Source of the DNA: Fluviicola sp.
GTDB taxonomy: Bacteria > Bacteroidota > Bacteroidia > Flavobacteriales_D > Crocinitomicaceae
Direction of reading: 5' to 3'
DNA: 38,928 nt
NCBI GenBank assembly: GCA_002733985.1
Contig: NVXP01000003.1
Location: 62,883 to 101,810, forward strand
Below are positions 1-38,928 of the stretch, piece after piece. Both the position numbers and the translations under genes were made by a program. Every line of letters starts with the position of its first letter. The first letter of the stretch is position 1. Under the pieces are notes generated by a model, which worked only from the letters and a program-made list of their open reading frames with translations, was not told the origin of the DNA and ran no database searches.

Positions 1-603
1 ATTTTCGCTGTTTCTTGGATTCGACAGCAACGCAGTTTTTTTGTCTTTCGGACAGATAACGCGATTGATTTAGCACTTGATTTGGACATTTACACCATCG
101 ATGCAAGTTCAACACCCGTAGCCTTTTATGAAGGCAACTATTACTTCGGACGACAAAATTATGCCAAAGCAGCAACATCATTTCAAAAAGCGTATAAATA
201 CAACCCGTATCACGTACACGTTTTAAATAACCTTGCATCAAGTCAAAGTTTAATTGGACAAACTGACAAAGCCAAAGAAAGCTATAAACGGTTATTTGAC
301 CTTGATTCATTATTCGTTGAAGGTTTAATCAACGCTGCATCCGTACATTTCAACTCAGGAGATATCCCCCAAGCACTTGATTATTTGCTTAAGGTCCCTA
401 AATCCAGGGAGCCTGAAAACTTCCATCTTTTTGCAACAACGATATTACGCGGACGACTCGAAATGCTCAAGACAACAGAACAATCGAATTCAAATCGTAC
501 ACAAGGAATTGATCAGATTCTTACATCTGAGGATGATCTCATGCACCTTTTCCATCGCTTACAAAATGGAGATTCGCTTATCAAAATACTGGAGAATTTG
601 TAA
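1..603 (+). CDS. TPR-repeat protein, 3' part of a larger gene
   Basis: The reading frame is open from base 1, so the start lies upstream of the window; the TTG at 82 is probably internal. The visible ~200 residues begin with a short hydrophobic/basic stretch (IFAVSWIRQQRSFF). Two to three TPR-like helical hairpins follow: 'FYEGNYYFGRQNYAKAATSF' and 'AYKYNPYHVHVLNNLASSQS', then a unit around 'KESYKRLFDLDSLFVEGLIN'. TPRs mediate protein-protein contacts. A hydrophobic/basic segment followed by C-terminal TPRs with an 'NPY...LNNLA' motif occurs in Bacteroidota O-antigen-ligase-like membrane proteins, which is a possible identity but cannot be tested without the N-terminus. The next gene starts 80 bases after the stop codon. 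Confidence 0.75.
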   Translation: MFAVSWIRQQRSFFVFRTDNAIDLALDLDIYTIDASSTPVAFYEGNYYFGRQNYAKAATSFQKAYKYNPYHVHVLNNLASSQSLIGQTDKAKESYKRLFDLDSLFVEGLINAASVHFNSGDIPQALDYLLKVPKSREPENFHLFATTILRGRLEMLKTTEQSNSNRTQGIDQILTSEDDLMHLFHRLQNGDSLIKILENL

Positions 604-659
604 ACGTTAAAGAGTCTACAATATTTGACTGGTATTCAACGTTTACTTAACTTACCAGT
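600..659 (+). other. Two interlocked inverted repeats (possible pseudoknot) at the TPR gene stop codon
   Basis: GTAAACGTT (600-608, containing the stop codon) pairs perfectly with AACGTTTAC (638-646). ACTGGTA (628-634), inside that loop, pairs perfectly with TACCAGT (653-659), outside it. The arrangement fits an H-type pseudoknot with 9-bp and 7-bp stems, or two competing hairpins. No T-run follows, so it is not a standard terminator. Function is unknown. Confidence 0.4.
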
Positions 660-683
660 ATACTACTAAACATACATTTGATT

Positions 684-2807
684 ATGAGACACCTAACTAC
701 TCTATTCATCCTACTTCTATCGACCTTATCAGCCTTGGCACAAAGTGTATCTATTTCCCCAAATATCGGGTATCAAGGTGATAATTCACTTCCAGTTACG
801 ATTAGTGGCGTAGGAACATCATTCAGTCAAGCATCTCCTTCACTTGTACAAGTTACCCAAGGTGTAAACGCGCTTAACTTTACTCCTCAATTCTTGAATA
901 GTGGAACGGAAATGACTGGTTTCCTTGGGATTCCAGCAAACGCGATACCCGGACATTATGCACTAACCGTTGATGACCTCTTCGGTAACTACACTCAGCC
1001 AGGAGCTTTTTTAGTGTTACCAGCAAGTGGAGATCTAGTTTTTGGACGCGTGATCTTAGACATTAACCAAAACTGTGTTGATGACCCAACAGAAATTGGT
1101 ATAGAAGGCATTAATGTATTGATTAACCCAATCGGTGTAATCGTACAAACTGGCCCAGGAGGTTATTGGTCGCTTCCAGCTCTACCTACAGGAAACTATA
1201 GTGCGGTTGTTGGTGGTACAGGAAGCTGGATGCTTACTTGTCCTCCTACCCAATTCTTTACAGTGAGCAATTCAAACGCATTAACATTGGCACCATCATT
1301 TGGTATGGTTAATACAAATCCTTGTCCTGATCCTGTAGTGAGTGTTTTTGCACCCTTTATAAGAAGGTGTTTTTCAAATCAACGCGTCTATGTATCTGCC
1401 TGTAACGGCAATATGGGAACAGGAACAATTTTCGGGGCTTATGTTGATCTTGAATTGGACGATTACATGTTAGCTACTGGTTCTTCAATTCCATATACTT
1501 CTTTAGGAAATAATGTTTTCCGCTTTGACGTTGGTGACATTGACCCGGGTAATTGCGCAACTTTTTGGGTTGCAACGACAATTAGCTGTAATACCTTACT
1601 TGGAGAAACCTTGTGCATGCAAGCCGAAATGTATCCGGTTGATCCATGTATGCTGGACACTATACCTGCAGTTCCAATCCCCCCAGGAACTGATCCAAAC
1701 TTTACACTTCCCGATCCATGTACACTTCCATGGGATCATTCTAGCCTCTTAGTTAATGGTTGGTGCGCAGACGATTCCGTGCACTTCTCGATCACAAATA
1801 CTGGTACTTTTGGCTCAGGTGATATGTTATGTGAATCCCCTGTTTTCTTGTACGTAAACGATACGCTTATTTCAATTAATTCAATTCAATTAGCTGGACA
1901 GGAAGTACTCAATTATACCTTTGCGGCAAATGGTGGAACATGGATTATGGCGGCTGAACAACACCCCTTGCATCCAGGTAATTCTCACCCTAATGCCCAC
2001 GTAGAAGCTTGTGGGACAACCATGGATAACTGGATTCCCGGAATGGTAAACAATTTCCCAACAAATGATGCCGACCCTGTAATTGATATCTACTGTGGTG
2101 AAGTTACGGGTAGTTATGATCCCAATGATAAAAGAGGGTTCCCAAAAGGACTTACTGAGGATCACTTAATCTTGCCCAACAGAAGTATTGATTATGTTAT
2201 CCGCTTTCAAAATACAGGAACAGATACGGCATTTAACATTGTAGTGAGAGACACCTTGGATTTCGACTTAGACATCTTCTCTGTTCGCGCAGGAGTTTCA
2301 AGTCATGATTACACCTTCCAAACATACGGCCCACGAGTTCTTGAATGGACATTTAGCAATATCATGCTTCCAGATAGCACTACTGATCAAGCAGGAAGTA
2401 ATGGATTTCTTACATTTAAAGTGGATCAACTTTCAAACTTGTCAAATGGCACCATGATTACCAATGATGCGGATATCTACTTTGATTTCAATGATCCTAT
2501 TATTACGAATGAAACGTGGCATCAAGTAGATGATATGTTGCAAAGTGCACCCGTTGGCGCTACATTTATTACTCTTGAAGAGGAAGAGGTTGAAGTGTAT
2601 CCAAATCCAACATCCAACAGTATCTTCTTGGATAATTCAGAAGAACTTGTCGGGGCAAAATTCATTATTTCTGACTTAAACGGAAATATCGTTAAAGAAG
2701 GAGTATTGAACTATCAGCACAATGAAATTAATTTGGAGGAGCTCGCTGCAGGAGTATATGTTATCCGAATTAACGACAGTATTCCTGTACGAATCGTTCG
2801 ATTATAG
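684..2807 (+). CDS. Secreted T9SS cargo protein with SdrD-B-like and DUF11-like domains
   Basis: A 707-residue exported protein. The start is placed at ATG 684 rather than the in-frame TTG at 678, because MRHLTTLFILLLSTLSALAQ is a clean signal peptide. After an N-terminal Ig-like segment, residues ~115-190 contain a Cna-B/SdrD-B-like fold (GRVILDINQNCVDDPTE, then a glycine/tyrosine turn GPGGYWSLPALPTG). Residues ~480-620 resemble the DUF11-like 'conserved repeat' domain (SYDPNDKRGFPKG, FQNTGTDTAFNIVVRDTLD, DADIYFDFNDPIITN) common near the C-termini of Bacteroidota adhesin-like proteins. The last ~75 residues are a T9SS type A sorting domain (VEVYPNPTSN ... LEELAAGVYVIRI) that directs passage through the outer membrane and attachment or release. 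The role is probably a surface or secreted structural protein; the substrate is unknown. A terminator follows. Confidence 0.85.
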   Translation: MRHLTTLFILLLSTLSALAQSVSISPNIGYQGDNSLPVTISGVGTSFSQASPSLVQVTQGVNALNFTPQFLNSGTEMTGFLGIPANAIPGHYALTVDDLFGNYTQPGAFLVLPASGDLVFGRVILDINQNCVDDPTEIGIEGINVLINPIGVIVQTGPGGYWSLPALPTGNYSAVVGGTGSWMLTCPPTQFFTVSNSNALTLAPSFGMVNTNPCPDPVVSVFAPFIRRCFSNQRVYVSACNGNMGTGTIFGAYVDLELDDYMLATGSSIPYTSLGNNVFRFDVGDIDPGNCATFWVATTISCNTLLGETLCMQAEMYPVDPCMLDTIPAVPIPPGTDPNFTLPDPCTLPWDHSSLLVNGWCADDSVHFSITNTGTFGSGDMLCESPVFLYVNDTLISINSIQLAGQEVLNYTFAANGGTWIMAAEQHPLHPGNSHPNAHVEACGTTMDNWIPGMVNNFPTNDADPVIDIYCGEVTGSYDPNDKRGFPKGLTEDHLILPNRSIDYVIRFQNTGTDTAFNIVVRDTLDFDLDIFSVRAGVSSHDYTFQTYGPRVLEWTFSNIMLPDSTTDQAGSNGFLTFKVDQLSNLSNGTMITNDADIYFDFNDPIITNETWHQVDDMLQSAPVGATFITLEEEEVEVYPNPTSNSIFLDNSEELVGAKFIISDLNGNIVKEGVLNYQHNEINLEELAAGVYVIRINDSIPVRIVRL

Positions 2808-2880
2808 AGCTTTACTGATAGAAATTATGAGCTAAAAACTTCGTGTAAAATATAGGCATAGCGCCCCCAATAAAACTAAA

Positions 2881-2908
2881 ATGCTTCGGAAACCTTCGAA
2901 GCATTTTT
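2881..2908 (+). terminator. Rho-independent terminator after the T9SS cargo gene
   Basis: ATGCTTCG (2881-2888) pairs perfectly with CGAAGCAT (2897-2904), with an 8-nt loop, and the stem runs into five T (2904-2908). It lies 73 bases after the stop codon at 2807. Confidence 0.8.
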
Positions 2909-2922
2909 CGTGTAAATAATAA

Positions 2923-3105
2923 TCAAAACTTACCGTTACAGAAGATGTTCTTATTGAAGTATGTTATGCAGGCTCTCTTGAAATAGAACCTTCTGAAATT
3001 AATGTTTTAGATCGGCCGTATCAAAAAAAACCAAGCTCCAGTTCAACTATAAAACGCACACAGGATAGTAAACGAAAGCAAATTGCTCACTCCTTACACA
3101 ATTGA
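2923..3105 (+). pseudogene. Startless 60-codon open frame, possible gene remnant
   Basis: The 456-base gap between 2807 and 3264 holds a terminator and this stretch, open for 60 codons and ending in TGA at 3103-3105. The conceptual peptide (SKLTVTEDVLIEVCYAGSLE, continuing EIEPSEINVLDRPY, then a Lys/Ser-rich tail) has protein-like composition but no Met, GTG or TTG start with a plausible leader. It may be the 3' remnant of a decayed gene, or chance. The rest of the gap (3106-3263) shows nothing recognisable except short inverted repeats such as CTCG-tt-CGAG. I do not recognise a family. Confidence 0.25.
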
Positions 3106-3263
3106 AGATCCATATTCGCGTCAAATAACGAATCCCCAATATGAGAATGTGATATTATTCTAGGAATACAAGAGTAAAACACGATTGAATATGCTCGTTC
3201 GAGTATAAACCTTTATTTTCGACAGGTTCGAATTATTACCTGCTGCGAAGCGATAAACTACTT

Positions 3264-4361
3264 ATGCTCATGAAAATCAAAGCTCTATTTCTAGTATTCA
3301 TATTGGTGTCTGTTACTATCATTGGATGTAAAAAGTCAGCCAAAGGAGTGTATGTACAATATGATGACACAGCGTATCAGCTAAATTTGGTCAACAACAC
3401 CTTGCTTCCACCGAACCTTCCAAGCGACAATCCTTTAACAAAAGCCAAAGTTCAATTAGGGAGGATGCTTTTTTATGAAAAGAGCCTGTCCCTTGATGGA
3501 ACAATAAATTGCGCTAGTTGCCACGATCAATCCACAGGGTTCTCAGATGCCAATCAATTTTCAATCGGAGTTGATGGAGCTACAGGAGGAAGACAGGCAA
3601 TGGCAATTGTCAATATGGCTTGGAATGACAATGAATTTTTCTGGGATGGTAGAGCTCACCTACTAAGAGATCAATCATTAGGACCAATAGAGAATCCACT
3701 TGAGATGAATGAGACATTGGAGAATGTGATCATTAAATTAAACTCAAACCAGTTAATGAAACAACAATTCGTACGCGCTTTTGGAAGTCCCGAAATCACA
3801 GCCGAAAAAATGTCTCTGGCATTGGAGAACTTTATGTTATCACTAGTTTCAGATAATTCAAAGTATGATCGCTACCTTGTTGGAGATGCTATTTTAACGG
3901 CCAGCGAAGAACGTGGAAGAGCACTGTTTTTTGGGGATTTTGAACCTCAGAATCCAAGCATATCTGGTGCAGAATGTTCCCATTGTCATTTCGGGAAGAA
4001 CTTTGAAAATGATGCCTATATGAACAACGGTCTTGATCTTGAGGTAGATTTCACTGATTTAGGAAGAGAAGAAGCAACTGGAGATCCAATTCACCGCGCA
4101 CGATTTAAAGTACCAACGCTTCGAAACATTGAAGTAACTGGACCGTACATGCACGATGGCAGATTTCAAACTTTAGAAGAGGTTGTGGAGCACTATAACA
4201 ATGAAATCAATCATTCCCCAACCCTAGCCCCTTTACTTATCAGCTCCTTACCGACAGGTTTAATGCTGGATGATGAAGAAAAGGTAGATCTGATCAACTT
4301 TTTGAAAACATTAACGGATCATTCATTTTTGGTGAATCCTGAGTATTCAGACCCAAACTAG
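3264..4361 (+). CDS. Di-haem cytochrome c peroxidase (CcpA/MauG family) lipoprotein
   Basis: Predicted to reduce H2O2 to water in the periplasm with electrons from small c-type cytochromes. Two haem c attachment sites are visible, CASCH (residues 83-87) and CSHCH (238-242), with YMHDGR (295-300) supplying the conserved Met/His region near the second haem. Conserved family landmarks include FYEKSLSLDGTINCASCH, FFWDGRAHLLRDQSLGPIEN and FKVPTLRN. The N-terminus is a lipoprotein signal with a lipobox ending at Cys22 (VTIIGC), so it should be tethered to a membrane. At 365 residues the length is normal for the family. Two in-frame ATGs (3264, 3270) are possible starts. MauG-type enzymes with other oxidations share the fold, so the exact substrate is inferred. 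The next gene is convergent. Confidence 0.9.
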   Translation: MLMKIKALFLVFILVSVTIIGCKKSAKGVYVQYDDTAYQLNLVNNTLLPPNLPSDNPLTKAKVQLGRMLFYEKSLSLDGTINCASCHDQSTGFSDANQFSIGVDGATGGRQAMAIVNMAWNDNEFFWDGRAHLLRDQSLGPIENPLEMNETLENVIIKLNSNQLMKQQFVRAFGSPEITAEKMSLALENFMLSLVSDNSKYDRYLVGDAILTASEERGRALFFGDFEPQNPSISGAECSHCHFGKNFENDAYMNNGLDLEVDFTDLGREEATGDPIHRARFKVPTLRNIEVTGPYMHDGRFQTLEEVVEHYNNEINHSPTLAPLLISSLPTGLMLDDEEKVDLINFLKTLTDHSFLVNPEYSDPN

Positions 4362-4413
4362 ACATCACTACTCAGTGTCACTTGTGATGTGAAGTGCTTT
4401 GTGATCAAAACAA

Positions 4414-4441
4414 AAGAGAACCTATTTTCATAAGTTCTCTT
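4414..4441 (-). terminator. Terminator of the SPFH gene
   Basis: AAGAGAAC (4414-4421) and GTTCTCTT (4434-4441) form an 8-bp stem with a 12-nt loop. On the minus strand it is followed by TTTTGTTTTG, so it suits the minus-strand gene ending at 4470. The convergent peroxidase gene may use the same hairpin, but the plus-strand T-run is poor. Confidence 0.65.
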
Positions 4442-4469
4442 CTGCATTTAATTATGTTCAACTTCAGGA

Positions 4470-5414
4470 TTACTCCTCAGTAGTATCTTTCCCTTTATTC
4501 ACATCATGATTGATCTGATGTGCAACATAGGTTCCTCTAATAATTTGATCTTGAATATCTTTCATTCCTCCTGGCGTGTGAGGCATCAAGATTGATGTAT
4601 TTTTCGAATTCGCACCAATGTCTTTAATTGTGTCAAAGTACTGCGTCATCAACACGAATTGCATGATTTCCTCGTGCGTGACATTGTCCATGGATTCCTT
4701 GAAATCTTGAACTGATTCCTTGAAACCACGAACGATCTCCAAACGTTGTTGAGCGATTCCTTCTCCAGATAATCGCTTTGCTTCAGCTTCTGCCTCCGCT
4801 TCCTTAACGATACGAATTTTCTTTGCTTCTGCTTCTTCAAGTGCTGCCTCACGTTCCCGTTTCGCTGCGTTAATACGATTCATTGATTCTTTTACTTTGT
4901 GATCAGGATCAATATCAGTAATCAAGGCACGAATAATCTTGTACCCATATTGATCCATACTCGCAGCAATATTGCGCTGAACAGCAATTGCGATATCATC
5001 TTTCTTGGCAAAGACATCATCTAGCTCCAATTTTGGAACTTCCGCGCGTACATCATCAAAAATATACGACGCGATTTGATTTTTTGCATTATCCATCGAA
5101 TAGTAAGCTTCTCTCGTCATTGATCGTGTAACCGAATACTGAACTGAGACCTGAAGATTGACGAAAACATCATCTTCCGTCTTTGTTTCAATCGTTACAT
5201 CCAATTGCTGTACACGCAAATTCATCACAGCAGCTTTTCGATCCACAAATGGGATAATAAACCCAAGTCCAGAATGAGCTACTCGCCTGAATTTACCAAA
5301 ACGCTCGATAATATACGCCGTTTGCTCCGTCACCATAATGACAGCCTTGAATATTAATATTAGTAAAACCACACCTATCACTATAGGTATAATTGGAATA
5401 TTTGCTTCGTTCAT
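4470..5414 (-). CDS. SPFH/band-7 domain membrane protein (stomatin/QmcA-like)
   Basis: A 314-residue protein with one N-terminal transmembrane helix (IPIIPIVIGVVLLILIFKAV, residues ~6-25). The SPFH domain follows: EQTAYIIERFGKFRRV, then SGLGFIIPFVDRKAAVMNLR and TKTEDDVFVNLQVSVQYSV (to ~residue 190). A long Ala/Glu/Arg-rich coiled coil (~180-235) and a short C-terminal tail complete it. SPFH proteins form large membrane-anchored ring or cage assemblies and are linked to protease control and membrane microdomains. Order, length and coiled coil match the stomatin/paraslipin-QmcA branch. No NfeD or FtsH partner lies next to it, so the specific role is open. It is the only minus-strand gene between 1 and 8.8 kb and has its own terminator. 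Confidence 0.88.
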   Translation of the reverse strand: MNEANIPIIPIVIGVVLLILIFKAVIMVTEQTAYIIERFGKFRRVAHSGLGFIIPFVDRKAAVMNLRVQQLDVTIETKTEDDVFVNLQVSVQYSVTRSMTREAYYSMDNAKNQIASYIFDDVRAEVPKLELDDVFAKKDDIAIAVQRNIAASMDQYGYKIIRALITDIDPDHKVKESMNRINAAKREREAALEEAEAKKIRIVKEAEAEAEAKRLSGEGIAQQRLEIVRGFKESVQDFKESMDNVTHEEIMQFVLMTQYFDTIKDIGANSKNTSILMPHTPGGMKDIQDQIIRGTYVAHQINHDVNKGKDTTEE

Positions 5415-5503
5415 TTAGTCTAAAATTAAGTTTGTTTCTATGAAACAAATAATTCTAAATCCCAGATAACTCTGATTGGCCCGAAATGAATATAGATTAT
5501 TTC

Positions 5504-5541
5504 TATCTATTAATAAATATGATCAATGATATTTATAGATA
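5504..5541. repeat. AT-rich inverted repeat upstream of the VOC genes
   Basis: TATCTAT-taat-AAATAT (5504-5520) is complementary to ATATTTATAGATA (5529-5541) apart from a 4-nt bulge. A smaller hairpin (ATAGA ... TCTAT) lies just before it. It is 40-75 bases upstream of the VOC start codon, in the divergent region shared with the SPFH gene. Operator or mRNA structure are both possible. Confidence 0.35.
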
Positions 5542-5579
5542 AAATGAAGCACCTTTGAGTAAACTAAAACACAAATAGT

Positions 5580-6002
5580 ATGAAGACACAACATATTTAC
5601 CTCGAACATGTAAACATCACAGTGAACAATTTAGAGAGTTCAATCACATTTTTCAAAACAGCTTTTCCAGATTTCGAAATTCGTGGCGGCGGTGACACAA
5701 ACGGAAGAAAATGGATTCATTTAGGAAATGAAATCACATATATCGCTTTGAATGAATCAGCGGAACAACAAATGACGACGAAGGATTACTCCAATTCGGG
5801 TATCAATCATCTGGGATTTGTTGTTGAAGACGTTAAAATCATTGCGGAACGATTGTTAACTGCAGGATTTAAACGCGACTACCCCAAACAAATCGAAAAC
5901 TATAGAATTAGAGATTACTTCGCTGATACTGACGGGAATCAATACGAATTCGTTCAATATTTATCGGACAAAATCAGTGAACGGAATTATTATGATGCCT
6001 AA
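5580..6002 (+). CDS. VOC-fold (glyoxalase/bleomycin-resistance-like) protein
   Basis: 140 residues with the paired beta-alpha-beta-beta-beta modules of the vicinal oxygen chelate superfamily. The first begins YLEHVNITVNNLESSITFFK (residues ~7-26). The second begins INHLGFVVEDVKIIAERLL and ends RDYFADTDGNQYEFVQYLSD. His10, His~79 and Glu~125 sit where metal ligands usually fall. Members include glyoxalase I, ring-cleavage dioxygenases and antibiotic-binding proteins; this one cannot be assigned a substrate. ATG 5580 places the first strand normally. A second VOC protein follows after 11 bases, so the two are probably co-transcribed. Confidence 0.8.
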   Translation: MKTQHIYLEHVNITVNNLESSITFFKTAFPDFEIRGGGDTNGRKWIHLGNEITYIALNESAEQQMTTKDYSNSGINHLGFVVEDVKIIAERLLTAGFKRDYPKQIENYRIRDYFADTDGNQYEFVQYLSDKISERNYYDA

Positions 6003-6013
6003 ATTACCAAGCT

Positions 6014-6685
6014 ATGAGAATCAATGAACTTAAAATATACAGTCCTCGACTAAAAGAACAATCGACATTTTACGCGAATGTTCTCGGGCTTAAATGCATC
6101 AAAATGAACAAAGAACAGGCTTCCTTTCAATTAGGAAGTTCTGTTCTTACTATTGAATATAAAAAAGAAACAACGCCTTATCATTTTGCGATCAACATAC
6201 CTTCCAATAAGGAAAATGAAGCCTTGAGTTGGTTAAAAGCTAGACTTGAAATATTGATAGAAGAAGAGATCGAGATTCATGATTTTGATTTTTGGAACGC
6301 GAAGGCGATTTACTTTTATGACTGCGATAAAAACATTGTAGAACTCATCGCACGGAAAAATTTGAACAACGGAAATTCCGAAACATTTAATCAGGAGCAG
6401 CTTTTAAACATATCCGAGATTGGCCTTCCAACCACAAATATTGAAGCCAAGTTTAGTCAGTTACATGAATTGTCTGGCATTCAAGAATTTAGTGGTGGGT
6501 TTGATCGATTTCTAGCGTTCGGTGATGAAGAAGGATTGTTCATTTGCATCAATAAAGACATTAAAGATTGGCATCCGACTGGCGACAAAGCGCATTCCTC
6601 TGCTTTTGAAATGCACTTCACAGAAAAAGGAGTCAACTATCACATAGAATATAAAAATGACCAAGTATTAGTTCTAGGAGCTTAA
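6014..6685 (+). CDS. VOC-family protein, two-module form
   Basis: A 223-residue protein starting 11 bases after the preceding VOC gene, so the two are probably one operon. The N-terminal half has a VOC beginning (MRINELKIYSPRLKEQSTFY) and a closing strand AIYFYDCDKNIVELIARKN (~residues 97-115), where Glu follows Asn-Ile-Val as in metal-binding VOC modules. The C-terminal half (EIGLPTTNIEAKFSQLHEL, FLAFGDEEGLFICINKD) looks like a second, less conserved module. Such two-module proteins resemble extradiol-dioxygenase-type glyoxalases. Substrate is unknown. No terminator stands directly after it; the nearest is 210 bases downstream. Confidence 0.72.
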   Translation: MRINELKIYSPRLKEQSTFYANVLGLKCIKMNKEQASFQLGSSVLTIEYKKETTPYHFAINIPSNKENEALSWLKARLEILIEEEIEIHDFDFWNAKAIYFYDCDKNIVELIARKNLNNGNSETFNQEQLLNISEIGLPTTNIEAKFSQLHELSGIQEFSGGFDRFLAFGDEEGLFICINKDIKDWHPTGDKAHSSAFEMHFTEKGVNYHIEYKNDQVLVLGA

Positions 6686-6893
6686 GATCAAATTCAGATA
6701 TATATTAGGGCTTTATTCGAGACACTTCGCAGAATTGGTCAATTTTGTCAAACTAACGCGTCATAAACGACGGTTTAAACGATACATTGGTACAGCTGTA
6801 AGGCCTAATCTAATAGAGTAGACAACTTAACATTAACCCTTCCATTTTTCCTCTTTTCATAAAACTGGAATATGACTTATCAAATCATTTTTC

Positions 6894-6923
6894 AAAAGGC
6901 CCAAGAATACGGGCTTTTTTTTT
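6894..6923 (+). terminator. Rho-independent terminator, 210 bases after the VOC operon
   Basis: AAAAGGCCC (6894-6902) pairs with GGGCTTTTT (6911-6919), including one G-T, with an 8-nt loop, and ends in a run of nine T (6915-6923). The region 6686-7097 otherwise holds no gene I can support. Sites worth noting there are two GTTTAAAC palindromes (6773-6780, 7021-7028) and a GACAC-gaca-GTGTC hairpin (7047-7060). Confidence 0.8.
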
Positions 6924-7097
6924 GCGGAATACTTTTAAAAACTATACACGCATCTTTTGATCTTCGAACAGTTTCATTTTTGGAACAACTATTGATTGTA
7001 ATGCTTCATCAGCAAGTAACGTTTAAACAAAAACGCGATATAAACCGACACGACAGTGTCAGAATTTAAACAGTACTCAACAGTAAAATCGATCAAT

Positions 7098-7700
7098 ATG
7101 AAAAGAGTTATTTTGTTTACTGCAGCTTTTCTAATCACAGGAATTGCGAGCGCCCAGAAATCAGACAAGAAACGTTTTACAACAGGATTTAATCTTGGAG
7201 TCAATCATGCGAACGTTTTTCTTCAAGATAATTCTAGCGGAGGATACGTTCAAAATGGACTAGGTTTCCGAATGGGATTGATTAGTAGTTTAGCGCTCAC
7301 ACAGCGGATCTCGTTTGATCCAAAAGCTGAACTTTCTTTCAATACTTCCTCATTTTGGGATGGGACACAAGAATTTGCCATCAACCCAGTTGATCTTGAA
7401 TTCATGACTCACATAAAAGTAAAAACTAAAAAGCGAGGATTCAGTCCGTACTTTATTGCTGGACCAAATGTAAAAATTCCTCTAGGCAGAAATGATGTAT
7501 TGACACTCCCTACTCGACAGGACGTAGCACTTGACATAGGAATAGGATTAGATGTTCCCTTTGGAAAGAAAATTCGTGTTTCTCCTGAACTACGTTATTC
7601 AATTGGACTGATGAATATCACCCAGTCATCAACAATCAGTGATCTGAAGTTTCACAACATCTCCCTGATTTTGAATTTTAGTGGGAGACCACGATTGTAA
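7098..7700 (+). CDS. Outer-membrane beta-barrel protein
   Basis: 200 residues. The start is taken at ATG 7098, not the upstream GTG at 7056, because MKRVILFTAAFLITGIASAQ is a signal peptide with an Ala-X-Ala-type site. The mature protein consists of alternating amphipathic strands (FTTGFNLGVNHANVFL, GLGFRMGLISSLALTQRISF, FSPYFIAGPNVKIPLG, IRVSPELRYSIGLMNI) and ends NISLILNFSGRPRL, like small OMP_b-brl (PorT-like) barrels of Bacteroidota. It is probably an 8-10 strand outer-membrane protein with no assigned function. It stands alone with its own terminator. Confidence 0.78.
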   Translation: MKRVILFTAAFLITGIASAQKSDKKRFTTGFNLGVNHANVFLQDNSSGGYVQNGLGFRMGLISSLALTQRISFDPKAELSFNTSSFWDGTQEFAINPVDLEFMTHIKVKTKKRGFSPYFIAGPNVKIPLGRNDVLTLPTRQDVALDIGIGLDVPFGKKIRVSPELRYSIGLMNITQSSTISDLKFHNISLILNFSGRPRL

Positions 7701-7721
7701 ATCAACTAAAGAAAGAAATCA

Positions 7722-7755
7722 AATCCGCTCAGAATTATCTTGGGCGGATTTTTTT
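7722..7755 (+). terminator. Rho-independent terminator after the beta-barrel gene
   Basis: AATCCGCTCA (7722-7731) pairs with TGGGCGGATT (7741-7750), ten pairs including one G-T, with a 9-nt loop, followed by seven T (7749-7755). Confidence 0.9.
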
Positions 7756-7777
7756 GTGCAATGAAACTACCATTTAG

Positions 7778-7793
7778 GCAATCAAATAGTTGC
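7778..7793. promoter_or_regulatory. Operator-like palindrome 1 (AHSA1-ArsR promoter)
   Basis: GCAAT-CAAATA-GTTGC: an inverted repeat with one mismatch in the arms. It is 13 of 16 bases identical to the second copy at 7818-7833; the two centres are 40 bp apart. It overlaps the putative -33 element. It is a probable binding site for the ArsR-type regulator encoded downstream (8272-8592), which is inference from position and symmetry. Confidence 0.6.
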
Positions 7794-7818
7794 AATTAAA
7801 GTGTTTCTCGTATATTCG
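7790..7818 (+). promoter_or_regulatory. Bacteroidota-type promoter of the AHSA1-ArsR operon
   Basis: TTG at 7790-7792, an 18-nt spacer, then TATATTCG at 7811-7818, one base from the TAnnTTTG -7 consensus. Both elements are touched by the two palindromes, so a bound dimer would block sigma factor. The predicted start near 7825 gives a short leader to ATG 7849. Confidence 0.55.
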
Positions 7819-7833
7819 CAACCAAACAGTTGC
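7818..7833. promoter_or_regulatory. Operator-like palindrome 2 (AHSA1-ArsR promoter)
   Basis: GCAAC-CAAACA-GTTGC: perfect 5-bp arms around a 6-nt centre. It overlaps the end of the -7 element and the expected transcription start. It matches palindrome 1 in sequence and orientation, forming a pair spaced by about four helical turns. Confidence 0.6.
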
Positions 7834-7848
7834 TTAAATTACCGAATT

Positions 7849-8271
7849 ATGAATACACTAGTAAAAGACACAATTGAAAAAACACAATGGTTTGCACATC
7901 CAATAGACACCGTTTGGAATGCAATAACCGAAACAGAACAAGTTTCGCAATGGTTAGTACCTACTGATTTTAAAGCAGAAGTCGGAGCTAGCTATTCTTT
8001 AAAGAATCCGAAAGATAATTGCGATATGGTAAGGGGAGAAGTTTTGGAAGCCGCCCCATACACATTGGTATACTCATGGATTAACGAAACCTGTAAAGAA
8101 GTGGTAACACTTATTACATGGAATTTGGTCGAGGAAAATAATGGAACAACCCTAAAAATGGTTCACAGCGGCATATCTCAATACGATAATGATACTGCAC
8201 CAGATATGATTGAGAGTTATACAGGAGGATGGGAAAGATGTTTTAATAACTTAGGCGAAATTTTAAGTTAA
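7849..8271 (+). CDS. SRPBCC/AHSA1-domain protein
   Basis: 140 residues from ATG 7849; the longer frame from GTG 7801 runs through the promoter and is rejected. The sequence has the START/AHSA1 helix-grip features: FAHPIDTVWNAITETEQVSQ then WLVPTDFKAEVGASYSL near the N-terminus, a central strand 'YTLVYSWINETCKEVVTLIT', and a C-terminal helix 'ESYTGGWERCFNNLGEIL'. Such proteins bind small hydrophobic ligands and are very often paired with an ArsR-type repressor, as here. The stop codon directly abuts the repressor's ATG (no gap), so the two should be translated together. The ligand is unknown. Confidence 0.88.
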   Translation: MNTLVKDTIEKTQWFAHPIDTVWNAITETEQVSQWLVPTDFKAEVGASYSLKNPKDNCDMVRGEVLEAAPYTLVYSWINETCKEVVTLITWNLVEENNGTTLKMVHSGISQYDNDTAPDMIESYTGGWERCFNNLGEILS

Positions 8272-8592
8272 ATGTCTGAAATAGGAAACCGAATATTTAA
8301 AGCTATTGCTGATCCGACACGTAGAGAAATTTTCCACCTCTTGGTTATTGGCAGTGCTCTAAGTATTAGTCAAATTTCAAACTCATTTGATATCAGCAGG
8401 CAAGGTGTAACAAAACACATTAAGGTATTGGAAGAGGCAAATATGGTAGAGTTTAAAACTCAAGGCAGAGAAAAATTCATTTTTGCCAAACCAGAAGCTT
8501 TAAAAGAAGTAAAGGATTGGCTTGCATTTTATGACAAATTCTGGGATGACAAGTTAGACTCACTTGGTCGATATTTAGACGAAACAACATGA
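8272..8592 (+). CDS. ArsR-family HTH repressor
   Basis: 106 residues. A winged helix-turn-helix begins IFKAIADPTRREIFHLL; the recognition helix region is 'ISRQGVTKHIKVLEEANMVE' and the wing 'FKTQGREKFIFAKPEAL'. No metal-binding Cys motif (ELCVCDL type) is present, so metal sensing is unlikely. It belongs to the branch of ArsR proteins coupled to AHSA1-domain partners. Expected role: dimeric repressor of its own operon, acting on the twin palindromes at 7778-7833. The start is fixed by direct abutment with the upstream stop codon. A 53-codon frame starts inside its stop codon (ATGA at 8589-8592). Confidence 0.9.
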   Translation: MSEIGNRIFKAIADPTRREIFHLLVIGSALSISQISNSFDISRQGVTKHIKVLEEANMVEFKTQGREKFIFAKPEALKEVKDWLAFYDKFWDDKLDSLGRYLDETT

Positions 8593-8750
8593 TTGAGAAG
8601 GCCTTTGTACACCAAGAGCCGTTTTCAACTTTACAAGAAAGAAGTCGGACATCGTTTATACCCGACTTATTAAAAGAATGTTATTCACTCGCACTATTTA
8701 CGATCATACGTAGCATAGTTCGATCCATGAAGTTGGAACTATACAAGTGA
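8589..8750 (+). CDS. Small 53-residue open frame coupled to arsR by ATGA overlap
   Basis: The ATG shares bases with the ArsR stop codon (ATGA, 8589-8592), the usual geometry for translational coupling, and the frame runs 53 codons to TGA at 8748-8750. The peptide starts MIEKAFVHQEPFSTLQERSR and ends IIRSIVRSMKLELYK: basic, with a possible C-terminal amphipathic helix. A 7-bp hairpin (AAGTCGG 8642-8648 with CCGACTT 8662-8668) lies within it. I recognise no family; it could be a real third operon member, a truncated relic or chance. The frame ends 15 bases before the terminator. Confidence 0.35.
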   Translation: MIEKAFVHQEPFSTLQERSRTSFIPDLLKECYSLALFTIIRSIVRSMKLELYK

Positions 8751-8764
8751 AATATTTGAAAAAA

Positions 8765-8800
8765 AAAATCCCGTCCCGATAGCTATCGGGACGGGATTTT
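8765..8800. terminator. Bidirectional terminator with GATAGCTATC core
   Basis: A perfect 36-base palindrome (18 bp each side of the AG|CT centre at 8782/8783) with core CCCGATAGCTATCGGG. T-rich tails stand on both strands and are very strong on the minus strand. It serves the convergent ArsR operon and dnaA. The same core recurs at 27464-27499 and, degenerate, at 27603-27624. Confidence 0.92.
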
Positions 8801-8818
8801 GTTATTGTAGTTATACTA

Positions 8819-10249
8819 CTATTGTATCGTTAATTTCTTTTCGAGATCTTCGAGGTAAGCTCTGAACTGCTTATCCGTTTCAGAAAGATTGGTAACCGTT
8901 CTACAAGCATGTAAAACTGTTGCGTGATCTTTTCCTCCGCAGTGGGCTCCGATGTTCGCCAACGACGACTTCGTCATTTTCTTAGAGAAGTACATTGAAA
9001 TCTGTCGAGCTTGAACGACTTCACGTTTCCGAGTTTTCGATTTCAAGATTTCCAATGGTAGGTCGAAATAATCGCACACTACTTTTTGGATGTATTCGAT
9101 AGAGACTTCGCGTGCCGTATTCTTCACAAACTTGTCGACCATTTGTTTAGCTAATTCAAGCGTAATTGCTTTTTTGTTTAATGAAGCTTGCGCTAACAAT
9201 GTATTTAATGCGCCTTCCATTTCTCGGACATTCGTATTGATTGAATACGCTAGGTATTCCACAACGTCTTTTGGAAGGTCGATGCCATTTCCGTACATTT
9301 TCTTTTCTAAGATAGCCATTCTTGTTTCCAAGTCAGGTGCTCCAAGATCCGCTGACAATCCCCATTTGAATCGAGAAAGTAAGCGTTGTTCCATTCCTTG
9401 CATTTCTACAGGTGGCTTATCACTCGTAAGAATGATTTGCTTTCCATTTTGGTGCAAGTGATTGAAAACGTGGAAAAATACATCTTGTGTTTTTTCTTTT
9501 CCTGAGAAGAACTGAACATCGTCAATGATCAATACGTCTATCATTTGATAGAAATGAATGAAGTCATTAGTCGTTTGGTTCTTAATTGCGTCGATGAACT
9601 GATGCGCAAACTTTTCAGATCCTACGTACAAAACTGTTTTATTCGGAAACTGATCTTTAATGGAAATTCCAATCGCATGAGCGAGGTGAGTTTTTCCAAG
9701 TCCTACTCCACCATAAATCAATAGTGGGTTAAAGGCAGTTCCGCCAGGCTTGTTAGCAACTGCATATCCTGAGGCGCGAGCCAAACGATTGCAATCTCCT
9801 TCTACGAAGTTGTCAAATGAATAAGAGGGGTTCAAATTTGAATCAACATTCACTTTCTTGAGTCCAGGAATAATGAATGGGTTACGAATTTGCTTCTCAT
9901 TAATGTTAAGTGGCATGGAGATGGGAGCATTCTTCAAAGCCTTTTGGTTCAATGCAGGAAGTTTCACTGTGTAGGGAACAGAGTTAGTCATGTTGTTTTC
10001 CATGATAATACTGTACTCCAAGCGACCTTCAGCACTGAGTTCTTTTTTGATAACCTTTCGTAGTAGGGTTATGTAGTTTTCTTCCAACCATTCATAAAAG
10101 AAATGGGATGGAACCTGAATAGTTAATACATCATTTTCAAGTTTCACGGGAACGATCGGTTCGAACCAAGTTTTATATGCCTGCAAAGAAATATTATCCT
10201 TGATTACTTTAAGACACGATCCCCAGACACCTTCGTGATTTTTACTCAT
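8819..10249 (-). CDS. dnaA: Chromosomal replication initiator protein DnaA
   Basis: 476 residues, a normal DnaA length. Domain I (residues ~1-80, VWGSCLKVIKDNISLQAYKT then WFEPIVPVKLENDVLTIQVP) recruits helicase and partners; a flexible linker follows. The AAA+ domain begins near SYSFDNFVEGDCNRLARAS, with Walker A GGVGLGKT (180-187) and Walker B VLIIDDVQFF (239-248). The C-terminal DNA-binding domain carries the DnaA signature GGKDHATVLHACRTV. DnaA binds 9-mer boxes, melts the origin and loads DnaB; its ATP state times initiation. ATG 10249 gives a complete domain I. The gene is convergent with the ArsR operon and divergent from the thioesterase gene; near-matches to DnaA boxes occur in the divergent gap, consistent with autoregulation or an origin. 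Confidence 0.98.
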   Translation of the reverse strand: MSKNHEGVWGSCLKVIKDNISLQAYKTWFEPIVPVKLENDVLTIQVPSHFFYEWLEENYITLLRKVIKKELSAEGRLEYSIIMENNMTNSVPYTVKLPALNQKALKNAPISMPLNINEKQIRNPFIIPGLKKVNVDSNLNPSYSFDNFVEGDCNRLARASGYAVANKPGGTAFNPLLIYGGVGLGKTHLAHAIGISIKDQFPNKTVLYVGSEKFAHQFIDAIKNQTTNDFIHFYQMIDVLIIDDVQFFSGKEKTQDVFFHVFNHLHQNGKQIILTSDKPPVEMQGMEQRLLSRFKWGLSADLGAPDLETRMAILEKKMYGNGIDLPKDVVEYLAYSINTNVREMEGALNTLLAQASLNKKAITLELAKQMVDKFVKNTAREVSIEYIQKVVCDYFDLPLEILKSKTRKREVVQARQISMYFSKKMTKSSLANIGAHCGGKDHATVLHACRTVTNLSETDKQFRAYLEDLEKKLTIQ

Positions 10250-10595
10250 GTTGATTGTTAATTATTCGTTTCGTTAATGTTGTCAGCCGGCGAAAATTGA
10301 CACTGTGAGAGACAGTTTGGTTGTCCGTTTCCGTCGAGGACAAATATTCACATAAAAAAGTTTAAAAAAAAGTCGATTGGGGGTTGATTCTTAAAAAAGT
10401 TTTTCACGCTTATTTTTTCAACACTGACTACTGTCATTCATCGACTCCACTAAGTACTTCGACGTAATCAATTCAAAAACAACACCGTAACCTATAGATT
10501 CACTTAGTACTTTTTGATATGATATGAAAGTACGCATTTATACGTAACTTTCGATCGAAAGAAAGAATCTTTTTCGCCACCCATACTTATCAACA
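10250..10595. promoter_or_regulatory. dnaA/thioesterase divergent region, possible DnaA-box cluster
   Basis: 346 bases without a gene. Three 9-mers match TTWTNCACA at 8 of 9 positions: ATATTCACA (10344-10352), TTTTTCACG (10400-10408) and TTATCAACA (10587-10595). An A/T tract at ~10353-10378 could be an unwinding element. CAAATATT (10341-10348) is one base from a minus-strand -7 element. Also present are a perfect 14-bp palindrome CTTTCGATCGAAAG (10548-10561) and GTACTTT...AAAGTAC (10507-10513/10527-10533). No perfect DnaA box is seen, so origin function is only a possibility. Confidence 0.35.
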
Positions 10596-11015
10596 ATGAA
10601 AATCAATTTTGAGCACAAAATAAGCCTAAGAGTTCGCTATAGTGAGACAGATCAGATGGGATATTGTTACCATGGAAATTATGCACAATATTTCGAAGTT
10701 GGTCGGGTTGAAACCTTACGCGAACTTGGATTAAGTTATAAAAGTTTAGAAGATCAAGGGTACATGTTACCAGTTGCTGAACTTTCCGTGAATTATAAGT
10801 TTCCGGCGAAGTATGATGATAACCTCACAATCAAAACAAGCATAACTGAAATGCGAGGAGCGCGACTCGCTTTCGAATACACAATCACAAATGAAGAGGA
10901 ACAATTAATTGCGACTGCTACAACCATGTTAGTCTTCGTTGCAAAGGAAACGATGCGCCCTATTTCTCCTCCTACCTCTTTCGTTAAATTAATAGAGCCT
11001 CATGAACAAAAATAA
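10596..11015 (+). CDS. Acyl-CoA thioesterase, 4HBT hot-dog fold (YbgC/FadM type)
   Basis: 139 residues. The N-terminal active-site motif RYSETDQMGYCYHGNYAQYF carries the catalytic Asp19 of the 4-hydroxybenzoyl-CoA thioesterase family. The following helix VGRVETLRELGLSY and the strands AELSVNYKFPAKYDDNLTIK and LAFEYTITNEEEQLIATATT complete a single hot-dog fold. It should hydrolyse acyl-CoA thioesters in the cytoplasm as an oligomer; chain preference cannot be read from sequence. Its last 14 bases overlap the start of the ureohydrolase gene in another frame, implying translational coupling although the two activities have no obvious shared pathway. Confidence 0.88.
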   Translation: MKINFEHKISLRVRYSETDQMGYCYHGNYAQYFEVGRVETLRELGLSYKSLEDQGYMLPVAELSVNYKFPAKYDDNLTIKTSITEMRGARLAFEYTITNEEEQLIATATTMLVFVAKETMRPISPPTSFVKLIEPHEQK

Positions 11016-11958
11016 CTCATTGAATTTCTCCCCATTCGATCAAGAACAGCTGGCTTCGTACGTCTCACTTCGAGATGGCGAGACAAAATTAGGAGAGCTC
11101 GTCCAATTCGAGGTTTCGGAAAGTACACAATTTGTCATTTTGGGTATATCCGAAGACATTGGACCAAGAGCGAATAATGGAAACGGTGGAGCCAATAATG
11201 CGTTTGATGCTTTTCTTTCAAAGTTCTTGAATATGCAGTCAAATCGATTTCTTTCAGGAGAAAATATTGCCATTCTCGGTACAATTCAAGCACAATCGCA
11301 TACAAACAATGTAAATGAACTTCGAAAAAAAGTGACCGATTTAGATGATCTAGTCATAGGAACCCTTTCCAAAGTTGATTTTTCGGATAAACAGCTCATT
11401 GTGATCGGTGGTGGTCATAATAATGCCTACCCTATCATGAAGGCTCTAAGTGAACAATATCCTGCTCTTCATATATTAAACATCGATCCGCACGCCGACT
11501 GTCGTTCACTCGAAGGAAGACACAGTGGAAATCCCTTTTCAACAGCCATTTTTGAGAAAATCATCACTTCATACTCCGTGTTCGGATTGCACGAACAATA
11601 TAATAGCAAAGCTATTTATGAATTTTTAGAAGAGAACAATTGCTCCAAGACCTTTTTCGAAGATTATTTAGATGGAAGACTGTTGTCTGAAGATCTGGCA
11701 AAATTCACGAAGGAAAAAGGTAGTTGCTTTGGTCTTGAAGTTGACCTCGACTCAATTGAGCGCATGCCAACATCTGCATTTACACCCAGCGGTTTCACAC
11801 TGAATGAAATCAGAACCGCAGTTCGCCAACTATCATCAGAAAAACCAGTATACCTTCATTTACCCGAAGGAGCCCCAAAAACGAACGAAGAAAAAACCAT
11901 TGTAGGCAAAGCGCTAGCGTATTTAGTTACAGACTTCATAAAGTCCACAAGAAAATAG
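11002..11958 (+). CDS. Ureohydrolase (arginase/agmatinase/formimidoylglutamase family)
   Basis: 318 residues of the binuclear-manganese ureohydrolase fold. Metal-ligand motifs are in order: GGGHNN (His139), DPHADCR (Asp162, His164, Asp166) and EVDLDSI (Asp248, Asp250). The first motif has GGGH rather than the GGDH of classical arginases, and EVDLD replaces SxDxD. That divergence, together with HSGNPFS, is more like Bacteroidota proteins annotated as formimidoylglutamase or 'arginase family' than true arginase; no other hut gene is nearby to support histidine degradation. ATG 11002 overlaps the thioesterase gene by 14 bases. Family assignment is firm; the substrate is not. Confidence 0.85.
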   Translation: MNKNNSLNFSPFDQEQLASYVSLRDGETKLGELVQFEVSESTQFVILGISEDIGPRANNGNGGANNAFDAFLSKFLNMQSNRFLSGENIAILGTIQAQSHTNNVNELRKKVTDLDDLVIGTLSKVDFSDKQLIVIGGGHNNAYPIMKALSEQYPALHILNIDPHADCRSLEGRHSGNPFSTAIFEKIITSYSVFGLHEQYNSKAIYEFLEENNCSKTFFEDYLDGRLLSEDLAKFTKEKGSCFGLEVDLDSIERMPTSAFTPSGFTLNEIRTAVRQLSSEKPVYLHLPEGAPKTNEEKTIVGKALAYLVTDFIKSTRK

Positions 11959-12004
11959 ATCGATCGACTTACCTTTTTGGTTATCTTTCGTTCTATAATA
12001 ATAG

Positions 12005-14242
12005 ATGCACATGACTAATACCGATCGAAAATGGACGTTAAAGGAATTCCTCCTGAGTTTCTTTCCATTCCATCTAATTGTGGCGCATCTAAAACACAAC
12101 ATGTTTGCTTTGCTTTTCTGGGCACTTCTCTTCTTGCTCGTAAACGATAGTATTGGATCAGCGTTTGGAGTTCCCTACCTCTTTCTATCTCCCGAATATT
12201 TGGGCAACGTCTCTTCTACATCGTTTTTCTTCCTTGGATTTGCATTTGGCGGATTTATCATTGCCTTCAACACCTATTCTTATATGAAGTTAGGTCCGAA
12301 ATTTCCATTTTTGATGACCTTGGCTAGACCATTTCTAAAGTTTTGCTTAAACAATTCCTTGATTCCGGTAATATTTGTTCTGTTTTACATTTTCAGGATG
12401 TCAGCCTTTCAATTTAGCGAGGAGTTAGCTGGAGCGTATGACATAATAGGGTACAACCTCGCATACATAGGTGGAATCGCATCTTTCTTTATTGTTTCGT
12501 TCTTGTATTTCTTTCCGGTAACACGTCGTCATGAGCGCGCTCGATTGAATGAAAAAGATTTAATCACATCACTCACCCACAAGGAAGAGTCTTGGTATCG
12601 CCAGTATACCATGCAACGAGATCGACGATATATTTACATTGGAAAAAGACTCCGTTTACACAGAAGCCGTAGCATCAAGCATTTTAATCGAGGAGTTATT
12701 TTGAAGACCTTTGCAAAAAACAGGGTTAGCGCGTCAATATTTGAAATCATCACGATATGCGCTTTCTTTCTTTTGGGATTATTAAGCGGCCAGGATTTCA
12801 TGGAGGTCCCTGCTGGAATGAGCTTCGTTCTTTTGATGACGATCATACTAATGCTATACAGCGCGCTTAAATCTTGGCTAAATAATTGGGCAATTCCAGT
12901 TTTACTCGTGATCATTGTTTTCATGGATTTCCTGAGCAATCATACTGAAGCATTCAATTACCGCAATTACGCTTACGGCATGGATTACGACAAGTCCAAA
13001 GCTGAACCATATACGATCGAGCACATTCATGCTGTTTCAGCAAATGATTCATTGAATGAAGTAACCCGAAATAAGTATTTGCAAACCTTAGAAAACTGGA
13101 AAAAACGCACTGGAGAAGAGAAGCCCAAATTGATAATTATCAACTCATCTGGTGGTGGATCAAGAAGTGCACTGTGGACGATGACTGTGCTCGCCGGCTG
13201 TGACAAACAATTGAACGGTAAGCTAAATCGACACATACAAATGATGACAGGTGCCTCGGGTGGTATGGTTGGTGCAGCCTATTATCGAGAATTGTTATTG
13301 CGCCAGCAAAAAGGACAAATCATATCACTTTCTGATGATCGTTATCAAAAAAACATCAGCAAGGACATGTTGAATAAGCTATGCTTTATGGCTACAACGA
13401 ATGATATTTTCCTTCGCTACCAGAAATGCCACTACAATGGGCATAGCTATACAAAAGATAGAGGATTTGCTTTTGAATCTCAATTGCATAAGAACACAAA
13501 CTATGCAATGGACCATACTCTAGGATATTACCGAGAATATGAGGAAAGTGGAGCCATTCCCACAATGATCTTCTCCCCTACTATCATCAACGATGGTCGA
13601 AGATTACTGATTGCGTCTCAACCTTTGAATTTCCTTACTGGAAATTACAAGGCACCAGCAGATGCAGACTTGTCGAATGAAAACATTGATTTCTTGAGCT
13701 TTTTTGATCAGCAAAATGCGGAGGATATTCGTTTCTCAAGCGTGCTACGAGCAAGTGCAACCTTCCCATTCGTGATGCCAATGGTGACAATGCCTACTGA
13801 ACCACAAATTCAACTCATGGATGCAGGGATTCGCGATAATTACGGAGGAAAAACAACGATGGAGTTCTTGAGCGTAATGAGCGACTGGATTGAGGAAAAT
13901 ACATCTGGTGTGATCATTCTTCAAATTCGAGACACTAAAAAAATCTTAAAGAACACGACGTACACCCATCTTTCATTCATGGATAAGTTGACAATGCCAT
14001 TTGGGAATATGTACAAGAATTTCCCTAGGGTTCAAGATTTTGATCAAGAAGAATTAATGCGCATCGGCAAACAATCGTTCGGTTTTCCAATTGACCAAAT
14101 CTCCTTCAATCTCCGTGAAAAGAAAGGAGATCGAATTTCCCTTAACTGGCACTTAACGAAGATTGAAAAGGAGAAAATAAAAAAAGCGTTCCAAAGTTCT
14201 CTCAACACAAAGGCTTTTGAAAACTTGAAACGCTTATTGTAA
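12005..14242 (+). CDS. Membrane-anchored patatin-like phospholipase
   Basis: 745 residues. The N-terminal half holds about six hydrophobic segments (~residues 33-48, 72-92, 118-132, 150-170, 246-262, 272-312), interrupted by a basic loop (~172-245). The C-terminal half is a patatin domain: oxyanion motif SSGGGSRSA (381-389), nucleophile motif GASGG with Ser418, and dyad Asp606 in MDAGIRDNYGG. Patatins hydrolyse acyl esters of phospholipids or other lipids with a Ser-Asp dyad; here the catalytic domain would sit at the inner membrane, probably cytoplasmic by the positive-inside rule. The family is usually soluble or outer-membrane linked, so the large membrane module is notable. Two ATGs (12005, 12011) are possible starts. 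The 62-base gap to the convergent gene shows only a weak CTGAT...ATCAG hairpin. Confidence 0.85.
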   Translation: MHMTNTDRKWTLKEFLLSFFPFHLIVAHLKHNMFALLFWALLFLLVNDSIGSAFGVPYLFLSPEYLGNVSSTSFFFLGFAFGGFIIAFNTYSYMKLGPKFPFLMTLARPFLKFCLNNSLIPVIFVLFYIFRMSAFQFSEELAGAYDIIGYNLAYIGGIASFFIVSFLYFFPVTRRHERARLNEKDLITSLTHKEESWYRQYTMQRDRRYIYIGKRLRLHRSRSIKHFNRGVILKTFAKNRVSASIFEIITICAFFLLGLLSGQDFMEVPAGMSFVLLMTIILMLYSALKSWLNNWAIPVLLVIIVFMDFLSNHTEAFNYRNYAYGMDYDKSKAEPYTIEHIHAVSANDSLNEVTRNKYLQTLENWKKRTGEEKPKLIIINSSGGGSRSALWTMTVLAGCDKQLNGKLNRHIQMMTGASGGMVGAAYYRELLLRQQKGQIISLSDDRYQKNISKDMLNKLCFMATTNDIFLRYQKCHYNGHSYTKDRGFAFESQLHKNTNYAMDHTLGYYREYEESGAIPTMIFSPTIINDGRRLLIASQPLNFLTGNYKAPADADLSNENIDFLSFFDQQNAEDIRFSSVLRASATFPFVMPMVTMPTEPQIQLMDAGIRDNYGGKTTMEFLSVMSDWIEENTSGVIILQIRDTKKILKNTTYTHLSFMDKLTMPFGNMYKNFPRVQDFDQEELMRIGKQSFGFPIDQISFNLREKKGDRISLNWHLTKIEKEKIKKAFQSSLNTKAFENLKRLL

Positions 14243-14304
14243 CTCTAAACAATCTGATGCGACCTAAAAGCTATCAGGACCATCAAAAATCCACACTCTT
14301 TATT

Positions 14305-14721
14305 TTATTTTCTCGGTGACATTGAAACGTCATAAATGTTAATCACCATTGAACCTTCTCCTTGTTTTGGGGATGAAGCATCTGAAACGGTGTATCGAAA
14401 TTGAATTTCTTGTCCATCAATTGCCATTCCTTTAGGAAGGTTCGAAGGCATCATTCGACGTTCAACCAAGCTTGAATTTAAATCAATAAATGGTGTTCCG
14501 TTTTTCACTCTGATTACTCCAAATGCAATATCTGATTTCACCTCGCTCCGAGAAAGCACTACAGATTCTCTGTTTTCCTTCAAGTCCATTGTCGCCGGCC
14601 TAGCTTCCACTCGTTGTTTTGCTGAAAATTTCCTTTTCAATTGGTGAGTTGGAGCATCATCCGTTTGAGCGAATGAAACTGAAACTGATGCGATCATGAT
14701 ACCTAGTACTATACTTTTCAT
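14305..14721 (-). CDS. Small secreted protein of unknown function
   Basis: 138 residues with a clear signal peptide (MKSIVLGIMIASVSVSFAQ) and a mature domain of ~118 residues. The first ~50 mature residues are basic and polar (KRKFSAKQRVEARPATMDLK); the rest looks beta-rich (SDIAFGVIRVKNGTPFIDLN, IQFRYTVSDASS, GSMVINIYDVS). There is no cysteine in the mature protein, no lipobox and no T9SS tail, so it is probably periplasmic. I recognise no family. A copy of the ~33-bp repeat found three times in this region lies at 14741-14775, where a promoter for this gene would be expected. Confidence 0.7.
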   Translation of the reverse strand: MKSIVLGIMIASVSVSFAQTDDAPTHQLKRKFSAKQRVEARPATMDLKENRESVVLSRSEVKSDIAFGVIRVKNGTPFIDLNSSLVERRMMPSNLPKGMAIDGQEIQFRYTVSDASSPKQGEGSMVINIYDVSMSPRK

Positions 14722-14740
14722 ATTGGTTGAAATTTCTTAT

Positions 14741-14775
14741 TCGATAAATATTAAACGAATACCATGCCAGATTGG
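14741..14775 (-). repeat. ~33-bp interspersed repeat, copy A (sigma-54-like core)
   Basis: Read on the minus strand: CTGGCATGGTATTCGTTTAA, then ATTTATCGA. It aligns with copies B (14926-14962) and C (15451-15485); all three share a GG-N10-GT core resembling the -24/-12 spacing of sigma-54 promoters (GG-N10-GC). It lies 20-54 bases upstream of the secreted-protein gene. Confidence 0.55.
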
Positions 14776-14900
14776 ATTCACTTGACCACTTTAAGATTAG
14801 CTTCACTGCCGTCTTCGACGATATCCGAGTAACACCTTTTCCGATGTCCAGCTATTAATTGGAATAATTGGTAAGGTTTATTTGTTTGTTTTGCAAAATT

Positions 14901-14926
14901 TCTATTTCGCAATATTGCGAAATAGA
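14901..14926. repeat. 26-bp perfect palindrome
   Basis: A 13-bp arm TCTATTTCGCAAT followed immediately by its exact complement, no spacer. It could be an operator (TTTCGCAATATTGCGAAA core) or an RNA hairpin. On the minus strand it is followed by AAATTTTG, a weak terminator tail for the gene ending at 14968. It directly abuts repeat copy B. The remaining part of 14776-14900 shows nothing recognisable. Confidence 0.6.
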
Positions 14927-14962
14927 TCCGATGAAAATCCAAACGATAATCAGCCCAGATTT
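14926..14962 (-). repeat. ~33-bp interspersed repeat, copy B
   Basis: On the minus strand: CTGGGCTGATTATCGTTTGG, then ATTTTCATCGGAT. It shares AAACGATAATCA (plus strand, 14941-14952) exactly with copy C, and the ATCCG-TGAA edge as well. It stands just after the stop codon of the 14968-15294 gene and just before the 26-bp palindrome. Confidence 0.55.
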
Positions 14963-14967
14963 GTTTT

Positions 14968-15294
14968 TTACTTCCCAGGAAGACTCATCACGTAATCATA
15001 ACTTTCATTGAGGAGCTGAACAATTAATTCATCATCCTTTAAACGTATTTCTGGAATCAGAACATATCCTTTCATTACAGCCTTGTGTGAATGATACAAG
15101 TTTGAATCGAACTGCTCGATGTACTTTTCTTGAACTTCCTTCGAAAACCGAATACCGACCTCATCCGCTTTATTGAAGAGCGAAAACATGTGTCCATTTG
15201 CCGAGGTATATGGAACTGTCTTTCCTTTTCGTTCGAATCTGTCACATTGTGCTACAAGTTCGTCGTAGCGTTTGAGTTTTATTTGATCTAACAT
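14968..15294 (-). CDS. TfoX N-terminal-like small protein
   Basis: 108 residues, cytoplasmic, no signal or membrane segment. The pattern 'ERKGKTVPYTSANGHMFSLF', 'EVGIRFSKEVQEKYIEQF' and 'HKAVMKGYVLIPEIRLKDDE' recalls small TfoX/Sxy N-terminal-like proteins common in Bacteroidota, where a glycine/Met-Phe beta turn is followed by a Lys-Gly-Tyr strand and a C-terminal helix (YDYVMSL). Full-length TfoX regulates competence in gammaproteobacteria, but the stand-alone domain has no established role here. It is flanked by repeat copies B and C, with an isolated terminator upstream at 15388-15416. Confidence 0.65.
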   Translation of the reverse strand: MLDQIKLKRYDELVAQCDRFERKGKTVPYTSANGHMFSLFNKADEVGIRFSKEVQEKYIEQFDSNLYHSHKAVMKGYVLIPEIRLKDDELIVQLLNESYDYVMSLPGK

Positions 15295-15387
15295 GGTGCT
15301 GTGCTTTGGATCTTAAAATAGTGATTTTTCACGCTTCTGAGAGATCTTGAAAATGTCAAAAACCTAAATTTAAGAAATGGTATAAAC

Positions 15388-15416
15388 AAAAAAAGGTCCC
15401 GACCGAAATCGAGACC
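15388..15416 (-). terminator. Isolated minus-strand terminator in a divergent promoter region
   Basis: On the minus strand GGTCTCGA (15416-15409) pairs with TCGGGACC (15402-15395), 8 bp with one U-G pair and a 6-nt loop, then seven T (15394-15388). The mismatch is a wobble only in minus-strand RNA, so that is the reading strand. No minus-strand gene ends here: the next gene downstream starts at 15294 and upstream is a plus-strand start. It may end a short RNA or attenuate transcription of the 14968-15294 gene. Confidence 0.65.
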
Positions 15417-15450
15417 CTTTCAATTTTTAACCTGTAAGTGTTAATAATTG

Positions 15451-15485
15451 ATCCGTGAATATATAAACGATAATCATGCCAAAAG
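15451..15485 (-). repeat. ~33-bp interspersed repeat, copy C
   Basis: On the minus strand: TTGGCATGATTATCGTTTAT, then ATATTCACGGAT. This copy has the best sigma-54-like match (TGGCATG, 4 nt, TCGTT). It lies 35-70 bases upstream of the isolated terminator at 15388-15416, as if driving a short minus-strand transcript. Nothing else is supported in 15295-15588. Confidence 0.55.
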
Positions 15486-15588
15486 GTTTCACTTTTTTTC
15501 ATGAGTGTATAATAAAATTAACAATTCGCCATTCAAAAGTATTTTGAGTCGTCGCGAAAAGCACTGACATTCAGCGTATTTTTGAGCT

Positions 15589-16473
15589 GTGAGAGATTCG
15601 AAATCAATAGAAGCACTTGTAAGATTAATTGAAGATCCGGATGAAAACATCTATGGTCATGTCCGTGATGAACTAATAAACTGTGGAAGCAGTGTAATTC
15701 CGATTCTTGAATCTTCATGGGAAACAGACGACTATGGTTTGGTTTTTCAATCTCGAATCGAGTTGCTAATTCATGAAATTCAACATTCTGAAATCAAGAG
15801 GGACTTACAACAATGGATTGCTTCTCCGACGAAAGATTTATTGGCTGGTACCTTGATCATTTCTCGTTATCAGTACCCAAACCTCATCGAAGATGAGATC
15901 CATCGAAAAATCCAAGCAATTCGTAAAGATATTTGGCTGGAACTAAGCGACGATCAAACGGCTTACGAAAAAGTACGCATCTTCAACAAGGTATTTTACG
16001 GAAAACATGGATTCGCAGGGAACTCAAAAGATTATCACTCTCCATTAAATTCATGTATAAACACTGTTGTACAAACAAAGAAGGGAAACCCATTGAGTCT
16101 GTGCGTCCTCTACTCGATCATTGCGCGATCTCTGGACATGCCAATTTACGGTGTTAATCTTCCCAATCACTTCGTGTTAACCTATTTGGATGAAGACAAG
16201 ATGATTTCCTTCATCGATCCTGAGAATAAATTTGGTAACTTATTCTACATCAATGCCTTTTCTAAAGGAGGAATTTTTGATGCAGAAGAAATTCGAGCAT
16301 TCTTAAAAGGATTAAACAAAGCTGAACTCCGCGAATATTTTGAACCCTGTTCAAACTCGGCCATTATAAAACGCATGTTAACAAATCTGATTGGTTCGTT
16401 TCAACAGGTAGGAAATCTCGAAAAAGTAAACGAGCTCATGGAGCTTCGCGATTTATTTGATCTGGATATCTAA
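15589..16473 (+). CDS. SirB1/transglutaminase-like (Transglut_core2) protein
   Basis: 294 residues. The start must be GTG 15589, because an in-frame stop (TGA) lies at 15583-15585. The N-terminus has HEAT-like helices (SIEALVRLIEDPDENIYGHV, SSVIPILESSWE). The central module is typical of SirB1-type proteins: FNKVFYGKHGFAGNSKDYHS, then LNSCINTVVQTKKGNPLSLC, VLYSIIARSLDMPIYGVNLP and NHFVLTYLDE, with Cys and His in the positions of a transglutaminase-like fold. A helical C-terminus follows (NLIGSFQQVGNLEKVNELME). The biochemical role of the family is not established. Its last 21 bases overlap the 3' end of dnaE on the other strand, so neither gene has room for its own terminator. Confidence 0.82.
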   Translation: MRDSKSIEALVRLIEDPDENIYGHVRDELINCGSSVIPILESSWETDDYGLVFQSRIELLIHEIQHSEIKRDLQQWIASPTKDLLAGTLIISRYQYPNLIEDEIHRKIQAIRKDIWLELSDDQTAYEKVRIFNKVFYGKHGFAGNSKDYHSPLNSCINTVVQTKKGNPLSLCVLYSIIARSLDMPIYGVNLPNHFVLTYLDEDKMISFIDPENKFGNLFYINAFSKGGIFDAEEIRAFLKGLNKAELREYFEPCSNSAIIKRMLTNLIGSFQQVGNLEKVNELMELRDLFDLDI

Positions 16474-19400
16474 ATCAAATTTCTGTAATTCATTAAATAG
16501 CTCATTGGTCAAATCAACTTTCAAGGACTTTGAAGGTAAATGCACTTCAACGTTATCTAGTGGATCATACACCGTGAATCGAACAGGAATCGTTCCCAAA
16601 TTCTGCTCAAAAATCTTCGATAAATCTGAAATCATGATTTGATCCAAGGATTTCATCGAGACTTTCAAATTCAAACTATTTGCTTTCGCGTCTTTTAGGT
16701 TCGAAAGCAAATCGATCGAATGGATGGAGAACTCCAACTCCGCACGACGCGGTGGAACTTCAATTCGACCTTTGATAGAAACAAATGTCCCAGGATTCAA
16801 GAAGTGCTTGTATTTCAAGTAATTCTCTCTCCACAGGAAAATCTTGTATGAATCGTTGTAATCTTCTAATGTTATCGTTCCAAAAGGATCTCCTTTTCGT
16901 GTAAATCGATGTTCAGCGTCCGAAATAATCGCAGCAATCAACACCTCTTTATTTGCATTTGCTTCTAAATCATTCAACATCGTAACGTTTCCTGAGCAAA
17001 ATGCTTCAATCTCCATTTTGTAATCATCAAGAGGATGCCCCGAAATAAAAATCCCAATGACTTCTTTCTCTTTATTGAGCGCAAAAATGTTTCCCCACTC
17101 TTCCGACTCAGGAATGACTGGCTCTGGTAACTTCTCACCAGATTCTGCTCCAAACATGTTCGTTTGAGAAGAGTTTTCACTGTCTTGGAAACCAGAACCA
17201 AAGCGAACCAAATTCTCTAAGAACGTTCGACCGTTATTGTCTTCCTTGAAATACTGAGCACGGTGTACGCTTGGGAAAGAATCAAATCCTCCGCCATAGA
17301 CAAGACTTTCAAACGCCTTCTTTGTACAAATACGCAAATTGATTCTTTTTGCAAGATCAAATACCGATAGAAATGGTCCTTTTTCAGCTCGTTCCTCAAT
17401 AATTGCATTCACAGGAGCTGATCCCAATCCTTTTATCGCACCTAATCCAAAGCGAATTGCACCCGCTTTATTTACTGTAAAGTGATAATTCGATTCATTG
17501 ACATCAGGTCCAAGAACAGGAACGCCCATTCTTCTACATTCCTCCATAAAGAACGACACTTGCTTGATATCATTCATGTTGTTACTCAACACGGAAGCCA
17601 TGTATTCAGCTGGGTAATTTGCTTTCAGGTAGGCTGTTTGGTATGCGATCCACGCGTAACAAGTCGAGTGAGACTTGTTAAAGGCGTATGATGCAAATGC
17701 CTCCCAATCCTTCCAGATTTTCTCCAATGGTGCAGCCTTGTGTCCGAGCTCTCCACCTCGTTGAATAAACGCAGGCTTCATTTTATCAAGCACGTGTTTC
17801 TGCTTTTTACCCATTGCCTTTCTCAAGGTATCGGCTTCACCTTTCGTAAATCCAGCCAACTTCTGAGAAAGAAGCATTACTTGCTCTTGGTAAACCGTAA
17901 TTCCGTACGTTTCACCCAAATATTCCTCACATGCATCTAAATCATAAACAATCTCCTCGTCTCCATGTTTTCTTCGAATAAATGAAGGAATATATTCCAA
18001 AGGCCCTGGTCGATACAAGGCGTTCATAGCGATAAGATCGGCAAAAACAGTCGGCTTGAGCTCACGCATGTATTTCTGCATTCCGGCAGATTCATACTGG
18101 AAAATCCCTACAGTTTCTCCCTTCTGGAATAATTCATATGTTATCTCATCATCAATTGGAAACGCTTCAGGATCAAGCTCAATACCATGACGCTCTCGAA
18201 CATTGTTGACAGCATGCTTGATCAATGTCAAGGTTTTCAATCCCAAGAAATCCATTTTCAGGAGTCCCGCCTCTTCCGCAACAGAGTTATCATATTGCGT
18301 ACAATACATCTCTGAATCCTTCGCCAAAGCAACAGGCACATAATTGGTGATATCATCCGGTGTGATAATTACTCCACAGGCATGAATTCCTGTATTTCGG
18401 ACAGAACCCTCTAGTTCGCGTGCTTTATTTAGCACTTGCGCTGTCAGATCATTTCCCTTTGCAATGCTTTTCAATTCATTGGCTCGGTTAATGTCTTCTA
18501 TATTATTTTTTAATTTATCCCGTAAATCGCTATCCGAAAGCCCGAACAGCTTTTTTAGAGAAATATCTGGAATCAATTTTGCCAATCGATCTGCATCACC
18601 TAATGGTAAATCCATCACACGAGACGTATCTCGAATAGACGATTTCGCAGCCATTGTACCGTAGGTAATAATTTGTGCCACTTGACTTGAACCGTATTTA
18701 TCAATCACCCATTGAATTACACTTGCACGACCTTCATCATCAAAGTCAATATCAATATCGGGCATGGAAACACGATCAGGATTCAGGAAACGCTCAAACA
18801 GCAAATCATATTTAATCGGGTCAAGGTTGGTGATCCATAGACAATAAGCAACAGCAGATCCTGCCGCAGACCCACGACCGGGACCAACGGAAACACCCAT
18901 TTCTCGTGCTGCACGTATGAAATCTTCTACAATAAGAAAATATCCAGGATACCCTGTATTCTCAATTACGCTTAATTCAAAATCAAGGCGTTCATCAATT
19001 TCGGGAGTGATCTCAGGGTATCGTTTCCTAGCACCTTCATATGTAATATGTCGTAGGTATTTATTCTCTCCACGTTTCCCTCCATCTTCTTTATCTTCAG
19101 CGAACAGAAATTCCTCAGGAATATCAAATGCTGGAAGAAGTACCTCACGCGCTAGTGGATAATGTTCACATTGATCAATAATGCCATCAATTGACTCAAT
19201 TGCTTCAGGGATATCAATGAACAACTCTTTCATTTCTTCCTGAGACTTGAAATAGTATTGTTCATTGTCTAGACCAAATCGGAAACCACGTCCACGACCC
19301 TTTGGTGTAGAAACAAGTTCATTGTCTTTCACGCACAAGAGAACATCATGTGCTGAAGAATCGTTTTGATCAATGTAGAATGTGTTATTGGTTGCAACTA

Positions 19401-20820
19401 ATTTGATCTCGTGCTTTTGAGAAAAGCGAATCAAGGTTTCATTTACCCGATCCTCGTTATCTTGTCCGTGACGAATAAGTTCGATGTATAAATCATCACC
19501 AAACTGTTCCTTCCACCAGACCAATGCTTCTTCAGCCTGCTTTTCACCAATATTTAAGATCTTACTTGAAATTTCTCCGTAAAGATTTCCAGTCAAGACA
19601 ATTATATCTTCTTTGTATTTTTCAATCGCGGCCTTGTCAACTCTAGGAACGTAATACATTCCTTCGGTATAAGCCATTGACGCCAACTTAATCAAGTTGT
19701 GATAACCTTTTTTATTCTTCGCTAACAATACGACCTGATAGCCGTTGTCTTTCTGTGTTTTATCTCTTAAATCACGACACACGTTGAATTCACAACCAAT
19801 TATTGGTATTAGCTCTTGCTCCTCGAAGGCTTCACCGTTTTCCTCTGCTTCCTTTTTTCGAGATCGAACGCCTACATTGTGGCTGTTAACAGCTTTTTCG
19901 AAGTGAAAAGCTGCCATCATGTTTCCTGTATCGGTCAAAGCAACAGCTCGCATTCCAAACTCAACCGCTCGAGAGATTAATTTATTGATCTGTGTTGTAG
20001 ACTGAAGGATTGTGAATTGTGAATGATTGTGTAAATGTGCAAAAGAACAAGCATCCAATCTCTTTTGGGCCTCACTCTTATCAATGCTTGGAATAATACT
20101 CTCTTCAACAGGAAGTTCTGCTCGAATTCGGGCACTTTCTTGCTTGAGGTTTAAATGCTCAATACCTACAGAACCAATCGGTGTTGGATTGAATGCCTGG
20201 AAATCGGCAATGTAGCGTTCCTCCTGTTGTAATTGCTCAGGAAGAAATGTCCCACGACGCATCAACTCAAAGAAACAACGTGTTGTCGCCTCAACATCGG
20301 CAGTCGCATTGTGCGCTTCACCAAATGATTGTTGGAAAAGATAATCGTGTAATTCCGTTAATGTCGGAAGTTTGAATCTACCACCACGTCCACCAGGAAT
20401 TTGACATAATTTTGCCGTCACCTCTGTACACGTATCCAAAATTGGAGCATCATTCATGGCTGTTTGAATTCCCAATCGATGGAACTCACAACCCCAAACA
20501 TTTAAATCGAACTTGATATTTTGACCAACAACAAATGTTGCTTTTGTCAATGCTTCATTGAATTCATTCAAGACCTCTTCAAGCCCGATACCTTGTTCAA
20601 TGGCTAGTTCAGTTGAAATACCGTGAATTTGCTCCGCATCATAAGGAATATCGAAACCTTCAGGTCGAATCAGGAAATCCTTGTGCTCAACAAGTCGCCC
20701 CATGTCATCATGAAGCTGCCAAGCAATTTGAATGACGCGCGGCCAGTTGTCCGTATCCGTCATTGGAGCATTCCAATTCCTTGGTAAACCAGTTGTTTCA
20801 GTATCAAATATAATGTACAT
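16453..20820 (-). CDS. dnaE: DNA polymerase III alpha subunit with N-terminal DnaQ-like exonuclease
   Basis: 1455 residues, about 300 longer than Escherichia coli DnaE because of an N-terminal DEDDh 3'-5' exonuclease: FDTETTGLP (Asp6, Glu8), NIKFDLNVWG (Asp105) and EAHNATADVEATT (His170, Asp175). The PHP domain begins at FAHLHNHSQFTIL (~260) and includes ALTDTGNM. The family-C polymerase palm follows, with GPGRGSAAGS (~650) and the catalytic aspartates in MPDIDIDFDDEGR (~687-699). Helix-hairpin-helix and OB-fold regions (~1285-1370) complete it. It carries out replicative synthesis, with proofreading potentially in the same chain. This fused arrangement is known in Bacteroidota and some other bacteria. 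A -7/-33 promoter precedes ATG 20820; the 3' end overlaps the SirB1-like gene. Confidence 0.97.
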   Translation of the reverse strand: MYIIFDTETTGLPRNWNAPMTDTDNWPRVIQIAWQLHDDMGRLVEHKDFLIRPEGFDIPYDAEQIHGISTELAIEQGIGLEEVLNEFNEALTKATFVVGQNIKFDLNVWGCEFHRLGIQTAMNDAPILDTCTEVTAKLCQIPGGRGGRFKLPTLTELHDYLFQQSFGEAHNATADVEATTRCFFELMRRGTFLPEQLQQEERYIADFQAFNPTPIGSVGIEHLNLKQESARIRAELPVEESIIPSIDKSEAQKRLDACSFAHLHNHSQFTILQSTTQINKLISRAVEFGMRAVALTDTGNMMAAFHFEKAVNSHNVGVRSRKKEAEENGEAFEEQELIPIIGCEFNVCRDLRDKTQKDNGYQVVLLAKNKKGYHNLIKLASMAYTEGMYYVPRVDKAAIEKYKEDIIVLTGNLYGEISSKILNIGEKQAEEALVWWKEQFGDDLYIELIRHGQDNEDRVNETLIRFSQKHEIKLVATNNTFYIDQNDSSAHDVLLCVKDNELVSTPKGRGRGFRFGLDNEQYYFKSQEEMKELFIDIPEAIESIDGIIDQCEHYPLAREVLLPAFDIPEEFLFAEDKEDGGKRGENKYLRHITYEGARKRYPEITPEIDERLDFELSVIENTGYPGYFLIVEDFIRAAREMGVSVGPGRGSAAGSAVAYCLWITNLDPIKYDLLFERFLNPDRVSMPDIDIDFDDEGRASVIQWVIDKYGSSQVAQIITYGTMAAKSSIRDTSRVMDLPLGDADRLAKLIPDISLKKLFGLSDSDLRDKLKNNIEDINRANELKSIAKGNDLTAQVLNKARELEGSVRNTGIHACGVIITPDDITNYVPVALAKDSEMYCTQYDNSVAEEAGLLKMDFLGLKTLTLIKHAVNNVRERHGIELDPEAFPIDDEITYELFQKGETVGIFQYESAGMQKYMRELKPTVFADLIAMNALYRPGPLEYIPSFIRRKHGDEEIVYDLDACEEYLGETYGITVYQEQVMLLSQKLAGFTKGEADTLRKAMGKKQKHVLDKMKPAFIQRGGELGHKAAPLEKIWKDWEAFASYAFNKSHSTCYAWIAYQTAYLKANYPAEYMASVLSNNMNDIKQVSFFMEECRRMGVPVLGPDVNESNYHFTVNKAGAIRFGLGAIKGLGSAPVNAIIEERAEKGPFLSVFDLAKRINLRICTKKAFESLVYGGGFDSFPSVHRAQYFKEDNNGRTFLENLVRFGSGFQDSENSSQTNMFGAESGEKLPEPVIPESEEWGNIFALNKEKEVIGIFISGHPLDDYKMEIEAFCSGNVTMLNDLEANANKEVLIAAIISDAEHRFTRKGDPFGTITLEDYNDSYKIFLWRENYLKYKHFLNPGTFVSIKGRIEVPPRRAELEFSIHSIDLLSNLKDAKANSLNLKVSMKSLDQIMISDLSKIFEQNLGTIPVRFTVYDPLDNVEVHLPSKSLKVDLTNELFNELQKFDLDIQIK
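16455..16480. repeat. 26-bp imperfect palindrome covering two convergent stop codons
   Basis: ATTTGAT (16455-16461) and ATCAAAT (16474-16480) flank an inner GATATC-centred core. Over 13 base pairs there is one mismatch (16462/16473) and one G-T (16464/16471). As a result both convergent proteins end in the same residues: FDLDI for the SirB1-like protein and FDLDIQIK for DnaE. It may act as a weak bidirectional terminator; no good T-run is present. Confidence 0.5.
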
Positions 20821-20850
20821 ATCGCGTCGAATTCAAGAGATTAAAAGTAC

Positions 20851-20878
20851 CGAAATTAACGAGTTGATTAGCGTTCAA
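20851..20878 (-). promoter_or_regulatory. Promoter of dnaE
   Basis: On the minus strand: TTG (20878-20876), a 17-nt spacer, then TAATTTCG (20858-20851), one base from TAnnTTTG. The predicted start near 20845 leaves a ~25-base leader to ATG 20820. Confidence 0.45.
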
Positions 20879-20920
20879 CTCAAAGGAAATATCAACAAGT
20901 AATTAACGGACTTGAACAAA

Positions 20921-20960
20921 AAAATGCACTCATCCGATTACTATCGGGTGAGTGCATTTT
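20921..20960 (-). terminator. Strong terminator after the first DUF1573 gene
   Basis: An 18-bp stem (20921-20938 with 20943-20960, one G-T) closes a 4-nt loop; the core is GCACTCATCCGAT. On the minus strand eight T follow. It separates the DUF1573 gene (20979-21428) from the dnaE promoter. Confidence 0.92.
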
Positions 20961-20978
20961 TCTTAAAATTTGATTCAA

Positions 20979-21428
20979 TTATTTAACTGGAGCACCTGAA
21001 GTACTCACTGGAGCACCCGATACTGGTTTCGGAAGCACGTTTCCCATGATCCGTACAACTTTGACAGGTGTATTGATCGCATTCGAGTTTACTGTTACAC
21101 TTTTATTGATCGCACCAGCCTTCTGCGTGTTGTATTTCACTTTAAGCACACCTGTTTCACCTGGTGCAATTGGTGCTTTTGGCCATTCTGGAACAGTACA
21201 ACTGCACGATCCTTTTACAGCTCCAAGCACTAGGGGTTCGTTACCTGTGTTTTCGAAAATAAACGTACAGTAGCCATCACCACCATATTTTACTTCGCCA
21301 TAGTCATACGTATCTTCCAAGAACGTGATTTTTGCTCCTGATTGAATTGGCTCGTTTTGAGCAAAAGAATTAAATGACATTGCCACCATCACAAGGGCAG
21401 CAATTGTAGAAGAAATTAACTTTTTCAT
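20979..21428 (-). CDS. Secreted DUF1573 protein (1 of 4)
   Basis: 149 residues: a signal peptide (MKKLISSTIAALVMVAMSFN, cleavage near SFA-Q), then a single Ig-like DUF1573 domain. Landmarks are YDYGEVKYGGDGYCTFIFEN, the Cys-x-Cys turn KGSCSCTVPEWPKAPIAPGE (~71-90) and INKSVTVNSNAINTPVKVVR. The C-terminus ends in a repeated SGAPV tail. DUF1573 is abundant in Bacteroidota and related to ASPM-SPD-2-Hydin/MSP-like Ig folds; its molecular role is unknown and export to the periplasm is inferred. It is transcribed alone, with a strong terminator after it and TTAACA direct repeats in front. Confidence 0.88.
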   Translation of the reverse strand: MKKLISSTIAALVMVAMSFNSFAQNEPIQSGAKITFLEDTYDYGEVKYGGDGYCTFIFENTGNEPLVLGAVKGSCSCTVPEWPKAPIAPGETGVLKVKYNTQKAGAINKSVTVNSNAINTPVKVVRIMGNVLPKPVSGAPVSTSGAPVK

Positions 21429-21451
21429 AAGATATATTTTAATTGTTTAGA

Positions 21452-21535
21452 CCAATCTACATCTGATAAACTCAAGAAAAAAACCTATTAACAGACCATT
21501 AACAGGCTTAACAAAGCGTTAACTATGTTGTAACA
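21452..21535 (-). promoter_or_regulatory. Promoter region with phased TTAACA repeats (Pho-box-like)
   Basis: TTAACA-type hexamers on the plus strand start at 21488, 21499, 21508, 21519 and (as GTAACA) 21530, a period of 11, 9, 11 and 11 bp. CCAATCTA (21452-21459), read on the minus strand as TAGATTGG, is one base from TAnnTTTG. The nearest hexamer starts 29 bp upstream of this -7 element. The DUF1573 promoter at 23870-23921 has the same geometry (28 bp). PhoB/PhoP-type response regulators are known to bind direct repeats at 11-bp period, the Bacillus PhoP site being TT(A/T)ACA. Assignment here is inference. Confidence 0.55.
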
Positions 21536-21582
21536 AAAAATTAAGGAAATTCAAATTATTGACTTCAGTTTTGGGCTAAACG

Positions 21583-21615
21583 AAAAAATCCACGTCAACT
21601 AAGTCAACGTGGATT
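21583..21615 (-). terminator. Terminator of the second DUF1573 gene
   Basis: AATCCACGT (21587-21595) pairs with ACGTGGATT (21607-21615), 9 bp, with a further ACT/AGT pairing in the 11-nt loop. On the minus strand six T follow (21588-21583). Confidence 0.85.
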
Positions 21616-21651
21616 CTAATTCGGTCAATGACCTAAATTCTATGTTAGAAA

Positions 21652-22278
21652 TTATGCATTCTTAGCTTCTTCTTTAGCTAATTTAGCTTCAGCTTTCAAT
21701 GCTTTTTTCTCTTCCTTCATTGCAATTTTTGCTTCCTTCTTTTTTGCTTTCGCTTCTTTTTTCAAGCGTTTCTTTTCAGCTTTAAGTTCAGCTTTCGTCA
21801 TTGGAACAACTATAGCTGGTACTTCTGGTGCAGGAGGCACTTCTTCTACCACCTCAACTAATACAGGAACCTCCTCTACAACTTCAGCAGCCAATACGGA
21901 CCCTTTAATGCGGATTACCTTAACTGGTGTATTAACGGCGTTCGAAGTAATCGTAACGCTTTTGCTAAAAGCACCAAATCGTTTAGTATCGTACGTAACT
22001 TCGATCTTCGCAGATGCTCCTGGCGCGATTGGTGTTTTCGGCCATGAAGGCACTGTACACCCACAAGAACCTTTTGCGTTTGTGATCAACAAGTCATCAG
22101 ACCCAGTATTCGTAAACTCAAACGCGTAGGTTCCATTTCCTTTGTGAGGAATAGTTCCATAGTCGTGAAGGTCTTTTTCAAATTCGATAGCAGCTCCTAG
22201 AGAAATTTCTTGTGCCATTGCTGTCGACGTCATTCCTGCGAAGACTAGCACTAAAAGTGATAATATTGATTTTTTCAT
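21652..22278 (-). CDS. Secreted DUF1573 protein (2 of 4) with Lys/Ala/Glu-rich tail
   Basis: 208 residues. Signal peptide MKKSILSLLVLVFAGMTSTA (site near AMA-Q), then a DUF1573 domain with HDYGTIPHKGNGTYAFEFTN, KGSCGCTVPSWPKTPIAPGA and SVTITSNAVNTPVKVIRIKG. Unlike its paralogues it continues for ~75 residues: a Val/Glu/Pro stretch with repeated VVEEVP, then a helix made almost wholly of Lys, Ala and Glu (KAELKAEKKRLKKEAKAKKK and onward). Such a cationic tail could bind peptidoglycan, nucleic acid or lipopolysaccharide; this is inference. It has its own terminator and an upstream region unlike the other two DUF1573 promoters. Confidence 0.85.
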   Translation of the reverse strand: MKKSILSLLVLVFAGMTSTAMAQEISLGAAIEFEKDLHDYGTIPHKGNGTYAFEFTNTGSDDLLITNAKGSCGCTVPSWPKTPIAPGASAKIEVTYDTKRFGAFSKSVTITSNAVNTPVKVIRIKGSVLAAEVVEEVPVLVEVVEEVPPAPEVPAIVVPMTKAELKAEKKRLKKEAKAKKKEAKIAMKEEKKALKAEAKLAKEEAKNA

Positions 22279-22315
22279 TTTTCGTTTTTTTCGTTTTTAT
22301 CAGGACTACCGTCTT

Positions 22316-22344
22316 GATGCTCGCGATAACTTTCGAGATGCATC
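22316..22344 (-). promoter_or_regulatory. Leader hairpin before DUF1573 gene 2
   Basis: GATGC (22316-22320) pairs with GCATC (22340-22344); inside, TCG/CGA extends the stem with a small bulge. The hairpin would lie in the 5' leader of the gene starting at 22278. A GATGC/GCATC hairpin also occurs in the leader of the DUF1573 gene at 23794. Confidence 0.4.
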
Positions 22345-22373
22345 GACTTGTTCTAATTTGTAGTTTAAGGATA

Positions 22374-22414
22374 CAAAGATGATTCCAATTTTTATTATTT
22401 CATCGAAAAATTGG
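22374..22414 (-). promoter_or_regulatory. Promoter of DUF1573 gene 2 with a 9-bp inverted repeat
   Basis: CAAAGATG (22374-22381) reads CATCTTTG on the minus strand, one base from TAnnTTTG. Directly upstream is CCAATTTTT (22385-22393) perfectly repeated inverted as AAAAATTGG (22406-22414), covering the -33 region, so it could be an operator. A short TCTAAA-a-TTTAGA palindrome (22432-22444) followed on the minus strand by eight T probably ends the operon that stops at 22447. Confidence 0.4.
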
Positions 22415-22446
22415 AAAACATTCAAAAAAAATCTAAAATTTAGACC

Positions 22447-22971
22447 TTAGATAATCTCTGAAAGAATCATTGTGCAAATGTATTTAGCAGATTCTACTAA
22501 GCTGTAGCACTCATGCGTTTGATCGTCAAAAATAGTTGGAACTAGCTTGAAATTCTCAAACCACGATTGAGTGGGCCCATTCGCTTCTAGTTCCCCATAA
22601 TACAGGCTTATTTTTGAAAATGGCTTGGTAATTTCATTCCGCAAACGAGTCGCAGAAACCAAATGTAGCGACGTTATTTTATTGTTTTCAGTTGCAAATT
22701 TCCACGCGATCGTTCCGCCAATGCTAAAACCTAGAATGATTGATGCCTTTGGTTCATGTGTAAGTAAATTTTGAACCGCTCGCTCTGTTCCTCCATTGAT
22801 AAATTCAGAATGAACTTGCTTTTGATCAAGCGAAGTGATCCCAGCTAACACTCGGCTATCGTATTCAATTACCTCGAAGTATGGGGTGAGTTTTTTTCGA
22901 TATTCTTCCATCCAATTGCCCGTAGTATTCCCGTAGATATCAGAAATCAGGACAAGTCGAGGCTTACTCAT
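22447..22971 (-). CDS. Small alpha/beta-hydrolase-fold protein
   Basis: 174 residues from ATG 22971; an in-frame TTG at 22980 is less likely. The opening strand KPRLVLISDIYGNTTGNW, then the nucleophile elbow GFSIGGT (Ser83) after ASIIL, and a late DQTHE (His153) match a compact alpha/beta hydrolase such as RBBP9-like or dienelactone-hydrolase-like proteins. Asp149/150 may supply the acid. No signal peptide, so cytoplasmic. ATG overlaps the stop codon of the preceding DUF1573 gene (ATGAGTAA, 8 bases), so it is the third gene of a DUF1573-DUF1573-hydrolase operon. Substrate unknown. Confidence 0.7.
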   Translation of the reverse strand: MSKPRLVLISDIYGNTTGNWMEEYRKKLTPYFEVIEYDSRVLAGITSLDQKQVHSEFINGGTERAVQNLLTHEPKASIILGFSIGGTIAWKFATENNKITSLHLVSATRLRNEITKPFSKISLYYGELEANGPTQSWFENFKLVPTIFDDQTHECYSLVESAKYICTMILSEII

Positions 22972-23341
22972 TGGGAACAACTTTCACTTTAAATCGAATG
23001 CTGTGCGTTTTCTTTTTGGTATTCGCAATTAGAATGATTGTACGATCTTGGAAGTAGTACTTATCTTTTGTATCGAATGATACTTGAAGCGCAAAAGATT
23101 CTCCGGGCGCGATTGGATCTTCAGGGAGAACTGCTTTCGTACAGGTACAAGAAACTTTGTAATCAGAAATGATTAAGGGTATATCTCCAGTGTTCGTGAT
23201 CATGTAATTATGTATTAAAACAACTCCTTGTTTCGTTGAAGGAAACTTATGTAGAGATTTGTCTATACTAAATTCCGCCTCCTGACAAAAGCCAAGGGCG
23301 GAATTCAATGCTATAATTATGATCGCGAAAAATAGCCTCAT
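22964..23341 (-). CDS. Secreted DUF1573 protein (3 of 4), divergent short form
   Basis: 125 residues: signal peptide (MRLFFAIIIIALNSALGFCQ, predicted cut near Cys19-Gln20), then one DUF1573 domain. The conserved turn is altered to VSCTCTKAVLPEDPIAPGES: Cys-x-Cys is kept but the usual TVPxWP is lost. Glycine residues before the turn are also replaced (HNYMITNTGDIPLIISDYKV). Cys19 could in principle be a lipid-modified cysteine, but the lipobox is poor (ALGFC). Its ATG directly follows the stop of the 23342-23794 gene and its stop overlaps the hydrolase gene, so it is the middle gene of a tight operon. Confidence 0.8.
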   Translation of the reverse strand: MRLFFAIIIIALNSALGFCQEAEFSIDKSLHKFPSTKQGVVLIHNYMITNTGDIPLIISDYKVSCTCTKAVLPEDPIAPGESFALQVSFDTKDKYYFQDRTIILIANTKKKTHSIRFKVKVVPNE

Positions 23342-23794
23342 TTAGTTATTTGTAGGGCCTGCATTTTGAACAGGTGCTCCTGATACTGCTTTAGGAAGAA
23401 CGTTTCCTTTAATGCGAATTACTTTAGTTGGTGTGTTCGTTGCGTTAGAAGTGATTGTTACACTCTTGTTTATCGCTCCTGGTCGTTTCGTATCATATTT
23501 CACAGTAATCTTCGAAGTTTCTCCTGGTGCTATTGGGTCTTTAGGCCAAGAAGGAACAGTACATCCACAAGATCCTTTTGCGTTTGAAATAATTAAAGGC
23601 TCAGTTCCTGTGTTTGTAAATTCAAATACACATTGACCGTTTCCTCCATGTTTTACTTCACCGTAATCGTGCGTTTCTTTGTCGAATTCAATTTTTGCTC
23701 CTTCAGCAACTTGCTGAGCAACTTCTTGAGCAATGACAGCTGACATTGATCCTGCTACGAAAATCATCATCAAAGAGAATAGTACTTTTTTCAT
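23342..23794 (-). CDS. Secreted DUF1573 protein (4 of 4), first gene of the operon
   Basis: 150 residues: signal peptide (MKKVLFSLMMIFVAGSMSAV, cut near VIA-Q), then the DUF1573 domain with HDYGEVKHGGNGQCVFEFTN, KGSCGCTVPSWPKDPIAPGE and SVTITSNATNTPTKVIRIKG, and a short SGAPVQNAG tail like that of the paralogue at 20979-21428. The two are clearly recent duplicates. The stop codon is immediately followed by the next ATG (no gap). Upstream are two leader hairpins, a perfect -7 element and phased TTAACA repeats. Confidence 0.88.
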   Translation of the reverse strand: MKKVLFSLMMIFVAGSMSAVIAQEVAQQVAEGAKIEFDKETHDYGEVKHGGNGQCVFEFTNTGTEPLIISNAKGSCGCTVPSWPKDPIAPGETSKITVKYDTKRPGAINKSVTITSNATNTPTKVIRIKGNVLPKAVSGAPVQNAGPTNN

Positions 23795-23819
23795 TTTAAT
23801 TGGTGTTTTATAGTTAATA

Positions 23820-23856
23820 ATCGAAACCGTAGTTTCGATGTTTGATGCTATGCATC
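23820..23856 (-). promoter_or_regulatory. Two consecutive leader hairpins of the DUF1573 operon
   Basis: ATCGAAAC (23820-23827) pairs perfectly with GTTTCGAT (23832-23839) around a 4-nt loop. GATGC (23844-23848) pairs with GCATC (23852-23856) around a 3-nt loop. Both fall in the ~70-base leader between the -7 element (23870-23877) and ATG 23794, and could affect mRNA stability or translation. Confidence 0.5.
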
Positions 23857-23869
23857 GTATTCTTTAAAG

Positions 23870-23921
23870 CAAATATAGTGCAAGTTTTCAAAATAGGCAC
23901 CTTTTTAACACATCGTTAACA
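23870..23921 (-). promoter_or_regulatory. Promoter of the DUF1573 operon with TTAACA direct repeats
   Basis: CAAATATA (23870-23877) reads TATATTTG on the minus strand, a perfect TAnnTTTG -7 element. TTAACA hexamers on the plus strand start at 23905 and 23916 (11-bp period), 28 bp upstream of the -7 element; a weaker TTTAAA follows at 23927. No good -33 TTG is found at normal spacing, consistent with an activator-dependent promoter. Confidence 0.55.
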
Positions 23922-23936
23922 GCGCTTTTAAACGGA

Positions 23937-24518
23937 CTAATTTTGTTGTTTAATCAGCTCTTCAAAGGTTAAATCAATTGTTTCTAATCTTGATTTCGCT
24001 TGTTCAATTATTTCAGGATCCAATTTAGGGTATTCCTTAATTAGTTTCTCTAAATAGAAACGCACCTTGTCTTTGTCCCGTGGTTCCACCTCCATGTCAT
24101 AATAAACTGCATTGCTCTGCAAAGCGAGCCAACGTTCATCGTATTCTGGGTATTTCTCAATCAGTGAATCAGCATATTTTACGGACAATTCTGAAACTCC
24201 CATCGCCGAGTACATCATGTACACTTTCCGAAGTGAAAGAGCAGCATCTTTGTCTTTTGGATAAGCTTCATACATCAGCTTCAATTTTTCAAGGTATGCT
24301 TGCTGAACAAGATTCGTTACTGTCTTGTTAATATTCGTGTTTTGAGAAATTTTCATTAAAGAATCCTCCAATTGCTTGATCCCAACTCTTAAAACATCCG
24401 CTTCAGGAACTTCTGTTGAATAGAATCCCTTATCTGCATTTTCACCTTTTTTATCTTCTCCTCCACAACTCACCAACAAGGCAGAAATTGCAATTATTCC
24501 AAATAAGCACTTTATCAT
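23937..24518 (-). CDS. TPR-like lipoprotein
   Basis: 193 residues. A lipoprotein signal peptide ends in LLVSC (Cys18), followed by a polar, charged linker (GGEDKKGENADKGF). The rest is helical with TPR-like units (VQQAYLEKLKLMYEAYPKDK, AALSLRKVYMMYSAMGVSEL, KYADSLIEKYPEYDERWLAL, RFYLEKLIKEYPKLDPEIIE). It is probably anchored in a membrane facing the periplasm, acting as a scaffold. It lies 11 bases after the peptide deformylase gene and is co-directional with def and ruvX, so they are probably co-transcribed. No specific function can be given. Confidence 0.78.
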   Translation of the reverse strand: MIKCLFGIIAISALLVSCGGEDKKGENADKGFYSTEVPEADVLRVGIKQLEDSLMKISQNTNINKTVTNLVQQAYLEKLKLMYEAYPKDKDAALSLRKVYMMYSAMGVSELSVKYADSLIEKYPEYDERWLALQSNAVYYDMEVEPRDKDKVRFYLEKLIKEYPKLDPEIIEQAKSRLETIDLTFEELIKQQN

Positions 24519-24529
24519 AAGTAATGGTT

Positions 24530-25126
24530 TTAAGATCGTTGTTTTTTGCGAAGCGGGAATTTCATTCTGTAATCCACTTTAATTTCACCTTTTGAAATAT
24601 TTGCGAGTCGTTTTGTGATCAAGCGCTTTTTAAGCGGCGAAATTCGATCTGTAAACAAAACACCTTCTACATGATCATATTCATGTTGAATAATTCGAGC
24701 GGCAAATCCGTCGTACGTTTCTTCCTGTAATTCCCAGTTTTGATCGTAGTAGGTAATTAGAATCCGTTCTTTTCTGTAAACTTCCTCACGGATTTCAGGA
24801 ATTGAGAGACAACCTTCCTTGAATGCCCATTCCTCTCCTGTTTCTTCTTCAATAATTGGATTGATAAACACCTTCTTGAAACCGAGTAATCCATCTGCTC
24901 TAGGATCTGGCTCTTCTTCTGCATCTTCTGCGAATGGTGACCCATCAACAATGAACAAACGAATTGATTTTCCAATTTGCGGCGCCGCTAATCCAACACC
25001 TGAAGCTTCATACATGGTTTCAAACATGTTGTCGATCAGATCATTCAAACCTTCATAATTGCGGTCGATTTCAGCTGCTTCCTTTTTAAGAATTGGGTCT
25101 CCGTATGCTACAATTGGTAATATCAT
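24530..25126 (-). CDS. def: Peptide deformylase
   Basis: 198 residues from ATG 25126; the longer frame from TTG 25147 is rejected because MILPIVAYGDPIL is the standard start. The three metalloenzyme motifs are complete: GVGLAAPQIG (43-52), EGCLSIP (Cys106) and HEYDH (His148, Glu149, His152). The metal (usually Fe2+) is held by Cys106 and the two histidines, and Glu149 is the catalytic base. The enzyme removes the N-formyl group from new proteins. An acidic insert (FAEDAEEEPDPRADGLLG, ~65-82) between motifs 1 and 2 is typical of Bacteroidota enzymes. It follows ruvX by 85 bases. Confidence 0.97.
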   Translation of the reverse strand: MILPIVAYGDPILKKEAAEIDRNYEGLNDLIDNMFETMYEASGVGLAAPQIGKSIRLFIVDGSPFAEDAEEEPDPRADGLLGFKKVFINPIIEEETGEEWAFKEGCLSIPEIREEVYRKERILITYYDQNWELQEETYDGFAARIIQHEYDHVEGVLFTDRISPLKKRLITKRLANISKGEIKVDYRMKFPLRKKQRS

Positions 25127-25211
25127 TCTGTCGTTATTGTTACACAAAATTAGTGCTTTCCATTCAAATTCCTATCACTCTAGGTGATTTCGGTCTTGAT
25201 TTATACAACTC

Positions 25212-25619
25212 TTATTGTCCGAGATAGGACTGTAGAATTATCGTCGCACTCACCTTATCAACTAATCCTTTCTGTTGTTTCTGCTTTTTTGTGGCTCCAG
25301 CAACATGCATAGAGGCAGATGCCATCTTGGAAGTGAAACGTTCGTCGAGGAAAATTACTTCCAAACCGACAAACTGCTTTTCCAATGCAACTTTTAGTAA
25401 GCGGACATTTTCAGAAACATGACTATCTTCATTGTTCAATCGTTTTGGCATCCCTAGAACAATCGTTGTAAATCGCTCTTTTTTCTCCAAATCGACTAAG
25501 AAAGTCATCAAGTTTTTCGATTCAACGGTATCCAACCCGAACGCGAAGATTCTACTATCGTCTGACAATGCAATTCCTGTGCGCTTCAAACCGAAATCAA
25601 TACTAACTGCTTTTCCCAT
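25212..25619 (-). CDS. ruvX: YqgF/RuvX RNase H-fold nuclease (putative pre-16S rRNA nuclease)
   Basis: 135 residues. The RNase H-like fold starts SIDFGLKRTGIALSDDSR (catalytic Asp8), continues FTTIVLGMPKRLNNEDSHVS, and carries the DERFTSKMA motif and a C-terminal VDKVSATIILQSYLG with the last acidic residue. The family was first called a Holliday-junction resolvase homologue and is now linked to 5' maturation of 16S rRNA. ATG 25619 gives the normal N-terminus. It is the probable first gene of a ruvX-def-TPR lipoprotein unit, divergent from dapD. Confidence 0.93.
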   Translation of the reverse strand: MGKAVSIDFGLKRTGIALSDDSRIFAFGLDTVESKNLMTFLVDLEKKERFTTIVLGMPKRLNNEDSHVSENVRLLKVALEKQFVGLEVIFLDERFTSKMASASMHVAGATKKQKQQKGLVDKVSATIILQSYLGQ

Positions 25620-25650
25620 TGTTGCAAAGATCGTTGAAAGAATTTGATTT

Positions 25651-25798
25651 AAACCTGAGTTTAACTGAAAAATTTAAGGTCAGGTCATCCCATAATATTC
25701 AGGTTTGAGACAAAACGACAAAGGATTATCGGGTTAATTCTAGTCGTTTTACAGACAAATATGTGAGTTTTTGCGTGACAAAAAATAAATTCAGGTTT
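25651..25798. repeat. TCAGGTTT octamer, three copies in the ruvX/dapD divergent region
   Basis: ATTCAGGTTT occurs at 25697-25706 and 25789-25798, and the octamer inverted (AAACCTGA) at 25651-25658. All three are within 150 bases of intergenic DNA between divergent genes, which suggests a protein-binding site, though the sequences are short. No other structure is seen in 25620-25853. Confidence 0.35.
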
Positions 25799-25826
25799 TA
25801 AGAAACGCGAAGCCAACTTGGATGAT

Positions 25827-25834
25827 TATTTTTG
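25827..25834 (+). promoter_or_regulatory. -7 element of the dapD promoter
   Basis: TATTTTTG matches TAnnTTTG exactly, 19 bases before ATG 25854. A -33 TTG at the usual spacing is not evident, so confidence is moderate. Confidence 0.4.
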
Positions 25835-25853
25835 CTGTAGAAAATAAAAACGC

Positions 25854-26663
25854 ATGAGAACGATAATAGAAGCAGCTTGGGAAAATCGAGACTTGTTAAG
25901 TCAACCAGAAACGATTGATGCAATCAATCAAGTAATTGAATCGCTTGACAAAGGTCATTTGAGAGTTGCAGAACCGCTGGAAAACGGAGAATGGCAAGTA
26001 AATGAATGGGTAAAGAAAGCCGTTGTGATGTATTTCCCAATCCGAAAGATGGAAACAATTGAGGTTGGACCTTTCGAGTTTCACGATAAAATGGCCCTGA
26101 AAACGAACTACAAAGAACTCGGTGTTCGTGTGGTTCCTCATGCTGTAGCTCGATATGGTGCTTTCATAGCTCGAGGAGTGATTATGATGCCTTCTTACAT
26201 TAATATAGGTGCATATGTTGATTCTGGAACGATGGTCGATACGTGGGCAACTGTTGGATCTTGCGCTCAAATCGGGAAAAATGTTCACTTAAGCGGTGGA
26301 GTTGGAATCGGTGGAGTTCTTGAACCATTACAAGCTGCACCAGTAATTATTGAAGATGGAGCATTCATTGGTTCACGTTGTATTGTTGTTGAAGGAGTTC
26401 GAGTTTGTAAAGAAGCAGTTCTTGGAGCGAACGTCGTGTTAACAAAATCGACAAAAATTATTGACGTGACTGGTTCTGAACCAAAAGAGATTCGAGGATA
26501 TGTACCAGAGCGAAGTGTTGTGATTCCAGGTTCTTATACAAAACAATTTCCTGCGGGAGAATTTCAAGTGCCTTGTGCATTAATTATCGGTCAACGAAAA
26601 GCTTCTACAGATTTAAAAACTTCACTAAACGAAGCGCTTAGAGAGCACAATGTGGCAGTTTAA
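25854..26663 (+). CDS. dapD: 2,3,4,5-tetrahydropyridine-2,6-dicarboxylate N-succinyltransferase
   Basis: 269 residues. It transfers succinyl from succinyl-CoA to tetrahydrodipicolinate in the succinylase branch of diaminopimelate/lysine synthesis, supplying peptidoglycan precursors. The N-terminal helical domain (IIEAAWENRDLLS) leads to left-handed parallel beta-helix hexapeptides: VVPHAVARYGAFIARGVIMM, SYINIGAYVDSGTMVDTWAT and VGSCAQIGKNVHLSGGVGIG. GGVLEPLQAAPVIIEDGAFI and GSRCIVVEGVRV follow. The C-terminus (EFQVPCALIIGQRKASTDLK) is typical of trimeric DapD. Length and start are normal. It is divergent from ruvX; a beta-barrel gene follows 131 bases later under its own promoter. Confidence 0.97.
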   Translation: MRTIIEAAWENRDLLSQPETIDAINQVIESLDKGHLRVAEPLENGEWQVNEWVKKAVVMYFPIRKMETIEVGPFEFHDKMALKTNYKELGVRVVPHAVARYGAFIARGVIMMPSYINIGAYVDSGTMVDTWATVGSCAQIGKNVHLSGGVGIGGVLEPLQAAPVIIEDGAFIGSRCIVVEGVRVCKEAVLGANVVLTKSTKIIDVTGSEPKEIRGYVPERSVVIPGSYTKQFPAGEFQVPCALIIGQRKASTDLKTSLNEALREHNVAV

Positions 26664-26712
26664 ACTCAACACACCCTGTTAAAGATGTTCGATAAACGGT
26701 ACTGTTTCATCG

Positions 26713-26739
26713 TTGAATTAACATTTTTTTACATCTTTG
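26713..26739 (+). promoter_or_regulatory. Candidate promoter of the beta-barrel gene
   Basis: TTG (26713-26715), 16 nt, then CATCTTTG (26732-26739), one base from TAnnTTTG. The same CATCTTTG variant precedes the DUF1573 gene at 22278 (minus strand). It leaves a ~50-base leader to ATG 26795. Confidence 0.4.
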
Positions 26740-26794
26740 GCATAGGCTTTGTTAAGGCTCAACCAAACAATTTATTGACTAATCTTAATATATT

Positions 26795-27445
26795 ATGAAG
26801 AAGATTTTACTTTTTATGGGTGTAATAGCATTGGGCTCTACAGCTATGGCTCAATCGCAAGTCGGACAAGGAAACGTTATTATCGATCCGTATATCGGTA
26901 TTCCAAACTGGGCAAACAGTATATTGTACAGTCAAGTTGATCTTGATGATGCAACTGGAGTTACTGATTACAAAGTAAACGGTGGGCAAGTTAGCTACGG
27001 TGGACGTGTTGAATACATGATTGCTGATGATTTTGGTGTTGGTGTTGACGTAAACTACGAAGTTTCTGGATTCAACTACAATCAGGTTCGTTCAGTTTAC
27101 GATGAAACAACTATGGAATACGTAGACACGAAATATAACTACGATTACAAATCAAAAAAATTGCGTGCAATGTTTCGTTTGAACTATCACTTCGTTCAAA
27201 ACGAACGCATGGATGCATATACTGGTTTCGCAGGTGGATACAAAAGTGTTAATCGCGCTTCTGTGTCAAACGATCCTACTTACGACGATTCAGAATTGAC
27301 AGGTGCATTGATTCCAGTTACATTCAGATTAGCGGTAGGAGCACGTATTTACTTCACAGAAAACATTGGAGTTAATGTTGAGCTCGGTGCATTTGGTGGA
27401 GCATTGCTTCAATTCGGAGTTTCAATTAAGCTTCCTACGTACTAG
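26795..27445 (+). CDS. Outer-membrane beta-barrel protein (OmpW/OmpA-barrel-like)
   Basis: 216 residues: signal peptide MKKILLFMGVIALGSTAMAQ, then alternating amphipathic strands rich in Tyr and Gly. Examples are VNGGQVSYGGRVEYMIADDF, GVGVDVNYEVSGFNYN, LRAMFRLNYHFVQNERMDAY, TGFAGGYKSVN and PVTFRLAVGARIYFTENIGV. The last strand GGALLQFGVSIKLPTY suits recognition by the barrel-assembly machinery. It is probably an 8-stranded outer-membrane barrel; ligand or structural role is unknown. It is monocistronic, ended by a very strong hairpin. Confidence 0.82.
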   Translation: MKKILLFMGVIALGSTAMAQSQVGQGNVIIDPYIGIPNWANSILYSQVDLDDATGVTDYKVNGGQVSYGGRVEYMIADDFGVGVDVNYEVSGFNYNQVRSVYDETTMEYVDTKYNYDYKSKKLRAMFRLNYHFVQNERMDAYTGFAGGYKSVNRASVSNDPTYDDSELTGALIPVTFRLAVGARIYFTENIGVNVELGAFGGALLQFGVSIKLPTY

Positions 27446-27463
27446 AAGATAAAGTATTAATTT

Positions 27464-27499
27464 AAAAAACCGTCACGATAGCTATCGTGACGGTTTTTT
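27464..27499. terminator. Bidirectional terminator with GATAGCTATC core
   Basis: A perfect 36-base palindrome (18 bp per arm, centre 27481/27482) with core CACGATAGCTATCGTG, and A6/T6 at the edges. It ends the beta-barrel gene and can end minus-strand transcription coming from 27641. It shares its core with the terminator at 8765-8800. Confidence 0.92.
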
Positions 27500-27517
27500 T
27501 ATGTCTTCTAATTAATT

Positions 27518-27624
27518 GCGCTTCTTGAGCGTAGCGCGTTAGCGATTTCAGTGGCAGCTCCCCTGACGATGAAATGTCTTGGGACTAGAACGAAAAGCGC
27601 GACCTCCAGATAGCTATCGGGAGG
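27518..27624. repeat. Structured intergenic element with degenerate GATAGCTATC hairpin
   Basis: GCGCTT (27518-27523) can pair with AAGCGC (27595-27600), enclosing ~70 bases with several GCG-rich motifs (GAGCGTAGCGCGTTAGCGAT). CCTCCAGATAG/CTATCGGGAGG (27603-27624) follows, a palindrome with one mismatch and no T-run. The tail CTAGAACGAAAAGCGCGACC leading into the hairpin resembles an intergenic repeat I associate with Flavobacteriales genomes. It lies at the 3' end of the minus-strand T9SS operon. A repeat or structured RNA is likely; the copy number cannot be judged from this window. Confidence 0.5.
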
Positions 27625-27640
27625 AACGCCCAAAGAACAG

Positions 27641-28858
27641 TTACTGGACTATCAACCGTTCAATTGAACTTCCATTCTTTACGAAGTAAATTCCACTCGT
27701 TAGATGATTTAAATTCAATTTTGTACTCGTTGACTCTACCGTTGCTTGATGAACAATTTTCATACTTGCATCGTAAATCATCACCTCTGATCCAATTGCC
27801 CCTTCCTGCGTATTAAGTGTGATTACTCCTGATGTTGGGTTCGGATACATGTGAAGTTGCGCTAATTCTGGATCAACAATACCAACAGTTGGATCTGAGA
27901 TCTTACTCACTCCAGTGCTTGTCGCAACCCAAACGTCGTCATTTCCATCAATTGCCAATGCACGAACAACAGGCCCAACCAAACCGTCAGCGACTTTGTA
28001 TTCGTTCCATGTGTTTCCGTTGTATGCACAAACTCCACCTTCTGTTACTAAATAATCTATATAGATTCCAGCCCACATGATTCCTTGAGAATCCATTTCG
28101 ATATCTTCAACTGGGTTGAGCGTATCTGGTGCAGGAAGTGAAAACATCGTTGTGTGGTTCATTGAAAATGTGTTACTCGCATTCAAAACTGTGATTCCTT
28201 CAGAAGTACCGATCCATTTGTTATCCGACCCATCAAAAACAATCGCTCTAATACGGTTATCAATCAACCCGTCTGTATCATTTATCGTCGTGAAATTTGA
28301 GCCATCGTAAACTGACACTCCACTGAGTCCAGTTCCCATCCAAACATCTCCACTAGAATGAACATCGATTTCGTTTACACCTCCAAATGGAAGTCCATCT
28401 GCTGTTCCAAAATTGGTAAAACCTGCTCCATCGTATACTGATGCACCGCTGTTTGTACCAAACCAAATTTGTCCAGCAGCATCTTCATTGATACATTTAA
28501 TTTGGTTATTTCCTAAACCATCCGTTGTTGTAAAACTTGTCCAAGTAGTAGCACTATAAACACTTGCTCCGAAATCAGTCCCAATCCATACGTCTCCTGA
28601 AGAAGCGACAAATATTGCTTGAATGGTATTATCTATCAGACCAGGATCAGTAGATGTCGTATGACTTACCCAAGTGGCTCCGTCAAAAACCGACACTCCG
28701 TTCTGTGTTCCAAACCAAACAGCATCGTTAGCGTCAACATCCACACAATTCACATTGTCTGCAAGAAGTCCATCTGCTGTTGTATAATTCGTAATTGTCT
28801 GTGCGTTCACAATTCCCCCAAAGAGAAGTGCGACTGCCGTAATAAGTTGAATTTTCAT
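27641..28858 (-). CDS. Secreted beta-propeller protein with T9SS tail
   Basis: 405 residues: signal peptide MKIQLITAVALLFGGIVNAQ, then about six to seven blades of the two-component-regulator-propeller (Reg_prop) type. The repeated unit is VWFGTQNGVSVFDGATWVS, with variants VWIGTDFGASVY, IWFGTNSGASVYDG, KWIGTSEGITVLN and VWVATSTGVSKI, each preceded by a DGL-(x)4-N/I turn. In hybrid histidine kinases such propellers sense polysaccharide; here there is no kinase, and the protein ends in a T9SS type A sorting domain (LHMYPNPTSGVITL ... LNHLTSGIYFVKN). It probably acts extracellularly or at the cell surface as a binding module. It follows the CotH-like gene by 3 bases and is last in its operon. 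Confidence 0.88.
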   Translation of the reverse strand: MKIQLITAVALLFGGIVNAQTITNYTTADGLLADNVNCVDVDANDAVWFGTQNGVSVFDGATWVSHTTSTDPGLIDNTIQAIFVASSGDVWIGTDFGASVYSATTWTSFTTTDGLGNNQIKCINEDAAGQIWFGTNSGASVYDGAGFTNFGTADGLPFGGVNEIDVHSSGDVWMGTGLSGVSVYDGSNFTTINDTDGLIDNRIRAIVFDGSDNKWIGTSEGITVLNASNTFSMNHTTMFSLPAPDTLNPVEDIEMDSQGIMWAGIYIDYLVTEGGVCAYNGNTWNEYKVADGLVGPVVRALAIDGNDDVWVATSTGVSKISDPTVGIVDPELAQLHMYPNPTSGVITLNTQEGAIGSEVMIYDASMKIVHQATVESTSTKLNLNHLTSGIYFVKNGSSIERLIVQ

Positions 28859-28861
28859 CTG

Positions 28862-31150
28862 TTAATTGTTTGAAATAATTAATTTTTTCGTGATTTCTTG
28901 ATCGTCGAATGCTGCATGAACATGATACACTCCGCCAGCAAACTGGCTAACATCAATTGTAACCAAGCTCTCTCCATTTGTTAATATGGGCGCATGAACA
29001 GTTCTTCCATCCATACTGAATATTCGAATTTCGACTGATTCAATACCGTTTAATTTAATGTTGACAAGGTCTTCCGCAGGATTCGGATAAATAAAGATCT
29101 CTTCTGAAACAACAGCTTCATTTGAAATGACATTCTTGTCATTAAACGTTGGATACAATTCTTGAAAATCACCTGTCCCATTTGGATAGCGACCATAGCT
29201 CACCACAGAGTATTGTTCGCCAAATTCTACAGAATCAATCAGCATTCCATTCCCATAAGAAAGCCAAAGTGAATCTCCTTCACGATCCAATTTGAAATTC
29301 GCATGATAACCAGCTTGTGTAGTATCCTCGTCTGCCCAAATGACCAAGTATTTCCCTGGGTCAATCACAACATCCGGCATCTCCCATTTGGTAGGATTTG
29401 TAGCATCATCAGAAAGGTACATTCCCCCTGTGGAAATCTTGTAATTCGTCGTATTGAAGAGTTCAATCCAGTCGTCGAATTGTTCATTTTGATCGGCATG
29501 CGTGAATTCATTTTTCGCCATGACTTCGTTGATCACCAAATCTTGAAATCCGATTGGCGAAGTCAACTCATGGAATTCGTAGGCTGCTCGTTCAGGGGAA
29601 AAGCGTCCAGCAGAATCGTTTTCAGCGTAAATGTAATATTGAACCACATTCGCGATGTCCAAGATTTCAGCGCCATAAATATTGTCTCCTGCTACTCCAT
29701 CAGAATGAGAACCATCATCAAACATCATCACAGATTGAAAGCTCTCACTTTCCGAAAAACGATACGCCAAAAGAACAGTAAGGCTCCCATCAATTACCTC
29801 TGCATTGATCCAAATATCATCTCCTGCAGTTGTTGAAGCAGGAACTGTAGCCAAATTTGAAATAGTTGGTGCTCCTGTAAAACCAGGTTGCCCCATCAAA
29901 TAGATCGATCGTGCATCCATGAGTTCTGTAATCCCTGGATAATCGACTAAATCAGAAACAGTTGATGTGAGATTTGCGCTAAAATCAGCATTGGTATAGA
30001 ACTTATTGGTATCCGCCAAAACATGATTCTGGATGACGGCCTGCATTGCCTGACCACGTGTGAAGTAATCACTATTCGCGAAATTCTCCTCAATAATCGT
30101 TCGTATATGAGCGAGATACATCCGCTGTTGAGTTGCGTCATTCAATAGATTCCGAATAAGTGGCCGTGCCTGAACCGAAACACTATTGATGTGCTGTAAA
30201 GGATCAATCGTCATCGCTTCGTTGATGGTAAACCCGTCCCAGTTATCTGATGCATCCGTCAAGCGATAACTTGCAAACGACATGTTCATGTCCCATAAAA
30301 TCGGATTGAATTTCCCTGCGATGTCCTTCACGATGTAGTAATTCTGAGCGTAGCCAATGTAGCTGTCAAAGTTGATCACTGAATAATTGAATGCATGCAT
30401 CCAAAGTGCTCGATCGATGTTCAGCTGATCCGAAATTGAAGTTGGACTTAAATTTAGAGTGTCGATAAAGTCCAACAACTCAAACCAACCGTTTTCATCG
30501 TCAGACTTCAAAGTATACAAGGGAAAATAATCCGCAACTGCTGTTCCTGGTGAATCACTTAAGTTGGAATTTGCTCCATTCAGGTCCAAGCTTTCTGGGT
30601 TACATTTAAAAAAAGTCGTGTTCCTACTTCCATAATGAGTATCCAAAAAATCTTTATTGACTGCTTCCACATTCGTGTACAACCCAATCAAGGTGTCATT
30701 CACGAATACATTCGCATAGTTCGAACGCGAAGCGGGCATGTATTTCCGTGCGATCTCATACGACAAGACCTCTCTCACGAAAGATGGATCCTGAATCACA
30801 TTACTGAGCTTGATTTTATTAATCCCCTCATAATCCTGATCTGAATTTGTATAATCTAGCGAGATATTGAATGGGTTTTTGACACGCGAAGAACTATAAG
30901 AGCTGAATCCTTTGTATCGAATTCCTGCATCATAGAATAGTGTTCCATTCACGGAAACATCCCCAAGCAATCGCCCACGTTCACCAGCGATGTATAAATT
31001 ATCCAACGCTTCATCCCAATTCGGTTCATCAAAATAAATTCGAATTTCTTGGACACTGTCAACAGCATAAAAATCCGACTGTGCAGTCAGATTTTTATGT
31101 CCACCCAAAACTAGGGCGATCAATACTATGAATTGAATGCTATTTTTCAA
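28862..31150 (-). CDS. Secreted CotH kinase-like protein with lamin-tail domain and T9SS tail
   Basis: 762 residues. After a signal peptide (~1-23, ending LTAQ), a CotH kinase-like domain spans ~28-400: VQEIRIYFDEPNWDEALDNL, AGIRYKGFSSYSSSRVKNPF, KIKLSNVIQDPSFVREVLSY, then LIGLYTNVEAVNKDFLDTHY. The catalytic-loop-like region is FNPILWDMNMSFASYRLTDA, with the DMN-type acidic motif of CotH kinases, which phosphorylate proteins in the Bacillus spore coat. Later come a beta region, a lamin-tail domain (LVINEVMAKNEFTH, DDWIELFNTTNYKISTGGMY, KYLVIWADEDTT; ~535-650) and a T9SS tail (EIFIYPNPAEDLVNIKLNG). Whether it is an active secreted kinase is inference. It stands 5 bases after the sulfotransferase-like gene. 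Confidence 0.9.
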   Translation of the reverse strand: MKNSIQFIVLIALVLGGHKNLTAQSDFYAVDSVQEIRIYFDEPNWDEALDNLYIAGERGRLLGDVSVNGTLFYDAGIRYKGFSSYSSSRVKNPFNISLDYTNSDQDYEGINKIKLSNVIQDPSFVREVLSYEIARKYMPASRSNYANVFVNDTLIGLYTNVEAVNKDFLDTHYGSRNTTFFKCNPESLDLNGANSNLSDSPGTAVADYFPLYTLKSDDENGWFELLDFIDTLNLSPTSISDQLNIDRALWMHAFNYSVINFDSYIGYAQNYYIVKDIAGKFNPILWDMNMSFASYRLTDASDNWDGFTINEAMTIDPLQHINSVSVQARPLIRNLLNDATQQRMYLAHIRTIIEENFANSDYFTRGQAMQAVIQNHVLADTNKFYTNADFSANLTSTVSDLVDYPGITELMDARSIYLMGQPGFTGAPTISNLATVPASTTAGDDIWINAEVIDGSLTVLLAYRFSESESFQSVMMFDDGSHSDGVAGDNIYGAEILDIANVVQYYIYAENDSAGRFSPERAAYEFHELTSPIGFQDLVINEVMAKNEFTHADQNEQFDDWIELFNTTNYKISTGGMYLSDDATNPTKWEMPDVVIDPGKYLVIWADEDTTQAGYHANFKLDREGDSLWLSYGNGMLIDSVEFGEQYSVVSYGRYPNGTGDFQELYPTFNDKNVISNEAVVSEEIFIYPNPAEDLVNIKLNGIESVEIRIFSMDGRTVHAPILTNGESLVTIDVSQFAGGVYHVHAAFDDQEITKKLIISNN

Positions 31151-31155
31151 AGGCT

Positions 31156-32676
31156 CTATCGGATAGTTGTTAATTTTTTCGTGATGACTTTTTCGTTATT
31201 GAAATTCAATTTAACAAAATACACACCATCTGGGAAATCTGTCAAATCTAACTCTAAGGTGTTTTCTACTTCCTTGATCACTTTTCCGAACATGTCAACA
31301 ACAGTCATTGTCAACTCATTTTGTCCCAATTCGAAGCCATCTACTTTAAAGATTCCAGTCGAAGGGTTTGGAAACAATTCTACTTGAGAAATCGTTTCTT
31401 CAGAAATTGAAAGAAGTCCACATGGATCATCTCCAAGAAGCGCAACAATTCCGGGATAATCACATTCGTAACGGAATGCCTTTGTAGGACTTGCGTTATA
31501 TTGCCAAACTATATTTCCAGCTTGATCCACTTCATACATGTACTGTTGTGACACGTTCACGAACACATTCCCATTCGACATTGTTTTACTTGCCCCCTGC
31601 CCAGAATTAGTTGCTAGACATTCATGACGCCAATCGTACGATGAAGGTGCATAAGAACCACCGCTGTACGTATAGATAAATCCTGAAGCTGGAGTTGTAA
31701 TCGCATCAATCACGGAAGAACTTCCTGTTCCTCCTGAATTGTTAAAGAACTGAAGCATTCCAGCATTTGGACGTCCATCATCTTCAATCCAACGTGGATC
31801 ATGCACTGCTTCAGGAATTGTTTGAGCAGCTGTTGAACCATAATTTGCAGGATTTCCCCATCGGAATATGAAATCTCCACCTTTTCCAGAATCACCGCCA
31901 GCATGAGAAGCCGCTTCAGCAGTTGTTGTTGAATGATCAATAATAAATACTTCACTTGCGAAACGCGCTGTAAATGCCAACTGATCTAGTGCTTCGTTGT
32001 ACCCCACGCCATTTGCATGGAACCAATCTCCACCTCCACCACCAGGACCACCGCCACTGCTACCAGAAACGGCATTGATGTCCATTAATTCTGGATGGTC
32101 TGCTACAATTCCAAAGTTATCTTTTGATGCATCTGCATCTTGAATCATGTGATCCCAAATATGCCATTCCCAAACGATGGTTGCAGTTGAACCGCTTTGC
32201 TCCAATTCAATAAAATGCGTTGGCCAAAGTTCAGAAGTAGCTCCAGATCGACCTGCCTGTGTTAATTCAGCAGTAGTTTTCACTTCCCAAGCGATCAGAA
32301 TTACGTTTCCATTGGGAAGAATTTCTAAATCGTGGTGAGAACAATGATCCGAATTTGAGTAAGTATATTCCCAAACAACATTAGCATCTACGTCTAACTC
32401 TTGGACTTTACCTCCAATAGCAGCTCCATTCAATTGATTACTTGAATTAACCGTTCCACGAACGATGTTTCCATTTGGTTTCAATTTCACGGTGTAATTA
32501 CACGATGCGGAGCATGACCATGTGTGGGCAATGTTTCCATCCTTGTCAATTAGATAGGTCGTGTTTTGGTTTTGAAGGTTGTAAAGTGCATACCCGTTGA
32601 ACGACTGTGCATTTGAATTAGAAAGTAGTAGAATTGAACACAATTGAATTGCGATCACCTTAAGCATAAGTTTCAT
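31156..32676 (-). CDS. Secreted aryl-sulfate sulfotransferase-like protein with T9SS tail
   Basis: 506 residues. A signal peptide (MKLMLKVIAIQLCSILLLSN, ending SNAQ) precedes a beta-propeller typical of the arylsulfotransferase (ASST) family: GYALYNLQNQNTTYLIDKDG, HTWSCSASCNYTVKLKPNGN, then HHDLEILPNGNVILIAWEVK with His114/His115. DWFHANGVGYNEALDQLAFT and SKTMSNGNVFVNVSQQYMYE follow. A glycine-rich loop sits at ~205-220. The C-terminus is a T9SS type A domain (VELFPNPSTGIFKVDGFELG). ASST enzymes move sulfate between phenolic esters through a histidine intermediate; many Bacteroidota homologues are uncharacterised, so activity is uncertain. It is first in a three-gene operon of secreted proteins. 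Confidence 0.85.
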   Translation of the reverse strand: MKLMLKVIAIQLCSILLLSNSNAQSFNGYALYNLQNQNTTYLIDKDGNIAHTWSCSASCNYTVKLKPNGNIVRGTVNSSNQLNGAAIGGKVQELDVDANVVWEYTYSNSDHCSHHDLEILPNGNVILIAWEVKTTAELTQAGRSGATSELWPTHFIELEQSGSTATIVWEWHIWDHMIQDADASKDNFGIVADHPELMDINAVSGSSGGGPGGGGGDWFHANGVGYNEALDQLAFTARFASEVFIIDHSTTTAEAASHAGGDSGKGGDFIFRWGNPANYGSTAAQTIPEAVHDPRWIEDDGRPNAGMLQFFNNSGGTGSSSVIDAITTPASGFIYTYSGGSYAPSSYDWRHECLATNSGQGASKTMSNGNVFVNVSQQYMYEVDQAGNIVWQYNASPTKAFRYECDYPGIVALLGDDPCGLLSISEETISQVELFPNPSTGIFKVDGFELGQNELTMTVVDMFGKVIKEVENTLELDLTDFPDGVYFVKLNFNNEKVITKKLTTIR

Positions 32677-32820
32677 AGAGTTAACATTTTTATTTAAGTA
32701 TTGACACTTCGTGCCGGCTTGTTGTAAGTCTTTAGTAGATGTTGTTTACAAAAACTTGCGCTATAATTAAAAAAAGTTTTCTCTTTGACAGAAGTAATTG
32801 CAAAAGGTTTAATCTCTATC

Positions 32821-32857
32821 AAAAAAAATGCTCGATCATCTGGAGATGAATCGAGCA
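32821..32857 (-). terminator. Terminator after aconitase
   Basis: ATGCTCGAT (32827-32835) pairs with ATCGAGCAT (32849-32857), with inner CATCT/AGATG pairing. On the minus strand at least seven T follow. Region 32677-32820 beyond it is the presumed promoter area of the sulfotransferase operon; no clear -7 element was found there. Confidence 0.88.
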
Positions 32858-32884
32858 TTTAAAACCTCTATTAATTATTATCAG

Positions 32885-35158
32885 CTATGCTGAAGCGTTT
32901 TCTTTCTTTATCAAGTTCAATGCTGAACCTTCTTTGAACCACTCAATTTGAGCCTCATTATACGTATGATTCAACATGATCTTATCAGAAGATCCATCTG
33001 CGTGCTTCACATCAAGAGTCAATTGTTTTCCTGGAGCGAAATCTGCCAAATCAGAGAAATCAAACGTATCATCCTCTTTGATTTTATCAAAATCCGGTTC
33101 ATTTACAAATGTCAACCCGAGCATTCCTTGTTTCTTCAAGTTCGTTTCATGAATTCTCGCGAATGATTTTACAATAACTGCAACAACACCTAAGTGACGT
33201 GGCTCCATTGCTGCATGCTCACGAGAAGAACCTTCTCCGTAATTGTGATCTCCAACAACAATAGAAGGAATCCCAGCTGCTTTATATGCTCTCGCCGTAG
33301 CAGGCACTTCACCTTTCGCATTTGTCAATTGATTGACAACTTCATTCGTTGCTCCACCAAAAGCATTTACAGCTCCGATCAAACAGTTGTTTGAGATATT
33401 ATCAAGGTGACCACGGTAACGCAACCAAGGTCCGGCCATTGAAATATGATCTGTTGTACATTTACCTTCAGCCTTGATCAACAATTTTGCTCCTGTAATG
33501 TTTCCTCCGTCCCATGGTTCGAAAGGAGTTAACAATTGCAAACGTTCAGAACCTTCAGCAACAGAAATAGTTATACCTGAACCATCTTTTGCTGGCGCTT
33601 GGTAACCGTTATCTTTTACATCAAATCCTTTTGGAGGAAGCTCGAAACCTGTTGGTTCTGCTAATAATATCTCTTCACCATTTTCGTTCGTTAACGTATC
33701 AGTAACTGGATTGAAATCTAATTTACCTGCAAGCGCGATTGCAGCAACCATTTCTGGCGATGCTACGAAAGCGTGTGTATTTGGATTTCCATCTGCTCGC
33801 TTCGCGAAGTTTCTGTTAAATGAATGAACGATTGAATTTTTTTCTTGCTTCTCTGCTCCTTCACGATCCCATTGACCAATACAAGGTCCACATGCATTCG
33901 TAAAGATTCGTGTCGATTCAAGTTTGTTGAAAATATCAATCAAACCATCTCGATCTGCAGTGTAACGTACTTGCTCCGAACCAGGATTGATTCCCAATTT
34001 AGCTTTTGCCTTTACACCTTTACTAACGGCGTCATCTATAATCGAAGCAGCGCGCGATAAATCTTCGTACGATGAATTTGTACAAGAACCAATTAATGCC
34101 CACTCGATATCCGTTGGCCAATCGTTTGCTTTTGCTTTTTCTTTCATTTCAGAAACAGGCGTAGCCAAATCTGGCGTAAACGGTCCATTTATGTGTGGAG
34201 TTAATTCATCCAAGTTAATTTCAATCACTTGATCGAAGTAATCACCTGGGTTTGCATAAACTTCAGCATCACCTGTTAAGTGCTCTGCAATTTTATCAGC
34301 TTCATCAACCACATCTTGACGACCTGTAGCTGCTAAATATCTTCTCATTGAATCATCGTAACCGAATGTTGAAGTCGTTGCTCCAATTTCAGCTCCCATG
34401 TTACAGATTGTTCCTTTTCCAGTTGCTGACAAGTTAATTGCTCCTTCTCCGAAGTATTCTACAATTGCACCAGTTCCTCCTTTTGCAGAAACAATTCCTG
34501 CTACTTTCAAAATAACATCTTTCGGCGCTGTCCAACCATTTAATTTACCGGTCAAATGAACACCAATCAATTTTGGCATTTTTAACTCCCATGCCATTCC
34601 TGCCATTACGTCAACCGCATCAGCACCACCAACACCAATTGCAACCATTCCAAGTCCACCAGCGTTTACTGTATGTGAATCTGTTCCAATCATCATTCCT
34701 CCAGGGAATGCATAGTTCTCTAAAACTACTTGGTGAATAATTCCTGCTCCTGGTTTCCAGAATCCAATTCCGAATTTATCACAAACAGAACTCAAGAAGT
34801 TAAACACTTCATTGTTTTTGTTGATTCCTTCTTGCAAATCTTTATCTGCACCTACTCTTGCTTGAATCAAGTGATCAGCGTGAGCAGTTGAAGGTACAGC
34901 AACTTTAGTTTTTCCGGCTTGCATAAATTGAAGCAAAGCCATTTGTGCCGTAGCATCTTGCATTGCAACACGATCTGGAGCAAAGTCTACATACGACTTA
35001 CCTCGTTCTTGCGCTGTTGTTGCAGCACCTTCCCATAAGTGGGTATATAAAATCTTCTCTGCTAATGTAAGTGGCTTACCTACTATTTTTCGTGCTGCTG
35101 CTACCCGTTCTGGATACTTAGCATACACTTTCTTGATCATGTCTAAATCAAATACCAT
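32885..35158 (-). CDS. acn: Aconitate hydratase (AcnA/mitochondrial-like)
   Basis: 757 residues from ATG 35158; an in-frame GTG at 35194 would add 12 residues and is less likely. It isomerises citrate to isocitrate via cis-aconitate in the TCA cycle, using a [4Fe-4S] cluster bound by Cys359 ([12 protein letters not shown]) and Cys423/Cys426 ([10 protein letters not shown]). Substrate motifs include [13 protein letters not shown] (~88-100), [16 protein letters not shown] (155-170) and, in the swivelling C-terminal domain, [20 protein letters not shown]. The length fits the mitochondrial-type aconitase branch usual in Bacteroidota rather than the longer bacterial AcnA or AcnB. It is monocistronic with a strong terminator. 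Confidence 0.97.
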
Positions 35159-35265
35159 GCGTACTGTTGTTTTAATGTCGTTTCTGAAAGTCACGCGAAT
35201 TTACGAAAATGTCCAGACAAAGAAAAGCGAACATGACAATTTTTACGAAGTACTATACGCTTTAG

Positions 35266-35493
35266 CTAGCACAATTGTACATTACAAACGCTGTAAATGA
35301 TATTCTTTCAATTGAAGGAGAGAATATTCAATCAGGAATGAAACACCTTATTTTCGATGTACTTGGAAGAAAAGTACAAACTGGAAGTCTTCACAAAGAT
35401 TTAGCAATTGACGTATCTCAATTAGAAAGTGGAAGCTATCCCATCCGACTTGAGTCAATTCATTCCGAAGCAATCTTCTTTGTTAAAAAATAA
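35266..35493 (+). pseudogene. Orphan T9SS type A sorting-domain fragment
   Basis: A 75-codon open frame after a stop at 35263-35265, with only TTG 35275 as a start. The peptide reads LAQLYITNAVNDILSIEGEN, then IQSGMKHLIFDVLGRKVQTG and DVSQLESGSYPIRLESI, a recognisable T9SS C-terminal domain: NDILSIEGEN and LESGSYPIRL match YPNP-NDILSI and LxxGxYxIRI. The YPNP motif has decayed to YITNAV, and there is no signal peptide or passenger domain. It is most simply a remnant of a deleted T9SS cargo gene. The rest of 35195-35691 holds only the rpsF promoter. Confidence 0.6.
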
Positions 35494-35686
35494 GTTTAGT
35501 CTTATTGTATGACTCGAATAATTTCAACTTCGGACCATAATTAAGTAACGACTCCATCAACAATATAGGCTGGGTTGATTATTCATAATTCACTGAAAAC
35601 ACACTGAGAAAAGGAGTGATTTTCATCATCCTTTCTGTTATAGTGCATTCAAACTAAGATTGATATTATTTTTCAAATAAAATACT

Positions 35687-35694
35687 TACCTTTG
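35687..35694 (+). promoter_or_regulatory. -7 element of the rpsF-rpsR-rplI promoter
   Basis: TACCTTTG matches TAnnTTTG exactly. A TTG at 35660-35662 is 24 nt upstream, slightly longer than usual. The predicted start falls at about 35697-35701, right at the leader hairpin. Confidence 0.6.
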
Positions 35695-35698
35695 CCGC

Positions 35699-35718
35699 CC
35701 CAACTATATAGAGTTGGG
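35699..35718 (+). promoter_or_regulatory. 5'-terminal leader hairpin of the S6 operon
   Basis: CCCAACT (35699-35705) pairs perfectly with AGTTGGG (35712-35718) around ATATAG. CCG stands just before it (35695-35697) and ACA just after (35721-35723). S6 operon leaders in many bacteria carry an S6:S18-binding hairpin with CCG and ACA in an internal loop. Here no lower stem is visible and the -7 element abuts, so the resemblance is tentative. Confidence 0.45.
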
Positions 35719-35751
35719 ATACATTTATATTATATATTAAAACACTTTTTT

Positions 35752-36108
35752 ATGAATTCTTACGAAACTGTTTTCATCTTGACTCCCGTTTTGTCTGATG
35801 AACAGACAAAGGAAGCAGTGCAGAAATTCGAGGGTGAAATCAAGTCATTAGGAGGCAAAGTAAAGCACTCTGAAAACTGGGGACTTCGAAAGTTGGCCTA
35901 CCCTATCCAGAAAAAATCAACAGGATTTTATTTCATGTTGGAATTTGAAGGACCGAGCACTCTAATTGCTGATTTGGAAGTAACATTCCGAAGAGATGAG
36001 CGCGTTATGCGTTTCTTAACTGTCAAAATGGACAAAGACTCTATTTCATGGGCTGAAAGACGCCGAAAGAAAATGGGTGCTAAGAAATCCGTAGCAGCTG
36101 AATCTTAA
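35752..36108 (+). CDS. rpsF: 30S ribosomal protein S6
   Basis: 118 residues from ATG 35752 ([18 protein letters not shown]); the longer frame upstream crosses the promoter and leader hairpin. The ferredoxin-like fold is evident: YETVFILTP, then [20 protein letters not shown] and [20 protein letters not shown], with [12 protein letters not shown] closing it. S6 pairs with S18 in the central domain of the 30S subunit. It is the first gene of rpsF-rpsR-rplI, the usual order, with 29 bases to rpsR. Confidence 0.98.
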
Positions 36109-36137
36109 TTATTAATCATCCAAAAAATTAGACAATC

Positions 36138-36401
36138 ATGGCTCAAAATGATGTTCGTTACTTAAATCCGATTAACATCGAGATTAAAAAGAACAAATAC
36201 TGCCGTTTTAAGAAAAGCGGTATCAAATATGTTGATTACAAAGACGCTGATTTCTTATTGAAGTTGATCAACGAACAAGGTAAAATTTTACCACGTCGCA
36301 TCACAGGAACTTCTGCGAAATACCAGAAGAAAGTGAACAAAGCAATCAAACGTGCACGTCACATTGCTGTTCTTCCTTATGTTGCTGACATGATGAAATA
36401 A
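36138..36401 (+). CDS. rpsR: 30S ribosomal protein S18
   Basis: 87 residues. Motifs [20 protein letters not shown] and [20 protein letters not shown], then [15 protein letters not shown], are diagnostic. S18 binds 16S rRNA as a heterodimer with S6. It has a single cysteine (KYCRF), so this is not the zinc-binding multi-cysteine form. It lies between rpsF and rplI with gaps of 29 and 30 bases. Confidence 0.98.
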
Positions 36402-36431
36402 TCAATTGTTGAACACGAAATTTCAAAGAAA

Positions 36432-36878
36432 ATGGAAGTAATTTTAAAGAAAAACGTAGATAACCTGGGATACTCGAATGAAGTAGTATCTGTAAAATCA
36501 GGATATGGTCGTAATTTCTTGATTCCTCAAGGATATGCTGTGCTAGCTACTGCTTCGGCAAAGAAAGCACACGAGGAGATCATGAAACAAAAATCACATA
36601 AAGACTCGAAAATCCTTGCTGAAGCTCAAGAGCTTGCAACGAAAATTGAAGGAACATCTGTAAAGATTGTTACGAAAGTTGGAGAAAAAGGGAAAATTTT
36701 CGGATCTGTGAATACTCTTCAATTATCTGAAGCTTTAAAAGCTCAAGGTGTTGAAGTCGATCGTAAATCATTGAAAATTAAGGATGAGCCAATCCGTGAG
36801 ATTGGAACATTCGAAGCATCTGCAAACCTTCATAAAGACGTAAAGGCAACTTTCTCTTTCGAGGTTGTTGGAGAATAA
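36432..36878 (+). CDS. rplI: 50S ribosomal protein L9
   Basis: 148 residues. The N-terminal rRNA-binding domain MEVILKKNVDNLGYSNEVVS and VKSGYGRNFLIPQGYAVLAT is followed by the long connecting helix (~45-75) and a C-terminal domain (KVGEKGKIFGSVNTLQLSEA, EIGTFEASANLHKDVKATFS). L9 bridges ribosomes and helps limit frameshifting. It is last in the operon; a strong terminator follows within 20 bases. Confidence 0.98.
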   Translation: MEVILKKNVDNLGYSNEVVSVKSGYGRNFLIPQGYAVLATASAKKAHEEIMKQKSHKDSKILAEAQELATKIEGTSVKIVTKVGEKGKIFGSVNTLQLSEALKAQGVEVDRKSLKIKDEPIREIGTFEASANLHKDVKATFSFEVVGE

Positions 36879-36895
36879 TTCTTCAAAACAATTTG

Positions 36896-36931
36896 AAAAA
36901 TCCCTTTGCTTCGGCGAAGGGATTTTTTTTT
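36896..36931 (+). terminator. Terminator of the S6-S18-L9 operon
   Basis: A stem from 36896-36909 to 36914-36927 (TCCCTTTGC with GCGAAGGGA, one G-T), capped by a cUUCGg tetraloop (36909-36914), then nine T (36923-36931). Confidence 0.93.
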
Positions 36932-36964
36932 GCAATATCCCCAAAGTACCGCCAATCACACTTC

Positions 36965-36990
36965 TTGCTCACCTTCGTGAGTAAATTTTT
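36965..36990 (+). terminator. Second terminator-like hairpin downstream of rplI
   Basis: TTGCTCAC (36965-36972) pairs with GTGAGTAA (36977-36984), one G-T, 4-nt loop, followed by A and five T. It may be a back-up terminator. The rest of 36991-37192 shows nothing except CATCTTTG near 37010. Confidence 0.55.
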
Positions 36991-37192
36991 AACACTCTGT
37001 TTAATTTCACATCTTTGGAAACCAAATCTGTAGCTATTCTTCACAGTTGGCATTTTCATCTCCAAATATTAGTTTATTCCAAGTACTTTCAAACACAACT
37101 TAATCACGTGTCATACATTTGTTTTGCTCAAATGCAGGTTATTGCTCAATTTTTATTTCAGCAATTTCTTCGTTCATAACTCCCAAAACTAA

Positions 37193-37223
37193 TTTGACTA
37201 ATAACTCTTTTGATTTGCATTTG
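37193..37223 (+). promoter_or_regulatory. Promoter of the last T9SS cargo gene
   Basis: TTTG (37193-37196), a 19-nt spacer, then TGCATTTG (37216-37223), one base from TAnnTTTG. The predicted start near 37230 is ~15 bases before ATG 37245. Confidence 0.5.
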
Positions 37224-37244
37224 TGTGGCACACAAAACACAATT

Positions 37245-38726
37245 ATGAAATCAAAAAAATTACTATTAACGGGATGCCTAGCAATAGCCGTTAGTTTTGG
37301 GATTGATGCGCAAATCATCAATTCAACACAACCAGAAACAAACATTGCACCTGCAATGAACAACACAGGACTCGCAATCGCACCGAACTTAGACGTTCAG
37401 GCTGCCGTTTTCGCAGATGGATCTGGATCCTACCGTATTTATTGGATCGATGGTTCTACCGGTGCTGTTGTAGATATAGATGGAAATAGCGGAAACGATC
37501 CAGATGTTGCATATTATTCAAATGCCGATGCTGTAGTAGTAGCTTATGAAAACGGTGGTGGCATCTACGTCGATGATTACTACTTGGCTGGCCTTGGTCC
37601 TGTCAACTACACCATGAATTCAACGACTGGTGTATCTGGTGGTACTCATCCTAATGTTGACATTAACAGCAAAGGTCGCGGAATATTGACTTGGGAACAA
37701 GGTGGAGATATTTATGTTTGTGCATTTAACATTGGCCCATTTACAGCTGGACCTGTAGTTGGAATCAATGGTGGTACACAACCTGATGTCGTTCTTTTGG
37801 ACGATAACAAAACAGTGGCATTGACCTATATTCAAGGAGGTGACCTAGTAATTGAAACAATGGATTACAATGATATTGCTGCAGGTGGATACACTCCATT
37901 CGGATCATGGAATTACGGTGGAATGTTGGGATACGAACACCCTCGTATTGCAGGACAACGAAATTCCAATTTTAGTCCAAGCGACGATTTCACAGTTGTT
38001 GCACAAGATGATAATGGTACTCTTCCTGAGGTTCATGCCTTTTTTGCAAACGCAGGTGCAATTACTGTTGGTCCAATACTAGTGAATTCAGCTTTCATGA
38101 GTTGCTCTGGACTTGATCCACTTCCTGTAGTTGCCTACAATAGAGGTCGGGTTCAAATCGCTTGGACTCAAAAATACGGTGGCGGTTGCTCAGGTTTGTG
38201 GCAGTCAAGCCCGAATAATGAAGATGATGTTCTTATAAAAAGTTTTAGTCCATCAGGATTTACATCACCAACGCATGAGGAGGTAAATCAATTCCAAAGT
38301 AGTTTTACATCGTTTTCAAAAACCTCTTTAGCAACAGAATATGATGGTAATTACTTAATCAATAATTCGAACTGGCACGAAAGTGTTTTATTCAATAATC
38401 CAGGAGATTTATTCTGGAAAGCACGAAGCGCTGCTAACCCGTCTTATATTGAAGAACAGATGTTAATCTCAGAAGAAAGAGGAAACAATTTCTCACTTGT
38501 GACAAGTCCTGTTAATCAGACAATCGAGATACTTTCTGAATCAGATGATTTAGCGAATTTCCAAATGCTTGATAATGCTGGTCGCGTAGTTGAATTGAAA
38601 ACTGTTTCAAACGATGGTAATTTATACAGCATCGACATCAGTCATTTATCTGGTGGAATGTACTTTTTAAATTGTTCCTCAATCACTGGACAAGAAGTAC
38701 TTAGAATATTGCACGTAGTAAAATAA
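37245..38726 (+). CDS. Secreted protein with T9SS-type C-terminal domain
   Basis: 493 residues from ATG 37245, where a signal peptide starts (MKSKKLLLTGCLAIAVSFGI, cut near DAQ); the longer frame from 37119 adds a non-signal leader and is rejected. The body has repeated beta-strand units of a propeller-like pattern: NLDVQAAVFADGSGSYRIYW, then DVAYYSNADAVVVAYENGGG, NVDINSKGRGILTWEQGGDI and DVVLLDDNKTVALTYIQGGD. Each has V/D-h-x(6)-h-h-x-Y/W spacing. The C-terminus (ANFQMLDNAGRVVELKTVSN ... ISHLSGGMYFLNCS) is a T9SS type A-like sorting domain with a weak opening motif. The function is unknown; export by T9SS is inferred. A terminator follows. Confidence 0.8.
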   Translation: MKSKKLLLTGCLAIAVSFGIDAQIINSTQPETNIAPAMNNTGLAIAPNLDVQAAVFADGSGSYRIYWIDGSTGAVVDIDGNSGNDPDVAYYSNADAVVVAYENGGGIYVDDYYLAGLGPVNYTMNSTTGVSGGTHPNVDINSKGRGILTWEQGGDIYVCAFNIGPFTAGPVVGINGGTQPDVVLLDDNKTVALTYIQGGDLVIETMDYNDIAAGGYTPFGSWNYGGMLGYEHPRIAGQRNSNFSPSDDFTVVAQDDNGTLPEVHAFFANAGAITVGPILVNSAFMSCSGLDPLPVVAYNRGRVQIAWTQKYGGGCSGLWQSSPNNEDDVLIKSFSPSGFTSPTHEEVNQFQSSFTSFSKTSLATEYDGNYLINNSNWHESVLFNNPGDLFWKARSAANPSYIEEQMLISEERGNNFSLVTSPVNQTIEILSESDDLANFQMLDNAGRVVELKTVSNDGNLYSIDISHLSGGMYFLNCSSITGQEVLRILHVVK

Positions 38727-38749
38727 AACATCAACGAAGAATTGCTGTT

Positions 38750-38791
38750 AACCGTCTAGATTTCTGAAAAATGAAACCTAGGCGGTTTTTT
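38750..38791 (+). terminator. Terminator after the last complete gene
   Basis: AACCGTCTAG (38750-38759) pairs with CTAGGCGGTT (38778-38787), one G-T; the loop can add TTTC/GAAA. Six T follow (38786-38791). Confidence 0.88.
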
Positions 38792-38902
38792 ATTGATGAT
38801 ATTTTGGCTTAACTTCCTCTTTTTTAACATTTAATGCCCCTACAACTTAAGAGAAAAACTAACTTCGTATTTCAATACAATTGATCATTATTTTCTCAGG
38901 TT

Positions 38903-38928
38903 ATGACAAAAAAAATCCTCAAAAAAAT
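38903..38928 (+). CDS. Start of a further gene, cut by the window end
   Basis: ATG 38903 opens MTKKILKK, a basic start of the kind found on signal peptides, and the frame stays open to the last base. An AGG lies four bases before the ATG. Too little is visible to say more. The 111 bases before it contain no clear -7 element. Confidence 0.45.

Follow-up and report, generated by a model that had tools for sequence, protein, structure and literature searches.

Upstream of a DUF1573 gene in the genome of Fluviicola sp. lie five short, regularly phased direct repeats, and the question raised by this locus is which kind of regulator would read them. The window, i.e., the whole stretch of 38,928 nucleotides analysed here, contains four DUF1573 genes (Pfam), all on the minus strand and here called A to D. 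Bacteroidota commonly encode DUF1573 proteins, which are seldom mentioned in the open-access literature and to our knowledge have no known function. The initial annotation took the repeats for a Pho box and predicted that DUF1573 belongs to a phosphate-starvation or other OmpR-type regulon. Judged from the sequence comparisons described below, the array is bound by an OmpR-family response regulator of the RprY clade with a probability of about 0.77, and it is probably not a phosphate-starvation switch. The features concerned are as follows.

20979..21428, minus strand: DUF1573 gene D, the predicted target of the array; exported Ig-like/ASH-type protein of 149 aa (Pfam PF07610, 103.6 bits)
21452..21459, minus strand: Bacteroidota-type -7 element TAGATTGG (TAnnTTnG), 28 bp from the proximal half-site
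21488..21504, minus strand: promoter-proximal pair TGTTAA-N5-TGTTAA, the putative core operator; one of three matches in the own genome to GTTAA-N6-GTTAA-N25-30-TAnnTTnG
21488..21535, minus strand: five phased half-sites, from distal to proximal TGTTAC, AGTTAA, TGTTAA, TGTTAA and TGTTAA, at steps of 11, 11, 9 and 11
21652..22278, minus strand: DUF1573 gene C, with its own leader and no GTTAA pair
22447-22980: weakly hydrolase-like gene between DUF1573 genes B and C
22964..23341, minus strand: DUF1573 gene B, directly downstream of gene A, no operator of its own
23342..23794, minus strand: DUF1573 gene A (Pfam PF07610, 123 bits), the most conserved target across the class
23870..23877, minus strand: -7 element TATATTTG of gene A, 27 bp from the operator
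23905..23921, minus strand: second predicted operator TGTTAACGATGTGTTAA, conserved in 80/80 orthologues

On the plus strand the hexamers read TTAACA at 21488, 21499 and 21508, TTAACT at 21519 and GTAACA at 21530, confirming the five TTAACA-like copies first described (three exact, two with one mismatch) and their steps of 11, 9, 11 and 11. Dinucleotide shuffling of the intergenic region gave a chain of five hexamers, with one mismatch allowed and steps of 9-11 bp, in 0 of 3000 trials; 0 of 100 shuffles of the window had one, and the best chain on the opposite strand had two hexamers. TTAACA alone is in slight excess in the window (49 versus 36 expected); it is the phasing that is striking. Read along the gene strand, the array is a TGTTAA direct repeat, with 28 bp between the proximal copy and TAGATTGG, in agreement with the -7-like element noted earlier near the array, and Pfam likewise agrees with the earlier naming of the downstream gene as DUF1573.

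A second TTAACA-N5-TTAACA pair, TTAACACATCGTTAACA at 23905-23921, had been omitted. It lies before gene A, in the orientation of the array and 27 bp from TATATTTG. Genome-wide statements on such sites are based on pattern scans. Exact pairs occur 11 times in the 5.09-Mb genome versus once in the reversed control; two of the 11 are the DUF1573 sites of the window, and the other nine are away from DUF1573 and RprXY-like genes, one of them adjoining a PhoB-like regulator. The genome holds eight DUF1573 matches and eight OmpR-type DNA-binding domains. In leaders or intergenic regions, a hairpin-like element, GATGCTC...GCATCG, also recurs (window 22313-22353, L030:5424, L045:7129 and L046:8586).

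Conservation of the putative operator in DUF1573 promoters

Relatives have the motif in the same position upstream of their DUF1573 orthologues. The strict pattern TGTTAA-N5-TGTTAA-N24-30-TAnnTTTG has 63 matches in 99 relatives, usually one per genome, compared with 2 in the reversed control, and all of the 31 sites examined there precede a DUF1573 gene, nearly always one closest to gene A. Class-wide, in 395 genomes, 74 matches to the strict pattern were found among those listed, versus 4 in the control; the loci examined have DUF1573 in some families, a kinase-regulator operon in four and other genes in a few. The pattern also precedes an adenosylhomocysteinase-like gene in two genomes of family f34 (L115, L116).

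A-type DUF1573 genes were compared in 80 relatives, mostly Crocinitomicaceae/Flavobacteriales and with Fluviicola included. GTTAA-N6-GTTAA, at a period of exactly 11, is present in 80/80, where the search expression fixes the GTTAA letters, but neither their presence nor the flanking T, A and -7 columns. TAnnTTnG lies 26-28 bp from the operator in 56 of these 80 promoters and is unrecognised by the strict expression in the other 24, and no conserved -33 element stands between operator and -7 element in the 80. For gene B, a site was found in 0 of 40 genes of relatives. The longer array of gene D has counterparts as well, since its spacing of 11, 11, 9 and 11 recurs in the orthologous promoters L283 and L284 and is also visible in L048 and L049; the -7 element is TAGATTGG in L048 and L049 and TAGTTTGG in L283 and L284. 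At least two direct half-sites, at about the period of a helical turn and beside the core promoter, are thus present, as in operators of the OmpR/PhoB type. The array is a genuine and deeply conserved candidate docking site.

RprY-like regulators and their own operons

In most Bacteroidota, an RprX-type kinase is encoded next to an RprY regulator (PMC6032018). In the own genome, the 11-bp pattern GTTAA-N6-GTTAA-N25-30-TAnnTTnG has three matches, namely the promoters of DUF1573 genes A and D and that of the C115 histidine kinase, whose partner is an RprY-like regulator, while the sole match at a 10-bp period (GTTAA-N5-GTTAA) is the C85 kinase-regulator operon. Together the scans match four promoters, half of them at DUF1573 genes and half at RprXY-like operons. 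The C115-type operons of seven other genus genomes and of families f4 and f9 bear the same site, as do the kinase-regulator operons of f32, f34, f79 and f80.

Across 50 genomes, the 11-bp scan gave 69 matches versus 26 in the reversed control and the 10-bp scan 63 versus 28, control counts so sizeable that lone matches elsewhere can be chance. The matches with promoter geometry fall mainly at DUF1573 genes and at histidine kinases paired with RprY-like regulators. At the 10-bp period, 39 of the 63 precede an RprY-like regulator by 1-2 kb, which is the position of the kinase promoter, with TGTTAAAAAACGTTAAGC as a typical sequence. At the 11-bp period, 26 of the 69 are at DUF1573 by their listed coordinates, about 15 others turned out on inspection to be promoters of DUF1573 genes, and 11 are at RprY-partner kinases. 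The operator is therefore common to the RprXY-like operons and the DUF1573 genes. One kinase promoter of another genome (L227, G019 C21) carries four GTTAA copies in an array resembling that of gene D.

Since the GTTAA direct repeat of the DUF1573 promoters also precedes the RprXY-like operons, with an equal distance to the -7 element, the system is predicted to be autoregulated. This parallels RprY of Porphyromonas gingivalis, which is reported to bind its own promoter and has been suggested to be a repressor (PMC3646045). The systems resemble RprX/RprY of Bacteroides fragilis and P. gingivalis (NF051850) in combining an OmpR/PhoB-family regulator with an adjacent kinase, of 528 aa for C115 and 538 aa for C85; no kinase gene immediately precedes that of the C130 regulator. 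All three match NF051850 better than any other family (C85 309 bits, C130 275 and C115 271), yet these scores of 271-309 bits stay below the equivalog cut-off of 370, and up to three paralogues occur here. In the nine genomes searched, no non-RprY regulator scores above 152. In the regulator tree, whose long branches make details within the clade unsure, C85, C115 and C130 fall into one clade, separate from PhoB-like proteins (support 100/99), and they have a common recognition helix, RS(M/L)DV(Y/F)I(A/T)KLRK, that of PhoB-like proteins being RT(I/V)DVH(I/V)RKLR. The targets differ too: chaperones, nqrA and ahpC are known for P. gingivalis, whereas DUF1573 is the predicted target here, with dapF, bamD and BT_3928 as further candidates in relatives. 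This difference, like the suggested repressor role of the P. gingivalis protein, counts against the RprY reading. No RprY consensus site and no study of DUF1573 regulation were found in the open-access literature.

A further link comes from a loss. The congener G001 (99% complete) has no RprY-like regulator, its best score of 142 bits being at the level of unrelated regulators, whereas each of the other eight genomes searched has at least one at 270 bits or more. G001 also has no match to the promoter pattern, and its DUF1573 gene stands without the site (L055, L365). This is one clean event of co-loss only. Families f5, f7 and f12 have RprY-like regulators and no clear DUF1573 site, so the link between RprY and DUF1573 is not strict and can be lost on the target side. 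Because the scans match both DUF1573 genes and RprXY-like operons, and because of the co-loss in G001, the array is likely a site of an autoregulated RprXY-type system. Conservation across many families, together with the same sites at RprX/RprY-like operons, supports the membership of DUF1573 in a predicted OmpR-type regulon.

Phosphate and other readings of the array

Some observations favour a Pho box. A PHO box consists of two 11-nt direct repeats (PMC4415409), and the TTAACA-type repeats of the array have the same 11-bp period. Like the sites of PhoB and Bacillus PhoP, they stand head-to-tail beside a core promoter, and the Bacillus PhoP half-site TT(A/T)ACA is similar to theirs. A PhoB-like regulator bound here would place DUF1573 in the phosphate-starvation regulon. 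The own genome does have a phosphate-like locus on contig C130, with two PhoB-like regulators, a PhoR-like kinase, a Na/Pi cotransporter with PhoU (the only PhoU domain found in this genome) and Porin_O_P, whose promoter region contains three GTTAA half-sites. Some 100 bp before the PhoB-like/PhoR-like pair stands one of the 11 exact TTAACA-N5-TTAACA pairs; by chance, the regions upstream of the eight regulators should together contain 0.007 of them. The repeat pair here, TATGTTAAC-TAGGT-GTTAACATA (L030:5189-5204, G000 C130), is perfectly inverted and lies between the PhoB-like regulator and a divergent gene; two TGTTAA stand in direct register, but the -7 promoter spacing is missing. A search of the Na/Pi-porin locus gave this one inverted pair and no site with promoter geometry. 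No pst or pho gene is among the characterised promoter-pattern matches, and no GTTAA pairs were found at 13 loci of PhoB-type or other non-RprY regulators, including PhoB-type loci of relatives. The motif instead tracks RprY-like operons, PhoB-like proteins have a different recognition helix, and G001 keeps a PhoB2-type regulator, yet lost the site. With no promoter geometry at the phosphate locus and RprY-like regulators at the operons that have the same site, the Pho box was set aside as the main reading and is quite improbable. What survives of the initial annotation is the type of site, that of the OmpR/PhoB family, and the OmpR-type regulon; the phosphate identity finds no support at the loci covered, the best match being the RprY clade.

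Another conserved Bacteroidota transcription factor might bind the repeats, with the RprXY operons as mere co-targets; f5 and f7, which keep sites at RprXY-like operons without one at DUF1573, would agree with this. Against this stand the sites found at operons from each of the three RprY subclades, the joint loss of regulator and site in G001, and an architecture typical of the OmpR family; we regard the idea as unlikely. LytTR direct repeats, considered because of the GTTAA core, were rejected on their spacing. This spacing is about 21-22 bp, and the 11-bp pair stands alone in most DUF1573 promoters. As for a chance repeat in A+T-rich intergenic DNA, TTAACA is indeed common in the window, but the shuffles without a single equivalent chain and the conservation at a fixed position across families refute this, and it is hardly credible.

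Within the RprY clade, it may be asked which paralogue acts. A narrower version would assign DUF1573 specifically to C115 (or the C130 orphan) and confine C85 to its own 10-bp operator. C115 and its orthologues do have an 11-bp-period operator like that of DUF1573, and the three paralogues have the same recognition helix. C85-type operons have a 10-bp period, and this difference from the 11 bp of DUF1573 counts against the RprY reading in general. However, C115 orthologues occur in only 10 genus genomes and DUF1573 sites in most, and the only regulator found in G041 (98% complete) at E<=1e-45 is of C85 type, yet this genome keeps its DUF1573 site; C115 is thus dispensable. C115 as the sole regulator was rejected, as DUF1573 sites occur in genomes without it, and the narrower version is rather doubtful. 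The C85 pair is near-universal, and we infer that it is the most parsimonious candidate of the three to act on DUF1573.

A model of DUF1573 regulation and its wider setting

Under the favoured reading, binding by an RprY-clade regulator, the array would be the operator of an activator-type DUF1573 promoter, occupied by a dimer. A signal would be sensed by the RprX-like membrane kinase, and the phosphorylated RprY-like protein would bind head-to-tail on the 11-bp TGTTAA repeats that directly precede the core promoter. There it would presumably recruit RNA polymerase in place of a -33 element. Activation rather than repression is proposed, with the exported DUF1573 protein and additional sensor pair as output. 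At gene D, the five copies leave room for two or more dimers and may allow stronger or more graded expression.

In relatives, similar sites precede further genes, of which only the recurrent ones carry weight in view of the sizeable control counts. A GTTAA-N5-GTTAA promoter lies before dapF in seven genus genomes (G018, G012, G032, G011, G037, G039 and G016; loci L443, L444 and L423-L427). The same promoter geometry is found upstream of bamD in G021, G073 and G075, all from the order, and upstream of uppS in G040 (bamD and uppS loci L433, L434, L445 and L430). Sites of 11-bp period stand before a BT_3928-family gene in G019 and at DoxX-like genes or their operon in G021, G027, G072 and G073 (BT_3928/DoxX-like loci L449, L447 and L171-L173, in four families of the order). 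The dapF, bamD, uppS and BT_3928 sites belong to other species only, the own genome having no such match.

Sigma-E and Cpx are envelope stress regulons of E. coli. The recurrent sites in relatives at outer-membrane and peptidoglycan-precursor genes (bamD, uppS and dapF) recall them, although the regulator class and the sensor are different here. Taken with BT_3928, these sites suggest an envelope regulon. More tentatively, RprXY-type systems could form a conserved envelope-homeostasis response of Bacteroidota, in which one class of TGTTAA operators links the sensor pair to exported DUF1573 proteins and, depending on the lineage, to dapF, uppS, bamD and BT_3928-family proteins, with DUF1573 as core output; we consider this possible rather than likely.

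For DUF1573, the conserved operator provides a tie to an RprXY-type system, and with it a testable candidate regulator and a route to the signal. For the RprY clade, it offers a candidate DNA-binding consensus, TGTTAA-N5-TGTTAA or GTTAA-N5-GTTAA. Should the sites at dapF, bamD and uppS prove functional, they would indicate an envelope response in Bacteroidota, where little is known of pathways of this kind.
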